Shown here one piece after another: positions 1 through 64,000 of a DNA stretch of 64,000 nt (position 1 is the first letter of the stretch; each line of letters opens with the position of its first letter). The translations under genes and the position numbers were made by a program. A model generated the notes under the pieces. It did not search any database. It was not told where the DNA came from and saw only the letters and a program-made list of their open reading frames with translations. Source of the stretch: Ereboglobus sp. PH5-10 (GTDB taxonomy: Bacteria > Verrucomicrobiota > Verrucomicrobiia > Opitutales > Opitutaceae); assembly GCF_029504735.1 (NCBI RefSeq), contig NZ_JAQFIP010000014.1, positions 1 through 64,000 of the forward strand, read 5' to 3'.

Positions 1-206
1 TCAATCGCGCCGCGATTGGAACCGCCCGGTGAAAAACCAAGGGACATCCCCCCGGGCCTGCTGCAAAATTAATCTCCAATCGCGGTTTTCAGGTTAAATG
101 CGAAAACCATGCTTGTCGCGGAGCGGCTTTCCTTCGCGTTGCAGTTAGGACAAACCACCAACAAAGCCAGCGCCATTTCCCTTTCCCAATCTTTTCGTTT
201 TCCACA

Positions 207-235
207 CAAAAAAGACGCGCTATAAAAAGCGCGTC
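207..235 (-). terminator. Rho-independent terminator
   Basis: An 8-bp perfect stem (gacgcgct at 214-221, agcgcgtc at 228-235) is followed on the minus strand by six T. It lies directly after the stop of the minus-strand gene at 279-947, which it would terminate. Confidence 0.8.
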
Positions 236-278
236 AGCATAAGACATATGGTCGTTGATTTTTTTGAGGGCGAAAGCG

Positions 279-947
279 TTATTGGCTGCTTATGAACTTC
301 CAGTTGGCGACCTTGGCGGGATTATACATCAGGCGGTCGGTGGCTTCGTTATAGGTCGCGATGTCTACTTCGTAAACGTAGGTGAGATTGGTTTTGCTAC
401 TCGCACAAATAAGATAGTGCCGACCCGTGGCAGGGTCATATCGCTTACCCTTAACAATAGCCATGCCGTCAATCGGGCTGCCGGGCATCCCTGTGGTCGC
501 CGTTGCTGCCACCGCGGGGCGGGTTGGGCGTGTGGGAGCGCGGCGGACGGAGCTCTTGGGCGTCGCGGCTGCCGTCTTCTTGGGCGCAGTCTTTGTCGAT
601 TTTCTAGTGGTCGTGGAACGCGTGGGCGCCGGAGCGGCGGTTGTGGCGCGCGTGGAGGAGGTCGGTTGAGCGGCCCGTTGTGGGGGGGCGGGCTGCTCCG
701 CGGGCGCGGTCTGGCGCGACGGCGCCGGCGGCATCGAAAAACTGATGGTTGGAATGGGCGCGGCGGGGGGCGCGGGGGTATAGGGGGTGATCGGAGTGGC
801 CGGTGCCGGTTGCTGTTGGGCGCCGGCGGTTTGGGTTGTCGAACCTGGAGCCATCACTTTCCAAAGCAGCCAGCCTGCGAGGAGCAATAGCAGCAAGAGC
901 ACGACTGCGTAGATCGTGTTATTTTTTTTGCTTTTGCGTGATGCCAT
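279..947 (-). CDS. Single-pass membrane protein with Pro/Thr/Ala-rich linker
   Basis: A 222-residue protein of unrecognised family. A short basic N-terminus (ASRKSKKNN) precedes one strongly hydrophobic segment at about residues 13-30 (VVLLLLLLLAGWLLW), which looks like an uncleaved anchor. Residues 35-150 are low-complexity Pro/Ala/Thr with basic patches, the kind of linker that spans the periplasm or cell wall. The last ~70 residues are ordinary sequence (GMAIVKGKRYDPATGRHYLICASS... to NWKFISSQ) and probably fold as a small domain. An anchored periplasmic or cell-wall-facing protein is likely; function unknown. It is transcribed alone and followed by a strong terminator. The downstream-facing neighbours are envelope proteins. 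The ATG at 947 is used because the anchor follows it directly. Confidence 0.7.
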   Translation of the reverse strand: MASRKSKKNNTIYAVVLLLLLLLAGWLLWKVMAPGSTTQTAGAQQQPAPATPITPYTPAPPAAPIPTISFSMPPAPSRQTAPAEQPAPPQRAAQPTSSTRATTAAPAPTRSTTTRKSTKTAPKKTAAATPKSSVRRAPTRPTRPAVAATATTGMPGSPIDGMAIVKGKRYDPATGRHYLICASSKTNLTYVYEVDIATYNEATDRLMYNPAKVANWKFISSQ

Positions 948-996
948 TTTTTCTTGATGTTAAATAACTGCCTTAACGGCAAGTTAGGTTTTGGGC

Positions 997-1041
997 AAAA
1001 AAAAACGGGGCTGCGCTTGTTAATGCCAAGCGCGAGCCCCG
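997..1041 (-). terminator. Rho-independent terminator
   Basis: A long GC-rich hairpin (arms 1006-1019 and 1027-1041, one bulged base, loop 1020-1026) runs into nine T on the minus strand (A tract 997-1005). It sits 12 bp beyond the stop of the outer-membrane gene at 1053-1817. Confidence 0.85.
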
Positions 1042-1052
1042 CCTTGAAACTG

Positions 1053-1817
1053 TTACCACTTCAGGCCGATGCCCGCGTAACCGTAGAGGTTGTCGCTGCC
1101 ATCGTTGTAGCCATAGGACCAGGACATGCGGTTCGTGGTGTCGCCGTATTGCACGCCGACAGTGGCACGAAGATGCTTGGTGAACCAGACGGAGGCGCTG
1201 ACGGTGACTCCATAGTAGCTATAGTTGTCCTTGACGTCGGGTCCCGGGGTGTCGGGATACTGGTCGCGGATATTGCTATTGCCCACAAAGAGGCTGAAGT
1301 CGATCGAGGCAGGGAACTGCTCGATGTTGAAGGGGATGCGATAGCCGGTCGCCGCCTCAACAGTGAAGTCCTTTGTGCGAATGTCGTAATATGCGGTGAC
1401 GTTCGCGCCCCAGTTTTCGAGGATTTCGCGGCCTGCGCTCACATAGACTTCGTAGGTGTAATCAGTCTGGTCGTTGTCGGCTTCGGGATAGAAGTATCCG
1501 ATGAGACCGCCGGTGAACTCAAAGCCCTGCCAGTGGTATTTGTAACCGCCGTAGAGGTCGAATTCGAAGTCCTTTTCGGAGGCGAAGGGCTGGTTGGCCC
1601 AGCCGCCGACAAAGAAGCCGTCTTGGCCGGTGATGGGATTAAACTCAAAGTTGGCCTGCATGGACTGGCCGGCTTTCTTATCGCCGCGAAACACGTAGCG
1701 CGTGGCGTAACGCATTTCGAAGGAACCTTCCCATTGGGAAGTGGTTTGAGCCTGCGCATTGAGTGTCGTGAGTCCGACCGCGGCAGTGACGAGGGCGAGT
1801 ATGGTTCTTAGTTTCAT
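1053..1817 (-). CDS. Outer-membrane beta-barrel protein, Gcw_chp/TorF-like
   Basis: A 254-residue exported barrel. A signal peptide (MKLRTILALVTAAVGLTTLNAQA, cleavage near residue 23) is followed by alternating aromatic/polar strands: RYATRYVFRGDKKAGQSMQ, FFVGGWANQPF, EFDLYGGYKYHW, YTYEVYVSAGRE and others. It ends GYAGIGLKW, a typical barrel-terminal strand with an aromatic last residue. The early motif of a Tyr/Arg-rich strand followed by 'YVFRG' and a gap matches the Gcw_chp family (TIGR02001/PF09694) of small barrels of unknown substrate. It lies upstream of its own terminator and 100 bp downstream of the DUF11 gene on the same strand, so the two could share a transcript. Family assignment is from memory of motif layout; a generic porin-like protein is the alternative. 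Confidence 0.75.
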   Translation of the reverse strand: MKLRTILALVTAAVGLTTLNAQAQTTSQWEGSFEMRYATRYVFRGDKKAGQSMQANFEFNPITGQDGFFVGGWANQPFASEKDFEFDLYGGYKYHWQGFEFTGGLIGYFYPEADNDQTDYTYEVYVSAGREILENWGANVTAYYDIRTKDFTVEAATGYRIPFNIEQFPASIDFSLFVGNSNIRDQYPDTPGPDVKDNYSYYGVTVSASVWFTKHLRATVGVQYGDTTNRMSWSYGYNDGSDNLYGYAGIGLKW

Positions 1818-1916
1818 AATTTTTACAGGAAAATATGGGTAATGCAGAGGTGCCCGGCCGCCGCCCGCCTTCGATCATTTGGCAGGCGGCGCGCACGAGC
1901 ACCTTGCTGTGCTGAG

Positions 1917-3599
1917 TTAGTAAACGTAGGTCGTTTCGTCCTTGTTGATCGGTTTCGGGAGGAACGACGAGTTGAACTCAAGGCGGGTCGTGGCGACGCC
2001 TTCCTGCGCACCCTTGGCTTGGATGGTGAAGGTGATGACGCCGCGCGGCTTGAGGAGCATGTCGGGCAGTGTGACTACCTTGCCGGTGATTGTGGCGGTC
2101 TTGTCGGAGCAGGCGACCGGCGTGATTTCATCGCTGAAGATGACGCGGATCTGGCTGTTGACTTCACGATAGGCGCCCTGGTTGGTGATGCGGATCGTGT
2201 AGGTGACGGAATCGCCGACGCGGATCGGGTCAACATTGTCGATGATCTCGGTGAGCACGCCCGGAGGTCCGTCCCAGATGGTGGTGGCGGCCGCGGTGGC
2301 GGTCAGGCCCTTGCCGGTGCGCGCGGTGACCTTGTTGGTGGTGGTCATCGGCTCGGCGGCGGTGATGGTGACGTTGCGGGTCACGCTCTGCGCGGGAGCG
2401 AGCGAGGCGATGGTCCAAACAACTTGGTTGTTGTTCTGGGTGACAGGCGCGTCGGAGGCCGAGACGAGCTTCGAGCCCTTCGGAATGTCGTCCGTGACAG
2501 TGATGTTGTCGAGCGTCGAGCTGCCCTCGTTGGTCACGGTGATTGTGTAAGTGGCGTTGCGGGTGATCGTCTGGCGCTCCGGACCGGTCTTGGTCACGCC
2601 AATGCGGGACATGACAATGGTGACGGGCGACTCGGCGCTGACCGAGGCCGCGTTGCTGGCGGTGGCGGTGGCCTTGTTGACCCACTGGCCTTGCGAGGCG
2701 GCGGTGACGGGAATGCTGACGGTCTTGGTCTCGCCGGCGGCGATGGTGCCGATGGTGTAGGTGGGCTGTGCTTCGCTGCCGCGCAGACCCGAGGGGAGGT
2801 TGTCAACAACGACAACATCCTTGGCGGTGGCCGTGCCGACGTTGGAGACGCGCACCGTGTAGCCGATCGTGCTGTTGAGCTCGGCCTCGCGCGGGCCGAT
2901 CTTTTCGATGGCAAGACGCGGGGAGCCGGCGCGGAAGCCGAGGCGGGCCACGGGGTCAACGCAAACCTTGGTGGCGGTCAGGAACTCGCCTTCCATGTTC
3001 GGGCGGACGGTGATGACGGTATCCTGCTGCTCGCCTTTGCGCATCGAGGCATAACCCCAGTTGAGGTCGTTGCCGCTCTTGGCAACGTCGGGCGTGGCGC
3101 CCACGTAGGTCGCGCCTTCGGGGAGATGCTCCGTGACGCGGACTTCCGTGATGTCGGCCAGCGCCGTGACACGAACGCGATACTGATAAGCGGAACCGAC
3201 TTCGCCGGGTGCGCTGAGCAGGGTCTTTTCAATGGTGTAAAGGTTGGAGTCAAAACGGTTGCCAATCGCACCAGTGCCCACGGGAGCAACATAAGCGGGC
3301 TTGCTCTCGGTCTTTGTGGTGACGACGGTGGCCGGCTTGGTCTCGGTGACGGTGGTTCTGGTGGTAGTGGTCGTGGTGGTGGTCTTGGTTGCGGCAGGTC
3401 TTGTGGGAGCTGCGGCAGCGGGAGCCTCGGTGTAGGCTTTTGCGGGAGCGGCATTTGTGGCCTCAATAGCCGGAGCCGGATTGCTTTGCGGATACTCCGG
3501 ATATTGCTTCGACTGCGGAACGGCCATCAAATTGGTGGCCAAAAACGCGACGATGACGAATGCGAGACCGGTGATCTTGATTTTACTTATCGGTTTCAT
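1917..3599 (-). CDS. DUF11-repeat surface protein, OmcB-like
   Basis: A 560-residue exported protein. The N-terminus (MKPISKIKITGLAFVIVAFLATNLMA) is a signal peptide. Residues ~30-105 are Pro/Ala/Thr-rich, including a poly-Thr stretch, and look like a flexible linker. The rest consists of about four ~110-residue Ig-like modules, each with the DUF11 (PF01345, TIGR01451) signature: DITEVRVTEHLPEGATYV, TAKDVVVVDNLPSGL, STLDNITVTDDIPKGSKLV, and a last divergent module. Such modules occur in the cysteine-rich outer-membrane protein OmcB of Chlamydiae, relatives in the same superphylum. This protein has few cysteines, so disulfide cross-linking like OmcB's is unlikely. A structural role in the cell envelope is inferred. 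The ATG at 3599 immediately precedes the signal peptide. Confidence 0.8.
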   Translation of the reverse strand: MKPISKIKITGLAFVIVAFLATNLMAVPQSKQYPEYPQSNPAPAIEATNAAPAKAYTEAPAAAAPTRPAATKTTTTTTTTRTTVTETKPATVVTTKTESKPAYVAPVGTGAIGNRFDSNLYTIEKTLLSAPGEVGSAYQYRVRVTALADITEVRVTEHLPEGATYVGATPDVAKSGNDLNWGYASMRKGEQQDTVITVRPNMEGEFLTATKVCVDPVARLGFRAGSPRLAIEKIGPREAELNSTIGYTVRVSNVGTATAKDVVVVDNLPSGLRGSEAQPTYTIGTIAAGETKTVSIPVTAASQGQWVNKATATASNAASVSAESPVTIVMSRIGVTKTGPERQTITRNATYTITVTNEGSSTLDNITVTDDIPKGSKLVSASDAPVTQNNNQVVWTIASLAPAQSVTRNVTITAAEPMTTTNKVTARTGKGLTATAAATTIWDGPPGVLTEIIDNVDPIRVGDSVTYTIRITNQGAYREVNSQIRVIFSDEITPVACSDKTATITGKVVTLPDMLLKPRGVITFTIQAKGAQEGVATTRLEFNSSFLPKPINKDETTYVY

Positions 3600-3952
3600 A
3601 GAAGGTTGGTTCTGGTTTACTTGGTGTTAGGACAAACTGGTTAGCACACAGTAGTTGCTTGTGACTAATTTCAACTGACTAACATGTAGCAGACAAGCAT
3701 AATTCTCTTTAGTTGCCCGAAAACTTCCGGTTTTTGAAATTGGTCATGAACTCTTGGCTATGAAGTATTTTGGTTCTTTTCTTTCATGTAAAAAACAATC
3801 GTTTTTTTGAAGTGGAAATTTTGGGGAAATATGGTGCCGCCTGTTTTCAGCGTCCGGCATTTATAACACGAAACCAGCGGGAACCAAGCGCATCCTTAAT
3901 TTTAAGACATTGAATATCATTTTTTTACAAAAAATTATGAATTCGCGCCCGG
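3600..3952. other. Gene-free, AT-rich intergenic region
   Basis: 353 bases between the start of the DUF11 gene and the 3' end of the efflux operon, both on the minus strand. Composition is clearly more AT-rich than the flanks. It should contain the promoter of the DUF11 gene near 3600-3720, but I see no convincing -35/-10 pair. No RNA gene or strong terminator is visible. Confidence 0.6.
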
Positions 3953-4684
3953 TCAATCGACAAACACACCGTCTCGCATCGTGCGGACGCGATCGCATCG
4001 ATCCGCAATCTCGGGATTGTGGGTGACGAGCGTGATCGCCTGGCCGTTTTCCTTGGCAAGGCGCGTGAGCAGGTCGAACACAATGGCGGAGTTTTTTACA
4101 TCAAGATTCCCCGTTGGCTCGTCCGCGAGAATGATTGAAGGCTGGTTTGCCAGCGCGCGGGCGATCGCGACGCGCTGTTGTTCGCCGCCGGAAAGCTGCG
4201 TCGCCAGCCGGTGCGTTTTTTTGCCAAGCCCGACCGCGTCGAGCAAATGCCGCGCCCAGTCCAGCCGTTTCGCCACCGGCCAGCGGCCCAGGCGATTCAT
4301 CGGCAGCATCACGTTTTCAAGCGCCGTAAACTCCGGCAGCAGAAAGTGGAACTGAAAAACGAAGCCGATGTGCTCGTTGCGAATCGCCGTGCGCTCGTCG
4401 TCGCCGGCCTGCGCGACATCGCGGCCGCCAATCCAGATTTCCCCGCCCTCCGGCCTGTCGAGCAAGCCGAGCAAATATAACAAAGTGCTCTTGCCGCAAC
4501 CCGAAGGCCCGACAATCGCCGTGACCGAACCGCGACGCGCCGAAAACGAAACCTCGCGCAGCACATGCACGCGCGCCTCGCCCTCGCCGAGATGACGCAC
4601 GAGTTTCTCACAACGCAACGCCACCTCTCCCGCCGGGTTCTCCGGTTGTATAATATTATTATCCTTATTATTAATCGCGCTCAT
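3953..4684 (-). CDS. ABC transporter ATP-binding protein, LolD/MacB type
   Basis: A 243-residue cytoplasmic ATPase that would power the permease encoded just upstream. Walker A is GPSGCGKST (residues 59-67), the signature LSGGEQQR (165-172), Walker B IILADEP (185-191), and the switch His is in VTHNPEIA. The sequence after the Q-loop and the DEPTGNLD motif are typical of the LolD/MacB/FtsE branch that works with FtsX-fold permeases. It is the last gene of a four-gene minus-strand operon, and its start overlaps the permease stop by 4 bp. With a MacA-like adaptor and TolC-like channel in the same operon, export across both membranes (drug, peptide or lipid) is more likely than lipoprotein release, but the substrate cannot be read from sequence. 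Confidence 0.9.
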   Translation of the reverse strand: MSAINNKDNNIIQPENPAGEVALRCEKLVRHLGEGEARVHVLREVSFSARRGSVTAIVGPSGCGKSTLLYLLGLLDRPEGGEIWIGGRDVAQAGDDERTAIRNEHIGFVFQFHFLLPEFTALENVMLPMNRLGRWPVAKRLDWARHLLDAVGLGKKTHRLATQLSGGEQQRVAIARALANQPSIILADEPTGNLDVKNSAIVFDLLTRLAKENGQAITLVTHNPEIADRCDRVRTMRDGVFVD

Positions 4685-5934
4685 TGTGACGCCCCCCGGA
4701 TGATCGCCGCCGGCTCAAGCTCGGCCGCGCGCCGCGCCGGCAGCAAGCTCGCAATCAACACAACAATCGCCGACGCCGACGCCGCGCCCAAATAATGCAG
4801 CGCGCGCCACGCCACGACAATATGGTCGGCGGCAAACAATCCCGTGTTCGGCATGGGCAGGCTCGAAACGCCCCAAGTCGCCAGCGCGCCCAGCGCGCAC
4901 CCGATTGTCACGCCCAGCACAAGCACCATCATCCCCTGCATCATGAACACAAACCCGATGTCGCCGCGCGTGAAACCCATCGAGCGCAAAATCGCAATCT
5001 CCTTCGTTTTTTCCATGACGATCATGAAAAGCGTGTTAAACATGCCCAGCCCCGAAACCACTATTATGGTAAATACTATAATCGCCGCCATGACCCGGAA
5101 AAACTGGAACACCGCCAGCCAAATCTGCTCGCGCTCCTGCCAGCTCTTCGCCACGTGATCCGTCATCAGCGAGACCTGCTCCGCCATTTCGGGCGCCTTG
5201 TTTATATCGCGCAAACCGACTTGCAAATACGTCGCGCCGTAGGGGCGGTTTAATAATATGCGCGCCTCCTGCATGTGCATAAAAACGCGCACCTTGTCTA
5301 TATCGCGAATTCCGGTTTCATAAATCGCCGACACCTTGTAACGCGTCGAATGCCCGGCGTATGATATTAGCACGGAATCCCCCGGCCTGAGCCCGAGCCG
5401 GTTGGCCAGCACCGAGCCGACAAGCACGCCGGAGGGCGCGCGCCTGAAATCATCAATGCCGCCGATTGTAATCTGGTGCGCCAGGTCGGAAACCGCCAGA
5501 TGGTCGTCCAGCTCGATGCCAAAAACCTGCCCCGCGTCCCCGCGCGTCGCCGACTGTATGCCGATGTTGCCGCGCAACACGGCGGACACGTTTGTGACAT
5601 CGGGAAAACGCTTGATCGCCTCGCCCAGCAATCGCGGCTCGGCCACGCCCTCCTGATACTTGCGATTGCTTTCCACGGTCACGCTCCCGACCGGGCGGCC
5701 CTGGGCGTCAACGGCCCCGACCGCCGGAGTCATATTTTGAAACATCTTGTCCTCGACGCGCATCGGCCCGTCGGTGCCGATGATTGTGCGAACAAAAAAC
5801 TCCTGAAATCCGCTCGTGATCGCCTGTGTTAATATAATAAACGCAACCCCCATCGCGATGCCCACAAGGCTCATCAGCATGGAACGCTTTTTCGCCAGCA
5901 AAAAGCGCAGCGCGATTTTCAGGTTCGTTTGCAT
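4681..5934 (-). CDS. FtsX-type ABC transporter permease (MacB/LolC-E family)
   Basis: A 417-residue inner-membrane permease. One N-terminal transmembrane helix (about residues 18-42, LMSLVGIAMGVAFIILTQAI) is followed by a ~230-residue periplasmic MacB_PCD-like domain and then three helices: around FFRVMAAIIVFTIIVVSGLGMF, then VFMMQGMMVLVLGVTIGCALGAL, and finally LGAASASAIVVLIASLLPARRAAELEP. The ending ARRAAELEPAAIIRG is the classic C-terminus of FtsX-domain permeases. Its start lies 9 bp after the adaptor stop and its stop overlaps the ATPase start by 4 bp, so translation is probably coupled. Ile-ATA and Leu-TTA codons occur in clusters, unusual in such GC-rich DNA. Confidence 0.9.
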   Translation of the reverse strand: MQTNLKIALRFLLAKKRSMLMSLVGIAMGVAFIILTQAITSGFQEFFVRTIIGTDGPMRVEDKMFQNMTPAVGAVDAQGRPVGSVTVESNRKYQEGVAEPRLLGEAIKRFPDVTNVSAVLRGNIGIQSATRGDAGQVFGIELDDHLAVSDLAHQITIGGIDDFRRAPSGVLVGSVLANRLGLRPGDSVLISYAGHSTRYKVSAIYETGIRDIDKVRVFMHMQEARILLNRPYGATYLQVGLRDINKAPEMAEQVSLMTDHVAKSWQEREQIWLAVFQFFRVMAAIIVFTIIVVSGLGMFNTLFMIVMEKTKEIAILRSMGFTRGDIGFVFMMQGMMVLVLGVTIGCALGALATWGVSSLPMPNTGLFAADHIVVAWRALHYLGAASASAIVVLIASLLPARRAAELEPAAIIRGASQ

Positions 5935-5943
5935 TATTATATA

Positions 5944-7062
5944 TTAGCGCGCCGCCGGCCTTGCGACACGCACGCGCTGTCCGTCGCGAAACGTCGCGGG
6001 GAAATCCACTATAATCTCATCGCTTTCGCTCAAGCCGTCGAGGATCTCGACATTGTTCAACCCCGAGAAACCCGTGCTCACGGCAACCTTGAACGCACGA
6101 TTGTCGCGCACGGCAAAAACGGAATTGCCCAGCAGCGCGCGCCTGTCGGCGATCAACACATCATTATGCTGGTCCACCGTGATGCTGGCCTCGCCCGTGA
6201 GCCCCGGCACAAGGCGGTCCTCCGGAATATCAGCCTTCAAGTAGGCAATATAGCGCCGCGTTTTTTCATCCGCATTGGGAAGCACGCGCTCAACCGAGGC
6301 CTTGAACTGCTGCCCGCCGTAACCGAGCAATTGCATGTTCACGGGCAGGCCGGGGCGCACACCCGAAAAATTTTCCTCGCTGATTTGCGCCTGCACAAGC
6401 CGCTCTCGCGAAATGACGCGGCACAACACCTGCCCTCCGCCGACAAGATCGCCCGCGCGCGCGACGATCTCGGATATCGTGCCGTCGTTCGCCACGACGA
6501 CCGCCATCTTTTCGAGCGAGCGCCTTTTGGTCTTCAGCGACAATTCGAAGCTTTCGAGCCTCTGCCGGTTTGATATTTCCTCGTTGGCCAGGTGAAACTT
6601 GAGCTGCTCCAATGCGCGTTTGGCGCGGTCCAGCTCCTGCTGGGAAATGCGCCCCTGCTCGGCGAGGCGCGTGCTGTTTTTCACGGACTCCTCGGCGGCG
6701 GCAATCTCGAAGCGCCTCGGCGAGCCGAGCGCGATGCTGTCCTTGAACGCCCTGTATTCCGACTCCGTGCGCTCGATGTCGAGCTCGAGGTCCTTCGTGT
6801 CGATTTGATACAAAACATCGCCCGCCCGCACCTCCTGCCCGAGCTGCACATTGCTTTTTAATATGCGCCCGCCCGCCTCGCTCTTTATATCCATGCTGAA
6901 CGACTCGGTGACGAGTATGTTGGCGGGCACCACGCGCATGGCCGTCCCCCGTTTCACGGAATCGACAACCGCCACGGGCAGCCTCTGGTAATACACCCAG
7001 AATCCAACCGCGGCCGCCACCGCGAGAACCCCCGGTATTATTAAAATGCGTTTCAATTTCAT
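5944..7062 (-). CDS. Periplasmic adaptor (membrane fusion) subunit, MacA/HlyD family
   Basis: A 372-residue protein anchored by one N-terminal helix (ILIIPGVLAVAAAVGFWVYY, residues 6-25). It shows the usual adaptor order. First comes a biotinyl-lipoyl-like half (IKSEAGGRILKSNVQLGQEVRAGDVLYQID), then an alpha-helical hairpin rich in Glu/Arg/Leu heptads (about residues 115-185). The second lipoyl half (VANDGTISEIVARAGDLVGGGQVLCRV) and a beta-barrel plus membrane-proximal domain follow. It would link the FtsX-type permease to the outer-membrane channel encoded immediately upstream. It is the second gene of the operon, 38 bp after the TolC-like gene and 9 bp before the permease. Confidence 0.9.
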   Translation of the reverse strand: MKLKRILIIPGVLAVAAAVGFWVYYQRLPVAVVDSVKRGTAMRVVPANILVTESFSMDIKSEAGGRILKSNVQLGQEVRAGDVLYQIDTKDLELDIERTESEYRAFKDSIALGSPRRFEIAAAEESVKNSTRLAEQGRISQQELDRAKRALEQLKFHLANEEISNRQRLESFELSLKTKRRSLEKMAVVVANDGTISEIVARAGDLVGGGQVLCRVISRERLVQAQISEENFSGVRPGLPVNMQLLGYGGQQFKASVERVLPNADEKTRRYIAYLKADIPEDRLVPGLTGEASITVDQHNDVLIADRRALLGNSVFAVRDNRAFKVAVSTGFSGLNNVEILDGLSESDEIIVDFPATFRDGQRVRVARPAAR

Positions 7063-7100
7063 TATTATAAAGTCGGCATGAATATTATATTTCGATTATA

Positions 7101-8522
7101 TCAATCTCCCGCGACCGCGTTTCCGCGATCCCGCGCGACCGGGTCCCGTCCGCGATTTGACAAATACGACGCCAATGTTGTGTAAAACTGCGCGCGCGCC
7201 GCGTGGATGCCGTGCGTCGCGTGATTGAGGGAAGTCCTCGCGTCATCGACATCGCGCCGCGAACGCATGCCGCTCGCGAAATCCTGCCCGGCGCGCTCCA
7301 GGACTTCGCGCGCCCTGTCCAGGTCGCGCTCGGAGTTTTGCAACTGCCGCCACGCAATCATCAACCTGGCCGTTTCCGCGCGCCGCTCGGCGCCCTCCTG
7401 CTGCTCGATCTGCGCGCGGCTGGTTTCATAGGCGCGCAGGCGGTTGAGCGAGGCGCGGCGGGTGGCTTGCGACGCAAACCCGTCAAACAGCGACCAGTTC
7501 ACCGCGAGCAACGCGTTCCAGCTTGTTATGAGCGATTTTTGCCCGAACGTGTCGCCCGCGTCGCGCCGGTCGTCTTGGTTGACCGAGAGTTCGACTCCAA
7601 TTTTTGGATACAGGCGTTTTTTGGCGATTTCGTAATTGAGTCTCTCGATCCTTGCCGCGTCGGCCATCTCCTCGGCGCGCGCGGATGGCGGCGCGCTCAC
7701 GATCCCGGATATCGCCGCCAGCGCATCCCCGATGTCGGCAAGCGGGGGGATTTCCACGGGCAGCCGGTCGATTTCCGCCGGCGTCATTCCCGTGATTTGC
7801 ACAAGCGTCGCGCGCAACGCCGCGCATTCGTTTTCAAGTCGCGCAACCTCGGGCAGCTGCAAATCGACTTCGCGGTCCGCGCCGTCAAGCGCCGCCGGGG
7901 CGAGCGAGCCGTCGTCAATCGACTGCCGCACATATTCGCGATCCTTCCGAACCCGCTCCAGTTTCAAGCGCGCAAGCTCCAAGTCATTCGACACAAGCAC
8001 AAAGTCGAAATACCGCCTGCGCAAATCCACCGCGAGCACCCGCCGCGTCTCGGCGACATTGCGCTCGGCAATCGCCTTTCGGATTTGCGCAATCTGATAA
8101 TTTTTCTCCAACGCCCCCCAATGATACAGCGGCTGGTAAAAACCCACGTTGAACAAAACCGATGCCACGGTGCGGTCTTTTGCGCCGGATTCGCGGTGCT
8201 GCTCGTAAATCACCCCCGGGCGCGCCCACGCGCTCACATTGGGCAGCATCGGGGCGCGACCCACCGTCACCTCCTCGCGCGCCACCGCCGCCAGCCATTC
8301 CTTCATGATTATGTCCGGCCCGTTCACGAGCCCCTTGCGCAGCATCTCGTCGAGCACGGGCAGTTTGCGCTCCGGCAGTTCCGCCTGCAAACGCGCCACG
8401 ACGGTCTCACGCGCCGACGCATCCTCCGACGCCCCAAAAACCATCCCGCAGCCAGGCACAATCACCCAAAGGACCGCCGCGAAGACGAACCGCCTGTTGA
8501 TGTGTGCGTTAAAAAAAGCCAT
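7101..8522 (-). CDS. TolC-family outer-membrane efflux protein
   Basis: First gene of the efflux operon and the probable outer-membrane exit duct. The protein has two copies of the OEP pattern: long amphipathic, Ala/Arg/Glu-rich helices with short beta stretches such as ASVLFNVGFYQPLYHWGALEKN and NALLAVNWSLFDGFASQATRRA, the 'W.L.DG...' strand typical of TolC proteins. I chose the ATG at 8522 (473 residues) because it starts a signal sequence (INRRFVFAAVLWVIVPGCGMVFG). The reading frame is open up to 8678, but that extension lacks any signal-peptide logic. The cysteine in VPGCG could be a lipobox, making this an OprM-like lipoprotein; weak. A 210-bp divergent region separates it from the lipoprotein at 8733. 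Confidence 0.88.
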   Translation of the reverse strand: MAFFNAHINRRFVFAAVLWVIVPGCGMVFGASEDASARETVVARLQAELPERKLPVLDEMLRKGLVNGPDIIMKEWLAAVAREEVTVGRAPMLPNVSAWARPGVIYEQHRESGAKDRTVASVLFNVGFYQPLYHWGALEKNYQIAQIRKAIAERNVAETRRVLAVDLRRRYFDFVLVSNDLELARLKLERVRKDREYVRQSIDDGSLAPAALDGADREVDLQLPEVARLENECAALRATLVQITGMTPAEIDRLPVEIPPLADIGDALAAISGIVSAPPSARAEEMADAARIERLNYEIAKKRLYPKIGVELSVNQDDRRDAGDTFGQKSLITSWNALLAVNWSLFDGFASQATRRASLNRLRAYETSRAQIEQQEGAERRAETARLMIAWRQLQNSERDLDRAREVLERAGQDFASGMRSRRDVDDARTSLNHATHGIHAARAQFYTTLASYLSNRGRDPVARDRGNAVAGD

Positions 8523-8732
8523 TGCCGAAACACAAAATGATTGAAAAAGATGTTTTTTGAATCGGGAAACCCCGTCTCTGACAACGAAAACAAAAGATAT
8601 CTCCATGCAAAAAACGCGCCCCCGTTGCAAATTAATGCAACAAGCGCACTTCACGCCTGACAAATACTCGCAATTCACCCATTGTCCAAAGTTCCTGTCT
8701 TTTTTAACACTCAGTTTTTACAGCACAACACC

Positions 8733-9122
8733 ATGCTCAAGCACACCATAGCCACCCTCCTCATCGCCGCCTGCCTCGCCTTTGTCGCAGGCTGCCAAAA
8801 CATCCCCCTCGGCGGGGAAAACAACGTCGGCGCGTTTAACTTCGGCGAATTCGAAGGCCTCTACAACACGACCGCGCCCACCGTCACCCAAACCGCCCGC
8901 GAAGCCGCCCAGCAACTCGGCCTCACCGAGGTCGCCCTCACCGAGGGCAAGTTTGAATCAACAATCATTGCCCGCGATGCGAACGACCTGAAGGTGCAGA
9001 TCAAAGTCTCCGAGGCCAACAGCCTCCAAACCAAGATTCGCATTCGCTGGGGCACCGGCGGCGATCGCGACCAGTCGATCAAGTTCTACAACACGGTCGA
9101 AAAGCTGCTCGCCTCCAAATAA
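8733..9122 (+). CDS. Small lipoprotein, DUF3568-like
   Basis: A 129-residue predicted lipoprotein. The signal sequence MLKHTIATLLIAACLAFVAGC has a good lipobox (VAG-C, Cys21). The mature part has the pattern of a short helix (TVTQTAREAAQQLGL) followed by alternating strands (TIIARDANDLKVQIKVSEAN, TKIRIRWGTGGDRDQSIKFYNTVEKLL). This layout, with the IRIRWG..GD...S..FY..I sentence, is that of DUF3568 lipoproteins of unknown role. The frame is open upstream to 8682, but the ATG at 8733 is the only one that places the signal peptide at the N-terminus. It is monocistronic and closed by a strong terminator 30 bp later. Confidence 0.8.
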   Translation: MLKHTIATLLIAACLAFVAGCQNIPLGGENNVGAFNFGEFEGLYNTTAPTVTQTAREAAQQLGLTEVALTEGKFESTIIARDANDLKVQIKVSEANSLQTKIRIRWGTGGDRDQSIKFYNTVEKLLASK

Positions 9123-9151
9123 GGGCGAACCATTACTCTCCCCCCAAAAGC

Positions 9152-9179
9152 CGCGCCCGCAAAGGCGCGGTTTTTTTGT
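9152..9179 (+). terminator. Rho-independent terminator
   Basis: A 7-bp GC stem (ccgcgcc 9152-9158, ggcgcgg 9165-9171) is followed by seven T. It ends the lipoprotein transcript. Confidence 0.85.
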
Positions 9180-9262
9180 GTCAGTTGTCTGACTGTTCAC
9201 CCCGCCGCGGCTTTGCCCCGGCCGCGCCTGTCCAACCATCCTGGCATGCAAGCGCTCCCCCA

Positions 9263-10879
9263 ATGCGACACGCCACCGTCATCCTGCTCACAATCCTCTC
9301 CATCCTTCCCATGCCCAAAGTCCGCGCCAGCAAAACCGTCCCCGATATTCCGCATTCGCATTCCGTCCGCGCCCACGGCGCCGTCGGCGACGGCAAGACG
9401 CTTGACACCGCCGCCATCAACCGCGCCATTGAAGCCGCGTCCGCCGCGGGCGGCGGCACCGTCCACTTCCCCGCCGGTTCATATCTCTCCGCAACAATCC
9501 GCCTCCGCAGCAACATAACGCTCCACATCGACGCCGGCGCAAAAATCATCGCCGCCGACACCGGCTACGACGCCCCCGAGCCCAACAAATGGGGCGACCT
9601 CAAATACCAGGATTTCGGCCACTCGCACTGGGCCAATTCGCTCATCCACGGCGACGGCCTCGAAAACATCGCCATCACCGGCCACGGCCTTATCGACGGA
9701 CGCGGCCTCAACCGCGGCTGGGGCGCGACCGAGGGCTCCGGCAACAAAACCATCGCGCTGCGCCTCTGCCGCAACGTCACCCTGCGCGATTTTTCCGTTT
9801 ACCACGGCGGCCACTTCGCGCTCCTCGCCACCGGCGTTGACAACCTCACAATCGACAACCTCCGCATCGACACCAACCGCGACGCGCTCGACATCGACTG
9901 CTGCCGCCACGTCCGCATTTCCAACTGCTCCCTCAACACCCCCAACGACGACGCCATCGTCCTCAAAACCTCCTACGCCCTCGGCGAAGTCCGCCCCACC
10001 GAGCACGTCACGATCACGAACTGCTCCGTCACCGGCTACGACCTCGGAACCCTCCTCGACGGCACCTACCGGCGCACCCTCGCCCACTCGCCTGACCGCG
10101 ACGGCCCGACCGGACGCATCAAATTCGGCACCGAGTCCAACGGCCCCTTCCGCAACATCACCATCTCGAACATCGTCTTCGACCGCTCGCGCGGCATCGC
10201 GCTCGAAAGCGTCGATGGCTCCGAAATCGAGGACATTGCCATCAGCAACATCACCATGCGCGACGTGTCGAACGCCCCGCTCTTCATCCGCCTCGGCAAC
10301 CGCGCCCGCGGCCCCAAGGGCACGCCCGGCGGCTCGATCAAGCGCGTCACCATCGACAACCTCGTCGCCTCCGACGCCGACGGCCGCTTCCCCGCCTTCA
10401 TCATCAGCGGCATCCCCGGCCATCACATTGAAAACATCCGCCTCTCCAACATCCGCGTCGAGACGCGCGGCGGCCTGACGATGAAGGAAATCGCCGCGCA
10501 ACCCGACGCGCTCGTCAACGCCTTCTTCCTGCGCGGCGGCGCGCCCGGCGTGCAAGGCAAGCGCGCGCCCTACGCGGTGCCCGAGCGCGACAACGCCTAT
10601 CCCGAGCCGAGCATGTTCGGCCTTCTGCCGGCGACCGCGCTCTACGCCCGCCATGTCAAAAACCTCCAGCTCCACAACGTCGAAGTCGCCACGACGCAAC
10701 CCGACGAGCGTCCCGCGCTGGTGCTGGAGGACATCGACGGCATCACGCTGCGCGACATCACGCTCCCCGAGCCCGCCAAGGCAAAGTCCGCATGGGCGCA
10801 CTTGACCGACGTGAAAAATTTCATCCACAACGACGCCAAACCCAAAACCGTCGTCAGAACAACGGAGTTGAAAAAATAG
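9263..10879 (+). CDS. Exported glycoside hydrolase family 28 (polygalacturonase-like)
   Basis: A 538-residue secreted or periplasmic right-handed beta-helix enzyme. The signal peptide is MRHATVILLTILSILPMPKVRA. It is followed by the opening motif of the family, GAVGDGKTLDTAAINRAIEAASAAGGGTVHFPAGSY. Repeated ISN/ITI/LRNVTL coils form the helix. Counterparts of the GH28 catalytic motifs are visible: NRDALDID (for NTDGID), N228-D229-D230 in NDDAIVLKT (for DD), and R285-I286-K287 (RIK). These fit hydrolysis of an alpha-1,4-galacturonide or rhamnogalacturonan bond by an inverting mechanism with paired Asp residues. Exact substrate is unknown. The frame is open from 9176, but the ATG at 9263 places the signal peptide correctly. 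Confidence 0.88.
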   Translation: MRHATVILLTILSILPMPKVRASKTVPDIPHSHSVRAHGAVGDGKTLDTAAINRAIEAASAAGGGTVHFPAGSYLSATIRLRSNITLHIDAGAKIIAADTGYDAPEPNKWGDLKYQDFGHSHWANSLIHGDGLENIAITGHGLIDGRGLNRGWGATEGSGNKTIALRLCRNVTLRDFSVYHGGHFALLATGVDNLTIDNLRIDTNRDALDIDCCRHVRISNCSLNTPNDDAIVLKTSYALGEVRPTEHVTITNCSVTGYDLGTLLDGTYRRTLAHSPDRDGPTGRIKFGTESNGPFRNITISNIVFDRSRGIALESVDGSEIEDIAISNITMRDVSNAPLFIRLGNRARGPKGTPGGSIKRVTIDNLVASDADGRFPAFIISGIPGHHIENIRLSNIRVETRGGLTMKEIAAQPDALVNAFFLRGGAPGVQGKRAPYAVPERDNAYPEPSMFGLLPATALYARHVKNLQLHNVEVATTQPDERPALVLEDIDGITLRDITLPEPAKAKSAWAHLTDVKNFIHNDAKPKTVVRTTELKK

Positions 10880-11010
10880 CGCATCCGTGAAAATCCGGCA
10901 GCCACCGGCACATCTTACCCCAAAGTTATTGTTCCCCATTCAGGCCGGATTTCGTGGATTTGTGTCGCCAGCCATTTTGCCAGCTGCATCTCTTTGCATT
11001 CCCCTTGACG

Positions 11011-12114
11011 ATGAAAACCCACACAACCCTTCGATTGCAGACGCTTCTGCTTGGCCTCTGCCTGCTTTCGGCGCTCCAATGCCCGGCACAAACGCAACCC
11101 GCGAAACTGGCGCCTGTTTACCCCGGTAAAACATGGTCGAGCGCCGACACGCCCGAAAAATACGGCTGGTCCCCGAAAAAACTGCAACAAGCCCGCGCCT
11201 ACTCCGGAACCATCGCCACCGAGGCGGTGATGATTGTGCACAAGGGCGTCATTCTCGACCAATGGGGCGCCACGACCAAACGCCTCAATACTCACTCGAT
11301 CAGAAAAAGCTTCATCAGCGCGCTCTACGGCATCGCCGTGGAAGCCGGGCAAATAAGCGTGGACGACACACTCGAAAAACTCGGCATCGACGACCGAGCC
11401 CCTTCGCTCACAGTCGCCGAAAAACAAGCCACTGTGGGCGACTTGCTCAAGGCCCGCTCGGGCGTTTATCACCCCGCCGCCTACGAAACAGCGTCCATGA
11501 AAAAAAAGCGCCCCGCGCGAGGCGCCCATCCGCGCGGCGCATTCTGGTATTACAACAACTGGGACTTTAACGCGCTCGGAGGCATTTACGAAAAAGTCGC
11601 GAAACAAAATGTCTTCGACGCCTTCCGGCAACACATCGCCGCCCCGCTCCAAATGGAGGACTTTCAGGTCCCGGCGGACACCAAGTTTGTCAACGAGCCC
11701 GAGTCCGATTTCCCGGCGTATGTCTTCCGCATGTCCGCGCGCGACATGGCGCGTTTTGGCCTGCTTTATTTGCGCAACGGCAAATGGGCGGACAAGCAAA
11801 TCCTGCCCGAAAAATGGGTGCGCGAAAGCGTCGCGGCATATTCGAAAACCGGCGGCTCGGGCGGTTATGGATACCTGTGGTGGGTCGCGGTCGACGGGCG
11901 TCATTATCCCGGCGCAAAACTGCCCGACGGCTCCTACTCGGCGCGCGGCGCCGGCGGCCACTGCATTTTGATCCTTCCGGAATACGACCTCGTGATCGTC
12001 CACCGGGTGAACACCGACATCCCCAACAAAGTAACCTCGGCCCAACTTGGCAAGCTGCTCAAACTCATCCTTGACGCAAAAATGCAAGCGCCGGCATCGC
12101 AAGGCCGAGCCTGA
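11011..12114 (+). CDS. Exported serine hydrolase, class C beta-lactamase family
   Basis: A 367-residue protein with a signal peptide (MKTHTTLRLQTLLLGLCLLSALQCPAQ) and the penicillin-binding/serine hydrolase fold (Pfam Beta-lactamase). The nucleophile motif SxxK is S96-I-R-K99 in HSIRKSF. The YxN motif is Y180-Y-N182, and the third motif falls in the ARGAGGHCIL region. The order and spacing match esterase/peptidase members of the family rather than known resistance enzymes, so the substrate may be a peptide or ester. I chose the ATG at 11011 because upstream codons of the open frame do not look like an export signal. It follows the GH28 gene by 130 bp on the same strand; a functional link is only a guess. 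Confidence 0.85.
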   Translation: MKTHTTLRLQTLLLGLCLLSALQCPAQTQPAKLAPVYPGKTWSSADTPEKYGWSPKKLQQARAYSGTIATEAVMIVHKGVILDQWGATTKRLNTHSIRKSFISALYGIAVEAGQISVDDTLEKLGIDDRAPSLTVAEKQATVGDLLKARSGVYHPAAYETASMKKKRPARGAHPRGAFWYYNNWDFNALGGIYEKVAKQNVFDAFRQHIAAPLQMEDFQVPADTKFVNEPESDFPAYVFRMSARDMARFGLLYLRNGKWADKQILPEKWVRESVAAYSKTGGSGGYGYLWWVAVDGRHYPGAKLPDGSYSARGAGGHCILILPEYDLVIVHRVNTDIPNKVTSAQLGKLLKLILDAKMQAPASQGRA

Positions 12115-12337
12115 AAAAGTTTGCGACAAAAGAGCGGCCTTCAGATCGCCCGCGCAACGCGCGCGCGAAATTCGCGCCGGGGTTTTGTGAACCGCAAACG
12201 CGGCGGCTGGCGGAACGCCGTCTCGAGCGCTGGCGGCGCCCCGCCAAAAACGGCCGCGCCATTCAAAGGGAAAGTCGTCCTTATAAAAAGGCCGCGTTGA
12301 AATAAAAACCCGCCTTGCCGCGCACGGTTTTGTATAA

Positions 12338-12366
12338 ACAAAAAAGCCGCATGCTGGCATGCGGCT
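12338..12366 (-). terminator. Rho-independent terminator
   Basis: A 10-bp perfect stem (12345-12354 with 12357-12366) is followed on the minus strand by a T-rich tract. It lies 27 bp after the stop of the XRE regulator and, reading the other way, also faces the hydrolase transcript. Confidence 0.75.
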
Positions 12367-12392
12367 TTGCGGGAATATGTTATTTATGGAAT

Positions 12393-12857
12393 TTACTCCG
12401 CCGGGTTGTTGACGGCGTTTTTCTCCTCCACCTTGAGCTTCCGGATGCTTTCCAAAATGGCAATCACCTCGGGCTGCTCGGCGGCGTAGTAGAGCGTGCG
12501 GATTTGGTTCACCGTGAGATGCTCGCGCATGACGAGCTCGCTCAGCAATTGCACGGCCTCCTTCTCCGTCGCCCGGTATTGCGCAATGCGTTCGTGCGCC
12601 TCGTGCGAACTCTGCTCTTGCGTGAGGTTGATGCCGCTGATCGATTCGAGCCACAACAGCGCGATACTCTTGGTTTCCGGTGAATTGCTGTCATACCCCA
12701 TCTTCGCCATCAGCTCGGCGATGGTTTTAAACTTAACCGGCCTGCCACTTTCAACATTGATAACCGTGTTTCTGTGACATCCCACCAGCTTGGCAAGCCC
12801 ATCGTGCGTGAGCCCCTTTGATTCCCTCAGATTACGAAAGAGTTGTGTGTAATTCAT
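12393..12857 (-). CDS. XRE-family DNA-binding regulator
   Basis: A 154-residue protein. Residues 5-60 form a Cro/CI-type helix-turn-helix: LFRNLRESKGLTHDGLAKLVGCHRNTVINVESGR, with the recognition helix around GCHRNTVINVE. The remainder is helical and charged, without a recognised ligand domain, and probably mediates oligomerisation. It is divergent from slyX across a 347-bp AT-rich region, the usual place for an autoregulatory operator. Nothing in the sequence reveals its regulon. Confidence 0.85.
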   Translation of the reverse strand: MNYTQLFRNLRESKGLTHDGLAKLVGCHRNTVINVESGRPVKFKTIAELMAKMGYDSNSPETKSIALLWLESISGINLTQEQSSHEAHERIAQYRATEKEAVQLLSELVMREHLTVNQIRTLYYAAEQPEVIAILESIRKLKVEEKNAVNNPAE

Positions 12858-13204
12858 TGGATTAATTTACTAGTTGATTATGCTATTTGCTAATTTGTCA
12901 ATACATCGGCAAACTTTTTTAACATGTTATTACATAGGCTGTTTGTAGCATAAATTAGAATCCGAGTGTATTGAATAATTGCTGTGTTTGAATTTAATGT
13001 GTCATACTGCCGATGGACATTCCCCCACCCTTGGACTAAAATATCCATGTTAGATATAAATGTTAGACACTCATCACTATTATCTGTTTCGTAATAAAGG
13101 GCTAATTTGCCGTAAAAAACAGCTTCGATAAAACATGTCGGTTTTATCGTTACTCATTGACATTACGCACAATCTGTTTCTCTCTCGCGCAAGAAACTTC
13201 TTTT
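12858..13204. promoter_or_regulatory. AT-rich divergent control region with palindrome
   Basis: A gene-free 347-base stretch between the divergent XRE and slyX genes, markedly AT-rich. It contains a perfect 9-bp inverted repeat (cgataaaac at 13126-13134, gttttatcg at 13141-13149) about 55 bp before the slyX start, a plausible operator. No promoter hexamers are assigned with confidence, and there is no RNA gene. Confidence 0.4.
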
Positions 13205-13411
13205 ATGGACATCGAAGCACGCACCGCCCGACTCGAAGAACATCTCACTTGGTTGCAGCAACACGCAACCGAGCAAGATCGCATAATTAGCACACAATCG
13301 TTCGAGATCGACCTACTAAAAAACCAACTTATACTCCTAAAAGAGCAATTATCTCATAAAAGCAACCAGTCTAATTTTGATGTGCAGAACGAAAAGCCCC
13401 CGCATTATTAA
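13205..13411 (+). CDS. slyX: SlyX family coiled-coil protein
   Basis: A 68-residue protein with one long heptad-patterned helix: RTARLEEHLTWLQQHATEQDRIISTQSFEIDLLKNQLILLKEQL. It ends with PPHY, the conserved C-terminal tetrapeptide of SlyX proteins, and its length (~70 residues) is typical. Cellular role is unknown in any species; the name comes from a neighbour of an E. coli peptidyl-prolyl isomerase gene. The ATG at 13205 gives the family's normal N-terminus; the frame itself opens at 13157. Confidence 0.85.
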   Translation: MDIEARTARLEEHLTWLQQHATEQDRIISTQSFEIDLLKNQLILLKEQLSHKSNQSNFDVQNEKPPHY

Positions 13412-13584
13412 TAAAATTATACTAACACAACACATGTGTTCTGTCGGGCGGGCTCGTTGATTTGTTATTTTGAGGAAAAAGGCGGGACCACGCCGAATAT
13501 GAACACGCGCAAACCAAGTGCGATCGCGGTGAGTCGAAAAAAAGATATTCACGGGCAGACCAACACACACCGTGCGCGGGGAAT

Positions 13585-13609
13585 CAAAAGGCCGTCGACT
13601 GGCCTTTTG
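13585..13609. terminator. Bidirectional hairpin between convergent genes
   Basis: A perfect 9-bp inverted repeat (caaaaggcc 13585-13593, ggccttttg 13601-13609) lies between slyX (+) and the WD40 gene (-). The A/T ends give short T runs in either direction, consistent with a two-way terminator. Confidence 0.55.
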
Positions 13610-13637
13610 GCAAACACACGCGACAAGCCACCGGCGC

Positions 13638-14750
13638 TCACGCTTCCACCGACAGCACATACACGGCTCCTTTTTTGGAGCCGATTGCCAGAAACCGGTC
13701 GTCCGGAGTCCATGCCAGTTTTGTGGCCGCGGAGGGCATTTTCACCGTGGCGCGCAAGGGCTGGTTGCGATCCAGGCTCCACAGCATCACCGAGCCGTCC
13801 TCCGACGCCGATGCGAGCAAGCCATGCGTCCGCTGGAACGCCAGCGCGCACACTTTTTCGGGATGGGGCAGCAAGTCGGGCTCGCGCCCCTCGGGGCCGG
13901 GCCCGCTGCAATTCCACACGCACGCATCACGCCCGCCGCCCGTCGCCAGCCATTGGCTGTTGCGGTCAAACGCCAGCGTGACGACCTTGCTTTCGTAGCC
14001 GCTCATGTGCAATTCAAGCCCCGTCTCCGGAATCCACAAATGCACGCTTTGGTCCTGATTGCCGGAGACAAGCCAGCGGTTGTCGGGCGACCAGACCAGC
14101 GAGTGGATGCCGTTGTTGTAGGGCAGCTCTTTTTGCAGCACAAAATCGTCCCCGTCCCAAAGCCGCACGCCGCCGAAATGCGCCGCCGCGAGCGCGCCGC
14201 CGTCCGGCTCCCAAGCTATCGCCTGCACGGTTTTCGGCGCGGGTTTGCAACGATGCCGCTCCGAGCCGTCGGCGTTGAGAAACACGACATCCTTCCCCGC
14301 CGCCGCGGCCAAAAGCGAGGAGGCCGGAACGCCGGGAGAATTTGTTTTCCCGGTCTCCGCACTTTCCTGCTCTCCGGTCTCTGATTTCCCCGGTCGCCAT
14401 GCGATGTGGTCAACCCACGCACTGCCCAATTCCGCCGTGGTCACATGCTGGCCCGAGTCGGCGTCCCATAATTTGACCGCCCCGTCCTGACCGCCGCTCG
14501 CCAGCATGCGCGAAACCGCGCCTCCCGCCGTCACCGGAGCCCATGCGATGCAATTCGTGCCATCATCATGGCCCGGCAATTCGTGGAGCATGGTTTCCGA
14601 CACGTCGGATGCCGCCGTCACCGCCTTCGGGCGAAAAATCGAGATGCCGCCGCCCGCCGATGCCGCCGCCAGCAACTCCCCGTCCGGCGACCAAGCCAGA
14701 TCGATCACATAATCATCCAAAAGCGAAGCCCAGTGTTTCGACAGATTCAT
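13638..14750 (-). CDS. WD40-repeat beta-propeller protein
   Basis: A 370-residue protein made of about seven WD40 blades, visible as recurring phrases: VIDLAWSPDGELLAAASAGGGISIF, CIAWAPVT...LASGGQDGAVKLWD, AIAWEPDGGALAAAHFGGVRLWD, SLVWSPDNRWLVSGNQDQSVHLW, TLAFDRNSQWLATGGGRDACVW, ALAFQRTHGLLASASEDGSVMLW, KLAWTPDDRFLAIGSKKGAVYV. No signal peptide or catalytic motif is present, so a cytoplasmic protein-protein scaffold is inferred. I chose the ATG at 14750 (MNLSKHW); the frame opens further upstream in repeat-derived DNA. Residues ~118-140 (SETGEQESAETGKTNSPG) break a blade and are encoded by a low-complexity word repeat at 14330-14396. Confidence 0.85.
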   Translation of the reverse strand: MNLSKHWASLLDDYVIDLAWSPDGELLAAASAGGGISIFRPKAVTAASDVSETMLHELPGHDDGTNCIAWAPVTAGGAVSRMLASGGQDGAVKLWDADSGQHVTTAELGSAWVDHIAWRPGKSETGEQESAETGKTNSPGVPASSLLAAAAGKDVVFLNADGSERHRCKPAPKTVQAIAWEPDGGALAAAHFGGVRLWDGDDFVLQKELPYNNGIHSLVWSPDNRWLVSGNQDQSVHLWIPETGLELHMSGYESKVVTLAFDRNSQWLATGGGRDACVWNCSGPGPEGREPDLLPHPEKVCALAFQRTHGLLASASEDGSVMLWSLDRNQPLRATVKMPSAATKLAWTPDDRFLAIGSKKGAVYVLSVEA

Positions 14751-14912
14751 TTGAATGCGAAATGTGGATTGCGGATTGCGGAATGTGAAGCAGGGAAATT
14801 GCGCCGGGATTCGATAAGGACGAACGTATCGATTATGTTTACAATTCACCCCGATGGAACTTTTCCTCTTCACTCGTTTCGTTTGCGATAGTCTGGATTC
14901 CGCACAACGCGC

Positions 14913-16283
14913 ATGCGCATGCTTTCAACAATAATCCCGCAAAAAACCGTCTGCGTCCTCCTTTCGCTCGCGCTTATTTTTAGCGGGTGCGCATCAACGC
15001 CGCGCGCCGACCGCGAGATTCCGTTCACAGGCAATTATCTCACCTATCATCAGGCCAACATCAATGTCGCGTCGCCCCGCAACAAAGTCCTCTGGCAATA
15101 TCGCGCCGCGGGCACCGCGATTCGCCGCGGGGAACACGCGCTTGCGAAAACTTTTCTCGACGCCGCCCTCGCCTCCGCCGCCGCGGCCTACGGACAACCC
15201 AACAGCGATGCCGCGAAGGCCCGCGGGCTTTTCAAAAGCGAGGCCGGCAAGCCCTTTTACGGCGAGCCCTACGAGCGCGTAATGGCCAACTTTTACCGCG
15301 CGTTGCTTTACTGGGCGGATGGCGAACCCGACAACGCCCGCGCGCTTCTCCGCACGGCCGCGCTCCTTGATTCCGGCACCGTTGATAAAACCTACGCCGC
15401 GGACTACATCCTGCTCGATTATCTCGACGGTTTCATCACCGCCAAACTCAGCGGCAGTCCCGATGCCGGAGCAGGCGCGCTCGCCCGGGCCCGCGCCAGC
15501 GCCGCGTTGCAACACGTCCCGGCGCCGCCCGACTACGACCTGAAAACCAACGTCCATCTCTTCGTCGAATACGGACGCGCGCCGATTAAATACGCGGCGG
15601 GGCAGGCGGGCGAACGCCTCTGGTTCACCGTCAGAAAAGGCCCGGTCAGGCACGTCCGGCTGCATGTCGCCGGCCAAACCCAGGCGGTTCCCGCATACGA
15701 CGATCTTGGTTATCAAGCCACCACTCGAGGCCCGCGCGTGATGGATCATGTTCTCGGCAACAAGGTCGCGTTCAAGGAAAACACCGGCATGGGTGCCGAT
15801 GCCGCGCTTGCCATTCCCTCCCTGCTGGCAACCGCGCTCGCCAACACCGAGTTTGGCATTGGCGACGTGCCCGCGCCGTATAACCCGCCGCCCCCCGCCC
15901 GCCCTCCCAAGCCCCGCAACTCCCACAAACCAAAACACAAGGATGACCATGATGACGGAAGTGACATCGGCGCGGTCCTTGCGCCCATCGCAATAGGCAT
16001 CGGCGCCCTCGTTGCAATCGGCATCGGCGCATCCGCGCTTTCAAACGCCACCAAAACGGAAGCCGACACCCGCGCGTGGGAAAATCTGCCCCGCCACCTC
16101 TGCTACCTTCCGCTGTCACTTCCGCCCGGAACGCATCCCGTCACGCTCGACTTTCTCGACGAGGACATGCAGCCCGTCTACCTCCAGAAACAAACCTTCA
16201 CGATCACAGTTCCGGCAACCGCCTCTTCCTTCGCCGCCGGCCACGCCGACATAATTGTTTTCCGCAGCCAGTTGCACGATTGA
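14913..16283 (+). CDS. Lipoprotein, COG3014-like, with helical repeats
   Basis: A 456-residue predicted lipoprotein. The signal sequence VCVLLSLALIFSGC gives a lipobox Cys at residue 26. The mature N-terminus (FTGNYLTYHQANINVASPRNKVLWQYRAAGTAI) and the following Ala-rich helices with ANFYRALLYWADGEPDNARALLRTA resemble the TPR-like region of COG3014 proteins, whose function is unknown. Around residues 325-350 is a Pro/Lys/His/Asp-rich linker, followed by a hydrophobic Gly/Ile stretch (LAPIAIGIGALVAIGIGASAL) that could insert in a membrane, and a beta-rich C-terminal part. An alternative ATG lies two codons downstream (14919). The gene stands alone on the plus strand. Confidence 0.7.
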   Translation: MRMLSTIIPQKTVCVLLSLALIFSGCASTPRADREIPFTGNYLTYHQANINVASPRNKVLWQYRAAGTAIRRGEHALAKTFLDAALASAAAAYGQPNSDAAKARGLFKSEAGKPFYGEPYERVMANFYRALLYWADGEPDNARALLRTAALLDSGTVDKTYAADYILLDYLDGFITAKLSGSPDAGAGALARARASAALQHVPAPPDYDLKTNVHLFVEYGRAPIKYAAGQAGERLWFTVRKGPVRHVRLHVAGQTQAVPAYDDLGYQATTRGPRVMDHVLGNKVAFKENTGMGADAALAIPSLLATALANTEFGIGDVPAPYNPPPPARPPKPRNSHKPKHKDDHDDGSDIGAVLAPIAIGIGALVAIGIGASALSNATKTEADTRAWENLPRHLCYLPLSLPPGTHPVTLDFLDEDMQPVYLQKQTFTITVPATASSFAAGHADIIVFRSQLHD

Positions 16284-16403
16284 CGCCTTTTTTAAATTTC
16301 GGTTTTTCGGACTTGAGATTTCTTTGGTCTACGAGCTTGCGAGTGGCCTGACATTTGGGATTTCGTGATTCGAAAATTTCCCCCACTCTCCCCCTTTTTA
16401 ATC

Positions 16404-17852
16404 ATGGCCAAATCCACAAAAACCGCCCGCCCGTCCCAACAAGCCACCTGGGGCGGCCGCTTCACGTCCGGCCCCGCCGAGCTCATGCTCGCGTTTAGCG
16501 AATCCGTCTCGTTCGACCGCCGCCTCGCGCCGTTCGACATCGCCGGCAGCAAGGCCCACTCCGCCATGCTCGCGCACACCGGCATCATCACCGCCGCGGA
16601 ACGCGATGCCATCCACGCCGGCCTCGACGCCATCCTCGCGGAAATCGACGCGGGCAAATTCATGTGGGACGTGAAACTTGAGGACGTGCACATGAACATC
16701 GAGCAGGCGCTCACCCGCCGCGTGCCCGCCGCCGCCAAGCTCCACACCGCGCGCAGCCGCAACGACCAGGTCGCCACCGACATGCGCCTCTACCTCAAGC
16801 ACGCCTGCGCGCAACTCTCCGAAAAAATCGCCGCCGCCCAGCGCGCCATCCTCGCCGCCGCCGCCGCGCACGCCGACGTGCTCGTCCCCGGCTACACGCA
16901 CCTCCAGCGCGCGCAGCCCGTTTATCTCGCGCACCATCTTTTCGCGTGGCTCGAAATGCTCCAGCGCGACCGCGCGCGCCTCGCCGAGACCGCCGCGCGC
17001 GCCAACTGGTGCCCGCTCGGCTCCGGCGCCATCGCCGGCACCACGCTCCCCATCGACCGCGAGTTCACCGCGAAACAACTCGGCTTCGTCGATGCGCGCG
17101 GCCGCCCACAAGTCACGCAAAACAGCATGGACACCGTCGCCGACCGCGACCTGTTCATCGAGTTCGCGCACGCCTGCGCGCTCTTCGGCGTGCACATCTC
17201 GCGCATCGCCGAGGACTTGATTCTCTGGTCGAGCGCGGAGTTTAAATTCGTGGAATTGCCCGACGCGTTTTGCACCGGCTCCTCGCTTATGCCGCAGAAA
17301 AAAAATCCCGACTCGTGCGAACTTCTCCGCGGCAAATCCGCGCGCCTGCAAGGCAACCTCCACACGCTCCTCACGCTCGCGAAGGGCCTGCCGCTCACCT
17401 ACAACCGCGACCTCCAGGAGGACAAGCCGCCGCTCTTCGACAGCCACGACCAAACCGCGATCTGCGCCGACGTGCTCGCGGGCACCTTCACCGGCCTCAA
17501 GATGAATCGCGACAAATGCGCCGCCGCCGTGGCCGACCCCGCGCTGCTCGCCACCGATCTCGCGGATTATCTCGTCGAGCGCGGCGTGCCGTTCCGCGAG
17601 GCGCACCACGCCGTCGGCGCGGTCGTGCGCGCGGCGGAGACGCTCAATGTTCCGCTCAACGAAATCCCCCTCGCGGAAATTCAAAAAATCCATCCCGCCT
17701 ACGCAAAGGACTGGACGCAAGTCTTCGACCTCAAGCGCGCCATGCAAAAACGCCGCGGCACCGGCATGCCCGGCCCGCAACAAATCAAAAAACAATTCGC
17801 GCGCTGGAAAAAGCTAATCGCGGAAACGCGGAAGGGCGGAAATGCGGAATGA
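16404..17852 (+). CDS. argH: Argininosuccinate lyase
   Basis: Cytoplasmic enzyme that splits argininosuccinate into arginine and fumarate, the last step of arginine synthesis. It is 482 residues long, close to the family's 460-470. It opens [23 protein letters not shown] and has the ArgH substrate-binding sentences [22 protein letters not shown] and [12 protein letters not shown]. The fumarase/aspartase superfamily signature [12 protein letters not shown] is at about residue 292, with the catalytic Ser in it. I chose the ATG at 16404. The last ~12 codons ([10 protein letters not shown]) are encoded by one arm of an inverted repeat and do not look native. The stop overlaps the start of the next gene by 4 bp. 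Confidence 0.97.
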
Positions 17853-18251
17853 ATTTAATAGAACAAGACTTGAGTGACCGCGTGTTGAATGCGGCCATCG
17901 AGGTGCATCGAGCACTCGGTCCCGGATTTCTCGAAAAGATATACGAAACCGCCCTGACGCATGAACTCACCAAACGCGGCCACAAGGTGGAGCGCCAAAA
18001 GACCGTCACAATTGTCTATGACGGCCAAATCCTCGGCGAGCATCGGCTCGATCTCATCATTGATGGCCGCATCATTCTTGAGCTCAAGGCCTGCAAAGCC
18101 ATCGAAGACATCCACCTGGCCACGGCCCGTTCCTATCTGAAAGCCACGGGATGCAAACTTGCCCTCGTCCTCAACTTCGCCGAAGCGCGGCTGGCAATAA
18201 AACGCGTCGTTCTTGACTCCGAGCCTTCCGCCCTTCCGCGCTTCCGCGATT
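17816..18251. repeat. 26-bp inverted repeats bracketing the GxxExxY gene
   Basis: The left arm at 17816-17841 and the right arm at 18226-18251 are reverse complements at 25 of 26 positions (only 17826 differs). Both are built from the word gcggaa. The left arm lies in the 3' end of argH and the right arm in the 3' end of the GxxExxY gene, ending 6 bp before the mutL ATG. The 384 bp between them hold essentially only the GxxExxY gene. Confidence 0.8.
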
Positions 18252-18253
18252 AA
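17849..18253 (+). CDS. GxxExxY family protein
   Basis: A 134-residue protein with the family-defining sentence [17 protein letters not shown] (G-x-x-E-x-x-Y) after a short helix ([17 protein letters not shown]). It continues with [34 protein letters not shown] and [15 protein letters not shown], which have the D...ExK spacing of a PD-(D/E)xK nuclease core (D in LDLIID, E-L-K in ILELKA). A nuclease-like function is inferred; no activity is established for the family to my knowledge. The ATG at 17849 overlaps the argH stop (ATGA). The last residues ([11 protein letters not shown]) come from the right inverted-repeat arm. The bracketing repeats suggest this gene arrived as a unit. Confidence 0.85.
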
Positions 18254-18257
18254 GAAA

Positions 18258-20078
18258 ATGTCCTCGAAAATCAAAATCCTTCCCGACCGCGTGGCGAACC
18301 AGATCGCCGCGGGGGAGGTCATTGAGCGGCCCGCGGCGGTCGTGAAGGAGCTCGTGGAAAACGCGCTCGACGCCGGGGCCACGCGGCTCGAGGTCGAGTT
18401 TCGCCACGGCGGACGCTCGCTCATGCGCATCGAGGACAACGGCGCGGGCATGTCGCGCGACGACGCGCTGCTCGCGCTCGAACGCCACGCCACGAGCAAA
18501 ATCGCCGCCGCCGCCGACCTCGACTCGCTCTCCAGCTTCGGGTTTCGCGGCGAGGCGCTGCCGTCAATCGCCAGCGTATCCGAATTTTCAATACAAACGC
18601 GCGAGGCCTCGTCCGACACCGGCACCGAGGTTTTTGTCAACGGCGGCAAACTCGTCCACGTGCGCGAATGCGGCCGCGCCGTCGGCACGCGCATCGAGGT
18701 CAAGCACCTCTTCAACTCCGTGCCCGCGCGGCGCAAGTTTTTGAAAAGCGACGCCACCGAGTCCGCGCACATCATCCAGGGCGTGCGGCTCTACGCGCTG
18801 GCGTTTCCGCATGTCGCGTTCACGTTGATCGAGGACGGGCGCGTCATTTTTCGCTCGCCCCAATGCGAGACGCTCCGCGAGCGCGTCGCCGGCATTTTTG
18901 GAAAACAAATCGCCGAGAACCTGATCCCCATCGACGCCGCCGAGGGCGGCATGCGCATCAGCGGACTGATCGACCGGCCCGGCTCCGGCATGGGACGCGC
19001 GACGCGGCACGAGATGATCACGTATATCAACCGGCGTCCGGTGGACAGCCGCGCGCTCAACTACGCGCTCATTGAAAGCTACACGGAGCACCTGCCGAAG
19101 GGCCGGTATCCGGTGGCGTTTGTTTTTTTCGAGATCGATCCGGCGGCGGTCGATGTGAATGTGCACCCGGCAAAACGCGAAGTGCGCTTTCGCAACGAAA
19201 CCGCCGTGCGCGGTTTTGTGATTCGCAACGTGCTTGATGCGTTGCGCAACGCGCAAGGCGGATTGGGCGGATCGAGTGGCACGGGCGATCCGCCCGTGGG
19301 CTTGGGAGGCATGGCCGGGACGGCCGCGCAAACACCGCCGACGTTTGCGCCGACTCCGCGAGTCACGCCGCAGGTTCAAACACATGGGCGAGTCGCCCAT
19401 GCCACCCAACCCATTCAATCCGCCGGACACACGGGCGGGTCGCCCGTGCCACCCAACCCACCCGAACCGCGGCCAATCGAAAATCGGAAATCGGAAATCG
19501 GAAATTCCACCTGGCGGTTTCTCGGGCTCGCGCACCAGGCTTACGCGCTTTTTGAGATGTCCGCCGGGATCGTCGTGCTCGACCGTCGCTCGGCGCACGA
19601 ACGCATCTGGTTCGAACGGCTGCAAACGCAATTCCGCTCGGGCGAAGTTCCGAGCCAGCGCCTGCTGCTTCCCATCCCCATCGAACTCGACGCCATCGCC
19701 AGCGCGCTGCTGCTCGACCGGCTGGATTTTTTCAATCACCACGGTTTTGAAATCACCGAGTTCGGGCGCAATTTTTTCCGTGTGGAGAGCGTGCCCGTCT
19801 GGATGGAGCCGGCGGACGCCGAGCCGTTTGTGCGCGACCTGCTCGGCGCGTTGCGCGACGGACGCTTGCAGGAAAAAAACATCGACCTCGCGCGCGACGA
19901 GTTGGCGCGGCTCGCCGTTGTGAAGGCGATCCGCCTGCCCGCCTCGGCAAGCGAGGCCGAGATGCGCGCGATGATCGGCCAGCTCCTCGCCTGCAAGACC
20001 CCGCTCACCAGCCCCTCCGGACGCCCGACTTATTTCGAGTTGTCGCTAGGCGAACTCGCGCGACGGTTCGGAAGGTAG
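18258..20078 (+). CDS. mutL: DNA mismatch repair protein MutL
   Basis: A 606-residue mismatch-repair ATPase that couples MutS recognition to strand removal. GHKL motifs are clear: VVKELVENALDAGAT (residues 28-42), DNGAGM (60-65) and HATSKI...FGFRGEAL (77-101), followed by YINRRPVDS and the NVHPAKREVRF sentence. The C-terminal dimerisation domain is present. The endonuclease motif DQHAxxE reads D442-R-R-S-A-H-E and the zinc motif CPHGRP reads S585-P-S-G-R-P590, so the nicking site seems lost. The linker (about residues 331-418) is repeat-derived: three palindromes of one family plus aatcgg words. I chose the ATG at 18258, 4 bp after the GxxExxY stop. The TAG stop lies inside a REP palindrome. 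Confidence 0.95.
   Translation: MSSKIKILPDRVANQIAAGEVIERPAAVVKELVENALDAGATRLEVEFRHGGRSLMRIEDNGAGMSRDDALLALERHATSKIAAAADLDSLSSFGFRGEALPSIASVSEFSIQTREASSDTGTEVFVNGGKLVHVRECGRAVGTRIEVKHLFNSVPARRKFLKSDATESAHIIQGVRLYALAFPHVAFTLIEDGRVIFRSPQCETLRERVAGIFGKQIAENLIPIDAAEGGMRISGLIDRPGSGMGRATRHEMITYINRRPVDSRALNYALIESYTEHLPKGRYPVAFVFFEIDPAAVDVNVHPAKREVRFRNETAVRGFVIRNVLDALRNAQGGLGGSSGTGDPPVGLGGMAGTAAQTPPTFAPTPRVTPQVQTHGRVAHATQPIQSAGHTGGSPVPPNPPEPRPIENRKSEIGNSTWRFLGLAHQAYALFEMSAGIVVLDRRSAHERIWFERLQTQFRSGEVPSQRLLLPIPIELDAIASALLLDRLDFFNHHGFEITEFGRNFFRVESVPVWMEPADAEPFVRDLLGALRDGRLQEKNIDLARDELARLAVVKAIRLPASASEAEMRAMIGQLLACKTPLTSPSGRPTYFELSLGELARRFGR
19280..19507. repeat. Palindromic and word repeats inside the mutL linker
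   Basis: Three palindromes of one type, each an 8-bp stem around a 3-nt centre, lie at 19280-19298 (cacgggcg/cgcccgtg), 19383-19401 (catgggcg/cgcccatg) and 19430-19448 (cacgggcg/cgcccgtg). They are followed at 19477-19507 by a tandem of the word atcggaa. All are read in frame as linker. Confidence 0.75.
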
Positions 20079-20105
20079 CACAGACAAGAATGTCTGTGTT
20101 ACCTT
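20072..20105. repeat. GTAG-type REP palindrome at the mutL stop
   Basis: An imperfect 15-bp inverted repeat (20072-20086 with 20091-20105, 14 of 15 paired, 4-nt loop) starts with aaggtag. It supplies the last codons AGG TAG of mutL. It lies between convergent mutL and the M48 gene and may also act as a terminator. Confidence 0.65.
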
Positions 20106-20123
20106 GTGTCGTCGCGCCCAGTT

Positions 20124-22157
20124 TCACACCAGCGGCATCGGGCAGCCGAGCGAGTCGGACATCATGCGGAGGAGCTCGATTTCCTCAATGTGTTGCTTCC
20201 CGTCGGCCATCACCACGGCGGCAGCGGCGGCGAGCACGGCTCGCCTAGTTTCCAGCGGCGCGGTCGCGAGGCGGTCGAGCGCGGTGTCGAGCGGACGATA
20301 AAGTTGCTGGATCATTGCGGCGCCCTCGACTTCGCCAGTTTGCGGCCTGTGCCATTTGGCAAAAACGGCAAAGCGTCCGAGCTTGGATTTTCCCGCCTCG
20401 AATGCCTTCCGGGAAGTTCCTTCGTCCGCGCCGCCGCAGTTTGCGAGCATCGACAGCGCCATGCCGGCATGCGCGCCAATTTCCGAGGGCTGCGCGAATG
20501 CCTTGTTTGTTTTTCGCAGGGGCGTCGCGGCAACCGAAACGAGATGCCGTTGCACCATGCGGAGCAGCGAGTATTCGAATACGGTGATGCGCCCGTCGCA
20601 TTGGGCGATTTTGTCCGCGGCCTGCCAGAATCGCCCGACATCCTGGCCGGGCATCATACGCAGCGTGGGGAGCGCGAGTTGCAGGAGCGGCAGGCGGTGC
20701 TCGAGCGGAAGCCTCAGCAGCGCCGGTTCGAGGCGCGTGATTATTTTAAGCGGCGCGCCTCCTTGAAAAGTAAAGGCGTCCCATTGCATGTGCCGCACGG
20801 TTTCGTCGCGATCAATCAGGAGCCCGAGCACCAGCGCGGGCGCGGTGTCGCGACAATGCGCCGCGTCCAGCAGTTCCGGGTTGATCGAGTCGAGCAATTG
20901 ACGCGCCCGGGCGATTGATTCCGGCGCGCTCGCGCCAAGCAGGCGCTGCAGCATCGCGGCGCGGTTTTCCGCGGGGTCCGTCTTGTTTTCACCGGTGGAT
21001 ATGTTTGCGGCGGGGCCGCCCTCGCCGAACGAGGGCGCTTCGATTTTTTGTTTCAACCGCAAGCCGGCTTTGCGCCGCCCCGCCACGGCGGGGCGCTCGT
21101 CGGAATCATCCGTCACGAGGCGTCCGCGATCCAGGGAGTCGGAAACGATAAACTTCGCGGTTTGCGCGTCGATTGCGCGCACGCGATCCAGCCAGTAGGG
21201 ATGCGTGGCAAACCAGCGGCCGAGGTGGTTTCGGCACGCATCCACAAAAAAGAAATGCTGGATCGCGCGCACGTTTTTGCTGGTGACAACCACGCCCCCT
21301 GAGAGCCCGATCTTGCGCAGCGCGCCGGTGAGGCCAGACGGGTTTCGAGTGAACTGCACGGCGGCGGCGTCCGAGAGGTATTCGCGCTGCCGCGAAATCG
21401 TGGCAATGATGAGGCGGCCCAGAAAGTATCCGGTGTATCCAAAAATAGACACGGCAATGCCGACTGGCACGCGAACCATGGCGACGATCACCTTCATGAA
21501 GTAGAACGGCGATTCCTCGAGCAGATTCCAGTCCTTGAAGATACCCTCGCCGGCGAGCGCCATGAACAACAGCCCGTGCACGACCGCCATGAGCACGACG
21601 TTCATGCGGATGTCGTTGTTGAGGATGTGGCTGAACTCATGGCCAATCACGCCCTGCAATTCGTCGCGCGTGAGGTGGTCGAGCGCGCCGCGTGTGACGA
21701 CGATAGCGGCGTCCTGCGGTTTGAGTCCACAAGCGAAGGCGTTGATGGCCTGTTCGTTTTCGATCAAAAAAATAGCGGGCGCCGGCACGCCCGAGGCGAT
21801 GGCCATTTCCTCGACGATGTTGACAAGGCGGCGCTCAATGATGTTTGCCGAACCGGGCGAAACCCATCGCGCGCCGAGTGATTTGATCACGAGCAGCCCG
21901 TCCTTGCTCAGTTGCCGCCACTTCCACCACGACGCCCCACCGACGAGCCCGCACGTCATGACGATGAGAAACGCAAGCAACCCGGGCTGCCAGAATTGAA
22001 AGGCGGAACCGGGCTCGTAATAATAAAGCCAGCCCGCGCGAATCACGGCGAGAATGGCATAGCTCAGGGCCACCAAAAACACGATCGCCGCGGCAAACAG
22101 GACGATGAGCTGCCGGGTCTTTTTGCGCGCGCGTGCTTGTGCAGAGAAGAAGTCCAT
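20124..22157 (-). CDS. M48-family membrane metalloprotease with C-terminal extension
   Basis: A 677-residue protease of the HtpX/Ste24 type. The zinc site HEFSH is at residues 173-177 (IGHEFSHILNNDIRMN), and the third ligand Glu probably lies in the REYLSDAAAVQFTRNP region (E in LSDAxA context). Two N-terminal helices (about 17-39 and 56-78) and further hydrophobic stretches after the zinc site place the active site at the cytoplasmic membrane face. Unlike HtpX (~290 residues) it has a ~300-residue soluble C-terminal half ending in a TerB-like helix set (VVMADGKQHIEEIELLRMMSDSLG). A role in membrane-protein quality control is inferred. I start at 22157 (MDFFSAQ) because upstream codons of the open frame are repeat DNA; an ATG at 22202 is possible. 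Confidence 0.85.
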   Translation of the reverse strand: MDFFSAQARARKKTRQLIVLFAAAIVFLVALSYAILAVIRAGWLYYYEPGSAFQFWQPGLLAFLIVMTCGLVGGASWWKWRQLSKDGLLVIKSLGARWVSPGSANIIERRLVNIVEEMAIASGVPAPAIFLIENEQAINAFACGLKPQDAAIVVTRGALDHLTRDELQGVIGHEFSHILNNDIRMNVVLMAVVHGLLFMALAGEGIFKDWNLLEESPFYFMKVIVAMVRVPVGIAVSIFGYTGYFLGRLIIATISRQREYLSDAAAVQFTRNPSGLTGALRKIGLSGGVVVTSKNVRAIQHFFFVDACRNHLGRWFATHPYWLDRVRAIDAQTAKFIVSDSLDRGRLVTDDSDERPAVAGRRKAGLRLKQKIEAPSFGEGGPAANISTGENKTDPAENRAAMLQRLLGASAPESIARARQLLDSINPELLDAAHCRDTAPALVLGLLIDRDETVRHMQWDAFTFQGGAPLKIITRLEPALLRLPLEHRLPLLQLALPTLRMMPGQDVGRFWQAADKIAQCDGRITVFEYSLLRMVQRHLVSVAATPLRKTNKAFAQPSEIGAHAGMALSMLANCGGADEGTSRKAFEAGKSKLGRFAVFAKWHRPQTGEVEGAAMIQQLYRPLDTALDRLATAPLETRRAVLAAAAAVVMADGKQHIEEIELLRMMSDSLGCPMPLV

Positions 22158-22233
22158 GGGGAAGGGCGGGTTGGCAAAGAGAGTTTTGTGCGCGCGGTTC
22201 ATGCGCAAGCGGAATGTTGGCGCTGACGGTGCG

Positions 22234-22367
22234 AAACGGAGCGGCGATCTCCAGGTCGCCGGACACGACATAGTCGTGCCCTTCTGCCTTTTTGTTTTTC
22301 GAATAACTTCTTTTTTTGCGAGGCGCGTTGCGCCTCGTCCGGCGACCTGGAGATCGCCGCTCCGTTT
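22234..22367. repeat. MITE-like element: 30-bp perfect terminal inverted repeats with nested hairpins
   Basis: Arms at 22234-22263 and 22338-22367 are perfect reverse complements over 30 bp. Inside lie two further hairpins, cacgac/gtcgtg (22264-22278) and cgaggcgc/gcgcctcg (22319-22337), leaving a T-rich middle. No coding capacity. It sits upstream of the M48 gene. A single arm-like unit recurs at 51675-51700. Confidence 0.85.
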
Positions 22368-22387
22368 ATTGCGCAATCGTGTTCGGT

Positions 22388-22465
22388 TTATTTCTTCTTG
22401 TTCAGCGCAGCGGTAAACCAGTCGCCGCCTAGGCTTTGGGTGGGCTGCTCGCGTTTTGCCGCCAT
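22388..22465 (-). pseudogene. Displaced duplicate of the tex 3' end
   Basis: Read on the minus strand this gives a 25-residue frame, of which PTQSLGGDWFTAALNKKK then stop matches the end of Tex (STQSLGGDWFTAALNKKR) at 23636-23689. About 44 of 52 nucleotides agree, and nearly all differences are synonymous. No other part of tex is present. It is read as a remnant left when a foreign segment ending in a different tex allele recombined here. An independent microprotein (the ATG at 22465 opens the frame) is possible but less likely. Confidence 0.65.
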
Positions 22466-22752
22466 TGAATAAATCATTATCACCCGGATGATTTTCTTCA
22501 GGACTGCCGCAAGGGTTGTTTGTGCTTGGTGCCGCAAAATACACGCAACCAGACTGGAATAACAGCGCGGCGCGCATTTTTTTGGAGGGGACGGTGTCGC
22601 GCAGACTTGCCCGAGGCGAGGCGGTCATTAACTTGCCGTTTCGAATGCAAGCAGAACCAATCGCAAGCTGGCAAATCTGGGGGACGTTGCGCGCCGCCCG
22701 GATGCCGCTCGGCTTGATCCTCATTCCGGATCGGGTCGAAACCCGCGCGCAA

Positions 22753-23097
22753 ATGACCGAATACAGCGACTCGGCGTATGTTTATCGAATGTTCGATTTA
22801 GTTTTTGGAATACGAAGCCCCGGTGTGTTTGCGTATTTAACGGAAAAGGAAAAAAAGGCGTTGAACGATTTTTCGGCCGCGTATGCGGCGCTGCCATGGC
22901 AGCCTTTGGCCTTGCATCCGCATATTAGCGAACTTGTGGACGGGGATTTCAGTCCGGTCATTCCCGCGGCAAAGCGGCTCGATAGATTGTTGGCGCTTCG
23001 CACGGGACGCGGACCTGTATCAGCAACCTACCGGTTGGCGCATGGCTGGCCATTGCGGGTTCCAATACAACCAACGGAAAGGGGCCTCGGCCAATGA
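22753..23097 (+). CDS. Hypothetical protein in the tex-adjacent island
   Basis: A 114-residue frame, family not recognised. The N-terminal two-thirds look like a real helical protein (YVYRMFDLVFGIRSPGVFAYLTEKEKKALNDFSAAYAALPW). The last ~40 residues (RTGRGPVSATYRLAHGWPLRV...) are less natural, and the +1 frame over the same DNA also stays open into the next gene, so a frameshift cannot be excluded. No signal peptide, membrane segment or catalytic motif. Composition is lower in GC than neighbours. It lies between the displaced tex 3' end and intact tex, reading towards tex. Confidence 0.4.
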   Translation: MTEYSDSAYVYRMFDLVFGIRSPGVFAYLTEKEKKALNDFSAAYAALPWQPLALHPHISELVDGDFSPVIPAAKRLDRLLALRTGRGPVSATYRLAHGWPLRVPIQPTERGLGQ

Positions 23098-23113
23098 CTG
23101 GCCGATTTCTGAC

Positions 23114-23611
23114 ATGCCAATGTATTCGATGAATTCCGGGTTGGCAAAGACACTGGCCATTATTGCGGTGGTTTGTGTCATTTCGTTTTCGGCGATTTAT
23201 ATGATCGTGGCCGCGCTGCTTCTTCGCAAACGGCGCGCAAAATTTTCAAGCACACGCGAGCCGCTTTCGGACAGGGCATTTTTATCGCAAGTAGGCGCTC
23301 CCGTTGCGCATGAGGTTTATGTCATCGCGGCGCGAAATGCGCTGGCGAATGTTTTCAAGGTGCCCGCGCAGACTTTGCATCCAAGTGACGTTCCGGATGA
23401 TTTGGCGCGGAATTTTTTATATGACGGATGGGATGACGCCGATGTTTCAATGGAGCTGGAAATATGCTCGGGCATGGCAACGGATGAGCATATTCCGCGA
23501 TTTTTAAGCGGACGTTTCTTTTTATTCAGATGGGATGGGCCGGCCACGATCGGGGAATGGACGCGGCGCGCGACTGCATATTTGGAAAAACGGGCGGAAA
23601 AAACGAAGTGA
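23114..23611 (+). CDS. Membrane-anchored hypothetical protein, DUF1493-like C-terminus
   Basis: A 165-residue frame from the ATG at 23114 (ATGs at 23120 and 23129 are alternatives). One N-terminal transmembrane segment (LAKTLAIIAVVCVISFSAIYMIVAALLL) is followed by a basic stretch (RKRRAK) and a ~100-residue soluble domain. That domain has the phrase VFKVPAQTLHPSDVPDDLARNFLYDGWDDADVSMEL, which resembles the acyl-carrier-like DUF1493 pattern, and then FLSGRFFLF. This resemblance is my reading, not a search result. The gene converges on tex, 25 bp from its stop, and belongs to the same atypical segment as the preceding frame. Confidence 0.5.
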   Translation: MPMYSMNSGLAKTLAIIAVVCVISFSAIYMIVAALLLRKRRAKFSSTREPLSDRAFLSQVGAPVAHEVYVIAARNALANVFKVPAQTLHPSDVPDDLARNFLYDGWDDADVSMELEICSGMATDEHIPRFLSGRFFLFRWDGPATIGEWTRRATAYLEKRAEKTK

Positions 23612-23635
23612 AAGATATGAGTTCTGTTCGAAGTG

Positions 23636-26062
23636 TTACCGCTTCTTGTTCAGAGCCGCCGTGAACCAGTCGCCGCCTAAGCTTTGAGTGGAGTCGCGGC
23701 GCGGGGCGCCTCCGCCGGATGAACCTCCGTGCGGCGGCCTCGCCGAGGCCGCCCTACCTTGGCCTCCGCCGGATTTTCCGCCGAGTTGCGGGTTGGAACG
23801 CATGGAGAGGGCGATGCGGTTGCGGGCGAGGTCGATGTCGGTCACCGTGACCATCACGCGCTGGGAAACTTTCACGACTTCAGCCGGGTCTTTCACAAAG
23901 TTGTCGGCGAGCTGGCTGACGTGGACGAGGCCGTCCTGGTGCACTCCCACATCGACGAAGGCGCCGAAGGCGGTGACGTTGGTCACGATGCCGGGGAGCT
24001 TCATGCCGGGTTTCAAATCCTCGGGTTTGTTCACGCCTTCCTGAAAGGCGAAGGCTTCGAATTTTTGGCGCGGATCGCGTCCGGGTTTGGCGAGTTCGGC
24101 GAGGATGTCGGTGAGCGTGGGGAGGCCGACTTTGTCGGTCGCGTATTTTTGAAGGTCGATTTTTTTGCGGAGTTTTTCGTCGCGCATGAGGTCGGCGACG
24201 GTCACGCCGAGGTCGGCGGCCATTTTTTCGACGATGGGATACGACTCGGGGTGGACGGCGGAGGCGTCGAGCGGATTTTCCGCGCCACGGATGCGGAGGA
24301 AGCCCGCCGCTTGTTCGTAGGCCTTGGGGCCGAGGCGCGAGACTTTGAGGAGTTCGGCGCGGGTTTTGAAGGGGCCGTTTTCGTTGCGGTGCGCGACGAT
24401 GTTGGCGGCGATGCTGGCGTTGAGGCCGGAGACGTAGCTGAGGAGTTGTTTCGAGGCGGTGTTCACCTCGACGCCGACGCCGTTGACGGAGGAGACGACA
24501 CAGTCGTCGAGCGAGCGTTTGAGGGCGTTTTGATCGACGTCGTGCTGGTATTGTCCGACGCCGATTGACTTGGGGTCGAGTTTCACGAGTTCGGCGAGCG
24601 GGTCCATGAGGCGGCGTCCGATGGAGACCGCGCCGCGCACGGTGATGTCGTGGTCGGGAAATTCCTCGCGGGCGACTTCGCTGGCGGAGTAGATCGACGC
24701 GCCGGATTCGTTGACCATGACGACGGGGATGTTTTTCGGGAGGCCGAGGTCGCGGATGAAGGCCTCGGTTTCGCGTCCGGCGGTGCCGTTGCCGATAGCG
24801 ATGGCCTCGATTTTGAAGAAGTCCACGAAGCCTTTGATTTTTTCGGTCGCCTCGTCGTTGCGCGCGGCGCCCTGGTCGGGGTAAACGACGTCGTTGTGGA
24901 GGAGTTTGCCCTGGCGGTCGAGGATGACGACTTTGCAGCCGGTGCGGAATCCGGGGTCGATGGCGAGGGTGTTTTTCTGGCCGAGGGGCGAGGCGAGGAG
25001 GAGTTCGCGGAGGTTTTCGGCGAAGACTTTTATCGCGGTTTCGTCGGCGCGTTTTTTGGATTCGAGGCGCATCTCGGTTTCCATCGCGGGGGCGAGGAGG
25101 CGTTTGTAGGCATCCGTAAGCGCCATGCGAACTTGGGTGGAAGCAGAAGTGTCGGAGCCAGAGGCCAGAATACCAGAGGCCAGAGTGCCAGACTTCGGCT
25201 GGGTGGAACCGGTGGTGTTTTTCTGGCTTTCTGGCTTCTGGCCTTCTGGCCTCTGCTTGACATGCAGCGGTTCGATTTCGGCGAGGGCGGCGGTTTCGTC
25301 GGCGGTGACGCGCATCATGAGGACGAGTTCCTTTTCGCCGCGGCGCATGGCGAGGACGCGGTGGCTGGGGGCCTTGGCGAGGGGTTCGCTCCAGTCGAAG
25401 TAGTCCTTGAATTTCGCGCCCTCGGTTTCCTTGCCGCCGATGACCTTGGTGGAGATGACGGCGTTGGCGGCGTAGAGGGCGCGGAGTTTGGCGCGGGTGG
25501 AGGCGTCGTCGCTGATGCGCTCGGCGATGATGTCGCGCGCGCCGGCGAGGGCCTCGGCGGCGTCCTTGATTTTGGCGGGCGTGTTCTTGCCGTCGTCGGG
25601 CGTGTATTCACGTCCTGAATACACGGCGGCCTCCGCCTCGGCGTCGGTGGCGGGGTCTTGCGCCTGGAGGAGGTCGGCGAGGGGTTCGAGGCCCTTTTCC
25701 TTCGCGATGGTGGCGCGGGTGCGTTTTTTGGGGCGGAAGGGCAGGTAGATGTCCTCGAGGGCGTTGAGGGTTTCGGCGGCGGCGATTTTTTTGGCGAGCT
25801 CGTCGGTGAGGAGGTTGCGCTCCTTGAGCGAGGCGGTGATGGAGGCGCGGCGTTCGTCGAGCGCGGCGAGTTGTTCGAGGCGGTCGCGGATGGCGGTGAT
25901 CTGGACCTCGTCGAGTTCGCCGGTGGCCTCCTTGCGGTAGCGGGCGATAAAGGGGACGGTCGCGCCCTCGGAGAAGAGCTGCGCCGTGGTGGCGATTTGG
26001 TGGACTTTTAGATTGAGCTCCTGCGCGATGCGCAGGACGTGTTCGGCATTGGGCGTGGACAT
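23636..26062 (-). CDS. tex: Tex-family RNA-binding transcription accessory protein
   Basis: An 808-residue cytoplasmic protein with the full Tex layout. An N-terminal helical domain (IAQELNLKVHQIATTAQLFSEGATVPFIARYRKEATGELDE, the family's opening sentence) is followed by a YqgF/RNase H-like core (NTLAIDPGFRTGCKVVILD) and helix-hairpin-helix motifs (VNTASKQLLSYVSGLNASIAANIVAHRNENGPFKTRAELL). A C-terminal S1 RNA-binding domain completes it (GMKLPGIVTNVTAFGAFVDVGVHQDGLVHVSQL). Tex binds nucleic acid and influences transcription; the exact role is unsettled. Residues ~268-307 are an in-frame insertion encoded by ccagaggccaga words, and the C-terminal tail contains a REP palindrome. I start at 26062 (MSTPNAEH), where homology begins. 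A diverged second copy of its 3' end lies at 22388-22440. Confidence 0.95.
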   Translation of the reverse strand: MSTPNAEHVLRIAQELNLKVHQIATTAQLFSEGATVPFIARYRKEATGELDEVQITAIRDRLEQLAALDERRASITASLKERNLLTDELAKKIAAAETLNALEDIYLPFRPKKRTRATIAKEKGLEPLADLLQAQDPATDAEAEAAVYSGREYTPDDGKNTPAKIKDAAEALAGARDIIAERISDDASTRAKLRALYAANAVISTKVIGGKETEGAKFKDYFDWSEPLAKAPSHRVLAMRRGEKELVLMMRVTADETAALAEIEPLHVKQRPEGQKPESQKNTTGSTQPKSGTLASGILASGSDTSASTQVRMALTDAYKRLLAPAMETEMRLESKKRADETAIKVFAENLRELLLASPLGQKNTLAIDPGFRTGCKVVILDRQGKLLHNDVVYPDQGAARNDEATEKIKGFVDFFKIEAIAIGNGTAGRETEAFIRDLGLPKNIPVVMVNESGASIYSASEVAREEFPDHDITVRGAVSIGRRLMDPLAELVKLDPKSIGVGQYQHDVDQNALKRSLDDCVVSSVNGVGVEVNTASKQLLSYVSGLNASIAANIVAHRNENGPFKTRAELLKVSRLGPKAYEQAAGFLRIRGAENPLDASAVHPESYPIVEKMAADLGVTVADLMRDEKLRKKIDLQKYATDKVGLPTLTDILAELAKPGRDPRQKFEAFAFQEGVNKPEDLKPGMKLPGIVTNVTAFGAFVDVGVHQDGLVHVSQLADNFVKDPAEVVKVSQRVMVTVTDIDLARNRIALSMRSNPQLGGKSGGGQGRAASARPPHGGSSGGGAPRRDSTQSLGGDWFTAALNKKR
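23733..23757 (-). repeat. GTAG-type REP palindrome inside tex
   Basis: A perfect 10-bp stem around one central base (23733-23742 and 23744-23753) is preceded on the minus strand by GTAG (23754-23757). It is translated as part of the Tex tail, GQGRAASARPPHGG. Confidence 0.7.
25141..25262. repeat. Low-complexity word repeat inside tex
   Basis: About 120 bp of variants of ccagaggccaga on one side and ctggcttctggcc on the other, forming a loose inverted arrangement. It is read in frame as KQRPEGQKPESQ...TLASGILASGSD, a segment foreign to Tex proteins. The same word recurs at the 3' end of aroE. Confidence 0.75.
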
Positions 26063-26408
26063 TAGGAAAAGTGTGAAGAGTGAATGGTGAAGAGTGAAAA
26101 AATCAAAAAAAGAGGGGTGCCATAGCAACGGGTGAGAAGCGGCGCGCAAGGGGAAATTTCCCAAAAACATATCTGACGCGAATGGTGGCGCACATGCCAC
26201 AACAAGGGTCCTGTGTGACTGACTTTGGCTGGGATGGATGGCTCAAAATCGGCACAAACGGAAACGACATTGCCCTTGCCTCAAGAAGGGCAAAGGAGGA
26301 CGTCGCGAGTGGAGATAAAGTGCGTCGGAAGAATTTAAAAACCGTGAGAAACTAATGGCGGCGCATAAAACAAAGCGAATGCCCGCACAGTAACCACGGC
26401 ACATTTCT
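26063..26408. other. Intergenic region upstream of tex
   Basis: 346 bases between the Pnkp stop and tex start, both minus strand. It contains a tandem of the word gtgaagagtgaa at 26072-26098, directly before tex, and a perfect 8-bp hairpin (26270-26277 with 26286-26293) that may form part of the Pnkp 3' UTR. No gene and no clear promoter recognised. Confidence 0.5.
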
Positions 26409-28982
26409 TCACAGGCGCGGATCGACGGGTTCGCTTTCGAGGGCGAGGACGCCGAAAACGGCTTCGTGCACGCGGCGCAGGGGTTCCTTGCGGACAAAGC
26501 GTTCGAGCGATTCGATGCCGAGAGCAAATTCACGCAGGGCGAGCGAGCGTTTTGCGGCAAGGCTGCGGGCGCGCAGGCGGGAAATGTTTTCGGGCGCCGT
26601 ATATTCGGGGCCGTAAATAATGCGCAGGTATTCGCGTCCGCGGCATTTCACGGCAGGCTGGATGAGTCCGCGTTTTCCTTTTGCAATGAAGTCGAGCGGT
26701 TTCACGACCATGCCTTCGCCGCCCCGGGCAGTCAGTTGTTCCCACCATTCGATGCCTTCGGCCTCGCTTGCGGGGTTTGTCACGTCAATGATGCGGTGGG
26801 GCGTGGCGATGAGGATGTTGCCGGCTGTCGCATTGGCCGGTGACGCGAGTGCGGCGAGGGTTTGCATGTGCCAGTCGTGGGGTTTATCGGCGTGAACGTT
26901 GCCTTCGGTTGCAAGCAGATGGAAGGGGGCGAGCTTGTAATCGTCGATTCCGTTGACGGGCCAGCAGTAGCGCTGGTAGGCGGCTATGTAGTCCTCCGCC
27001 ATTTGGCGGCGTTCAATTGTGCGCGCAAGCAGCGCGCCAACGTCCAGGCCTCGGAGCGAGGTTTGCTCAAGAGCCTCCGTTTCTCCTGCGAGCGAGGCGC
27101 GGGCGGCGGCTCCGACCGCTGCGTATTGTTGTTTCAAGAGTTCCCGCGCCTTGGCCGACCAAGGCATGAGTTCGCAGTCGAAGCAGAGCCATGAGGTTTG
27201 AAATTGATTCCAATAATCGGCGGCGGTTGCCGCGGCGTGAACGCGCGCGAGAAAGGCGGCCTCAAGTTTCGCGTCATCAAAGAAACGGCGTCCGGTGCGC
27301 GTGTAGCAGATGCCGATGCCTTCGCCGGTAATGCCAAAGGTTTTAAGCGCGGCGGCTTCGTCCCGGCAGACAATGACGACCGCGCGCGAGCCCATGTGCT
27401 TTTCTTCGCAAATGACACGGGGAATGCCGGCGTGACGGTAGTATGCGAAGGCTTCGGCTGGGTGCTCAAGAAGTCCGGGCACGCCGCTGGTTTCGCAGGG
27501 CGACATGGTGGGCGGAAGATAGATGAGCCATTTGGGATTTGCGGCAAAACGGCTCATGACTTCGAGCGCGGCGGTGGCGTTTTCCTCGCGGATGGTGACA
27601 TTGCCGTGAAGGCGCGTGGCGACGATGCGCTTGCCGGTCACATCGGCGAGATCGAGCAGATCATCGTGTTGTTGTTGCGCGGAAAGAGCGGGGGCTGATG
27701 GCGTCGGGGCAGTTTCGGGAAGGAACGGTTTTCGCGGCTCGGCGTAGGCATGTATTGAGGGAACGGATACGATTTCCTTTTCCGGATAACGGAGCGCGGT
27801 GAGTTTGCCGCCGAAAACACAACCGGTGTCAATGTTGATGGTGCGGTTGAGCCATTCGGGTTCGGGAACCGGGGTGTGCCCGTAAACGACCATCGGGGAA
27901 CCGCGATATTCAGCGGCCCAGTTGTAACGGATGGGAAGGCCAAACTCATCGGTTTCACCGGTGGTTTCTCCGTAGAGGGCGAACTCGCGCACGGCGCCGG
28001 AGCCGCGGCCTTGCATGTTTTGTTTCATGCCGGCGTGGGCAACGACAAGGCGGCCGTCATCCAGAACATAGTGGCTGACGAGCTTGTCGATGAAGTCGGC
28101 AACCCGGACGCGAAACTCATCGGTTTCGGAGGAGAGTTGCGCGAGGGAGTCGGCGAGGCCGTGCGTGATTTGCACATCGCGTCCCCGAAGTTTGCGCATG
28201 AGCTTGACGTCGTGGTTGCCGGGCACGCAAAGGGCCGCGCCGCTGGCGACGGCGTTCATGGCGAGTTTGAGGACGTCGGGAATTTTCGGGCCGCGATCAA
28301 CGAGGTCGCCGAGAAAAATAAGCTTGCGCCCGGGCGGCGGCGCGAGGGTGTGCGAGGTTTCGTCAACCGTGTAGTCGAGCGTGCGAAGGAGCGCGACAAG
28401 CTCGTCGTAACAACCGTGAATGTCGCCAACGATGTCGAAGGGACCGTGCTCGCGCTTGAGGTTGTTCCAAAGCGGCTGGCGCTCGATGGTGGCGCCGTCG
28501 ATTTGCTCCGGTGTATCCCAAATATGGATATGGCGAAAACCCTCGCGCTGGAGATTGCGGAGCGAGCGGCGGAGTTGTTGCGATTGCTGGCGGACGACAT
28601 GCGGACCGAAGGCTCGGTCGGGCCGGGTTTTGTTGCGATCGTGCGCGAGGCGCTCGGGGATATTGAGGACGAGGGCGACGGGCAGGCAGTGGTATTCACG
28701 GGCGAGGGCGACCAGTGATTTGCGTGATTCGGGCTGGACGTTGGTGGCGTCGATGACGGTCAGGCGTCCGGCGGCGAGGCGCTTGCGGGCGATGTAGTGA
28801 AGGACTTCGAAGGCGTCGCTCGTGGCGGACTGGTCGTTTTCGTCATCGGAGACGAGGGCGCGGCAATGGTCCGACGAAAGGATTTCGGTGGACTTGAAAT
28901 GCTTGCGCGCAAAGGTGCTTTTGCCGGAGCCGGAGACGCCGATGAGAACGACGAGGGAAAGTTCGGGGATGGTGATTTTCAT
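26409..28982 (-). CDS. pnkp: Polynucleotide kinase-phosphatase-ligase Pnkp (RNA repair)
   Basis: An 857-residue three-domain enzyme that heals and seals broken RNA, especially tRNA cut by ribotoxins. The N-terminal kinase has the P-loop GVSGSGKST (residues 15-23). The central metallophosphoesterase has GDIHG (186-190), GDLVDRG (225-231), GNHD (255-258), and later His motifs in VVAHAGMK and VVYGHTP, for removing 2',3'-cyclic or 3'-phosphates. The C-terminal ligase-type nucleotidyltransferase has the Lys motif EEKHMGSR (K528). Bacterial Pnkp ligase needs Hen1 for sealing, and Hen1 is encoded 36 bp upstream on the same strand. Full length and all three active sites are present, so the system looks functional. 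Confidence 0.96.
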   Translation of the reverse strand: MKITIPELSLVVLIGVSGSGKSTFARKHFKSTEILSSDHCRALVSDDENDQSATSDAFEVLHYIARKRLAAGRLTVIDATNVQPESRKSLVALAREYHCLPVALVLNIPERLAHDRNKTRPDRAFGPHVVRQQSQQLRRSLRNLQREGFRHIHIWDTPEQIDGATIERQPLWNNLKREHGPFDIVGDIHGCYDELVALLRTLDYTVDETSHTLAPPPGRKLIFLGDLVDRGPKIPDVLKLAMNAVASGAALCVPGNHDVKLMRKLRGRDVQITHGLADSLAQLSSETDEFRVRVADFIDKLVSHYVLDDGRLVVAHAGMKQNMQGRGSGAVREFALYGETTGETDEFGLPIRYNWAAEYRGSPMVVYGHTPVPEPEWLNRTINIDTGCVFGGKLTALRYPEKEIVSVPSIHAYAEPRKPFLPETAPTPSAPALSAQQQHDDLLDLADVTGKRIVATRLHGNVTIREENATAALEVMSRFAANPKWLIYLPPTMSPCETSGVPGLLEHPAEAFAYYRHAGIPRVICEEKHMGSRAVVIVCRDEAAALKTFGITGEGIGICYTRTGRRFFDDAKLEAAFLARVHAAATAADYWNQFQTSWLCFDCELMPWSAKARELLKQQYAAVGAAARASLAGETEALEQTSLRGLDVGALLARTIERRQMAEDYIAAYQRYCWPVNGIDDYKLAPFHLLATEGNVHADKPHDWHMQTLAALASPANATAGNILIATPHRIIDVTNPASEAEGIEWWEQLTARGGEGMVVKPLDFIAKGKRGLIQPAVKCRGREYLRIIYGPEYTAPENISRLRARSLAAKRSLALREFALGIESLERFVRKEPLRRVHEAVFGVLALESEPVDPRL

Positions 28983-29018
28983 TCGGGCTGTGAGTGGTGC
29001 TTATGTCAGTCTTTGACC

Positions 29019-30422
29019 TTAGCTGCGGGTGAAGACCGCCATTTGCGTTGGCGGGCCGACGGCGGGATCATCGGGACCGACGGGGACGAAGCGCGCGGTG
29101 TAGCCGGTGCGGGCGGCGGTTTGATTTGCCCATGATTGGAATTCGGCGCGCGTCCATTCGAAGCGGTGGTCGCGATGGCGGAATTTGCCGGCGGGAAGCG
29201 TTTCCCATTTCACATTGTATTCGGAGTTGGGTGTCGTGACGACGATGGTCGCGGGACGCGCGCATTCGAAGATCACGCGTTCAAAGGCGGCAAGGCGCGG
29301 CGGGTCGAGGTGTTCGATCACTTCCACGACGGCGGCGGCATCGTAACCGGAGAGGCGTTGGTCGCGGTAAATGAGCGAGCCGTGAAGAAGCCGGATGCGT
29401 TCTTTTTGAAGCGACGGCATGCGCTCGAAGTGAAGCCGGTCGCGGGCGATTTCGAGCGCGCGGTGCGAGATATCCATGCCGACAATTTCAATGAATTGTT
29501 TTTCTTTCAAAAGGAGTTGGAGGAGTCGCCCTTCGCCGCAGCCAAGATCGAGAACGCGCGCGGCGCCGCAGGCCTTGAGCGCGGCGAGGACCGCGCCCAG
29601 TCGTTGCTCGTTGAGGCTGATGGTTTTTTCAATGGCGTCTTCCTCATGGGCGCGGGCGGCGGCGGTTTCGTCGGGAGCGGGATCGTCCTCATCGGTGAGT
29701 TGCGCAAGGGCGTCATAAACAAGGCCGCGCTGGTGCTTGAGATAGCGGCGGGTGATGAGTTCGCGCTCGGGATGCGCGGCCAGCCAGCCTTCGCCGTGAC
29801 GCATGAGTTTTTTCACCTCATCGTCGCCAACCCAATAGTGCTTGTCGTTGTCGAGCACGGGCACGAGGACGTAGAGGTGGCTGAGGAGCAGGTGAAGCGG
29901 AAGTGTGGCGGCAAGCTCAACGCGATAGCAGGGGCTTTCGCCCCATTCGGGGAATTTTTCGTCGAGCGGGAGACGCGCGGCGGTGACGACGTAGCCGAGC
30001 GGTTCGAAGAGTTTGCGCAGAAAAACTTCACCGCCGCGGCAGGGGACGGCCGAGAGTGTTGCCCGGAGCGGAATCGGTGTGTCCGCGAGTTCGGGGCGTT
30101 CCTTGCTGTTGCCCGAGAGCGCGCTGCCGAAGGTCTCCGCGATGGCGACACTGAGAAAGGACGAAGCCGCGTAGGGTCGGTCGTTGACGTATTGTTCGAG
30201 CGGACCGCCTTCGCCGGAAGGATTGCGGCGGTTGCGCACGAGCGCGACGGGATCGACCTCGACAAGAAGCGCGGCCGTGCAGCGTTCGGCTGTCGCCTCG
30301 GGGTAAAAAACGTGCGCCTTGCCGAAGGTGAGGTCGAAGGTTTGCGGACGGGCGGGATTCTTGCGCAGAAGATAGCCGAGGTCGGTCGCGGGGGTGTGCG
30401 TGGTTGTGAGGGTGAGGAGCAT
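29019..30422 (-). CDS. hen1: Hen1: RNA 3'-terminal ribose 2'-O-methyltransferase
   Basis: A 467-residue bacterial Hen1. The N-terminal half is the Hen1-specific domain that partners and activates the Pnkp ligase (opens MLLTLTTTHTPATDLGYLLRKNPARPQTFDL, with HVFYPEA). The C-terminal half is the methyltransferase: SAM motif DLGCGEG (292-298) and the metal-binding set E367, E370, H371 (EVIEHL) and H419 (RHRDHRFEW), matching in order and spacing the Mn2+ site of characterised Hen1. It marks repaired RNA ends with 2'-O-methyl so they resist re-cleavage. First gene of the two-gene operon. The ATG at 30422 is the one that begins the conserved N-terminus; the frame opens at 30521. Confidence 0.96.
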   Translation of the reverse strand: MLLTLTTTHTPATDLGYLLRKNPARPQTFDLTFGKAHVFYPEATAERCTAALLVEVDPVALVRNRRNPSGEGGPLEQYVNDRPYAASSFLSVAIAETFGSALSGNSKERPELADTPIPLRATLSAVPCRGGEVFLRKLFEPLGYVVTAARLPLDEKFPEWGESPCYRVELAATLPLHLLLSHLYVLVPVLDNDKHYWVGDDEVKKLMRHGEGWLAAHPERELITRRYLKHQRGLVYDALAQLTDEDDPAPDETAAARAHEEDAIEKTISLNEQRLGAVLAALKACGAARVLDLGCGEGRLLQLLLKEKQFIEIVGMDISHRALEIARDRLHFERMPSLQKERIRLLHGSLIYRDQRLSGYDAAAVVEVIEHLDPPRLAAFERVIFECARPATIVVTTPNSEYNVKWETLPAGKFRHRDHRFEWTRAEFQSWANQTAARTGYTARFVPVGPDDPAVGPPTQMAVFTRS

Positions 30423-30790
30423 GGGTGGACTATTGAATACAGGCGCGCTGTGTGGGTGATGGCAAGTATTGGGGATTGTTATAGAAAAGATCAAAACAAG
30501 CGGGCGTGGAAATGCCGCCACTTTTTTTGCTCAAGCAAAACCCGGCAATGGCTGCGGACAGACACGGCCCAAGATGAGCGGGCTTTTACCCGAGAGTTTT
30601 TTGATTTGTTCAGTCGCATTTTAAGGCAGGGCGAACCGTCGCGCTGAGCCGGGAATGTTGCGACTCAGCCGGAGGCTTCGGCCTACCAAAACCCAACGAG
30701 TTTGGCCCCGCTGCTTTTCAATTCCTTGATTGTCTGTGCGTGGCGAATCGTCGGATTCTATCTGTGCAAAAAAGACAAAATAACCGCTTC
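30423..30790. other. Intergenic region with a REP palindrome
   Basis: 368 bases between hen1 and the autotransporter, both minus strand, so it holds the hen1 promoter and the autotransporter 3' UTR. A REP-like unit (gccg/cggc stem at 30668-30682 with GTAG on the minus strand at 30683-30686) lies in the middle. No gene, and no convincing terminator. Confidence 0.5.
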
Positions 30791-33700
30791 TTACCAGGCG
30801 CGGCGGTAGCCGAGGTTGACGGCCCAGGGGCGTTCGTAGCGTTGGGCCTTGTTGTATTCATAATCGAAATACAACTGGCCGTTGTCATTGATTTGATAGC
30901 CCACGCCGAGGCCGAGCTCCACGCGCCAGCCGTCGAACCAGGGTTGATACTCGCGGTCGTCCACCGTGACTTCGCCTCCGTTGGTGTCGGTTTTCACGGA
31001 GCCAAACTTCAGATACGGCATCCATTGCCCGTAGTTCGCGCCGGTGCGCACTTGCAGGCGGTATTGCCACGCGTCGGAATCGCCGACGCGCACTTCGAGG
31101 TCGCGGCTCACGCCGTTTGAGACGGTGTAATCAGCGCCGTTGATCCAGGCCACGGCGACTTGCGCGAGGGGCTCGGTCCAGAAGGTGAGGAGTTTGCCGC
31201 TCGATGTTTGAATCGACGGGCGGACGAGGCGGCGGCCAAACTCGACCGACGCGCCTTGGGTGTAGTTGGTGTATTTGCCGCGGGAGACGAAGCCGTCCAC
31301 TCCGCGGGCGTTGAGTTTGTTGCTGGTGCGGTCGAAGCGCAGGACGGCGTCAACGAACCAGTTTTGCTCGTTCATCCAGAGCGCGTAGAGGCCGGCGCCG
31401 ACGGTGTTGCTGCTGCCGTCGCCGTATTGGTTGCGCACGTCGTCGAAGGTGCGGTCCTGGCGGGAGATGCCGATGAAGCCGCCGAGGGCGATCGTTGCCG
31501 TTTCGCGGCGCAGGAGTTTGTCCGCGCCGGCGGTGACTCCGTAGCTGTCCTGCTCGAAGGCGCTGCCGCCGAGCTCGGAGCTGGCGTTGAGGCGGTAGTT
31601 GTTGACGCGCATCCAGACGGAGCCCTCGTCCTTGTCCTTGGTGTCGCGGTCGCGGTGCGCGTAGATATCGCCGAGGCGTTTGTGCACGCTGTCGAGATCG
31701 AAGTGCCAGGAGGGGCCCATGATGCCGGCGGTGAAGAGGATCGCGTCGGCTGCGCGGCTGAGGGCGTCGCCGCCGGAGAGGTAGAAGGCGGTGTCGTCGG
31801 GCATGATGAGGCCGCCGTCACCTTTGTAGAGCTGGAATGTGAACATGCCCGATTCGACGATGTTGGAGGTGAACACGGGATCGCCGTCGACGTAATCGAC
31901 GACTTTGAGCGCGTAGGTGCGCGTGGCGTCGTCGATGGGATCGAGGTTTGTCTGGGTGAACTCGACGTAGTGCGTGCCGGTGGCGAGGCTGCTCGCGCCT
32001 TGGACGATCAGCATGTCGGTGTTTTTGTTGGCGAGGTCCACGTTCATGTGGCTGGTCGTCGTGCCTTCGAGCGTGCCGGTGATTGTCAGGTTCGTGTAGG
32101 TGGTGGCGAGGCCGTTGTTTGTGCTGTAATGGATGCGGCCCGCGTTGCCGGTGAGGTTTTTGATTTGTTGCGCGTGATTGTGCATGTCGAGCGCGCCGTC
32201 GAGAAACACGCGGCTGCTGGCCTGGATGGCGTTGGTGGTGCCGGTGCGCAGGGTGCTGTTGGCGCCGACGCGGGTTTCGCCGGTGTGGATTTGCGCCTTG
32301 GTCAGCGCGACGGTGCCGCCGCCGATGGTGGAGACGTTGCCCGAGCCGCTGATGACGCCGGTGTAGGTGACGAGGTCGGAGCGGTTGAAGATGAGCGTGG
32401 TGGCGTCCGCGACGCTGACGTTGGCGGCGATGACGCCGCCGTCCCAGCCGCTGGTGTCGTCCCGGCCGATTTGCAACGCGCCTTGCTCGACGACGATGCC
32501 GCCGGCGATGTTGTTCGCGCCGGTGAGGGTGGTGGTGCCGGCGCCGCGCTGGACGAGGATGCCGGCGCCGATGACGGCGCCGCCGTAAACGAGATCGTCG
32601 GAGCGGTTGATGGTGAGTGTGCCGGAGTTGGCGACGGTGCTGGCGTCGGCGATCATGCCGGTGGTGGAGCCGCCCGCGCCGGTGCCGAGCTGGAGGTGCG
32701 CGCCGGCGCCGATTGTGGTCGTGCCGGTGTAGGTGTTGTTGGCGGTGAGCGTCCACTCGCCGGCGGCGTTGAGGGCGAGGTTTCCGGTGCCGTCGATCGT
32801 GCCGGAGAATTCGAGGCCGGTTTCGGTGTTGGCGATGGCGAGGGTTTTGTCGCCGAGGCGGATGTCGCCCGCGCCGGAGACGTTTTGCAACGTCTGGTCG
32901 TAGCCGCCGAGGTCGAAGGCGGTGGAGGCGTTGATGGTGACCTTGGTGGAGGAGGCGATCACGTTGGCGACGCCGGCCTTGAGCGTGGCGGAGTTGATGA
33001 GCTGCGTCTGGCCGGTGTAGGTGGCTTGTTGCGCGAGTGTGATTTGCTCGGTGCCGCTGAACGCGAAGCCCGCGCCGGCGCCGCTGAGTTTGGCGCTGAG
33101 GGTTTTGTCGTGGGAGCCGGTCGGGTCGATTTCGACGAGGAGATCGGTGTGCGTGCTTTCGATTTGGGTGAGGCCGTAGTCGAGCACGATGCCGGTGCCG
33201 CTGACGTGCGTGGCTTTGTAACCGTAGTAGGTTTTGCCGACGATGGTGTCGCCGTCGTTGTTGTAGAAATCGACTGTCGAGTTTTGGCCGAGGGCGTTGG
33301 TGGCGCTGTCAACGAGGTCGTATGAGGCGGTGCCGACGATGGTGGACTCGGTGGCGGAGACGATGACCTTGCTGTTGAGCGCGCTGTCGTTGAGCGCGTC
33401 CACGTCGAAGATGTGGCCGGTGAGTCCGCCCGTGCCGGGCGGTTTCGGGAGGTCGAGTCCGCCGAGCACGTCGGTGTGCACGCCGATTGTGCCGCTGGTG
33501 CCGTGCAGCGTGCCGGTGACGGTGAGCGTGTGTGGTTCGACCGTGGTGCCGGTCGTGCTGGCGTTTACGAAGAAGACGCCCGAGAAGAGGTCGAAGCCGC
33601 CGATGGCGCGGTCTTTGTCGAGCGTGGTTTCGGAGTTTTGGCCGAGGCGCAGCGTGGCGTCGGCAAGGGCGTTTTCCGCGTCGTCGTCGAACCGGAAGTA

Positions 33701-36700
33701 TGTGAGTTGCGAATCGCCGCGGACGCCGACCGTGCCGGTGAAGGGAAGGGCTGAAGGACTGAAGGGCTGAAGGCTGAAGGTCGCCCCGGGATCGGTGGCG
33801 GTGCTGTGGAGGTCAACGTAACCGGCGCCGGCGAGCGGGTTGGTGAGGGTCGTGGTCGCGCTGGAGGTGGTGGAGACTTGCAGGGTCGCGCCGGCGTCGA
33901 TGCCGATTTCGGCATTGTTGGCGGCGTTGAGTTGGTGCGCGTCCCAATCGACGACGAGCGTGCCGGACTGGACGAGCGTGGCGGCTTGCTCCATGCCCGC
34001 GCCGGGGTCGATGTCGATGATCCAGGTGCCCGCGCCTTGCTTGACGAGGGTGCCGGTGAACTCCGTGCTGCCGGTGACGGCGTCGGCGTGGCGTTGCGCG
34101 TTGAGCGTGTCGTTGCTGATGAGGGTGAGTTGCGAATTTGTTCCCGCGATGCCGAGGTTGCCCGCGAGCGTGCTGCTGTTCCAGAGGCGGACTTCGTTGG
34201 CGGCGTTGGCGGCGAGGTTGATTGCGTAAACGGGGCCGGTGATGATGCCGCCGGTCGTGTTGGTGACGAGCGCCTGGCCCGCCGCATACACGCCGGTGTC
34301 GCCCGCGCCTTCGATGGTGCCGGAGTTGGTGAGCGTGCCGGAGCCGAGGAAGTGCACGCCGACGATGTCGCCGTGGAGCAGGTTCATGGTGTCGTTGGTG
34401 TGCGCGACGCCGTCCTCGGCGATGAGCGCGGTGCCGGTGACGTTGACGTAACCTGTGCCGGTGAGGGTGGAGGCCGCGGCGAGATAAACGCCATAGTGAC
34501 CGAGGATGGCGCCGTCGTTTATCAACTGCGTGGTGCCGCCGGCGAAAACGCCCTCGTTGATGATGCCGGTGGCGTTGTTGGTGATTTCCGCGACGCCCGA
34601 GCCCACGCCCACGCCGTAGCCGGTGCCGCCCGTGATGATGCCGGTATTCGAGATTGTGCCGCCCTTTTCGAGATACAGGCCGATTGCAATGCCTTCGATC
34701 AGGCCTGCGTTGGTGATGTGGACGGACTCGGAGGATTGGGCGCCGACGTTGTCCGTGGCGATGATGGTGCCGGAGTTGGCCAGGGTGCCGCCGTTCATGT
34801 AGATGCCGAAATTAACGCCTTGGATGATGCCGGCGGTGTCGTTTGTGACAGCGATGTCGGCGGTGGCGGTCTGGATGCCGTTGTTATCCGTGCCGATGAT
34901 GGTGCCGGAGTTGTAAATGGCGCCTGCATCCATGTAGATGCCGAAATCGTGGCCTTGTATCAGGGCGCCGGCGGTGGTGTTGGTGATGGTGACAGGGGAT
35001 GAGCCACCACGAATGCCGTTGCCGGTTTCGCCGATGACCGTGCCGGAGTTGGTGATGGTGCCGCTGTTGTAAGTGACGATGCCGCTATCGGCGCCGCGAA
35101 CCAAGCCGGCGGCTTCATTGGTGACGATGATTGTGGCGGCGTTGTTGTTCGCGTAAATGCCAATGCCGCCGCCGGTGGAAGAGTCGCCGATGATGGTGCC
35201 GGAATTGCCGAGCGAACCGCTGCCGTGGAACTGCACGCCGATTTCGCCGCCCTTGAGGAGCATGGTGCTGTTGTTCGTGTGCGTGGCGCCATCGGCCAGT
35301 TCGAGAGCCACGCCGGAGACATCGATGGTGCCGGTGCCCGAGAGGGTGGAGCTGGCGCTGAGGTAAACACCCTTGTTCCCGCCGACGAGGCCGTCGTTGG
35401 TGATTTCAACAGAGCCGCCCGCGTAGATGCCGTTGTTAATGGTGGCCCCGGCGTTGTTGGCGACGAGCGCCGCGCCGTCGTTCACTTTCACGCCCCAATC
35501 GTTCTCGCCGATGATGGTGCCGGAATTCGTGACGGTGCCGCCATTGACCAGTTCGACACCATACTGATTGCCCTGAACGAGGGCGGCGGCGGCGTTGGTG
35601 ACGAGTGTGGCGTTGTTCCACGACAGGATGCCGTGGGCGCTGTCGCCGATGATGGTGCCGGTGTTGGCGACCGCGCCGCCCGCGCCGAGGGAGACGCCGC
35701 TGGCGGCGCCTTGGACGATGCCGGTGTTGCTGACGAGCACGGCTTGATAATTGGCCTCGATGCCGTGGCCGCTTTGGCCGAGGACGGTGCCGGAGTTGGT
35801 GACCGCGCCGCCGGCGTCGAGCCGGATGCCGTGGCCGGAGCCTTGGATGAGGGCGTTGGTTGCGTTGGTGATTTCAGCGGGGCCGCCGGCCATCAGGCCG
35901 TCCTGTGTGACGCCAACAATGGTGCCGGAGTTCGTGACGGTGCCGCCGGCAACCAACTCGACGCCGTGCTGGTTGCCCCGGATGAGCGCGCCGGTGGTGT
36001 TCGTGACGAGAGTGGCGTTGTTCCAGGATATGACACCGTGCGCGTTTTGGGCGATGATGGTGCCGGAGTTGGCGATAGTGCCGCCCGAGCCCAACTGCAC
36101 GCCGTGATGGCCGCCTTGAATGAGGGCGCCGGTGGCGTTTGTGATTGCGGCGGAGCCGACGGCGTCAATGCCCTGGCCCACCACACCAATGATGGTGCCG
36201 GAGTTGCCAAGCGAGCCCGTGCCCTCGAAACGCACGCCTGTGGTGCCGCCTTGAATAAAAGCCTCCGCGGCGTTGGTGTGCGTGGCGCCGTTCGCAAGAA
36301 TGAGAGCCGTGTCCGTGACGTCGATGGTGCCCGTGCCGGAAAGCGTGGAGTTGGCGCCGAGATAAACACCCAGGGCGCCGGTTATGCGGCCGTCATTTGT
36401 GACTTGCGTGGTGCCGCCCGCGTAAACGCCCTCAACGATGACGCCCGTGTCGGCATTGGTGACAATGGTCTCGCCGGTGGCGACCTGAACGCCCCAACCG
36501 GAGGCGCCGCCGGCGATGGTGCCGGAGTTGGCGATGGTGCCGCCGCCGGCCAGCTCGACGCCGATGATGCCGCCTTGGACAAGGCCGCCGGTGGTGTTGC
36601 TGATCGTGGCCTCGGCGCCGATTGCGGCATAAATGCCGTGCTGTCCGGTGCTGATGATGGTGCCGGAGTTGGCAACCGTGCCGCCCGCGCCGAGGGAAAC

Positions 36701-39187
36701 ACCCTTGCCGTTGCTCTGGATGAGGCCGGTGTCGGTGTTGCTGACGAACACGGCTTGATAATTGGCCTCGATGCCATGGCCGACGTCGCCGATGACGCTG
36801 CCGGAGTTGACGATGGTGCCGCCGGCGTCGAGCCGGACGCCGTGCCAGTATCCTTGCATGAGGCCGCCGGCGGCGTTATCGACTTCCACGATGCCGTTTG
36901 CGTAAATACCCTGTCCGTTGACGCCGGTAATGGTGCCGGCGTTGCTGACGGTGCCGCCGACGCCCAGGTAGATGCCGCTGTCGGGGCCTTGAATGAGGGC
37001 TCCTGAATCGTTGGTGACGGTGACAAGGCCGCCTGAATAAATGCCATGGTTGTAGTCTATGCCGCCAATGATTGTGCCGGAGTTGGCGACCGTGCCGCCC
37101 GCGCTCAGGGAGACGGCGGTGACATCGCTCGTGATGAGGCCGTCGGCGCCATTGGTGATGGTGACGACTCCGACGGCGGAAACGCCGACACCGGCGCTCT
37201 GAATTGTGCCGGTGTTGCCGAGCGAGCCCGAGCCCTCGAAGACCACGCCGGTGGTGCCGCTTTTGATCAGGCCGTTGTTTGTGTGCGCGCCCCCGTTCGC
37301 CAGCGTGAGGCCGATGCCTGCAACGTCGATAATACCGGTGCCGGAGAGGGTGGAGTTCGCGCTGAGATAAACGCCGTTGGCACCGGTGATGGCGCCGTCG
37401 TTTTTCACTTGGGTGGTGCCGCCGGCGAAGATGCCGCCGATGATGGCGCCGCCTGCGTTGTTGGTGACGCGCCCCTCGCCGCCGCCAATTTGCACGCCCC
37501 ATCCGCCGTCGCCTTTAATGGTGCCGGAATTTGTGACCGTGCCGCCGGTGGCGAGCACGATGCCATGCGTGCCGCCCTGAACGAGCGCGTTTTCAGCGTT
37601 GTCAATGGTTGCGACTCCGATCGCGTAAATGCCTGTGTCGCCAGTGCCCTTGATGGTGCCGGAGTTGCGAACGGTGCCGCTGCCGTTGAGTGATATGCCG
37701 CGATTACCACCCTGGATAAGGGCGTTGTTGGTATTGGTGATGAGCACAGAGCCGCCGGCATAAACACCGATGTTGCCATCGCCAATGACGGTGCCGGAGT
37801 TTGTGAGCGTGCCGCCGGCATATAGCATCATGCCGTTTTGGCCGCCTTGAATGAGCGCGTCTTGGGCGTTGGTGACGGTCGCCGGGAGGCCTGCCACGGA
37901 AAGACCGACGTTGCTTGCGCCTTTGATGGTGCCGGAGTTGGAAACAGTGCCGCCGCCGTTGATTGCCGCGCCGGTGGCGCCGCCTTGGACGAGGGCGTTG
38001 TTGGTGAGTTTTCCGGCGCCCGCCATAAGGACCCCATTGCCAGAGGTTCCAATGACGGTGCCGGAGTTTGTGAGCGTGCCGCCACTCAGGAAATGCGCGC
38101 CCGTAACACCGCCGCGAAGCAGGTTGTCGGCACCATTGGTGTGCGAGACTCCGTTTTCCGCAATCAAAGCGGTGCCGGTGACGTCGATGGCTCCGGTTCC
38201 CGAAAGGGTGGAGTTCGAGGAGAGGTAAACACCCCTGTTGCCTGAGATGTTTCCGTTGTTGATCACGGCCGTGGTGCCGCCGGCGTAAACGCCGCCGTTG
38301 ATCGTGGCGCCTTCATAATTCGTGACCCGACCCTCGCCCGAGTTTATGCGGACTGCGTAGTCCGTCGTGCCGCTGATCGTGCCGCGGTTGTCCACTTCGC
38401 CGCCCTTGTTCAGAACCACGCCATTGGAGCGGCCTTGGATTGTGGCACCGGTTTCGTTTGTCACCTTCGCGATGTTACCCGCATAGAGACCGCGGTCTCT
38501 GCCGCTGATCGTGCCGTGGTTGGCTGCGGTGCCGCCCGCGCCCATGTGCAGGCCGTCGGTGTTGCCCTGGATGAGGCCGCTGGTGCTGTTGGTGACGAGC
38601 ACCGAGACATAATTAGTTTCAATGCCGTGGTTGCTTTTTCCAACGATGCTGCCGGAGTTCGTGATTTCGCCGCCAGCGTTGAGTTGGATGCCGCGATAGC
38701 CGCCTTGGATGAGGCCGCCCGCGTCGTTGGTGATGATCGCGGCGCCGTTGTCCACATGAATGCCACGACTGGTGCCTGAAATGACGCCCGTGGATTTGTT
38801 GGTGATCGTCACGGCGCCCCGTCCGTAAGCGCCATTGGCATCGGATTTGGTGCCGCTAATCACGCCCGCATTGGTCAGTGTGCTGCCTCCCGCCATGTTC
38901 ACTCCCGCGTTTCCGCCCCGCGTGTAACCGCCGGATTCGATGATGAGGTCGCTGGCCGAAGCGAACCAAATGCCCGCGCTCCCGACGTCCGTGGTCACGA
39001 GCGTTCCGGAAAGGCTGTATGTGCCGCCATTAAGCGCGAAGCTGTTAAGTGCAGTGCCGCTCGGGATGGGGTTTACCTGTCCCGGCATCGGCTGCGCAAG
39101 GGCAGCGAGAAGCGGGAGCGCAATGAGGATGTTTCGTTTGCGGACGCAAATTGAGCGCCGCGCCTTGCCTTGATTTTGGTTTTGCAT
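30791..39187 (-). CDS. Giant autotransporter adhesin-like protein (type Va)
   Basis: A 2,798-residue surface protein. An extended signal sequence (basic RKRNILIALPLLAALAQPMPG, residues ~17-37) is followed by ~1,600 residues of short beta-helix repeats of the form GGTVTNSGTIIG..GI......VTN...ALIQG..GI.L. Next come longer PATR-like passenger stretches (TGANNIAGGIVVEQGALQIGRDD, TYTGVISGSGNVSTIGGGTVALTKAQ). The C-terminal ~280 residues (from about SVWMRVNNYRLNASSELGG to GYRRAW) are an autotransporter barrel ending in aromatic Trp. The passenger is thus predicted to be secreted through its own barrel and displayed as a long beta-helix. A five-copy ~0.9-kb super-repeat is visible. Monocistronic. 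I start at 39187; an ATG six codons upstream (39205) is possible. One linker (33733-33782) is a repeat-derived insertion. Confidence 0.92.
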   Translation of the reverse strand: MQNQNQGKARRSICVRKRNILIALPLLAALAQPMPGQVNPIPSGTALNSFALNGGTYSLSGTLVTTDVGSAGIWFASASDLIIESGGYTRGGNAGVNMAGGSTLTNAGVISGTKSDANGAYGRGAVTITNKSTGVISGTSRGIHVDNGAAIITNDAGGLIQGGYRGIQLNAGGEITNSGSIVGKSNHGIETNYVSVLVTNSTSGLIQGNTDGLHMGAGGTAANHGTISGRDRGLYAGNIAKVTNETGATIQGRSNGVVLNKGGEVDNRGTISGTTDYAVRINSGEGRVTNYEGATINGGVYAGGTTAVINNGNISGNRGVYLSSNSTLSGTGAIDVTGTALIAENGVSHTNGADNLLRGGVTGAHFLSGGTLTNSGTVIGTSGNGVLMAGAGKLTNNALVQGGATGAAINGGGTVSNSGTIKGASNVGLSVAGLPATVTNAQDALIQGGQNGMMLYAGGTLTNSGTVIGDGNIGVYAGGSVLITNTNNALIQGGNRGISLNGSGTVRNSGTIKGTGDTGIYAIGVATIDNAENALVQGGTHGIVLATGGTVTNSGTIKGDGGWGVQIGGGEGRVTNNAGGAIIGGIFAGGTTQVKNDGAITGANGVYLSANSTLSGTGIIDVAGIGLTLANGGAHTNNGLIKSGTTGVVFEGSGSLGNTGTIQSAGVGVSAVGVVTITNGADGLITSDVTAVSLSAGGTVANSGTIIGGIDYNHGIYSGGLVTVTNDSGALIQGPDSGIYLGVGGTVSNAGTITGVNGQGIYANGIVEVDNAAGGLMQGYWHGVRLDAGGTIVNSGSVIGDVGHGIEANYQAVFVSNTDTGLIQSNGKGVSLGAGGTVANSGTIISTGQHGIYAAIGAEATISNTTGGLVQGGIIGVELAGGGTIANSGTIAGGASGWGVQVATGETIVTNADTGVIVEGVYAGGTTQVTNDGRITGALGVYLGANSTLSGTGTIDVTDTALILANGATHTNAAEAFIQGGTTGVRFEGTGSLGNSGTIIGVVGQGIDAVGSAAITNATGALIQGGHHGVQLGSGGTIANSGTIIAQNAHGVISWNNATLVTNTTGALIRGNQHGVELVAGGTVTNSGTIVGVTQDGLMAGGPAEITNATNALIQGSGHGIRLDAGGAVTNSGTVLGQSGHGIEANYQAVLVSNTGIVQGAASGVSLGAGGAVANTGTIIGDSAHGILSWNNATLVTNAAAALVQGNQYGVELVNGGTVTNSGTIIGENDWGVKVNDGAALVANNAGATINNGIYAGGSVEITNDGLVGGNKGVYLSASSTLSGTGTIDVSGVALELADGATHTNNSTMLLKGGEIGVQFHGSGSLGNSGTIIGDSSTGGGIGIYANNNAATIIVTNEAAGLVRGADSGIVTYNSGTITNSGTVIGETGNGIRGGSSPVTITNTTAGALIQGHDFGIYMDAGAIYNSGTIIGTDNNGIQTATADIAVTNDTAGIIQGVNFGIYMNGGTLANSGTIIATDNVGAQSSESVHITNAGLIEGIAIGLYLEKGGTISNTGIITGGTGYGVGVGSGVAEITNNATGIINEGVFAGGTTQLINDGAILGHYGVYLAAASTLTGTGYVNVTGTALIAEDGVAHTNDTMNLLHGDIVGVHFLGSGTLTNSGTIEGAGDTGVYAAGQALVTNTTGGIITGPVYAINLAANAANEVRLWNSSTLAGNLGIAGTNSQLTLISNDTLNAQRHADAVTGSTEFTGTLVKQGAGTWIIDIDPGAGMEQAATLVQSGTLVVDWDAHQLNAANNAEIGIDAGATLQVSTTSSATTTLTNPLAGAGYVDLHSTATDPGATFSLQPFSPSALPFTGTVGVRGDSQLTYFRFDDDAENALADATLRLGQNSETTLDKDRAIGGFDLFSGVFFVNASTTGTTVEPHTLTVTGTLHGTSGTIGVHTDVLGGLDLPKPPGTGGLTGHIFDVDALNDSALNSKVIVSATESTIVGTASYDLVDSATNALGQNSTVDFYNNDGDTIVGKTYYGYKATHVSGTGIVLDYGLTQIESTHTDLLVEIDPTGSHDKTLSAKLSGAGAGFAFSGTEQITLAQQATYTGQTQLINSATLKAGVANVIASSTKVTINASTAFDLGGYDQTLQNVSGAGDIRLGDKTLAIANTETGLEFSGTIDGTGNLALNAAGEWTLTANNTYTGTTTIGAGAHLQLGTGAGGSTTGMIADASTVANSGTLTINRSDDLVYGGAVIGAGILVQRGAGTTTLTGANNIAGGIVVEQGALQIGRDDTSGWDGGVIAANVSVADATTLIFNRSDLVTYTGVISGSGNVSTIGGGTVALTKAQIHTGETRVGANSTLRTGTTNAIQASSRVFLDGALDMHNHAQQIKNLTGNAGRIHYSTNNGLATTYTNLTITGTLEGTTTSHMNVDLANKNTDMLIVQGASSLATGTHYVEFTQTNLDPIDDATRTYALKVVDYVDGDPVFTSNIVESGMFTFQLYKGDGGLIMPDDTAFYLSGGDALSRAADAILFTAGIMGPSWHFDLDSVHKRLGDIYAHRDRDTKDKDEGSVWMRVNNYRLNASSELGGSAFEQDSYGVTAGADKLLRRETATIALGGFIGISRQDRTFDDVRNQYGDGSSNTVGAGLYALWMNEQNWFVDAVLRFDRTSNKLNARGVDGFVSRGKYTNYTQGASVEFGRRLVRPSIQTSSGKLLTFWTEPLAQVAVAWINGADYTVSNGVSRDLEVRVGDSDAWQYRLQVRTGANYGQWMPYLKFGSVKTDTNGGEVTVDDREYQPWFDGWRVELGLGVGYQINDNGQLYFDYEYNKAQRYERPWAVNLGYRRAW
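34330..38300 (-). repeat. Five-copy super-repeat in the autotransporter gene
   Basis: The block AGGTTxVxNDGxIxG...GVYLxANSTLSGTG followed by IDV.......THTN recurs five times, with anchor positions near 38285, 37430, 36420, 35425 and 34545. Spacing is therefore about 0.85-1.0 kb. Between anchors the 20-25-residue NSGTI units vary in number. Confidence 0.8.
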
Positions 39188-39522
39188 GATATTTTCCCAG
39201 TGCATTCAGCGCACCATGTAGTGAATAAAGTTGATAAAATTAGTGTGAAATAATTCTGGTGATGAGATTTTACCAGCAGCCGATTAATGCAATTAATCGG
39301 TGATAAACCTATAGCGCTGGAGGAAAACGCGTCTCATTGAAAGAACGATTTTCTAAAAAAATTATTTTTTCGTCATTTGACACATATTCCATATGCACGA
39401 TCGGACGAGTCACTTATAAGCGAATTTATTTTTCAGGCTTCCGATGACAGGGCGGTTGTTTCTCGCAGTTCCCGTCAAAAGAAAACACCCGCGCCATTTG
39501 GCGTTTGATACGCCCAAGGCGC
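39188..39522. promoter_or_regulatory. AT-rich upstream region of the autotransporter with a palindrome
   Basis: 335 gene-free bases. A perfect 9-bp inverted repeat with 3-nt centre (39280-39288 and 39292-39300, ccgattaat/attaatcgg) lies about 95 bp before the autotransporter start and is a plausible operator. The remaining AT-rich DNA presumably holds the promoter, not assignable by eye. A short hairpin near 39492-39503 precedes T-rich DNA after the glycosyltransferase stop. Confidence 0.35.
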
Positions 39523-40788
39523 TTACTTCGTTGTTGCGCAAAAACCGTTGCCGTTAACCGGCGGGAAAGGCTGGCGGATCGGTTCGGGCAAATGCGGGTC
39601 GGCCTCGCGGGCGAGCGCGACGAGTTCGTCGATCACACGCGCGGGGTCCTCCTCGTAACGGGCCTTGGCAAAGTTTTCACTATAAGCGCGATAGGTCGCC
39701 GGAGCGGTCATCCACTGGTCGATGATCTCCGCAAAATTATCCGCGTTGCGAATGATGCTGCTGCCGGCGGTGTTGCGGAAATACTTCAGCGTGAGCTTTT
39801 CCTGCGGCATCACCCCGCCGAAGCCATTAAAAATAATCGGGCAGGAAAAATGCAGCGCCTGCGCGCAGGTGGTCGTGCCGCCACGAGTGACAATCGCATC
39901 GGAGGCCTGCATGAGCAAGTGCACCGATTCCGAGTAACCCTCGATATGGCAACGAAATCCGGGGTTCTCGGCTCGCCAGCGCATGAGCTTGTTATACACG
40001 TCGCGGTTGTGTCCGCAAATAATGATGGCCTGGCAGCGGTCGCGATGCTTCACCAGCGCGGGCAGGAGCTCGAAATGGTTGTTGGCGCCATTGCTGCCGG
40101 TGGCGAGAAACACGGTAAACGCATCGGGACGCAACCCGTAGCGTCTTTTCCGCGAAATGGCGCGCTGGTCCGCGTCAATCTGCTCGAGATGCGCGCTTGG
40201 CCGCATGAAGTGGCCGCGCACGAGCGTGCGATTCCCGGCCATGCCGAGTTTTTTAACCGCATAGTCGTTGGCGGTTTCCGTGCGCGAAATGTAAAGGTCA
40301 ACCGTGGGCTCCACCCAGTTGCGGCTGTATCCCCAGCCGCCGGAAAACTCGCCGCAATACGTGGCACAGCGCACGCGTTCGTGGCCGAGCAACTTGCGCG
40401 CAAGCTGGAAATAACCGCGGTTCAGGCAGTCGTGCACGCTGAGCACAAGATGCGGGCGGTATTCGCAAAGCACATTCCTGTAATAACCGCGGCCAAGCAC
40501 GACACTGTGGTTGTTGAGCCGGCCGTAAATTTCCACAAACCCAAAGAACGCCGTGTGCAGAAGCGGGATTTTTTTCTGTATCCAGTTATAAAAACTGACG
40601 CCGCCCCGGTTGAGCATTGAGGATTTTTCGAGCATTTGCTCGATGCGCACATCGACATGGCCGGGATACAGCTGGTAGCACCATTCCGCAAAAGCCTGCG
40701 CGCGCGCGTCGTGCCCGCCGCCGGTGCTCGATGTGAGCACGAGAATGCGGAGTTTTTCGGAGGAAGGCTGTGCGGGAATGTCGCTCAT
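39523..40788 (-). CDS. Glycosyltransferase, MGDG-synthase/GT28 type
   Basis: A 421-residue glycosyltransferase of the GT-B fold. The N-terminus has the MGDG-synthase sentence ILVLTSSTGGGHDARAQAFAEW (SSTGGGH at 20-26), which contacts lipid acceptors in that family. The C-terminal half has the GT28 donor-site pattern FLATGSNGANNHFELLPALV, IICGHNRDVYNKLMRW and SDAIVTRGGTTTCAQALHFSCPIIF. It probably transfers a sugar from a nucleotide donor to a diacylglycerol-like or other lipid at the cytoplasmic membrane. No transmembrane helix is seen. It is the last gene of an operon with ketosynthase, reductase and ACP-dehydratase genes and overlaps the SDR stop by 4 bp, suggesting the acceptor is made by those neighbours. 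Confidence 0.85.
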   Translation of the reverse strand: MSDIPAQPSSEKLRILVLTSSTGGGHDARAQAFAEWCYQLYPGHVDVRIEQMLEKSSMLNRGGVSFYNWIQKKIPLLHTAFFGFVEIYGRLNNHSVVLGRGYYRNVLCEYRPHLVLSVHDCLNRGYFQLARKLLGHERVRCATYCGEFSGGWGYSRNWVEPTVDLYISRTETANDYAVKKLGMAGNRTLVRGHFMRPSAHLEQIDADQRAISRKRRYGLRPDAFTVFLATGSNGANNHFELLPALVKHRDRCQAIIICGHNRDVYNKLMRWRAENPGFRCHIEGYSESVHLLMQASDAIVTRGGTTTCAQALHFSCPIIFNGFGGVMPQEKLTLKYFRNTAGSSIIRNADNFAEIIDQWMTAPATYRAYSENFAKARYEEDPARVIDELVALAREADPHLPEPIRQPFPPVNGNGFCATTK

Positions 40789-41666
40789 CGGTCTCCAAAA
40801 TAATGCGCGGCGATTGCACGCAGCAACCGCCCGGGCAACAAACGCGCGCCCAGCGGCGCGAGCCTGGCTTGGAAAAACGTGCCGGAGCGCACGGTGCCGG
40901 AACGTCCGCGACGAAGCGCGCGGCGAAGGTCGCGCGCGGCGCGTTCGGGCAGCGGCGCGGCGTTGAACTGCGCGTCAACGGTCTTCCACACGGAAGCCAC
41001 GCGCTCGTCTTGCGCGGCCCCGGCGGGATTCCCGGACGCGGGCTGCATGACGTGGTTAAACGAAGTGCGATAATCACCGGGCCGGAAATCGATCACGCAC
41101 ACCGGGGTGCCGCGCGCCTCAAACGCAAGGCTGGCGCTGAGCGCGGAAAGACCGGCCTTGGCCATGTTGTAGCCGCTCATGTAGGGAAGCGGAAAATCGA
41201 CAACCAGCGAGGAGATGTTGACGAGGCAGCCGCGTCTGCGCGCCTGCATGGCGCGAAACGCCGTCTGCGCCAGACGGGCCGTCGTGGCGAGCATGGCGTC
41301 GAGCTGCTTTTGCCAAAGCGAAAAATCCACGGAGGCAAAGGGCGCGAACGCGCCATATCCGGCGTTGTTGATGACGATGTCGAAAGAGCGCGTCAAACCG
41401 AGCGCGTCGGCCGTCGTGCCGGTCGCGCCCGCATCGCAGGCGGCCTTTTCCAGCGCCGCCATCGCGGCATCGGAATCATCGAGATCAAGCGCGACGGGCG
41501 TGAAGGCGCCGGGATGTTTTTGCGCAAGCGGCGCGAGGCGCGCGGTGTCGCGCGCGGTGCCCCACACGCGCACACCCTCGGCGAGAAGCATTTCGGCGAT
41601 GGCGCGCCCGATCCCGGAAGACGCGCCAGTGATGAAGGCTGTTTTATATTTTTGGGAAAGCATCAC
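40785..41666 (-). CDS. Short-chain dehydrogenase/reductase, probable ketoreductase
   Basis: A 293-residue classical SDR. The NAD(P) motif is TGASSGIGRAIAEML (TGxxxGxG), the structural NNAG is in IVINNAGYGAF, and the catalytic Ser-Tyr-Lys is in NISSLVVDFPLPYMSGYNMAKAGL (Y-x-x-x-K). The presence of Arg in the 'WGTARD' stretch after beta-2 suggests NADPH. Between a ketosynthase and a glycosyltransferase in one operon, reduction of a 3-ketoacyl chain (FabG-like) is the simplest role, though SDR substrates cannot be read from sequence. A second ATG lies one codon downstream (41663). It follows the ketosynthase by 15 bp. Confidence 0.85.
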   Translation of the reverse strand: MMLSQKYKTAFITGASSGIGRAIAEMLLAEGVRVWGTARDTARLAPLAQKHPGAFTPVALDLDDSDAAMAALEKAACDAGATGTTADALGLTRSFDIVINNAGYGAFAPFASVDFSLWQKQLDAMLATTARLAQTAFRAMQARRRGCLVNISSLVVDFPLPYMSGYNMAKAGLSALSASLAFEARGTPVCVIDFRPGDYRTSFNHVMQPASGNPAGAAQDERVASVWKTVDAQFNAAPLPERAARDLRRALRRGRSGTVRSGTFFQARLAPLGARLLPGRLLRAIAAHYFGDR

Positions 41667-41681
41667 GACAGGAAAACCGCG

Positions 41682-42941
41682 TCACACTTTTCTCAACACG
41701 ATCGCCACGTTCGCGCCGCCGAAGCCGCTGCTGTTGTTGAGCACGTGCGTGGCTTGCTTGGTTTCCGATTTCTGGATGATGTTCAGATCGGCGCAACCGG
41801 GGTCGATTTCGGTGATGTGCGCGGAGCCGGGAATAAAACCCTCGCGAAGGGCGAGCGCGCAGAAACCGGTTTCCATCGCGCCGGCAAGCGAAAGGCCGTG
41901 GCCGGTGAGCGCCTTGGTGCTGCTCACAAGCGGACGCGCCCCCGCTTCGCCGAATACCGAGCGAATCGCCTTCGCCTCGGAAAGGTCGCCGATGGTCGTC
42001 GAGGTGGCGTGCGCGTTGATGTAATCGATATCGGCGGGATTGAGCGCCGTGAAGCGAAGCGCATGCCGGATGGCGGCAGCGAGCCCGGAGCCGTCGGGAT
42101 GCGAAATGGCGACATTGTGGCCGTCGGACGCCTGCCCCCAGCCGGAAACTTCGCAATAGGGCGTGGCGCCGCGGCGAAACACTTCCTCCTGGCTTTCGAG
42201 CACAAGCGCCGTCGCCCCGCCCGTGCCCACAAATCCATCGCGCGCGGCATCAAACGGACGCGAGGCCTTGGCAGGATCGGTTTGCTGCGAAAGCGTGCGC
42301 ATGCCGGCGAACGGCAGGATCGCGTCCATGTTGCCGTCCTCCGCGCCAACGACAAACATGCGTTTCTGGCGGCCGCGCGAGATTTCATCAAAGGCAAACC
42401 CGAGCGCGTGCGACGACGACGCGCACGCCGACGAAAACCCGGTTGACGCGCCCTTGATCTTGTAGTGCGCGACGAGGTTGAAATTAAGCGTGCCGGCTAT
42501 GGACGCCACAATCCCGAGCGGAGGGCAGCGCATGACGCCCTGCGTGTGCATGCGGTGCAACAAATGGCCGAGCATTCCGGGGGTGCCGCCCGACGCCGCA
42601 TAGAGGCCGGTGTCCTCATTGGAAGTGTCGGCCTCGGAAAGCCGCGCATCCTCGACCGCCTGCTGCATGGCGCACCAACCGTAAAAAGCGTTTGGCCCCA
42701 TGCTGCGAAGCGTGTCACGACGCGGATGATAACGGTCGGGATACGTCCAGTCCTCGGGATCAAAGGAATCGGTGCTGAAATCCTTGATGGGCGCGGCCAC
42801 CTTAACGGGGCAATCCGGCCGCTGGAACGGCGGATAAAGCGCCATCCCATGTTTCAACTCGCGCAAGCTTTGGCTGACGCTTGCCGCGTCATTGCCAATG
42901 CTGGTGATAAAGCCGAGGCCGGTGATAAAAACTTTGGACAT
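41682..42941 (-). CDS. Beta-ketoacyl-ACP synthase (FabF-like)
   Basis: A 419-residue condensing enzyme. The Cys-His-His triad is intact: C173 in GFSSACASSSHALG, H311 in NAHATSTTIGD, H348 in KALTGHGLSLAGAME. The C-terminal NNSSGFGGANVAIVL sentence is typical of KAS II. It would extend an acyl chain with malonyl-ACP. Start at 42941 (MSKVFITGLG); the frame opens 8 codons earlier. Because a fused ACP-dehydratase, an SDR and a glycosyltransferase are adjacent, it probably belongs to a dedicated lipid-chain pathway rather than housekeeping FabF; this is inference. Confidence 0.92.
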   Translation of the reverse strand: MSKVFITGLGFITSIGNDAASVSQSLRELKHGMALYPPFQRPDCPVKVAAPIKDFSTDSFDPEDWTYPDRYHPRRDTLRSMGPNAFYGWCAMQQAVEDARLSEADTSNEDTGLYAASGGTPGMLGHLLHRMHTQGVMRCPPLGIVASIAGTLNFNLVAHYKIKGASTGFSSACASSSHALGFAFDEISRGRQKRMFVVGAEDGNMDAILPFAGMRTLSQQTDPAKASRPFDAARDGFVGTGGATALVLESQEEVFRRGATPYCEVSGWGQASDGHNVAISHPDGSGLAAAIRHALRFTALNPADIDYINAHATSTTIGDLSEAKAIRSVFGEAGARPLVSSTKALTGHGLSLAGAMETGFCALALREGFIPGSAHITEIDPGCADLNIIQKSETKQATHVLNNSSGFGGANVAIVLRKV

Positions 42942-43057
42942 GAGTGGAAACGGACAAAGACACACGGCATTTCATGTGGTGGCAAAAAAATAGTGGCGGC
43001 GGTCATTCCGGCCGCCTGAGTTTTTACGTTTTTTTAAACAACGCAAAAGATCCGCTT

Positions 43058-43984
43058 CTATTTTGTCTCCCCAACTTCCGGTGTTTCCGTCACTTCCGGC
43101 GCCGGCTCGGCATAACCAAATGTAAGCGTGATTTCCTCGGCGATCACGGCTTTTTCCTGACCGACGCGGATGGAGCCCTCAAATGTGGCGAGGGGCATGT
43201 GCACGCGTTTTGGCTTTACCGAAAGCGTGAGCAGGTCGCCGGGTTTGCAAACGCGGTGGCAGCGCACGCCGTCGCACGAGGTGAAGTAGATTGTCTTTGG
43301 GTCGATGGGCTTGTCCTCATTGCCCGGCTCGGCAGGAAGCACGCCCTCGATAATCGCGAACACGGCGAGCTGGCCGAGCGCCTCGAGCATCAACGACGCG
43401 GGCATGACGGGATTGTCCTTGAAATGGCCCTGAAGGAAAAACTCCTCGCCGGTGATCTGGTATTTGCCCTGCGCGCCCGAGTTGCCGACCGAAGCCTCGT
43501 TGAGAAAAAGGAAGGGCGGCTGCATCGGCATGACGGCGGCGATTTGCTCGATGGGAAAAAAACGCGTGGGTTTTGGCAGGGGCAGCCCGCGGAGCTTGCA
43601 ATCAATGAAAATCTTCACGTCGCCAACCGTGCGCAAGTTGCGCAACTCGTCGTTTTGAATCTGCACCTGAAGCACTTCCTCGGTCAGGATCACGATCTCC
43701 ATCATCGTAAGCGAATCAATGCCGAGATCATCGACAAGGCGCACGTCGTCGGTGTTTTCGCGAAGCTTCGGACGCAGGTCGGGCTCGGCGTAACGCTCGA
43801 TGATGCCGATTACGATCGCCGGCACGAGCGAGGGCTCGCGCGAGGACTGAAACTTAATCGCCGCCTCAACCGTCGCGGGCGAGCAGCGTTTGAGCGAATT
43901 GCGCAACGCCTGTTCGGGCGTCTCCGTGGTTTGTGCGTCACCGGCGGATGCCGGCGCGTTGTTGTCGTTCACTTCGTGAGACAT
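43058..43984 (-). CDS. Fused acyl carrier protein and FabA/FabZ-like dehydratase
   Basis: A 308-residue two-domain protein. Residues ~30-135 include an acyl-carrier domain with the phosphopantetheine Ser in DDLGIDSLTMMEIV (S91). Residues ~140-290 form a hot-dog dehydratase domain: GHFKDNPVMPASLMLEALGQLAVF, with H187 and E201 where FabZ/FabA carry their catalytic His and acidic residue. It would carry the growing chain and dehydrate the 3-hydroxyacyl intermediate made by the adjacent ketosynthase and reductase. Such a fusion is uncommon; ACP and FabZ are normally separate. The ATG at 43984 is chosen, as earlier codons belong to the trxB 3' region in another frame. 40 bp downstream of trxB. Confidence 0.85.
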   Translation of the reverse strand: MSHEVNDNNAPASAGDAQTTETPEQALRNSLKRCSPATVEAAIKFQSSREPSLVPAIVIGIIERYAEPDLRPKLRENTDDVRLVDDLGIDSLTMMEIVILTEEVLQVQIQNDELRNLRTVGDVKIFIDCKLRGLPLPKPTRFFPIEQIAAVMPMQPPFLFLNEASVGNSGAQGKYQITGEEFFLQGHFKDNPVMPASLMLEALGQLAVFAIIEGVLPAEPGNEDKPIDPKTIYFTSCDGVRCHRVCKPGDLLTLSVKPKRVHMPLATFEGSIRVGQEKAVIAEEITLTFGYAEPAPEVTETPEVGETK

Positions 43985-44024
43985 ATTTTGTAGAAAAAGT
44001 TTTATCGCGGCCGGATTTACCGGC

Positions 44025-44969
44025 TCAGTTTTCGTTTTCGGCGAGCCAGCGCTCGACCTCGATCGCAGCCTGGCAACCCATGCCCGCGGCCGTGATGGCC
44101 TGCCGGTAAACATGATCGGCGCAATCCCCCGCCACATAAACGCCGGGGATGTGAGTGCGCACTTGCGAGCCGGCGGCGGGTTTCAGGTAACCTTGCCCGT
44201 CGGTCACGAGCGCGTCGGCAAACGGCGCGGTGTTCGGCTCGTGGCCGATCGCGACAAACAGCCCCTTGATTGGAAGCACGCTCTCGACGTCGTTGTTCAC
44301 ATTGCGAACGCGCAGGCCGCTGACCGCGCCCTCAGCCACGCCCTCGACGGCCACCGGCACGCTGTTCCAAACCATCTCGATCTTCGGATGCGCCACGGTG
44401 CGCTCGGCCATGATCTTCGACGCGCGCAACGCGTCGCGCCGGTGCACGAGGTAAACCTTGCTCGCGAAGCGTGTCAGAAAAAGCGCCTCCTCGCACGCGC
44501 TGTCGCCGCCGCCGATCACCGCAATGTCCATGCCGCGGTAAAACGCGCCGTCGCACGTGGCGCAGGTCGACACGCCCTTGCCGCCATAAAGCTCCTTTTC
44601 CCCGGGAACACCCGTCATGCGCGGCGCGGCGCCGGTCGCAATGATGACCGCCTTCGCCAAAATCTCGCGCTCCTCGGTGCGCAATTTCAGCGGGGTTGAG
44701 GCAAAATCAACCGACACCACGCGGCCCGTCTCGAAACGCGCCGAAAACTTCGCCGCCTGCTGGCGCAGGTTGTCCATGAGCTGAAAGCCGTCCACGCCCT
44801 GCGGGAAGCCGGGAAAGTTCTCCACCTCTGATGTCGTTGTGAGCTGTCCGCCCGGCTGCCCTCCCTCGAGGACGAGCGGGGAGAGATTGGCGCGCCCCGT
44901 GTAAATGGCGGCGGTAAGGCCCGCGCACCCGGTGCCGATGATGACGACGTTTTCAACGGAATGTGACAT
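44025..44969 (-). CDS. trxB: Thioredoxin reductase
   Basis: A 314-residue FAD/NADPH flavoprotein that reduces thioredoxin. It has the FAD motif [19 protein letters not shown] (11-29), the PGGQL sentence, the redox pair C136-A-T-C139 in [13 protein letters not shown], and the NADPH motif [16 protein letters not shown]. The C-terminal FAD motif [34 protein letters not shown] is complete. Length is typical. I chose the ATG at 44969; the frame opens further upstream without homology. It heads the minus-strand run that continues with the ACP-dehydratase gene 40 bp later, so co-transcription is possible. Confidence 0.97.
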
Positions 44970-45217
44970 GCCCTTGATATGAGGCGAAAACCTTCGCGAA
45001 AGGAAAGGGCAAATATTCCCCCCCCGCATTTTGGCCGTTTTTACAATCGAGTTTTCACAAGGCAGAAAAATTATGAGAATTATTTTGTAACATTTACTGG
45101 ACACCTCGTGTCAAAAAGCCCACCTATTCAGCCTTGGCACGGCATATTGTGCATGCTGCGCCCGCGTAGTATTACATCAATCCACGCCAAGCAAAGATTA
45201 ACTACATAACATTCCAC

Positions 45218-46267
45218 ATGAAGAAAACCGCTTCCTTGAAGATCGCCGGCGCTGTCCTCGCCTCCGTTCTCTCAACCCTGGCAATTCGCGCTGATCTCGC
45301 CATCAACGAAAACGTAAGCCTCTTCGGCTACGCCGCCGGCTCGATCACTTACAACAAAGTGCAGCAGAAAAGCACCGACACCACGATGGATATCGATGCC
45401 GCCAAGCTCGGAGTGACGCTCGATTTCTCGCCAATCACTGCGACCATCAGTGGTTACACCGATGCCGGCGCCAGCAAAATCTATCTGCTCGACGCCTACG
45501 TCAGCTACGACTTCGGCAGCAAGCTCAAGCTCTCCGCCGGACGCTTCGTCACCTGGCTCGGCTACGAATCGTTCGATCTCGTTGACAACACCTTCAGCTC
45601 CTTCGGCAACGCGACCATCTCCGATTCGCTCTTCAACAACATCATCCCCAGCTACCAGCATGGCGTGCGGATTGAATACGTGAACGAAAAGGCCAAGCTC
45701 GGCCTCTCCGCCGTCGATTCCGTTTACAATGTGAACGACGAATTCTACCGCGGTGACGGTGATGTGCGCGACGGCTTCGGCGTCGAAGGTAATTTCACCT
45801 ACACCGAAGAGCAATGGACGCTCGGCATGACCCTCGCCTACCAATACACCAAGGCTGGTTATCAGGATTTCGGCGGCATTGATCCCTATATCGACGAACC
45901 CGAGACCTTCACCGCCGACATCTGGCTCGAGCGCAAAATCGGTGAAGACATCACCATTGCCGGTGAAATCGTCCTCATGCGTGAAAAGATCAAGGGTGTC
46001 GACGCCAAGAACACCTTCTACGCAATGCTGATGGCCAAGCAGCAAATCGACGAAAAGATCGCGATTGCCGGCCGCTTCAGCTTCGGCGACAGGAAAGATT
46101 ACGGCAACTTCTGGAAAGTCACCGTTTCGCCCGTCACATACGAAGTCACCAAGAACCTCGAAATCCGCACCGAGATGGGATACACCCGTTTCGACAAGGA
46201 GCTTCGCGACAATGGCATGGCCAAGTATGAATTCATGGCCGGAGTCCAGGCCGTTCTGAAATTCTAA
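45218..46267 (+). CDS. Outer-membrane porin-like barrel (OmpL/BBP2 type)
   Basis: A 349-residue exported barrel. A signal peptide (MKKTASLKIAGAVLASVLSTLAIRA) is followed by many amphipathic strands: VSLFGYAAGSITYNKV, LYLLDAYVSYDFGSKLKLSAGRF, HGVRIEYVNEKAKLGLSAVDS, TFTADIWLERKIGEDITIAGEIVLM. The terminal strand YEFMAGVQAVLKF ends in the usual C-terminal Phe. The pattern 'LSAGRFVTWLGYE' followed by a loop naming a short opened segment is seen in putative beta-barrel porin-2 proteins. Substrate unknown. It is transcribed alone, divergently from trxB, and ends at a strong terminator. Confidence 0.8.
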   Translation: MKKTASLKIAGAVLASVLSTLAIRADLAINENVSLFGYAAGSITYNKVQQKSTDTTMDIDAAKLGVTLDFSPITATISGYTDAGASKIYLLDAYVSYDFGSKLKLSAGRFVTWLGYESFDLVDNTFSSFGNATISDSLFNNIIPSYQHGVRIEYVNEKAKLGLSAVDSVYNVNDEFYRGDGDVRDGFGVEGNFTYTEEQWTLGMTLAYQYTKAGYQDFGGIDPYIDEPETFTADIWLERKIGEDITIAGEIVLMREKIKGVDAKNTFYAMLMAKQQIDEKIAIAGRFSFGDRKDYGNFWKVTVSPVTYEVTKNLEIRTEMGYTRFDKELRDNGMAKYEFMAGVQAVLKF

Positions 46268-46293
46268 AAAAGAAGCTTTTTAAGTTTTCCATC

Positions 46294-46334
46294 ACGGCCC
46301 GCCCCATCGCTTGAAGGGGCGGGCCGTTGTTTTT
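46294..46334 (+). terminator. Rho-independent terminator
   Basis: A perfect 12-bp GC-rich stem (46294-46305 with 46316-46327) is followed by tgttttt. It ends the porin transcript. Confidence 0.9.
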
Positions 46335-46390
46335 AATGGCGTTTCGAGGCGCCATTCCGTTTTTTAGACAACTTCGCCAATCGCAAATCC

Positions 46391-47389
46391 GTGAGCACCG
46401 CCGACACCACTGTTTACACACTCGCCGACCTCGAAACCTGGAGCCGCCCCGGCACGCACCTCGCCGTGCTCGGCCGCCCCATCGCGCACTCGCTCAGCCC
46501 CCTCATGCACAACGCCGCGCTCGCCCAAATGGCCGCGCGCTCGCCCCGCTACCGCGACTGGCGCTACCACCGCTTCGACATCGCCCCCGAGGACCTCCCG
46601 CGCGCGCTGGCAATTTTTCACGAGAAAAAATTTCACGGCCTCAACCTCACCGCCCCGCACAAAGTGATCGCGCTCGACTGCGTCGCCGAAATCGACCCCG
46701 CCGCCGCCCCCGCCGGGGCCGTCAACACATTGACATGGACCGCCAACGGCTGGCACGGCGCCAACACCGACGGCCACGGCCTCGCCACCGCCATCCGCGA
46801 AACGCTCGGCCTCGAACTCCGCGACTCGCACATCCTCCTCCTCGGCGCCGGCGGAGCCGCCCGCGGGGCCGCCGTCGAGTGCCTCCAGCGCCGCTGCGCC
46901 AGCCTGGCCATCGCCAACCGCACCCGCGCCAACCTCGCCGCCCTCCTCGACGCCATGCGCCCCCTTGCCGGCGATATCCCGCTATCAGCCTTTCAGCCCT
47001 TCAGTCCTTCAGCCTTTCTCGTAATCAACGCCACCAGCTCCGGCCTGCGCCCCGCCGACGCGCCGCCCATCGACCTCGCCGCCTTCCCCGCAAACGCGCG
47101 CCCGCTCGCCGTTTTCGACATGATCTACAACCCGCCGCAAACGCCGCTCCTCGCACAAGCCGCCGCGCTCGGCATCCCCCGCGCCAACGGCCTCTCGATG
47201 TTGATCCACCAAGGCGCGCGCTCCCTCGAAATCTGGACCGGCGAAAAAATCCCCGTCGAAGCCATGCGCAACGCGCTGCAAGAAGCCAGAAAACCAGAAA
47301 GCCAGGAAACCAGAAAGCCAGAAGGCCAGAATCCCAAACCCAAAACCCTCCTCCCACCGGCGCGGCAGCGCCCCAACTGTAAACCGTAA
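46391..47389 (+). CDS. aroE: Shikimate dehydrogenase
   Basis: A 332-residue enzyme reducing 3-dehydroshikimate to shikimate in aromatic amino-acid synthesis. The shikimate-binding AHSLSPLMHN (32-41), catalytic Lys in GLNLTAPHK (K91), NTDGHG (125-130) and the NADP glycine motif LLGAGGAARGA (150-160) are all present, as is FDMIYNPPQTPLL. The start is GTG at 46391. Two oddities: residues ~198-211 (LSAFQPFSPSAF) are encoded by a ttcagc/cttcagtc word repeat that interrupts the NADP domain, and residues ~297-332 (EARKPESQETRKPEG...) are a repeat-encoded tail beyond the normal ~280-residue length. Confidence 0.95.
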   Translation: MSTADTTVYTLADLETWSRPGTHLAVLGRPIAHSLSPLMHNAALAQMAARSPRYRDWRYHRFDIAPEDLPRALAIFHEKKFHGLNLTAPHKVIALDCVAEIDPAAAPAGAVNTLTWTANGWHGANTDGHGLATAIRETLGLELRDSHILLLGAGGAARGAAVECLQRRCASLAIANRTRANLAALLDAMRPLAGDIPLSAFQPFSPSAFLVINATSSGLRPADAPPIDLAAFPANARPLAVFDMIYNPPQTPLLAQAAALGIPRANGLSMLIHQGARSLEIWTGEKIPVEAMRNALQEARKPESQETRKPEGQNPKPKTLLPPARQRPNCKP

Positions 47390-47408
47390 ACTGCAAACTG
47401 TAAACTTC
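47281..47408. repeat. Low-complexity word repeats at the aroE 3' end
   Basis: A tandem of ccagaaa/ggccag words (47284-47333), the same word as inside tex, is followed by a tandem of aaactg/gtaaac words (47376-47407). Together they encode the extra C-terminal tail of AroE and fill the gap to the next start codon. Confidence 0.75.
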
Positions 47409-47417
47409 TCCCCCCTC

Positions 47418-48371
47418 GTGTCCTTTTCCTACACCGCCGTCCTGCTCTCGATTGTTCCCGTCTTCGGACTGGTCGCCATCGGCGTGGGATTGCGCGCGTT
47501 CAAATGGGTGACGCCCGAGGCCGACGGCAGCATCATGCGCATGGTCGTCAACTGCCTCTATCCCTGCCTTATTTTCGAAAACGTCCTAAATAACGACGCG
47601 CTCCGCAACCCGGCCAACCTCGCCGCCGCGCCCGTTTCCGGATTCCTGCTCATGGGCGGGAGCATCGTCGCGGCGCTCTACCTTGGGCGGCTTCTCGGGC
47701 TCACGCAAGGCCACGGCCTGCGCACCTTCGCCTTTTCGTCGGGCATAAACAACTACGGTTATTTCGCGCTCGCCGTCTGCGCCGCGCTCTTCGGGGAAAA
47801 CTCGCCCACCATCGGCCTCACGCTCATGCACACCGTCGGCGGGGAGGCCGCGATGTGGACGGTCGGCATCTTTGTGCTCGCCGGCCTCTCCCTGCGCGAA
47901 GGCTGGAAGAAATTGCTCAACGGCCCCGTGATCGCGCTCGTGCTCGGACTCTTCTTCAACCTCACCGACCTGCGCGGGCACCTCCCCGGATTCCTCATGG
48001 AAACGATCCACCGCTGCGGGCTCTGCGGGCTGACCATCGGCATCATTCTGATCGGTTGCACAATCCACGAATACCTCGCGCGCCCCTCGGCGCTTTATCA
48101 CTCGCGCGTGACCCCCATCGCCTGCATCCTGCGCCTCGGCGTGTTTCCGCTGGTTTTTCTGGTGGTTGCCAAATACCTGCCCTTCACGGACGACATGAAA
48201 TGCGTGCTGATCGTGCAAGCCGCGATGCCCGCCGGCATGTTCCCGATAGCGATTGCGAAACACTACAACGGCCAGCCCCTGACCGCCGCGCAAGTGGTGA
48301 TCGGCACGACAATCCTCGGCATCATCACGATCCCCCTTTGGATAAAATTCGGCATGGCCTGGGTGTTTTGA
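47418..48371 (+). CDS. AEC (auxin efflux carrier) family transporter
   Basis: A 317-residue inner-membrane protein with about ten hydrophobic helices in two halves, for example AVLLSIVPVFGLVAIGVGL, FLLMGGSIVAALYLGRLLG and the final IGTTILGIITIPLWIKFGMAW. The family sentence FSSGINNYGYFALAVCAALFG (N-N-x-G-[YF] in the central helix) and the later QAAMPAGMFPIAIAKHY are typical of bacterial AEC/Mae-type permeases, which move small carboxylates or amino acids. Substrate unknown. The start is GTG at 47418, 28 bp after aroE and directly following a word repeat; no better start is seen. Confidence 0.85.
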   Translation: MSFSYTAVLLSIVPVFGLVAIGVGLRAFKWVTPEADGSIMRMVVNCLYPCLIFENVLNNDALRNPANLAAAPVSGFLLMGGSIVAALYLGRLLGLTQGHGLRTFAFSSGINNYGYFALAVCAALFGENSPTIGLTLMHTVGGEAAMWTVGIFVLAGLSLREGWKKLLNGPVIALVLGLFFNLTDLRGHLPGFLMETIHRCGLCGLTIGIILIGCTIHEYLARPSALYHSRVTPIACILRLGVFPLVFLVVAKYLPFTDDMKCVLIVQAAMPAGMFPIAIAKHYNGQPLTAAQVVIGTTILGIITIPLWIKFGMAWVF

Positions 48372-48414
48372 AACAGTCGAACGGTTTGATTCTTGACCAA
48401 AACTGAGCTTGCCA

Positions 48415-48457
48415 ATTGTGGTGAAATTTAAAGTATCATTTTAAATTTCACCACAAT
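48415..48457. promoter_or_regulatory. Perfect 18-bp palindrome overlapping the DUF4143 gene start
   Basis: Arms 48415-48432 and 48440-48457 are exact reverse complements with a 7-nt centre (gtatcat). The right arm covers the first two bases of the ATG at 48456. It could be an operator for autoregulation, or an RNA hairpin that hides the start codon. Confidence 0.7.
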
Positions 48458-49616
48458 GAAATACATCAACAGACAACTCGAGCCAGTGCTGCTCAAGGCG
48501 GCGCGTCAGTTTCCCGCCGTGGTGCTGACCGGTCCGCGGCGCGCCGGCAAAACCGAAATCCTCAAACACTGTTTCCCCGACGCCGCCTACCATCTGCTGG
48601 AGGATCCCGACCTGCTTTCCCGGGTGAGAAGCGACCCGCGCTCCTTTCTGGACGAACAAACATTGCCGGTCATTCTCGACGAAATCCAAAACGCGCCCGA
48701 GCTGCTCTCCTACATACGCACCCACATTGATGCCGCCCCGCGCAAGACCGGACGCTGGCTGCTCGCCGGCTCGCAAGAATCCGCGCTCATGACCGGCGTC
48801 AACGAGTCGATGGCCGGACGTGCCGCCATCCTCCACCTGCTGCCCCTGTCGCAAACCGAGTCGCCCAAGGTTGACCTGTTCACAGGCGGCTTTCCCGAGG
48901 TGATCGCCCGCCCGTCGGCCCGCGAACTCTGGTTTTCCTCCTACCTGCAAACCTACCTCGAACGCGACGTGCGCTCCATCACGCAAATCCGCGACCTCGG
49001 CACATTCCGCCGCTTCATGGGCCTGCTCGCCAGCCGCCATGGACAGGTTTTGAACAAAAGCGACCTCGCCGCCCCGCTCGGCATATCCGTCCCCACAATC
49101 GGACAATGGCTGGGCATTTTGGAAACAACCGGCCTGATTGCGCTCATACCGCCCTATTTCGAGAATTTCGGCAAACGGCTTATCAAGTCGCCGAAACTCT
49201 ACTGGCTCGGCCCTGGGCTCGCCTGCCATCTGCTCGCCATCCAAACCCGCGTTGAACTCGAACGATCCCCGTTCCTCGGAACCCTATGGGAAGGTTATGT
49301 GGCCTCCGAAATCCTCAAAAACCAAATCAACCGTGGCGCGCGCAAGGAACTTTATTATTTCCGTGACGAACGCGGCTTGGAAGTGGACTTCTTGGTTCCC
49401 GCCGGCAAAGGCCGCGTCCACCTCGTCGAAGCCAAGGCCACGCGCACGCCCGCTCCCGCGATGGCCGTCCCCATGCGCTCACTGGCCGCCGCGATGAAAG
49501 ACAAGATTGCCGACGCCTACTTGGTGCACCGCCCCGCCAAAACCCCCGCGCCAACCAGCGCGCTCGCCCCGGGAGTCTCCGCGGTGAGTCTTCCGGAGCT
49601 GGTTGAGAAATTATGA
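48456..49616 (+). CDS. AAA-type ATPase with DUF4143 domain
   Basis: A 386-residue protein with N-terminal ATPase (Walker A GPRRAGKT at 26-33, Walker B VILDEIQ at 72-78, sensor region RWLLAGSQESALM). A winged-helix-like middle follows (VLNKSDLAAPLGISVPTIGQWLGILETTGLIALIPPYF), then a C-terminal DUF4143 part with a nuclease-like core (ELYYFRDERGLEVDFLVPAGKGRVHLVEAKAT, D...ExK spacing). This is a widespread family of often mobile, patchily distributed genes; physiological role unknown. The palindrome across its start and another long palindrome 18 bp after its stop set it apart as a self-contained unit. It is AT-flanked and unrelated to the neighbouring transporter. Confidence 0.88.
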   Translation: MKYINRQLEPVLLKAARQFPAVVLTGPRRAGKTEILKHCFPDAAYHLLEDPDLLSRVRSDPRSFLDEQTLPVILDEIQNAPELLSYIRTHIDAAPRKTGRWLLAGSQESALMTGVNESMAGRAAILHLLPLSQTESPKVDLFTGGFPEVIARPSARELWFSSYLQTYLERDVRSITQIRDLGTFRRFMGLLASRHGQVLNKSDLAAPLGISVPTIGQWLGILETTGLIALIPPYFENFGKRLIKSPKLYWLGPGLACHLLAIQTRVELERSPFLGTLWEGYVASEILKNQINRGARKELYYFRDERGLEVDFLVPAGKGRVHLVEAKATRTPAPAMAVPMRSLAAAMKDKIADAYLVHRPAKTPAPTSALAPGVSAVSLPELVEKL

Positions 49617-49633
49617 TAACCAATCGCCGCGCC

Positions 49634-49680
49634 CACTTTCTTGAAAATTGAACATGCAATATTCAATTTTCAAGGAAGTG
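49634..49680. repeat. Long palindrome after the DUF4143 gene
   Basis: A 19-bp inverted repeat (49634-49652 with 49662-49680, 18 of 19 paired, 9-nt loop) lies between the DUF4143 stop and the converging lipoprotein stop. There is no T tract, so a terminator role is possible but not obvious. Its sequence is unrelated to the palindrome at the gene start. Confidence 0.65.
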
Positions 49681-49696
49681 CCTGCAAAACTCTACT

Positions 49697-50416
49697 CTAA
49701 TTTCCCACCCTCTGTTTCTTTTCATATTCCTCATGCTGCCACTTGGAATACTCGCTGGCGCATTGATCACAGATAAACTTGCGATCCACGATATCATCCG
49801 TGCGCACACATCCACCCAAAGTATAATCAACCCCATTGGGAAAACGCTTTTCGTGCGCTTCCATATAATCTTGGGAAGGCGGCATCGGATATCCATATGA
49901 AATGGCAACCTGAGCAAACCTCATCCGCTGGTTGTGCAGTTTGCACACAGACGCATCATATATTATATTCTGACCCTCTTTAATTCTTATTATGAGATTA
50001 TGCCAGAAAACCTCTCTTTTAATCCCTCCGCAAACGGGGCGCGGTGAATGGAGGCTGTCTATTGTGGGCATGCTTTTTTGATATATTGTAACATCATAAA
50101 ATCGGTTTGGTATAAAATTGGGAACACCATGTTCCTCTATAAGAAATCCCCTTGCGCCGAAATCATTCAAATCGGCGGAGATCCCTTTTATCGTGGTGAT
50201 GCCGTATTCGCTGCGCTCCGTTTCTATTCGTGCTTTGGTATCAAGAATGCGCTCGACGGATAACACCTTTGTCACGCCCTTTGAAAACAACAGCGGTCCT
50301 TCGTCAGCCTTTCTGTCACTGCACGCCGTAATCCAACACAAACAGAACAGGGCTGAACGCACCAAGAATGTGCGCGCGCGAAAGGATTGGTTAAACGAAT
50401 TTATGGAGGGTTTCAT
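49697..50416 (-). CDS. Hypothetical lipoprotein
   Basis: A 239-residue predicted lipoprotein with signal TFLVRSALFCLCWITAC, where the last Cys is in a plausible lipobox (ITA-C, residue 32). The mature protein is not recognised. It contains several paired cysteines late in the chain (PVCGGIKREVF, DASVCKLHNQRM, GGCVRTDDIVDRKFICDQCASEY), the last cluster resembling a small metal-binding or disulfide knot, and the phrase SYGYPMPPSQDYMEAHEKRFPNG. Composition is less GC-rich than neighbours. Likely last gene of a minus-strand run with the YkgJ-like and hydrolase genes. Confidence 0.65.
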   Translation of the reverse strand: MKPSINSFNQSFRARTFLVRSALFCLCWITACSDRKADEGPLLFSKGVTKVLSVERILDTKARIETERSEYGITTIKGISADLNDFGARGFLIEEHGVPNFIPNRFYDVTIYQKSMPTIDSLHSPRPVCGGIKREVFWHNLIIRIKEGQNIIYDASVCKLHNQRMRFAQVAISYGYPMPPSQDYMEAHEKRFPNGVDYTLGGCVRTDDIVDRKFICDQCASEYSKWQHEEYEKKQRVGN

Positions 50417-50458
50417 TACGTGTGTCTTTCTTCAGGTAACGATTCAACGGCCATATTA

Positions 50459-50737
50459 TTAATATAAAAAAGAGTCCGGCGCCGTTTCCAACTCCAGCGC
50501 AGCGAGGTATTTCAAAGCGTCCGCCTGGCACGAGCCGCACATTTCCGCCGTTGGCCGGAGGCTGGCGCAGACGGACGGGCGCGACGGCTGGCCGAACAAT
50601 TCGCAGCGGAAATCCGCCAGCAAGTGCGCGCAGCGTTCGCCGGCCTTTTTCCCGTCCGGCATCCCCGGCATCGGCGAGGAAATCGACGGCGCGATGCAAC
50701 ACGCCCCGCAATTTGGACGGCAGGAAACCTCTTTCAT
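50459..50737 (-). CDS. YkgJ-type cysteine cluster protein
   Basis: A 92-residue small protein. The pattern C-R-P-N-C-G-A-C-C at the N-terminus, followed by GERCAHLL, CELFGQPSRPSVC and MCGSC, is the CxBxxC cysteine cluster of the YkgJ family (PF03692), presumed to bind zinc or an Fe-S cluster. Function is unknown. It lies between a lipase-like hydrolase gene (87 bp upstream) and the lipoprotein gene (42 bp downstream), all on the minus strand. Confidence 0.85.
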   Translation of the reverse strand: MKEVSCRPNCGACCIAPSISSPMPGMPDGKKAGERCAHLLADFRCELFGQPSRPSVCASLRPTAEMCGSCQADALKYLAALELETAPDSFLY

Positions 50738-50823
50738 CCCGCAAATGGAACCCGCGCGCCCCGCATTGTCGAGTTTCGGATCACGATTTCGCCGCCGTCC
50801 CGGCGTTCCCGGCGCAACCGAAG

Positions 50824-51534
50824 TCAGGGAACGGTCCGGTCAAATTTGCCCTCCCTTAAAAAAAGCACCGCCTGCGCGGCAACGGGACGGCTCAGCAATA
50901 TCCCCGTGTGCGAATGCGGCATGACGATGTGGTCGCACATTCCGTCCAACCGGGTGCTCGCCACGCTCACCGTGCCGTCGCTTTCGCGTTTGATCCAGTG
51001 GGAAAAAAGCGGATTGAGCGTGCGGTTGCCCGCGATGATGCCGAGTTCTGCGCCTTTTGGAAACGCCTTGAGTGAAAGCTGGCGCGGCAATGAATCATCG
51101 CCCGTGCCGAGTCGCGGGCCATTGACTCCCGTGAACCAGTGGAAAGGCGGAAAACCGCGCAGCCGGTCGGGAAGCTCGCTGCCGTGATTTGGCGGGGCAA
51201 TCATCACGATGCGCCCGAGGTTTTTCGGCAGGCAATCTCCGCACTCGCGCAACCAAAGGCGCACCACAATGCCGCCCATCGAATGAGTCACAAAATGTAT
51301 CCGCGGCGCTTCGGCGGCACCGTTTTCGAGAAGCAACCGCGGAAGCCACTGCGCGCCGAGTTTTTCGAGTGGCAATTTGCGCGACGGATAAGTGCGGTTG
51401 ACCACGCGATACCCCGCTTCTTCGACCGCGCGCGCAATACGCGACATCCACCGGCACGTGACTCCGACTCCGTGGAGCACGACAACCAAATCGCGTCCAT
51501 CGTGTTGCAAGGCGTCTGGTGTGTTCGCGGGCAT
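50824..51534 (-). CDS. Alpha/beta hydrolase, lipase-like
   Basis: A 236-residue alpha/beta hydrolase. The oxyanion sentence VVVLHGVGVTCRWM is followed by the nucleophile elbow FVTHSMGGIVVR (S in H-S-M-G-G), the PPNHGSEL sentence common to triacylglycerol-lipase-like and PGAP1-like hydrolases, and a C-terminal SVASTRLDGMCDHIVMPHSHTGILL that supplies the Asp and His. No signal peptide from the ATG at 51534, which I chose because homology begins near there; the frame opens at 51618. A cytoplasmic esterase/lipase is likely; substrate unknown. Confidence 0.85.
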   Translation of the reverse strand: MPANTPDALQHDGRDLVVVLHGVGVTCRWMSRIARAVEEAGYRVVNRTYPSRKLPLEKLGAQWLPRLLLENGAAEAPRIHFVTHSMGGIVVRLWLRECGDCLPKNLGRIVMIAPPNHGSELPDRLRGFPPFHWFTGVNGPRLGTGDDSLPRQLSLKAFPKGAELGIIAGNRTLNPLFSHWIKRESDGTVSVASTRLDGMCDHIVMPHSHTGILLSRPVAAQAVLFLREGKFDRTVP

Positions 51535-51674
51535 TTGTGAGGCTTTGTTTTCAACGCGGATTAAACGTTCATGCGCGATACAAGACAAGACCGCTGATTC
51601 ATCGGCGCGCACGGACATCTTTACGGAGTGCTCCTTGGGTTTTCACCTCCCGAACAGGGCGCGCCTTCATCGCG

Positions 51675-51700
51675 TCCGGCGTCCTGAAGAACGCCGCTCC
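51675..51700. repeat. REP-like unit related to the 22.2-kb inverted element
   Basis: The 26 bases match one arm of the element at 22338-22363 at 23 positions. Two of the three differences are a compensatory swap (A-T to T-A) in the ggcg.../...cgcc stem. It lies in the divergent region between the hydrolase and the gene at 51815. Confidence 0.65.
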
Positions 51701-51814
51701 TATTGGCATGCGCTTTTCGCCAGAATTTTGAGATGTGCCTTACCCGCCCCCGGCTGTTTTGCCTGTTGCAGACCCGTCCCGAATCCGCATTATAACGCGC
51801 ATTCCAATTCCTCC

Positions 51815-52423
51815 ATGTCAGCCATCGACGAAGACATTGTCCGCGAGTATTTCGAGCAAAACGGATTTTTGGTGCGGCAGGTTCGCAAATACGAAGTCAT
51901 GGCGCGCAAGAAAACCGGCGACGAGGAAATCGACCTGCTCGTCTACAACCCCGCCTATCAACCCGGTTCGCGCAAGCCGGACTTCTTCCTCCTTTCGGGC
52001 GAGCTGCCCTTTGTGCATCGCGGCATCATCGCCGTGAAAGCGTGGCACACCGACCGCTTCACACCCGGAACACTCAAGAACAGCCCGGAGATTTTCAGTT
52101 TTCTGGAGCAGGATGTGCTCAAGGAAGTGTCGCGATTGTTTCCGCCCGACGCCGCCGGCGCGGAACCCGGAAGCGCGGAGCAGCCAGCCAAAATCCTCGT
52201 GCTACCAAGCCTCCCCACAGCGGAGCCGTTTCGCTCGCAAAGCGTGCAGTTGCTCAAGGAGCGCGGCGTCGACGCGATCATATCGTTTCGCGCCATGCTG
52301 ATCGACCTGCTCGAGCGCATCGAGGTGAACCGCAGCTACGGAAAAAGCTACACGCTTCAAGTCATGCGCATCTTGAAAAACTACGACCTGCTCAAGGACA
52401 CGCAAATGGAGCTGCTCCCATGA
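51815..52423 (+). CDS. Conserved-looking hypothetical protein upstream of nadD
   Basis: A 202-residue soluble protein of unrecognised family. The opening SAIDEDIVREYFEQNGFLVRQVRKYEVMARKKTGDEEIDLLVYNP, then RKPDFFLLSGELPFVHRGIIAVKAWHTDRFTP, has the feel of a restriction-endonuclease-like fold (E-ID at residues ~41-43 and a later K in VKAWH), but no firm motif is claimed. The C-terminal part is helical (LKERGVDAIISFRAMLIDLLERIEVNRSYGKSYTLQVMRILKNYDLL). Its stop overlaps the nadD start by 4 bp, indicating translational coupling. I chose the ATG at 51815; upstream codons of the open frame belong to repeat DNA. Confidence 0.75.
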   Translation: MSAIDEDIVREYFEQNGFLVRQVRKYEVMARKKTGDEEIDLLVYNPAYQPGSRKPDFFLLSGELPFVHRGIIAVKAWHTDRFTPGTLKNSPEIFSFLEQDVLKEVSRLFPPDAAGAEPGSAEQPAKILVLPSLPTAEPFRSQSVQLLKERGVDAIISFRAMLIDLLERIEVNRSYGKSYTLQVMRILKNYDLLKDTQMELLP

Positions 52424-52998
52424 AAATCGGATTCCTCGGAGGCAGCTTCGACCCCATTCACTACGGGCACCTCGTCGCCGCGCAAGATGCGTTCGAGCAG
52501 CACAAGCTCGACCGCCTCATCCTCGTGCCCGCCGCGCAGGCCCCGCTCAAGCCGCGCGACGCGCAATGCCCCGCGGCCGACCGACTGGCGATGGTGCGCG
52601 CCGCCGTCGGATGGGACACGCGCTTCGAGGTTTCCGACTACGAACTGCTCAAGGGCGGCATCAGCTACACAATCGACACCGCGCGCCATTTCCGAAAACA
52701 ATTTCCCGACGACCAGCTCCACTGGATCATCGGCGGCGACCAGCTCCCGCGCCTGCACCTCTGGCGCGAAATCGGGGAACTGGCAAAACTCGTGGAGTTC
52801 ATTTTTCTTGAACGCCCGGGGCACCCCGCGAAAACGCACACACCCGTTCCCGGACTGCGCCTGCACCGCTGCGACGGGCACCTCATCGAAATCAGCTCGA
52901 CCGAGCTGCGCGCGCGCGTCCGGGGCGGCCTGTCGCTCAACTACCTCGTCCCGCACAAGACGATTGAATTGATCCGCGAAAAAAATCTTTATCGCTGA
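52420..52998 (+). CDS. nadD: Nicotinate-nucleotide adenylyltransferase
   Basis: A 192-residue cytoplasmic enzyme making deamido-NAD from nicotinate mononucleotide and ATP. The nucleotidyltransferase motif GGSFDPIHYGHLVAA (residues 7-21) and the C-terminal ISSTELRARVRGGLSLNYLVP (ISSTxIR motif) are diagnostic, with LILVPAAQAPLK and WIIGGDQLPRLHLW between. Length is normal. The ATG at 52420 overlaps the preceding stop; rsfS follows 71 bp later, an arrangement common in bacteria. Confidence 0.95.
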   Translation: MKIGFLGGSFDPIHYGHLVAAQDAFEQHKLDRLILVPAAQAPLKPRDAQCPAADRLAMVRAAVGWDTRFEVSDYELLKGGISYTIDTARHFRKQFPDDQLHWIIGGDQLPRLHLWREIGELAKLVEFIFLERPGHPAKTHTPVPGLRLHRCDGHLIEISSTELRARVRGGLSLNYLVPHKTIELIREKNLYR

Positions 52999-53069
52999 GG
53001 CAAAAACATCCACTGCTCACACGCGCACGCCCGCCTTTCACTCACAGCACCACACACAACACCAATTGC

Positions 53070-53648
53070 ATGAAATCCAAAACCGCCAAGCCCGCGAAAA
53101 AACGCACCGCAACCGCCGCCGCAAAAACCGCCCTCCCCGTCCCCCCGTTGCTTGAAATTGTGTGCCGCGCACTCGATGAAAAAAAGGCGGGCGAACTGCG
53201 CGTGCTGCGCGTGAGCGAGCAATCGTCAATCACGGACTATCTGGTCGTCGCCACCGGCACCTCCGAGCCGCACCTCCGCGCGCTTCGCGTGGAACTCGAA
53301 AAGGCAATCGACGCCACCGGCACGCACATCATCGGAATGGACACCGGCGAACCCGGCAGCGGCTGGCTGGTGATCGACGCCTTCGACGTGATGATCCACG
53401 TCCTCACGCAGGAAAACCGCGAACGCTACTCCCTCGAAAACCTCTGGAAGGACGCCAAGGAAATTTCCGTGAACGAATTGTTGGGCATTAAAAAGCCGAA
53501 AGCCAGGGCAACCAAGAAAGCCGTCAAATCAACAACAGCCAAACCCGCCGCAAAAAAGAAACCGGCCGCGAAAAAAACACCGGCAAAGAAAGCTCCCGCG
53601 AAAAAACCCGCCGCCAAGAAGCCGGCGCGCAAAAGGGCGGCAAAATAA
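53070..53648 (+). CDS. rsfS: Ribosomal silencing factor RsfS with a Lys/Ala/Pro tail
   Basis: A 192-residue RsfS/YbeB/iojap protein, which binds ribosomal protein uL14 and blocks subunit joining in starvation. The core (residues ~28-140) has the family sentences SITDYLVVATGTSEPHLRAL and GSGWLVIDAFDVMIHVLTQENRERYSLENLW. It is longer than the usual 105-130 residues because of a short basic N-terminal extension and a ~45-residue C-terminal tail of AAKKPAAKKTPAKKA-type repeats, similar to histone-H1-like tails. The tail could add RNA or DNA binding; inferred. Follows nadD by 71 bp. Confidence 0.93.
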   Translation: MKSKTAKPAKKRTATAAAKTALPVPPLLEIVCRALDEKKAGELRVLRVSEQSSITDYLVVATGTSEPHLRALRVELEKAIDATGTHIIGMDTGEPGSGWLVIDAFDVMIHVLTQENRERYSLENLWKDAKEISVNELLGIKKPKARATKKAVKSTTAKPAAKKKPAAKKTPAKKAPAKKPAAKKPARKRAAK

Positions 53649-53650
53649 AC

Positions 53651-53682
53651 TCGGGCGGACGTCTTTTTAACAATCCGCCCGA
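53651..53682 (+). terminator. Hairpin after rsfS
   Basis: A perfect 9-bp GC stem (tcgggcgga 53651-53659, tccgcccga 53674-53682) with a 14-nt loop lies 2 bp after the rsfS stop. No T tract follows, so a terminator role is tentative. Confidence 0.35.
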
Positions 53683-53860
53683 AACGCACTGACGCTCACA
53701 ACCGCCACCGGCCTCACATTGCGACGAGGATGCCCGTCTTGCGCGGATTCCAGGTTTCAGACTCAAGCCGCGTTTCCAGAATGCGGGGTGGATGCGGGCC
53801 TGAATCGCGCGCCGCAGGTTCCGCTTGCGCCGCGCGGCGTGTTTCGCGCTACTTTGAAAC

Positions 53861-54583
53861 ATGTCCCGCGAAATGTGTTACCGCTGCTTCTGGCCGAAGG
53901 CGCAATGCTGGTGCCCGAGTATCCAACCAATGGATACTCGCACGCGCTTTGTGTTCCTGATGCACCCGAAGGAGTTCAAGACGGAGAAGGCCAACACGGG
54001 ACGCCTCACGCATCTTTGCCTGCCCAACAGCAAGATATATATGGGGGCCGAGTTTGATTCGCACGAGGAGGTGCGTGAACTTTTGCGCGATCCCCGGTAT
54101 TATCCCGTGCTCGTTTATCCGGGGCCGGCGGCGGTCAATCTTTCGCAGCCGCAAACCGCCCTCTCCACCGAAACACTCGGCGGCCGCACGCTGCTCGTGC
54201 TGTTGCTCGACGCCACTTGGGCGGGCGCGCGCAAGATGCTTCGTCTCTCGACAAACCTGCAGCGCCTGCCGCGCGTCATGTTCACTCCGACCACGCCAAG
54301 CCGCTATGTCATCAAACAGCAACCGCAGGAGGGCTGCCTTTCCACGCTTGAGACCGTCCACGAGTTGCTGCTCGCGCTCGAGCGCGCCGGGCTCGACACC
54401 TACTCGAAACCCGATCAACTGCTGACGCTTTTCCAGCGCATGCAGGATTTCCAAATCCGTTGCGCCAACGACCCCTCGCTGCCCAGTTATCGCAAAAAAC
54501 CCTACGGCGATCCGAAGACGCGCACCGTTTCAAAACGGCGGGTGTATATAAAGCGGGAGCGCGACCCTACAGCTCGGCCTTGA
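53861..54583 (+). CDS. tRNA-uridine aminocarboxypropyltransferase (DTW domain)
   Basis: A 240-residue DTW-domain enzyme (TapT/TuaA family), which uses SAM to put a 3-amino-3-carboxypropyl group on tRNA uridine. The zinc-binding cysteines are at the N-terminus (CYRCFWPKAQCWCPSI). The family motif is in LLLDATWAGARKMLRLS (D-x-T-W), followed by FTPTTPSRYVIKQQPQEGCLSTLETVHELLLAL, which matches the usual 'R..P....LSTxEA' sentence. No signal or membrane segment. Its 3' end overlaps the convergent thrH gene by 17 bp. Confidence 0.88.
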   Translation: MSREMCYRCFWPKAQCWCPSIQPMDTRTRFVFLMHPKEFKTEKANTGRLTHLCLPNSKIYMGAEFDSHEEVRELLRDPRYYPVLVYPGPAAVNLSQPQTALSTETLGGRTLLVLLLDATWAGARKMLRLSTNLQRLPRVMFTPTTPSRYVIKQQPQEGCLSTLETVHELLLALERAGLDTYSKPDQLLTLFQRMQDFQIRCANDPSLPSYRKKPYGDPKTRTVSKRRVYIKRERDPTARP

Positions 54584-55172
54584 ACGCGGCGAGCAGTTGC
54601 TCGTAAGTGTCGAACGCGCGAAATTGCGGGAAGCGGTCGATTACGTTTTGCGGCGCGTGGAATAGAAATCCGGTTTCGGCCTCGCCGAGCATCGTGGTGT
54701 CGTTGAACGAATCGCCGGCGGCAATCACGCGATAATTCATCGCCTTGAGCGCGGCGACCGCCTTCTGCTTTTGCTCGGGCGTGCGGATTTGATAATCCAC
54801 AATGCGGTCGTTCTCAACGATGAGGCGGTGGCAGAGCAGCGTCGGCCAGTTGAGCTGGCGCATCAGGGGCTGCGCAAATTGCTCGAATGTGTCCGACAAA
54901 ATCAGCACTTGGGAAAGCGTGCGCAGCTCGTCGAGAAATTCCCTGCCGCCGGGAAGCGGGCTGAGCGTGGCGATCACGTTTTGAATGTCGGATAGTTTCA
55001 AGCCGTGGCGGTCGAGGATTTCGAGCCGGCCGCGCATGAGTTTGTCGTAGTCGGGTTCGTCGCGCGTGGTGCGTCGCAGCTCGGGGATTCCGGTTTTTTC
55101 GGCAACGGCTATCCAGATTTCGGGAACGAGAACGCCTTCGAGGTCGAGTGTGATGATCGCTTGTTTTTTCAC
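54567..55172 (-). CDS. thrH: ThrH-type phosphatase (phosphoserine phosphatase / homoserine phosphotransferase)
   Basis: A 201-residue HAD-superfamily enzyme. HAD motif I is DLEGVLVPEIW (the DLEGVLVPEIW sentence is typical of ThrH), motif II the Ser/Thr in VLILSDTFEQFAQPLM, motif III Lys in EQKQKAVAAL, and motif IV GDSFNDTTML. ThrH dephosphorylates phosphoserine and can pass the phosphate to homoserine, linking serine and threonine synthesis. The third residue after motif I being Glu rather than Asp is normal for this subfamily. 124 bp downstream of smpB on the same strand; its end overlaps the DTW gene. Confidence 0.92.
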   Translation of the reverse strand: MKKQAIITLDLEGVLVPEIWIAVAEKTGIPELRRTTRDEPDYDKLMRGRLEILDRHGLKLSDIQNVIATLSPLPGGREFLDELRTLSQVLILSDTFEQFAQPLMRQLNWPTLLCHRLIVENDRIVDYQIRTPEQKQKAVAALKAMNYRVIAAGDSFNDTTMLGEAETGFLFHAPQNVIDRFPQFRAFDTYEQLLAAFKAEL

Positions 55173-55296
55173 GCGGGGCCGAGTGTTGAAAACGTAGCGC
55201 GGGCTGCCAAGCCTGCTTTGCGCGGTTTGAAAACAAAAAATAGCCGGGGATTGGCGGCTTGTGCCGCAAAAATCATCCCGAACGGAACACCCTGCC

Positions 55297-55773
55297 CTAC
55301 CTTCTGCGTTTCCAGATTTTTTCCACCTCGCGCATCTCGGCTTTTCGTTTGAGGTCGTCGCGCTTGTCGAAGAGCTTTTTGCCGGAGCAGACGGCCATTT
55401 CCACTTTCACGAGGCCTTCCTTGAAATACATGCGCAGCGGCACGAAGGCGCGTCCGGCGACCTGAATTTCCTGCGCGATTTTGCGAACCTGGTGCTTGTG
55501 CAGAAGGAGTTTCCGGATGCGGCGCGCGTCGTGGTTCCAGATATTGCCGAACGAGTATTCCTCGATGTATGTGTTATGGAGCCAGAGCTCGCCTTTCTCA
55601 AACCGTCCGAAGGCGTCGTTGATCTGGGCCTTTCCGGCGCGGATGGATTTCACCTCGGTGCCGCGCAGCGCGATGCCGCATTCGTAGCGTTCCTCGATAA
55701 AATAATCGCGCCCCGCCTTGGCATTGCGGATTTCGGTGTGGCGGGGAGTTTCTTTTTTGCGGGCGGCTGACAT
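55297..55773 (-). CDS. smpB: SsrA-binding protein SmpB
   Basis: A 158-residue RNA-binding protein that delivers tmRNA to stalled ribosomes. Typical SmpB sentences are present: EIRNAKAGRDYFIEERYECGIALRGTEVKSIRAGKAQINDAF, HNTYIEEYSFGNIWNHDARRIRKLLLHKHQV and the basic tail LKRKAEMREVEKIWKRRR. The stop TAG coincides with the GTAG of a REP-like sequence reading aaggtaggg on the minus strand. It is downstream of rpoZ (116 bp gap) and upstream of thrH. I see no tmRNA gene in this window. Confidence 0.96.
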   Translation of the reverse strand: MSAARKKETPRHTEIRNAKAGRDYFIEERYECGIALRGTEVKSIRAGKAQINDAFGRFEKGELWLHNTYIEEYSFGNIWNHDARRIRKLLLHKHQVRKIAQEIQVAGRAFVPLRMYFKEGLVKVEMAVCSGKKLFDKRDDLKRKAEMREVEKIWKRRR

Positions 55774-55889
55774 GGCGCAGTGTGCTTTCCTAATGGTTCA
55801 CGCCTTTGCCCGACGATGATTTAGTGCCGCAGCATGGATGCGGATTGCGCCAAACACGTTGGGTTTGCGCGCGGCGGCAAAGGGAGGCG

Positions 55890-56093
55890 TCAGACGTTTT
55901 TGGCGACTTCGTAGCTGATTTTGCCTTCAATGATTTCACGCAGCGCGAGGTCCTCGGGTTCGAGTTTTTCGAGCGACTCGACCAGCGGACGGCTGCCGTG
56001 CTTGAGCTGTTTCACGCGGCGCGACACCACGTTGATGAGCACGTTGGGATCGGTGATGACCTTTTGGGCGTCTTTTAAATATTCGTCTCTCAT
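55890..56093 (-). CDS. rpoZ: RNA polymerase omega subunit
   Basis: A 67-residue protein with the omega pattern: PNVLINVVSRRVKQLKHGSRPLVESLEKLEPEDLALREIIEGKISYEV, where the VxxRRxxQL and ALxEIxxGK phrases are diagnostic. Omega assists assembly and folding of the beta' subunit. Length is typical of short omegas. I chose the ATG at 56093; the frame opens 20 codons earlier without homology. Confidence 0.9.
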   Translation of the reverse strand: MRDEYLKDAQKVITDPNVLINVVSRRVKQLKHGSRPLVESLEKLEPEDLALREIIEGKISYEVAKNV

Positions 56094-56788
56094 GGCTGGA
56101 CTTTGGCTCTGGTGAAAACCGCCTAGCAGATGGTCAACGCCTCCGCGCGTCAAGGGTTTTTACCGCGCCGACATTTCTGCGCGGCCCGATTACGCCGGGT
56201 GCGAAGCACGGGGCCTCTCGGCATGGTCGCAACCGAAGCGCGGAAAGCCCTTGTGTGACGCAAAATCACAGTTCCGTCCTTGGGGTTTCTCCGGTGCATA
56301 AGCCTTGCGCCGCAAATGAGGCGGGGGATGTGAACACTTTGTCAGAGCTGGTTACCCTTATCCCTTTTGAAAGCACCGATTTAAGCGCAATCTCAGACGA
56401 TTTTTTTTTGAAAAAAACAACACCAGTTCTTATTGTTGATTATTTACATAAAAAATTGACAGGCAGTTGAGTTTTTTATCTCATGCATCATATAATTAAA
56501 TGCCGGTAAACGGCTGTCGCAATTCCGGCACAAAACTGAACCCATACAGGTGCTACATATTCGGAGTGGTGCATTGTAAATGTAATTAAATACACAGCAA
56601 CAAGATATATAATTCAGGTAAATCTGTAAAAATAACATAAAAAACATCACGCCACCTTGACATGATGCCCGAAAATGCGGGGCATGAATTGAGAATTCTA
56701 GTCGGTTAAGGCCTTCGTTTCAAATAAGCCTCAAATTCCATAATTTGTTAACAGACAAGGCGAAACATCAATTTTAACACTGAAAACC
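56094..56788. other. Gene-poor AT-rich region between rpoZ and the second giant gene
   Basis: 695 bases, divergent control region. The stretch from about 56390 to 56780 is strongly AT-rich. A possible -35 (ttgaca, 56657-56662) overlaps a short inverted repeat (atgccc/gggcat), but no good -10 lies at the right distance. One 71-codon frame at 56255-56470 is not supported as a gene. No RNA gene recognised. Confidence 0.5.
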
Positions 56789-59700
56789 ATGAATAAGAAC
56801 CCTGTTGCCATACGTTCGTATGGGTCTATTGAACGCCATCTGCCAGCGCTTGTGTTTGGCGTGCTGGCTTGCTTGTCCGCATCCATGCTTCAAGGGCAGG
56901 TTTCCGGCACTTTTACCGGAAGCGGCACAAACTGGGGTGACACCGCCAACTGGGCCGGGGGCAACACGCCCGGGTCAGCCGCCGGCGACACCGCCCTGTT
57001 CAACGCCTCCTCGAACGCCTCGCTCGTGAACAAGACCATTTCGCTCGGCTCGGCGCGCACCATCGGCACGCTCAATGTCATCGGGCCCAATTCGGTCAAT
57101 CTGGCCCGCTTTCTGACCATCGGCTCGACCTCCTCGCCGTTGCTCATTTTTGACAACGGCGCATCGTCCGCCGTCATCAATCTGGCGGGCGGCTTTAACC
57201 TGCGATTTGACGCCGACATAGTCGCAAACAGCAACCTCGTCATTAATAACAACAGCGCGGTTCTCGGCAAAATCTCCATCCTCGGCGCGCTCTATGCGGG
57301 CTCCAGGTCCGTCACTTTTTATAACGATACCAGCTCGGCCGACATCACCGTGTCCGGCGCGCTGACCGCCGGCTCGATCATAAAGAACGGCGAGGGAAAG
57401 TTGATTCTCAACTCCGCGTCACCCGCGTCAATCACCGGCCCGGTCACTCTCAACAATGGCGCCATTGTCATCGGTGGCGACAACGTCCTCGGCACCGGGG
57501 TTTTCACGATTGGGGCAAATGGCTACGAGAAAAGGATCTCCCTCTCCGGCAGCATCAGCCGCACGCTTTCCAATTCGCTGGATATTTCCGCGTCCGACCT
57601 CGTTGTCAGCCGCGAGGATATCAACACGGCGAAAGGCCTTGCCACGCTCACCTTCAATCCGACCGCCGCTTCGCTCACCAGCATCGGCAGCGGCACCCGC
57701 ACAATCACGGTTGACGCCTTTACAGGCCTGGCGTTTGGCGCGAACCAGTCGTTTAGCGGCGGCACACTCGTCAAGCGGGGCTCGGGCGTGCTCACGCTCG
57801 GCGGCGCGGACAGCACGTTTTCCGTGCTCGATGTGCGCGCGGGCACGGTGGTCGGCTATATTGGCGGCGCGGCGGTGACCATCGGCGGCGGCGCGGGTCT
57901 TTTCGGCTCGGGCACCATTCGCGTTGATGGAGGCAACAGCGTGCTTGAGGTTCGCGGCGCCAGTGCGTCCAACACGCTCAACATCATCGACGGGGCGCAC
58001 ATCTCGCTCACGGACGAGGCGACTTTCCGCCTCACCAACGCCACGCTCGGGCTGCTCGGCGGCGTCATCGATCTCGGGAGCAGCGGTGTTTTCGATTATC
58101 AGGGCAATGTCATACTCGGCAGCACCTCGATTTTGGGCGCGCCTGCCGCGGGTTTCGATTTTGCGGGCAATGTTGCGTTTCACGACAGCCTCAACGGCAT
58201 CGCCTCCAACACCGGCTATCGCATCAACCTCACCGGCTCGGGCACGCAAGTGATATCGCGCACGGCAAACGGCCCGGTCACTGTTTCCGGCACGCTCGTC
58301 AAGACCGGCTCGGGCGAGGTCGTGCTCGACACCAGCATCACATCGTTCAACACCGCCAATGATTTCCAGCTCGCGAACGGTATGCTCACCCTCACGCGAG
58401 CCAGTCAGCTCGGTTCCGCGCTCGCGTTTTCCGGTTCGACGGCATCGCTCAATCTCGGCGGCAACAACCAGGTGCTCGGCGGGGTGAAAGTTGGCTCCGG
58501 CGCGTCGGCGCTCATTTATCTCGGTGGCGATGTGCTCACCTCCACAACGCTCGGCCTCGGCACGCTTGCCTTTGGCGACAACGCCTCGATCCTGCGCATC
58601 CGCGACTACACCTCGTCGCAGATTTCCCCGGCCAATTACGACGTGGTGACCACGACCAGCGGCGGACTCACGGCCCAGCAACTCGGCCAGATCTGGTTTT
58701 ACGGTTACAACAAGGGCGCGAGCTACACGGGCGGCGTGCTTGCGCCCGACAACGGCCTGCTTGACAGCGAGTGGAATAACAGCGCCGGCACGCGCGCCTG
58801 GCATGACGCCGGAAACTGGGTTGGCGGCGACGAGTTCAACATCCCAAATTCCCCGGGCGCGATCGCGCGCTTCGGTTCCCTCGCGGGCAATTTGAAAAAC
58901 ATAACCGTGACCATGAACGGCGGTGTCACCATAGGGCAGTTTTACAACACCGGCGGCCCGGATTTTCTCTTAAATAACGGCACCCTGACTTTTGACAGTG
59001 GGATCACGGGTTCCGCGGCGATCTGGGGCGGCACCCAAAGCACCTCCGTTCTCAGTGGCGCGAGTGTTGTCCTGAAGAGCGACCTCGTTTATCAGAATAC
59101 GTCCGGCGGCACCCGCTTGAGGGGAATTGTCAGTGATGATTTTGAGACATCCGGCATCGCGCGGACAATCACGGTGGAACAGGGCGGGCTCGGTTTCTGG
59201 CGCCATGAGAACACCTTTTCTGGCGGCATCGTGATCAAGAACAACGCGCTTGTTTCCATTTACGACGAAACCAGCAGCGGCCGCCTGGATGGAAACTGGC
59301 TGGGCACGGGAGCCATCACCATCGAGGGCAGCGGCAGGATTCGCGGCTATAATTCCTCATCGAGCAATGAAACCTCCAGTTACATGCGCCGGATCACGAA
59401 CCAGCTCATTCTCAATGGCAACCTCACCGCCGGTTCCATCTACTTCGATTACGCCGGCGATGTGGCGTTAAGCGCCAACCGCACGATCACGGCAAACTGG
59501 TCAACCGCGACATCCGCGTATCAGCGCCACTCGGTTACCTTTGGCGAAAATCTCAATTTCACCGGCGCCGGCGGCCTCACGCTTAACGGCGCCTACGGTA
59601 AACGCCTCATGAGCGGCAACAACACCTTCACCGGCGGGTTATCGGTTACGGGAGGCGCCCTCTGGGTCGCCGCCGGCAACAATGATGTCGTGCTCGGGGC

Positions 59701-62700
59701 ACTGAGCGCGGGCAGTAACTACCTCGGCACGGGCAACGTCACGGTCAATGGCGGCAGCATTTACATAAACACAAGCGGAAAGATTATCCTCAATGATTCA
59801 ACCAAAACGCTGACATTAAGCAGCGGTTATTTTGGTCATCTGGCCGAGAATGGCATTTACCTGAGCGGCATGAAGATCGTCGGCGGCAATGGCTCGATAC
59901 GAACCGACCGGGGCCTGTATTTCGACGGCTCGCAGATCGACAACAATCTCAATATCATTTTTTACGGGACTTCTCCCTTTATTGCATCCACGGGCAGCGA
60001 CATTTACAGCGGCGACATTGTGATCAACCAGCTCACCAAGGGCGAATCAGGCAGCGGCTATCTGGATTCCACGATAAACTCGCTCACGGCAAAACTGGTG
60101 AACGCCAACTCCGGCCGGTTGAGCCTGGGGAAGGACAACCAGCTTATTGCCAACACACTCAGCCTGGGCGGCGGCATCTTCAATGCGGCCGGCTTCACCA
60201 ACAGCGGCATCGACACGCTGCATCTGAAAGCCGACTCCACCTTGAGCCTGGGCGACACCGGCAAACTCACTTTTAACACCGTGGGCACGGGCACCTATTG
60301 GTCGGCCAACGCCACCCTGATCATTCAAAACACAGACGGCGCATGGTCGAAATTGGCGACGTCCGATTCCTATGTCCGCTTTGTTACGGACATTGAAAGC
60401 ATCCTTGGCACCAAACTCTCCAACATCGCCTTCACCGGCTACGACAACGGCGCAAAAGTGGAGGTCGGCGACGGCGGCCACTACTACCTCCTGCCTAATG
60501 CCTCGCAAACCAATGAATGGAGCGGGGCCGGCAACGATAACCTCTGGAGCAATTCATTAAATTGGGCTCTGGGCTCTGTCCCGTCCGTCGCGGGCGACAG
60601 CGCCTCCATCCGCGATCTCGATTCCGCCATCTCCGGAAAAACCATCGCCGTGGATGGCGCCCACAGCCTCGGCACACTCAACCTCCAGGCTGGCTCTTCC
60701 TTCACCCTCGGCGGTTCGGGAACACTTATTTTCAACAACAACGGGTCCGACGCCCATATCAACATCGGCGGCTCGGGCTTGAAATACGTCAGCGCGGCGT
60801 GGGAACTGGCCGACAACACGGAGCTCAATATCGGCATGCTCAGGGCATCGGGAGCCTTGGAAATGATGAACACGCTAAGCGGCGCCGGAAACCTGGTTGT
60901 TTCCACGCCCGGCAACGTCGCTGGCCTGCGCGTGCGCGGAAACAATGCCGGCTGGGCGGGCGACCTCGAGTGGGCAAGCAGCGCCGTGCGCATCCAGATT
61001 CTGGGCAACGGCAAGGTTTTGACCGACTCGGGCAAGTTCATCATCGGCACGGCGGCGACAGCCTCCTCCACCTACGAAATCGAGGCTGTGGACGCCACCC
61101 GCTCCGTCACCCTGTCCGGGGGTTATCAACTCAACAGCAATCTGTTAGTAAGACGAACCTCGAACTCCAACGGCGTGAACAACGAGCCTTCGGTCTTCAG
61201 AAGCCTGACATTTGCGGGCGCCGGCGAACTTGCCGGCACGGGCCAACGCACCATCAACGTGGAATGGGACGACACGGGATCCCGCCCCATCTTCAAACTG
61301 GACGGAGTCATCTCCGGCGCGGGCGGCATCAATAAAACAGGGAAGGGAACGATGGAACTGACCTCCACAAACACCTTCGAGGGCGATTTCAAATGGACGG
61401 ACGGGTATCTCCGCCTGGGCGCGGACGAGGCGATTGGCAAGGGCACATTCAACATAACCAATAACAACGGCGCACAGTATGTCCAAATCTCGAAGGCGGG
61501 CGGCACCATCACTCTCGGAAACAGGCTCCAGGTGGATTCCGGCAGCCGCTATCTCAACCTCAGCGGGGCGATCATATTCGACGCCGACAGCTCGGTCGTT
61601 GGCAACAGCGTGCTCACCGGCCGCCTGTTTGGCTACGGCGGCTCTTACAACGGCGCGGCCCCCATGCTCGTATTCGGCGAAAAACACGTCCTTACCGGCG
61701 TCGGCGGCATCGGCACCGAGGGCATCACCTCCTCACTGACCTACCGCTTCCTCGGCGGCGAAAACACATTCGCCGGCGGCATCATCACAAGCCTTGAGGC
61801 AAGCACCGGTTTCATTGATATCGGCGCCAGCTCGACGCAATCCGGCGGCCTTGTGACCAAAGGCCCCCTAGGCACCGGCACGTTGAAACTCGCCAAGGGC
61901 GGCATCCGCGTTTACAGCGACAACGCCAGCGTCACATCGCAGACGCTGGGCAATGTGATAGACTTGGGCGCCCACGAAGGCCTCTATTTCACCACAATCT
62001 CCGGAAACAGCGCAAATCGCCTGATCCTCTCCGCCAACGAACTCCAGTTGCGCGACATCGCCACCACCTTCCGCATTGAAAGCGCCGACTCCGCCACCCC
62101 CGGCGTGTTGCAGATCGACTCGAAAATCGTGGACCACGCCAGCGGCAGCCAAGATTTCATCAAAACCGGCGGCGGCGTTCTCGAACTCACCAACTCGGCC
62201 AACGAAATCTCCGGCGGCATCCGCAACCGCGCCGGCACCGTGCGCATCTTAACGGATGCCGCCGCCTTCACCTTCGATCAAAGCGCCGTGACAGGCTTTG
62301 GCACCGGCACCCTCAAAACGGAAACAGCCGACGGCGCCTTTGAAATCCAGGCCACCATGGACGGAGCGACCGTTACCCTCGACGGCACCGGCAAAATCGA
62401 ACTCAACAACAGCGGACGCTTTCTGGTGAGCGGCAGCAACATCACGACCATTCTCAAGAACGGAGGCTCCCTCTCCAGCACCGGGCTCGCCGGCCAGGAA
62501 GGCGTCCTCGTCGCCGACCGCCTGCAAAGCACCAATTACACCCTCGGCGTCAAGCTCAACACCGACAACTGGACCCTCAATGCCGGCACGGTCACCCTTG
62601 CGCGCTCCAACCTTCTCGCCGACGCGCGGGACATCTATTTCACCGACAACAGCCGCCTGAACATCAACCAAACCGCGCAAACGATCAACGGCGAGATCCA

Positions 62701-64000
62701 CGTATCCGGCAGCGCGATCATCGACGTTTCCGGCGGCTCCGCGCACAACCCCGTCTCGATCCTCACCGGGAACATATCGGTCAATGCCACCGACAGCCTG
62801 CTGACATTCCTCGGATGGGACGCCGACCCGATCACCGGACTTGGTTCCACGCTCATACGCTCGAGCCTGCACGAAGGCTCGGTGGTCAATGGCGTGAAAC
62901 TCGGGAGCAATGCGGCGACCTCCGTCGTGGTTCAGCGCAACGACAATGGCATCCGTGTGCTCCTGCCCTTCGACCAGATATTCGTATGGAATGGCACGGC
63001 CGGCAACTCCCAGTGGGCAATGAACAACTGGATGAAGCAGGACGGCCTGCACCTGCCCGATGCGCAACCCAATGCAAAAGGCGCGTATGTCACCTTCAAC
63101 ACCGAGCTCGCCAATCTCAACGGCGCGACCATCACGCTACCCTCCTCGCGTTATCTCAACAATTTGGTTTTTGCCGGCGGATCAAACACACCCTACACAA
63201 TCGGCAGCCTCGGTGGCGCCTCGTTGATTTTCCAGGGACTGTCCGCCGAAGCGTTAGGCTTTATCGTGCAAACCGGCGTGAGCGACGTCACCATCAACGC
63301 AGGCATCCAACTCGAATACGACACCACGGCCGGCAAGGGAAAGAACCTCGCCATTGAGCAAAACGGCGCGGGCTGGCTCATCTTCAACAGCAAGATCGAG
63401 GGCCCCGACTCCATCGTGACAGTGAGCGGCACCGGCGCGGGCGCGGTCGTGTTCAACGCCGCGAACATGTTCAGCAAGGGCTTCGTCATCGAAGGCGGCG
63501 AGGTGCATATCGGCGCCGACAGGCTCAACGACGGGGACGGCGGCCCGCTGGGCGTCGGCGCGATCACCGTCGTGGGCGGCACATTGCGCGGCACCGATGG
63601 CGCGGGCAACGACGCGAACCGCACGCTCGTCAACGACATCGTGTTCGCCGGCGACCTGACGGTCGCGGGCACGGGCGCGCTGTCGATCACCGGCGAGGGC
63701 ACGATCAGCGCGGACTCGACCGTGACCGTCACCGAGGCAAGCGGCACCTTTGTGCTCGGCTCCGAGGGCGGGACGCTCTCCGGCACGAGCAACCTGGTCT
63801 TTGAGGGCGATGGAAAGACGGTGGTGGTCTCCGAACTGAACCTTGCCGAGGTGACCGTTTCCGGCTCCCTCACGGAGCTCGACGGCGTGATCAGCGGCAC
63901 GACAAAGATCATAAAAACCGGCACCGGCACGTTGTTGCTGCTCGCGGAAAACACGCACAGTGGCGGCGTGGAAATGCGAGGCGGCATCACCGGAATCAAC
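56789..64000 (+). CDS. Giant beta-strand-repeat surface protein, 3' truncated by window end
   Basis: Open for 2,404 codons from the ATG at 56789 to the last base. It starts with a signal sequence (HLPALVFGVLACLSASMLQGQ, residues ~17-37). The mature part is a passenger made of autotransporter-associated (PATR-type) repeats such as LVKRGSGVLTLGGADSTF, IVKNGEGKLIL, GINKTGKGTMELTSTNTFEG and IIKTGTGTLLLLAENTHSGG. Four modules with the pattern W....NW..G..P....D.A.F mark section starts near 56915, 58774, 60517 and 62984. A C-terminal autotransporter barrel or a PEP-CTERM-type anchor would be expected beyond the window. The frame was checked line by line over most of its length and contains no stop that I found. 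Confidence 0.85.
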   Translation, partial: MNKNPVAIRSYGSIERHLPALVFGVLACLSASMLQGQVSGTFTGSGTNWGDTANWAGGNTPGSAAGDTALFNASSNASLVNKTISLGSARTIGTLNVIGPNSVNLARFLTIGSTSSPLLIFDNGASSAVINLAGGFNLRFDADIVANSNLVINNNSAVLGKISILGALYAGSRSVTFYNDTSSADITVSGALTAGSIIKNGEGKLILNSASPASITGPVTLNNGAIVIGGDNVLGTGVFTIGANGYEKRISLSGSISRTLSNSLDISASDLVVSREDINTAKGLATLTFNPTAASLTSIGSGTRTITVDAFTGLAFGANQSFSGGTLVKRGSGVLTLGGADSTFSVLDVRAGTVVGYIGGAAVTIGGGAGLFGSGTIRVDGGNSVLEVRGASASNTLNIIDGAHISLTDEATFRLTNATLGLLGGVIDLGSSGVFDYQGNVILGSTSILGAPAAGFDFAGNVAFHDSLNGIASNTGYRINLTGSGTQVISRTANGPVTVSGTLVKTGSGEVVLDTSITSFNTANDFQLANGMLTLTRASQLGSALAFSGSTASLNLGGNNQVLGGVKVGSGASALIYLGGDVLTSTTLGLGTLAFGDNASILRIRDYTSSQISPANYDVVTTTSGGLTAQQLGQIWFYGYNKGASYTGGVLAPDNGLLDSEWNNSAGTRAWHDAGNWVGGDEFNIPNSPGAIARFGSLAGNLKNITVTMNGGVTIGQFYNTGGPDFLLNNGTLTFDSGITGSAAIWGGTQSTSVLSGASVVLKSDLVYQNTSGGTRLRGIVSDDFETSGIARTITVEQGGLGFWRHENTFSGGIVIKNNALVSIYDETSSGRLDGNWLGTGAITIEGSGRIRGYNSSSSNETSSYMRRITNQLILNGNLTAGSIYFDYAGDVALSANRTITANWSTATSAYQRHSVTFGENLNFTGAGGLTLNGAYGKRLMSGNNTFTGGLSVTGGALWVAAGNNDVVLGALSAGSNYLGTGNVTVNGGSIYINTSGKIILNDSTKTLTLSSGYFGHLAENGIYLSGMKIVGGNGSIRTDRGLYFDGSQIDNNLNIIFYGTSPFIASTGSDIYSGDIVINQLTKGESGSGYLDSTINSLTAKLVNANSGRLSLGKDNQLIANTLSLGGGIFNAAGFTNSGIDTLHLKADSTLSLGDTGKLTFNTVGTGTYWSANATLIIQNTDGAWSKLATSDSYVRFVTDIESILGTKLSNIAFTGYDNGAKVEVGDGGHYYLLPNASQTNEWSGAGNDNLWSNSLNWALGSVPSVAGDSASIRDLDSAISGKTIAVDGAHSLGTLNLQAGSSFTLGGSGTLIFNNNGSDAHINIGGSGLKYVSAAWELADNTELNIGMLRASGALEMMNTLSGAGNLVVSTPGNVAGLRVRGNNAGWAGDLEWASSAVRIQILGNGKVLTDSGKFIIGTAATASSTYEIEAVDATRSVTLSGGYQLNSNLLVRRTSNSNGVNNEPSVFRSLTFAGAGELAGTGQRTINVEWDDTGSRPIFKLDGVISGAGGINKTGKGTMELTSTNTFEGDFKWTDGYLRLGADEAIGKGTFNITNNNGAQYVQISKAGGTITLGNRLQVDSGSRYLNLSGAIIFDADSSVVGNSVLTGRLFGYGGSYNGAAPMLVFGEKHVLTGVGGIGTEGITSSLTYRFLGGENTFAGGIITSLEASTGFIDIGASSTQSGGLVTKGPLGTGTLKLAKGGIRVYSDNASVTSQTLGNVIDLGAHEGLYFTTISGNSANRLILSANELQLRDIATTFRIESADSATPGVLQIDSKIVDHASGSQDFIKTGGGVLELTNSANEISGGIRNRAGTVRILTDAAAFTFDQSAVTGFGTGTLKTETADGAFEIQATMDGATVTLDGTGKIELNNSGRFLVSGSNITTILKNGGSLSSTGLAGQEGVLVADRLQSTNYTLGVKLNTDNWTLNAGTVTLARSNLLADARDIYFTDNSRLNINQTAQTINGEIHVSGSAIIDVSGGSAHNPVSILTGNISVNATDSLLTFLGWDADPITGLGSTLIRSSLHEGSVVNGVKLGSNAATSVVVQRNDNGIRVLLPFDQIFVWNGTAGNSQWAMNNWMKQDGLHLPDAQPNAKGAYVTFNTELANLNGATITLPSSRYLNNLVFAGGSNTPYTIGSLGGASLIFQGLSAEALGFIVQTGVSDVTINAGIQLEYDTTAGKGKNLAIEQNGAGWLIFNSKIEGPDSIVTVSGTGAGAVVFNAANMFSKGFVIEGGEVHIGADRLNDGDGGPLGVGAITVVGGTLRGTDGAGNDANRTLVNDIVFAGDLTVAGTGALSITGEGTISADSTVTVTEASGTFVLGSEGGTLSGTSNLVFEGDGKTVVVSELNLAEVTVSGSLTELDGVISGTTKIIKTGTGTLLLLAENTHSGGVEMRGGITGIN

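Follow-up and report, generated by a model that had tools for sequence, protein, structure and literature searches.

GxxExxY genes within inverted triple-iteron arms: a candidate repeat-spreading unit between argH and mutL of Ereboglobus

Introduction

In Ereboglobus sp. PH5-10 (Opitutaceae, Verrucomicrobiota), a small gene of the GxxExxY family lies between argH and mutL within a near-perfect inverted repeat that reaches into the neighboring reading frame, which raises the question of whether gene and repeat form a unit and, if so, of what kind. A preliminary description of the window (the whole stretch of 64,000 nucleotides analyzed here, from contig NZ_JAQFIP010000014.1, G000:C14) regarded the locus as a small mobile or domesticated cassette with its own boundaries, the protein possibly acting on the repeat. 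The host genome (G000) comprises 3.58 Mb in 45 contigs. On balance, we favor reading the cassette as a single representative of a unit with a wide distribution, in which a GxxExxY gene is enclosed by triple-iteron arms private to its lineage.

The cassette between argH and mutL

The whole unit measures ~436 bp, and its arms consist of direct GCGGAA iterons with an 8-nt period (Table 1). In the left arm these occupy positions 17820-17825, 17828-17833, and 17836-17841, with a fourth at 17844-17849 according to the iteron scan; in the right arm, TTCCGC iterons start at 18226, 18234, and 18242. The repeat search returned inverted arms of 27 nt, complementary at 26/27 positions (96%) and separated by 384 nt; the preliminary description, with arms at 17816-17841 and 18226-18251 matching at 25 of 26 bases, was correct and is extended by one further pair. 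Within the window, the arm pattern (at most three mismatches) is matched three times, with an overlap between two of these matches; shuffled sequence gives a mean of 0.02.

Table 1. Features of the argH–mutL region in the window.
Feature	Coordinates	Strand	Description	Basis
argH	16404..17852	+		Sequence; compared with relatives
Left arm	17815..17841	+	TAATC followed by three direct GCGGAA iterons	Repeat search and iteron scans
GxxExxY gene	17849..18253	+	134 aa, PD-(D/E)XK nuclease-like (predicted)	Profile searches, predicted structure
Right arm	18226..18252	-	Inverted copy of the three iterons, ending in GATTA	
mutL	18258..20078	+		Sequence

The arms also write coding sequence, as had been proposed from the window itself: the final 11 residues of ArgH and its stop codon are encoded from the left arm onward, and the C-terminal residues of the GxxExxY protein by the right arm, with the mutL ATG (18258) 6 bp beyond that arm if its end is placed at 18251. 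The argH TGA (17850-17852) overlaps the GxxExxY start codon in a shared ATGA (17849-17852). Beyond its alignable part, ArgH extends by 11-17 residues at the three sites found to be filled (see below), compared with 2-8 residues in ten cassette-free genera.

The GxxExxY protein

Profile searches with the 133 aa following the first Met place the protein in both GxxExxY (TIGR04256; E 3e-39, 133.9 bits, cut-off 35) and PDDEXK_3 (PF13366; E 4e-37, 127.6 bits, cut-off 22), with scores above the curated cut-offs; no family beyond these two was matched in the profile searches. A PDB sequence search with the protein returned no match, nor did the PADLOC defense library and PHROGs.

The core residues D68 and E78-x-K80, noted in the preliminary description as a D...ExK nuclease-like core, are present, and the catalytic D..[DE]xK is intact in 146/151 family members. 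The AlphaFold model (pLDDT 92, pTM 0.84) has as its nearest structural match SSO0001 (Foldseek E 4e-4; VIA Z 9.7, rmsd 3.5, 104 aligned), which we take to be a Cas4; LHK-Exo and a Cas4 score lower (VIA Z 6.5-6.6), and since the VIA matches listed other than SSO0001 all lie below Z 8, they suggest a nuclease fold and nothing finer. With its core motif in the right fold, the protein is predicted to be PD-(D/E)XK nuclease-like. The QxxxY motif is a mark of RecB/Cas4-type nucleases, and its presence in 136/151 members (Q92 in 140/151) is a further likeness to these enzymes; the window protein differs from them in standing alone at 134 aa and in having T92 where QxxxY has its Q.

Flanking inverted repeats across the family

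The bracketed arrangement is not peculiar to argH–mutL; a large share of the GxxExxY family has it. TIGR04256 was identified in 39 of 57 genomes (own genome included). From the 168 GxxExxY copies in these 57 genomes, the 112 best-scoring loci were taken, excluding L035 (a duplicate of L002) and L047 (short flank), and the best inverted match between 220-bp flanks was scored, with windows shifted by 800 bp as controls. Scores of at least 16 were obtained at 86/112 loci, compared with 0/219 among the shifted windows and 11/555 among mismatched left-right pairs; the other 26 loci score below 16.

A second set, spanning phyla, was drawn from species genomes (the best 80 matches listed, plus viral contig L281) and included Chloroflexota, Acidobacteria, Proteobacteria, Planctomycetes, Bacteroidota, Cyanobacteria, archaea, and others. 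After removal of L232, L235, and L259 from these 81 loci (L201, a copy of L044, was included), and with 260-bp flanks and a control shift of 900 bp, 48/78 loci from bacterial phyla and archaea score at least 16, against 1/137 shifted windows. Mismatched left-right pairs also score high in this set (47/459), because the arms of many phyla have a ACCACAGAGACACAGAG-like consensus in common. Two archaeal loci were noticed in this set, one of Methanophagales (L274, score 17.5) and one of Methanothrix (L210, score 8.5). L201 comes from an Ereboglobus MAG, and a GxxExxY gene of genome G002 is 100% identical to it over 110 aa.

Chance, or ordinary terminators beside small genes, would be expected to give such scores in the controls as well; apart from the shifted windows, only 2/103 other small ORFs in both locus sets carry such an inverted repeat, and by eye these two are probably another GxxExxY gene and a four-helix-bundle IVP gene. 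We therefore regard this explanation as practically dismissed.

A mainly plasmid- or phage-borne element was considered and set aside, there being no sign of one: narrow peptide patterns identified a single viral contig (L281), and a single protein query eight plasmid records.

Several loci depart from the simple arrangement. In the own genome (L004:1866-1957 and neighbors; G000:C27), a GxxExxY gene lies by eye in an apparent hsdM–hsdS type I restriction operon and has a hairpin of inverted iterons solely on its 3' side; locus L096 of the congeneric genome G001 is similar in appearance. Two GxxExxY matches lie ~70 bp apart at G007:C1:5003436-5004194, and two GxxExxY genes lie ~2.3 kb apart at G043:C92:8074-10736.

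Arm anatomy and correspondence with protein lineage

Arms are mostly built of three direct iterons, each a hexamer followed by a spacer of 2-4 nt. In the automatic reading, exactly three iterons were counted in 102/152 left arms and 106/152 right arms, with a period of mostly 8-10 nt. Among the 109 elements with at least three iterons per arm, the first two spacings are identical and in the same order in both arms in 97 (shuffles: mean 18, maximum 30); where the left spacings are unequal, the order is kept in 37/45 elements and reversed in one.

The iteron varies among elements, agrees between the two arms of an element, and tracks protein lineage across genera. For 151 elements with an inverted-repeat score of at least 14 and a readable protein (L201 dropped), protein identity correlates with arm similarity (Mantel r 0.33; maximum of 300 permutations 0.14). 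The correlation persists in cross-genus comparisons of Opitutales elements (r 0.229, reached by 0/1000 permutations), and an exact hexamer is held in common with the nearest protein of another genus in 48/119 cases, where 10.2 would be expected. Arm similarity at 30-50% protein identity is almost the same within one genome as across genera (9.5 vs. 9.3 and 10.5 vs. 10.1), so the arms are not merely a host signature; at 50-60% identity it is 14.9 for same-genome vs. 11.7 for cross-genus pairs (8 pairs), and some host effect or host-wide homogenization of arms may contribute.

The T92 proteins illustrate the correspondence, all seven having by eye xGAA-type arms with an 8-nt period; under a strict xGAA rule the count is 6/7, compared with 2/140 Q92 proteins, although the group is one clade, with 3/7 from a single genus, and counts as few events. 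Comparison shows that gene and arms belong together and that arm sequence follows protein lineage across genera, which supports, indirectly, a connection of the protein with its repeat. Residue-to-base covariation, of protein columns with positions in the iteron, was also considered; it is dominated by clades and was discarded as evidence.

Gene-less arm pairs and dispersed copies

Arms also occur in pairs with no gene between them. In the 3.58-Mb genome, the window-type TTCCGC arm pattern is matched 26 times (reversed pattern: 0), some of the matches sharing one octamer with another, and nine gene-less inverted TTCCGC pairs were recognized by eye. Some of these miniature pairs (G000:C1:368869-369005, C1:373162-373530, C16:41499) have an internal stretch in common and are possibly a true miniature family. 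A second pattern, CACGGAG, likewise has 26 matches in this genome (reversed control: 2); its pairs comprise two around genes (L002, L003) and eight without, the latter with 3+3 or near-3+3 iterons, interiors of roughly 10-110 bp, and, by eye and without gene calling, apparently intergenic positions. The gene-less interiors are mostly unrelated, unlike those of ordinary MITE families. As single strands, six of seven miniature pairs fold beyond their shuffles under DNA parameters (z -4.4 to -9.7), and L329 reaches z -1.4; Rfam returned nothing above threshold for the miniature hairpins, with sub-threshold miRNA matches for L324 and L330.

Across the 57 genomes the general arm pattern has 1901 matches (reversed control: 1). 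Arm-like sites are found in 38/39 genomes with a GxxExxY gene (median 41) vs. 5/18 without (median 0, maximum 10), a contrast that in part follows phylogeny, 13 of the 18 gene-free genomes being from other families; within the family, the median is 47 in the 32 gene-bearing genomes and 2 in the five gene-free ones. Genomes with a GxxExxY but no IVP gene have 1, 37, 87, and 93 such sites, and those with an IVP but no GxxExxY gene 0, 1, and 2. One genome (G021) has a GxxExxY gene yet zero matches to the general pattern. Comparison of the genomes shows that gene-less arm pairs are dispersed where a GxxExxY gene is present. Widespread arms without a gene inside had been named in the preliminary description as speaking against a cassette, and gene-less pairs are indeed common; yet arms are plentiful only in GxxExxY-bearing genomes.

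The many dispersed arms of most GxxExxY genomes, together with the nuclease fold and a private recognition sequence, would also be consistent with a selfish nuclease–immunity pair, in which the protein attacks DNA unless iterons titrate it or protect the site, so that arms accumulate as in an addiction module. A protective site would need no mirror-image 3+3 pairs around the gene, and the absence of a PADLOC match speaks, weakly, in the same direction; we consider this explanation improbable.

Other observations concern what the arms enclose and how they vary. In G055, triple-iteron arms surround two ORFs (124 aa and 182 aa) and a ~240-bp stretch, all without GxxExxY (L352, L353, L354), as if arms can enclose passengers; the interior is thus not always GxxExxY. 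A TTCCGTG variant of the arm family seen in the window has many copies in the congeneric genome G002 (L289-L311); some of these copies are nested with arms of another type, and several have TTTATAAA after them. The exact form of this iteron is in none of the six GxxExxY arms read in G002.

Filled and empty sites in relatives

Among 30 mutL loci fetched, tblastn with the window ArgH and MutL as queries places argH beside mutL in 13. Three of these sites are filled (G000, G001, and G002); they belong to one genus, have the identical arm type, and have intergenic distances of 405-461 bp. The other ten junctions, in ten other genera, are without space for a GxxExxY gene: the gap is 12-22 bp in five genera (L148, L151, L156, L161, L164), 74-76 bp in L146 and L150, 130 bp in L149, and 226-244 bp in L153 and L154. 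At 17 of the 30 loci, among them that of the congeneric G003 (65% complete), argH was not found in the locus by tblastn. The tight junctions are true empty sites, of the kind that the preliminary description had suggested looking for, and comparison shows that the gene-bearing unit occupies argH–mutL in Ereboglobus and not in the other genera tested.

By eye, the gaps of L149 and L150 contain heptamer-like repeats. An xGGAA-type arm sequence stands right before mutL, with no GxxExxY gene, in L154 (G007) and L153 (G004); in L154 such an arm also stands right after argH, with a CACAGAG-type inverted pair nested between. These arms in G004 and G007 imply either that the site was hit repeatedly or that an older unit lost its gene there, and they weaken the claim that argH–mutL was first filled in the window's genus. 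The cassette may thus be older than this genus, with the gene lost later elsewhere.

Elsewhere, the clearest change concerns L071 of G001. Compared with the empty site in G000, it has 711 unmatched bp bordered by a 14-bp direct repeat, and the element is also absent from G002 and G003. The extra DNA extends 15 and 88 bp past the outermost iterons, and the GxxExxY gene has a complete inverted pair on either side, as in a composite element. The L002 site is gene-bearing in G000, and the corresponding place in G002 is taken by a pair from this arm family with no gene inside; in G001 none of these flanks was found, only arm-sized matches (40/272 candidates scored). The L333 site has a miniature pair in G000 and G001 that is absent in G002 and G003, where the whole gap differs. 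The element at L324 is also in G001, and the remaining comparable TTCCGC and CACGGAG pairs occupy shared sites in G000 and G001, which implies that recent activity is low.

Exact arm-to-arm mobility was considered for the cassette and is not established; at L071, the only recent insertion inspected, the borders of the extra DNA lie beyond the arms. The TTCCGC pairs of the own genome were inspected by eye for target duplications, and none was noticed. The proposal of a unit with its own boundaries is supported, the site being filled in three genomes of one genus and the gene absent from ten other genera.

The sites shared by two genomes of one genus, with the apparently intergenic position and hairpin folding of most miniature pairs, would also fit arms that are useful to the host as terminators, mRNA stabilizers, or nucleoid or repair sites, with GxxExxY as a resident nuclease responsible for their maintenance, for instance through hairpin processing at replication forks, and moving nothing. 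Private, lineage-matched iterons are unlike housekeeping, as is a gene that is patchy even within one family (32/37 genomes), and unit-free sites exist; we hold this explanation to be unlikely.

IVP genes and an RNA-level alternative

IVP-family genes (PF05635) of these genomes are bracketed as well. Flanking inverted tandem repeats were found at 20/28 loci, vs. 0/56 controls, the loci being 28 of the 30 best-scoring (L176 and L199 were too short). These IVP genes (L171-L200 in relatives, L181 in the own genome) are located outside rRNA, and their iterons, by eye mostly heptamers such as AGGAGTC, are of a class unlike that of the GxxExxY arms. IVP genes with iteron arms are thus apparently a second, parallel family with its own iteron class.

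Intervening sequences of 23S rRNA offer a similar known design: that of Coxiella has 428 nt, a 28-bp terminal stem, and one small ORF (PMC4990558), and to this extent resembles the window unit in its size of ~430 nt, its ~28-bp terminal inverted repeat, and its single small ORF. The known element lies in rRNA and encodes S23p/IVP, whereas the window unit lies between argH and mutL and encodes PDDEXK_3.

The arms might accordingly pair in the transcript as a long stem that is processed by RNase III or by the encoded protein, making insertion into an operon harmless, with the protein as passenger or helper; the unit would then be an mRNA-borne cousin of the rRNA intervening sequence. Apart from the common design and the bracketed IVP genes, the position of the window unit between argH and mutL, where a stop and a start codon overlap, fits this explanation, as does the strong folding of miniature pairs (z < -4 in 6/7, with DNA parameters). 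The two arms agree at 94% of iteron positions, a figure flattered by the picking of iterons for agreement, vs. 69% of spacer positions (adjoining spacers within one arm agree at 49%), which is beyond what a stem needs. Arm mismatches that fit G-U pairs favor the antisense strand (108 vs. 65 for sense), contrary to a sense RNA stem, although this asymmetry may merely reflect A-rich left arms. The fold predicted for the protein most resembles those of DNA nucleases, which is still compatible with RNA as a substrate. Taken together, we judge an RNA element of this kind to have a small chance of being the correct explanation.

Relation to known systems and proposed mechanism

REPtrons, in which a resident nuclease or transposase gene stands beside inverted repeats, are the nearest parallel. 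As with REP sequences, TnpA-REP/RAYT, and REPIN miniature pairs, inverted copies of one repeat stand on both sides of the GxxExxY gene, and further copies are scattered where no such gene lies between them; the arms are plentiful only in genomes with the gene, as REPs are with their resident transposase. REPtrons are described as having many gene-less repeat copies and a protein that has co-evolved with the repeat (PMC8266576). The differences lie in both components: an HuH tyrosine transposase in REPtrons, compared with a PD-(D/E)XK fold here; and self-palindromic REP stem-loops, compared with non-palindromic arms of about three direct iterons, in which a stem would form from left and right arm together.

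Terminal inverted repeats are also present in insertion sequences and MITEs; their target duplications have no counterpart seen by eye at the TTCCGC pairs, and the 14-bp direct repeat at L071 lies outside the arms. Short tandem units dispersed in intergenic DNA are known from cyanobacteria as STRR. In Beggiatoaceae, TAACTGA heptamers are described as short tandem units dispersed intergenically, in direct orientation with one inverted case (PMC4679880), and that account does not present them as inverted pairs around a gene, unlike the GxxExxY arms.

The preliminary description knew of no mobility system of this kind, and this agrees with the open-licence literature searched: no description was found of GxxExxY arms, function, or gene–repeat association (an earlier account elsewhere is possible), nor was the association found among accounts of dispersed repeats in Verrucomicrobia. 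Mentions of GxxExxY found in this literature place it beside a reverse transcriptase gene and in a gene list. Open-licence searches for CACAGAG/CACGGAG-type arm sequences, and for a four-helix bundle protein with an intervening sequence and inverted repeat, found nothing.

The reading that we lean toward is a REPtron-like unit whose nuclease and repeat design are both unrelated to those of REPtrons, and in which movement of the repeat would be driven by the protein; the unit is known from sequence, and cleavage and strand transfer are proposed by likeness. The GxxExxY protein would recognize its own iterons, probably those of both arms at once, or the arm hairpin in single-stranded DNA, and may cut there. 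Repair or joining would then copy or move full units and, in trans, gene-less miniature pairs into intergenic sites. A Cas4-like predicted PD-(D/E)XK nuclease would thus stand in for the HuH transposase, and triple-iteron arms for the REP palindromes.

More tentatively, and with somewhat less confidence than we place in the unit itself, GxxExxY proteins might be an undescribed class of repeat-mobilizing enzymes in bacteria and archaea: minimal Cas4-like PD-(D/E)XK proteins with a triple-iteron code of their own in each lineage, which spread themselves and at least 100 arm copies in some genomes, and which could explain a large part of the dispersed repeats of CACAGAG/CACGGAG type.

Implications

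That this arrangement recurs in very different bacteria suggests a type of repeat-spreading unit that has so far gone undescribed. For the common GxxExxY family no described job was found, and its private, readable repeat code makes its function directly testable with one protein and one oligonucleotide pair, the other lineages serving as ready negative controls. A second case, in parallel to this one, is suggested by the IVP genes and the iteron arms peculiar to them. If GxxExxY proteins do move repeats, this would be a new chemistry for the spread of dispersed repeats, parallel to that of REPtrons, and would account for hairpins between genes in phyla that range from Verrucomicrobiota and Planctomycetes to Chloroflexota, Acidobacteria, and Proteobacteria.
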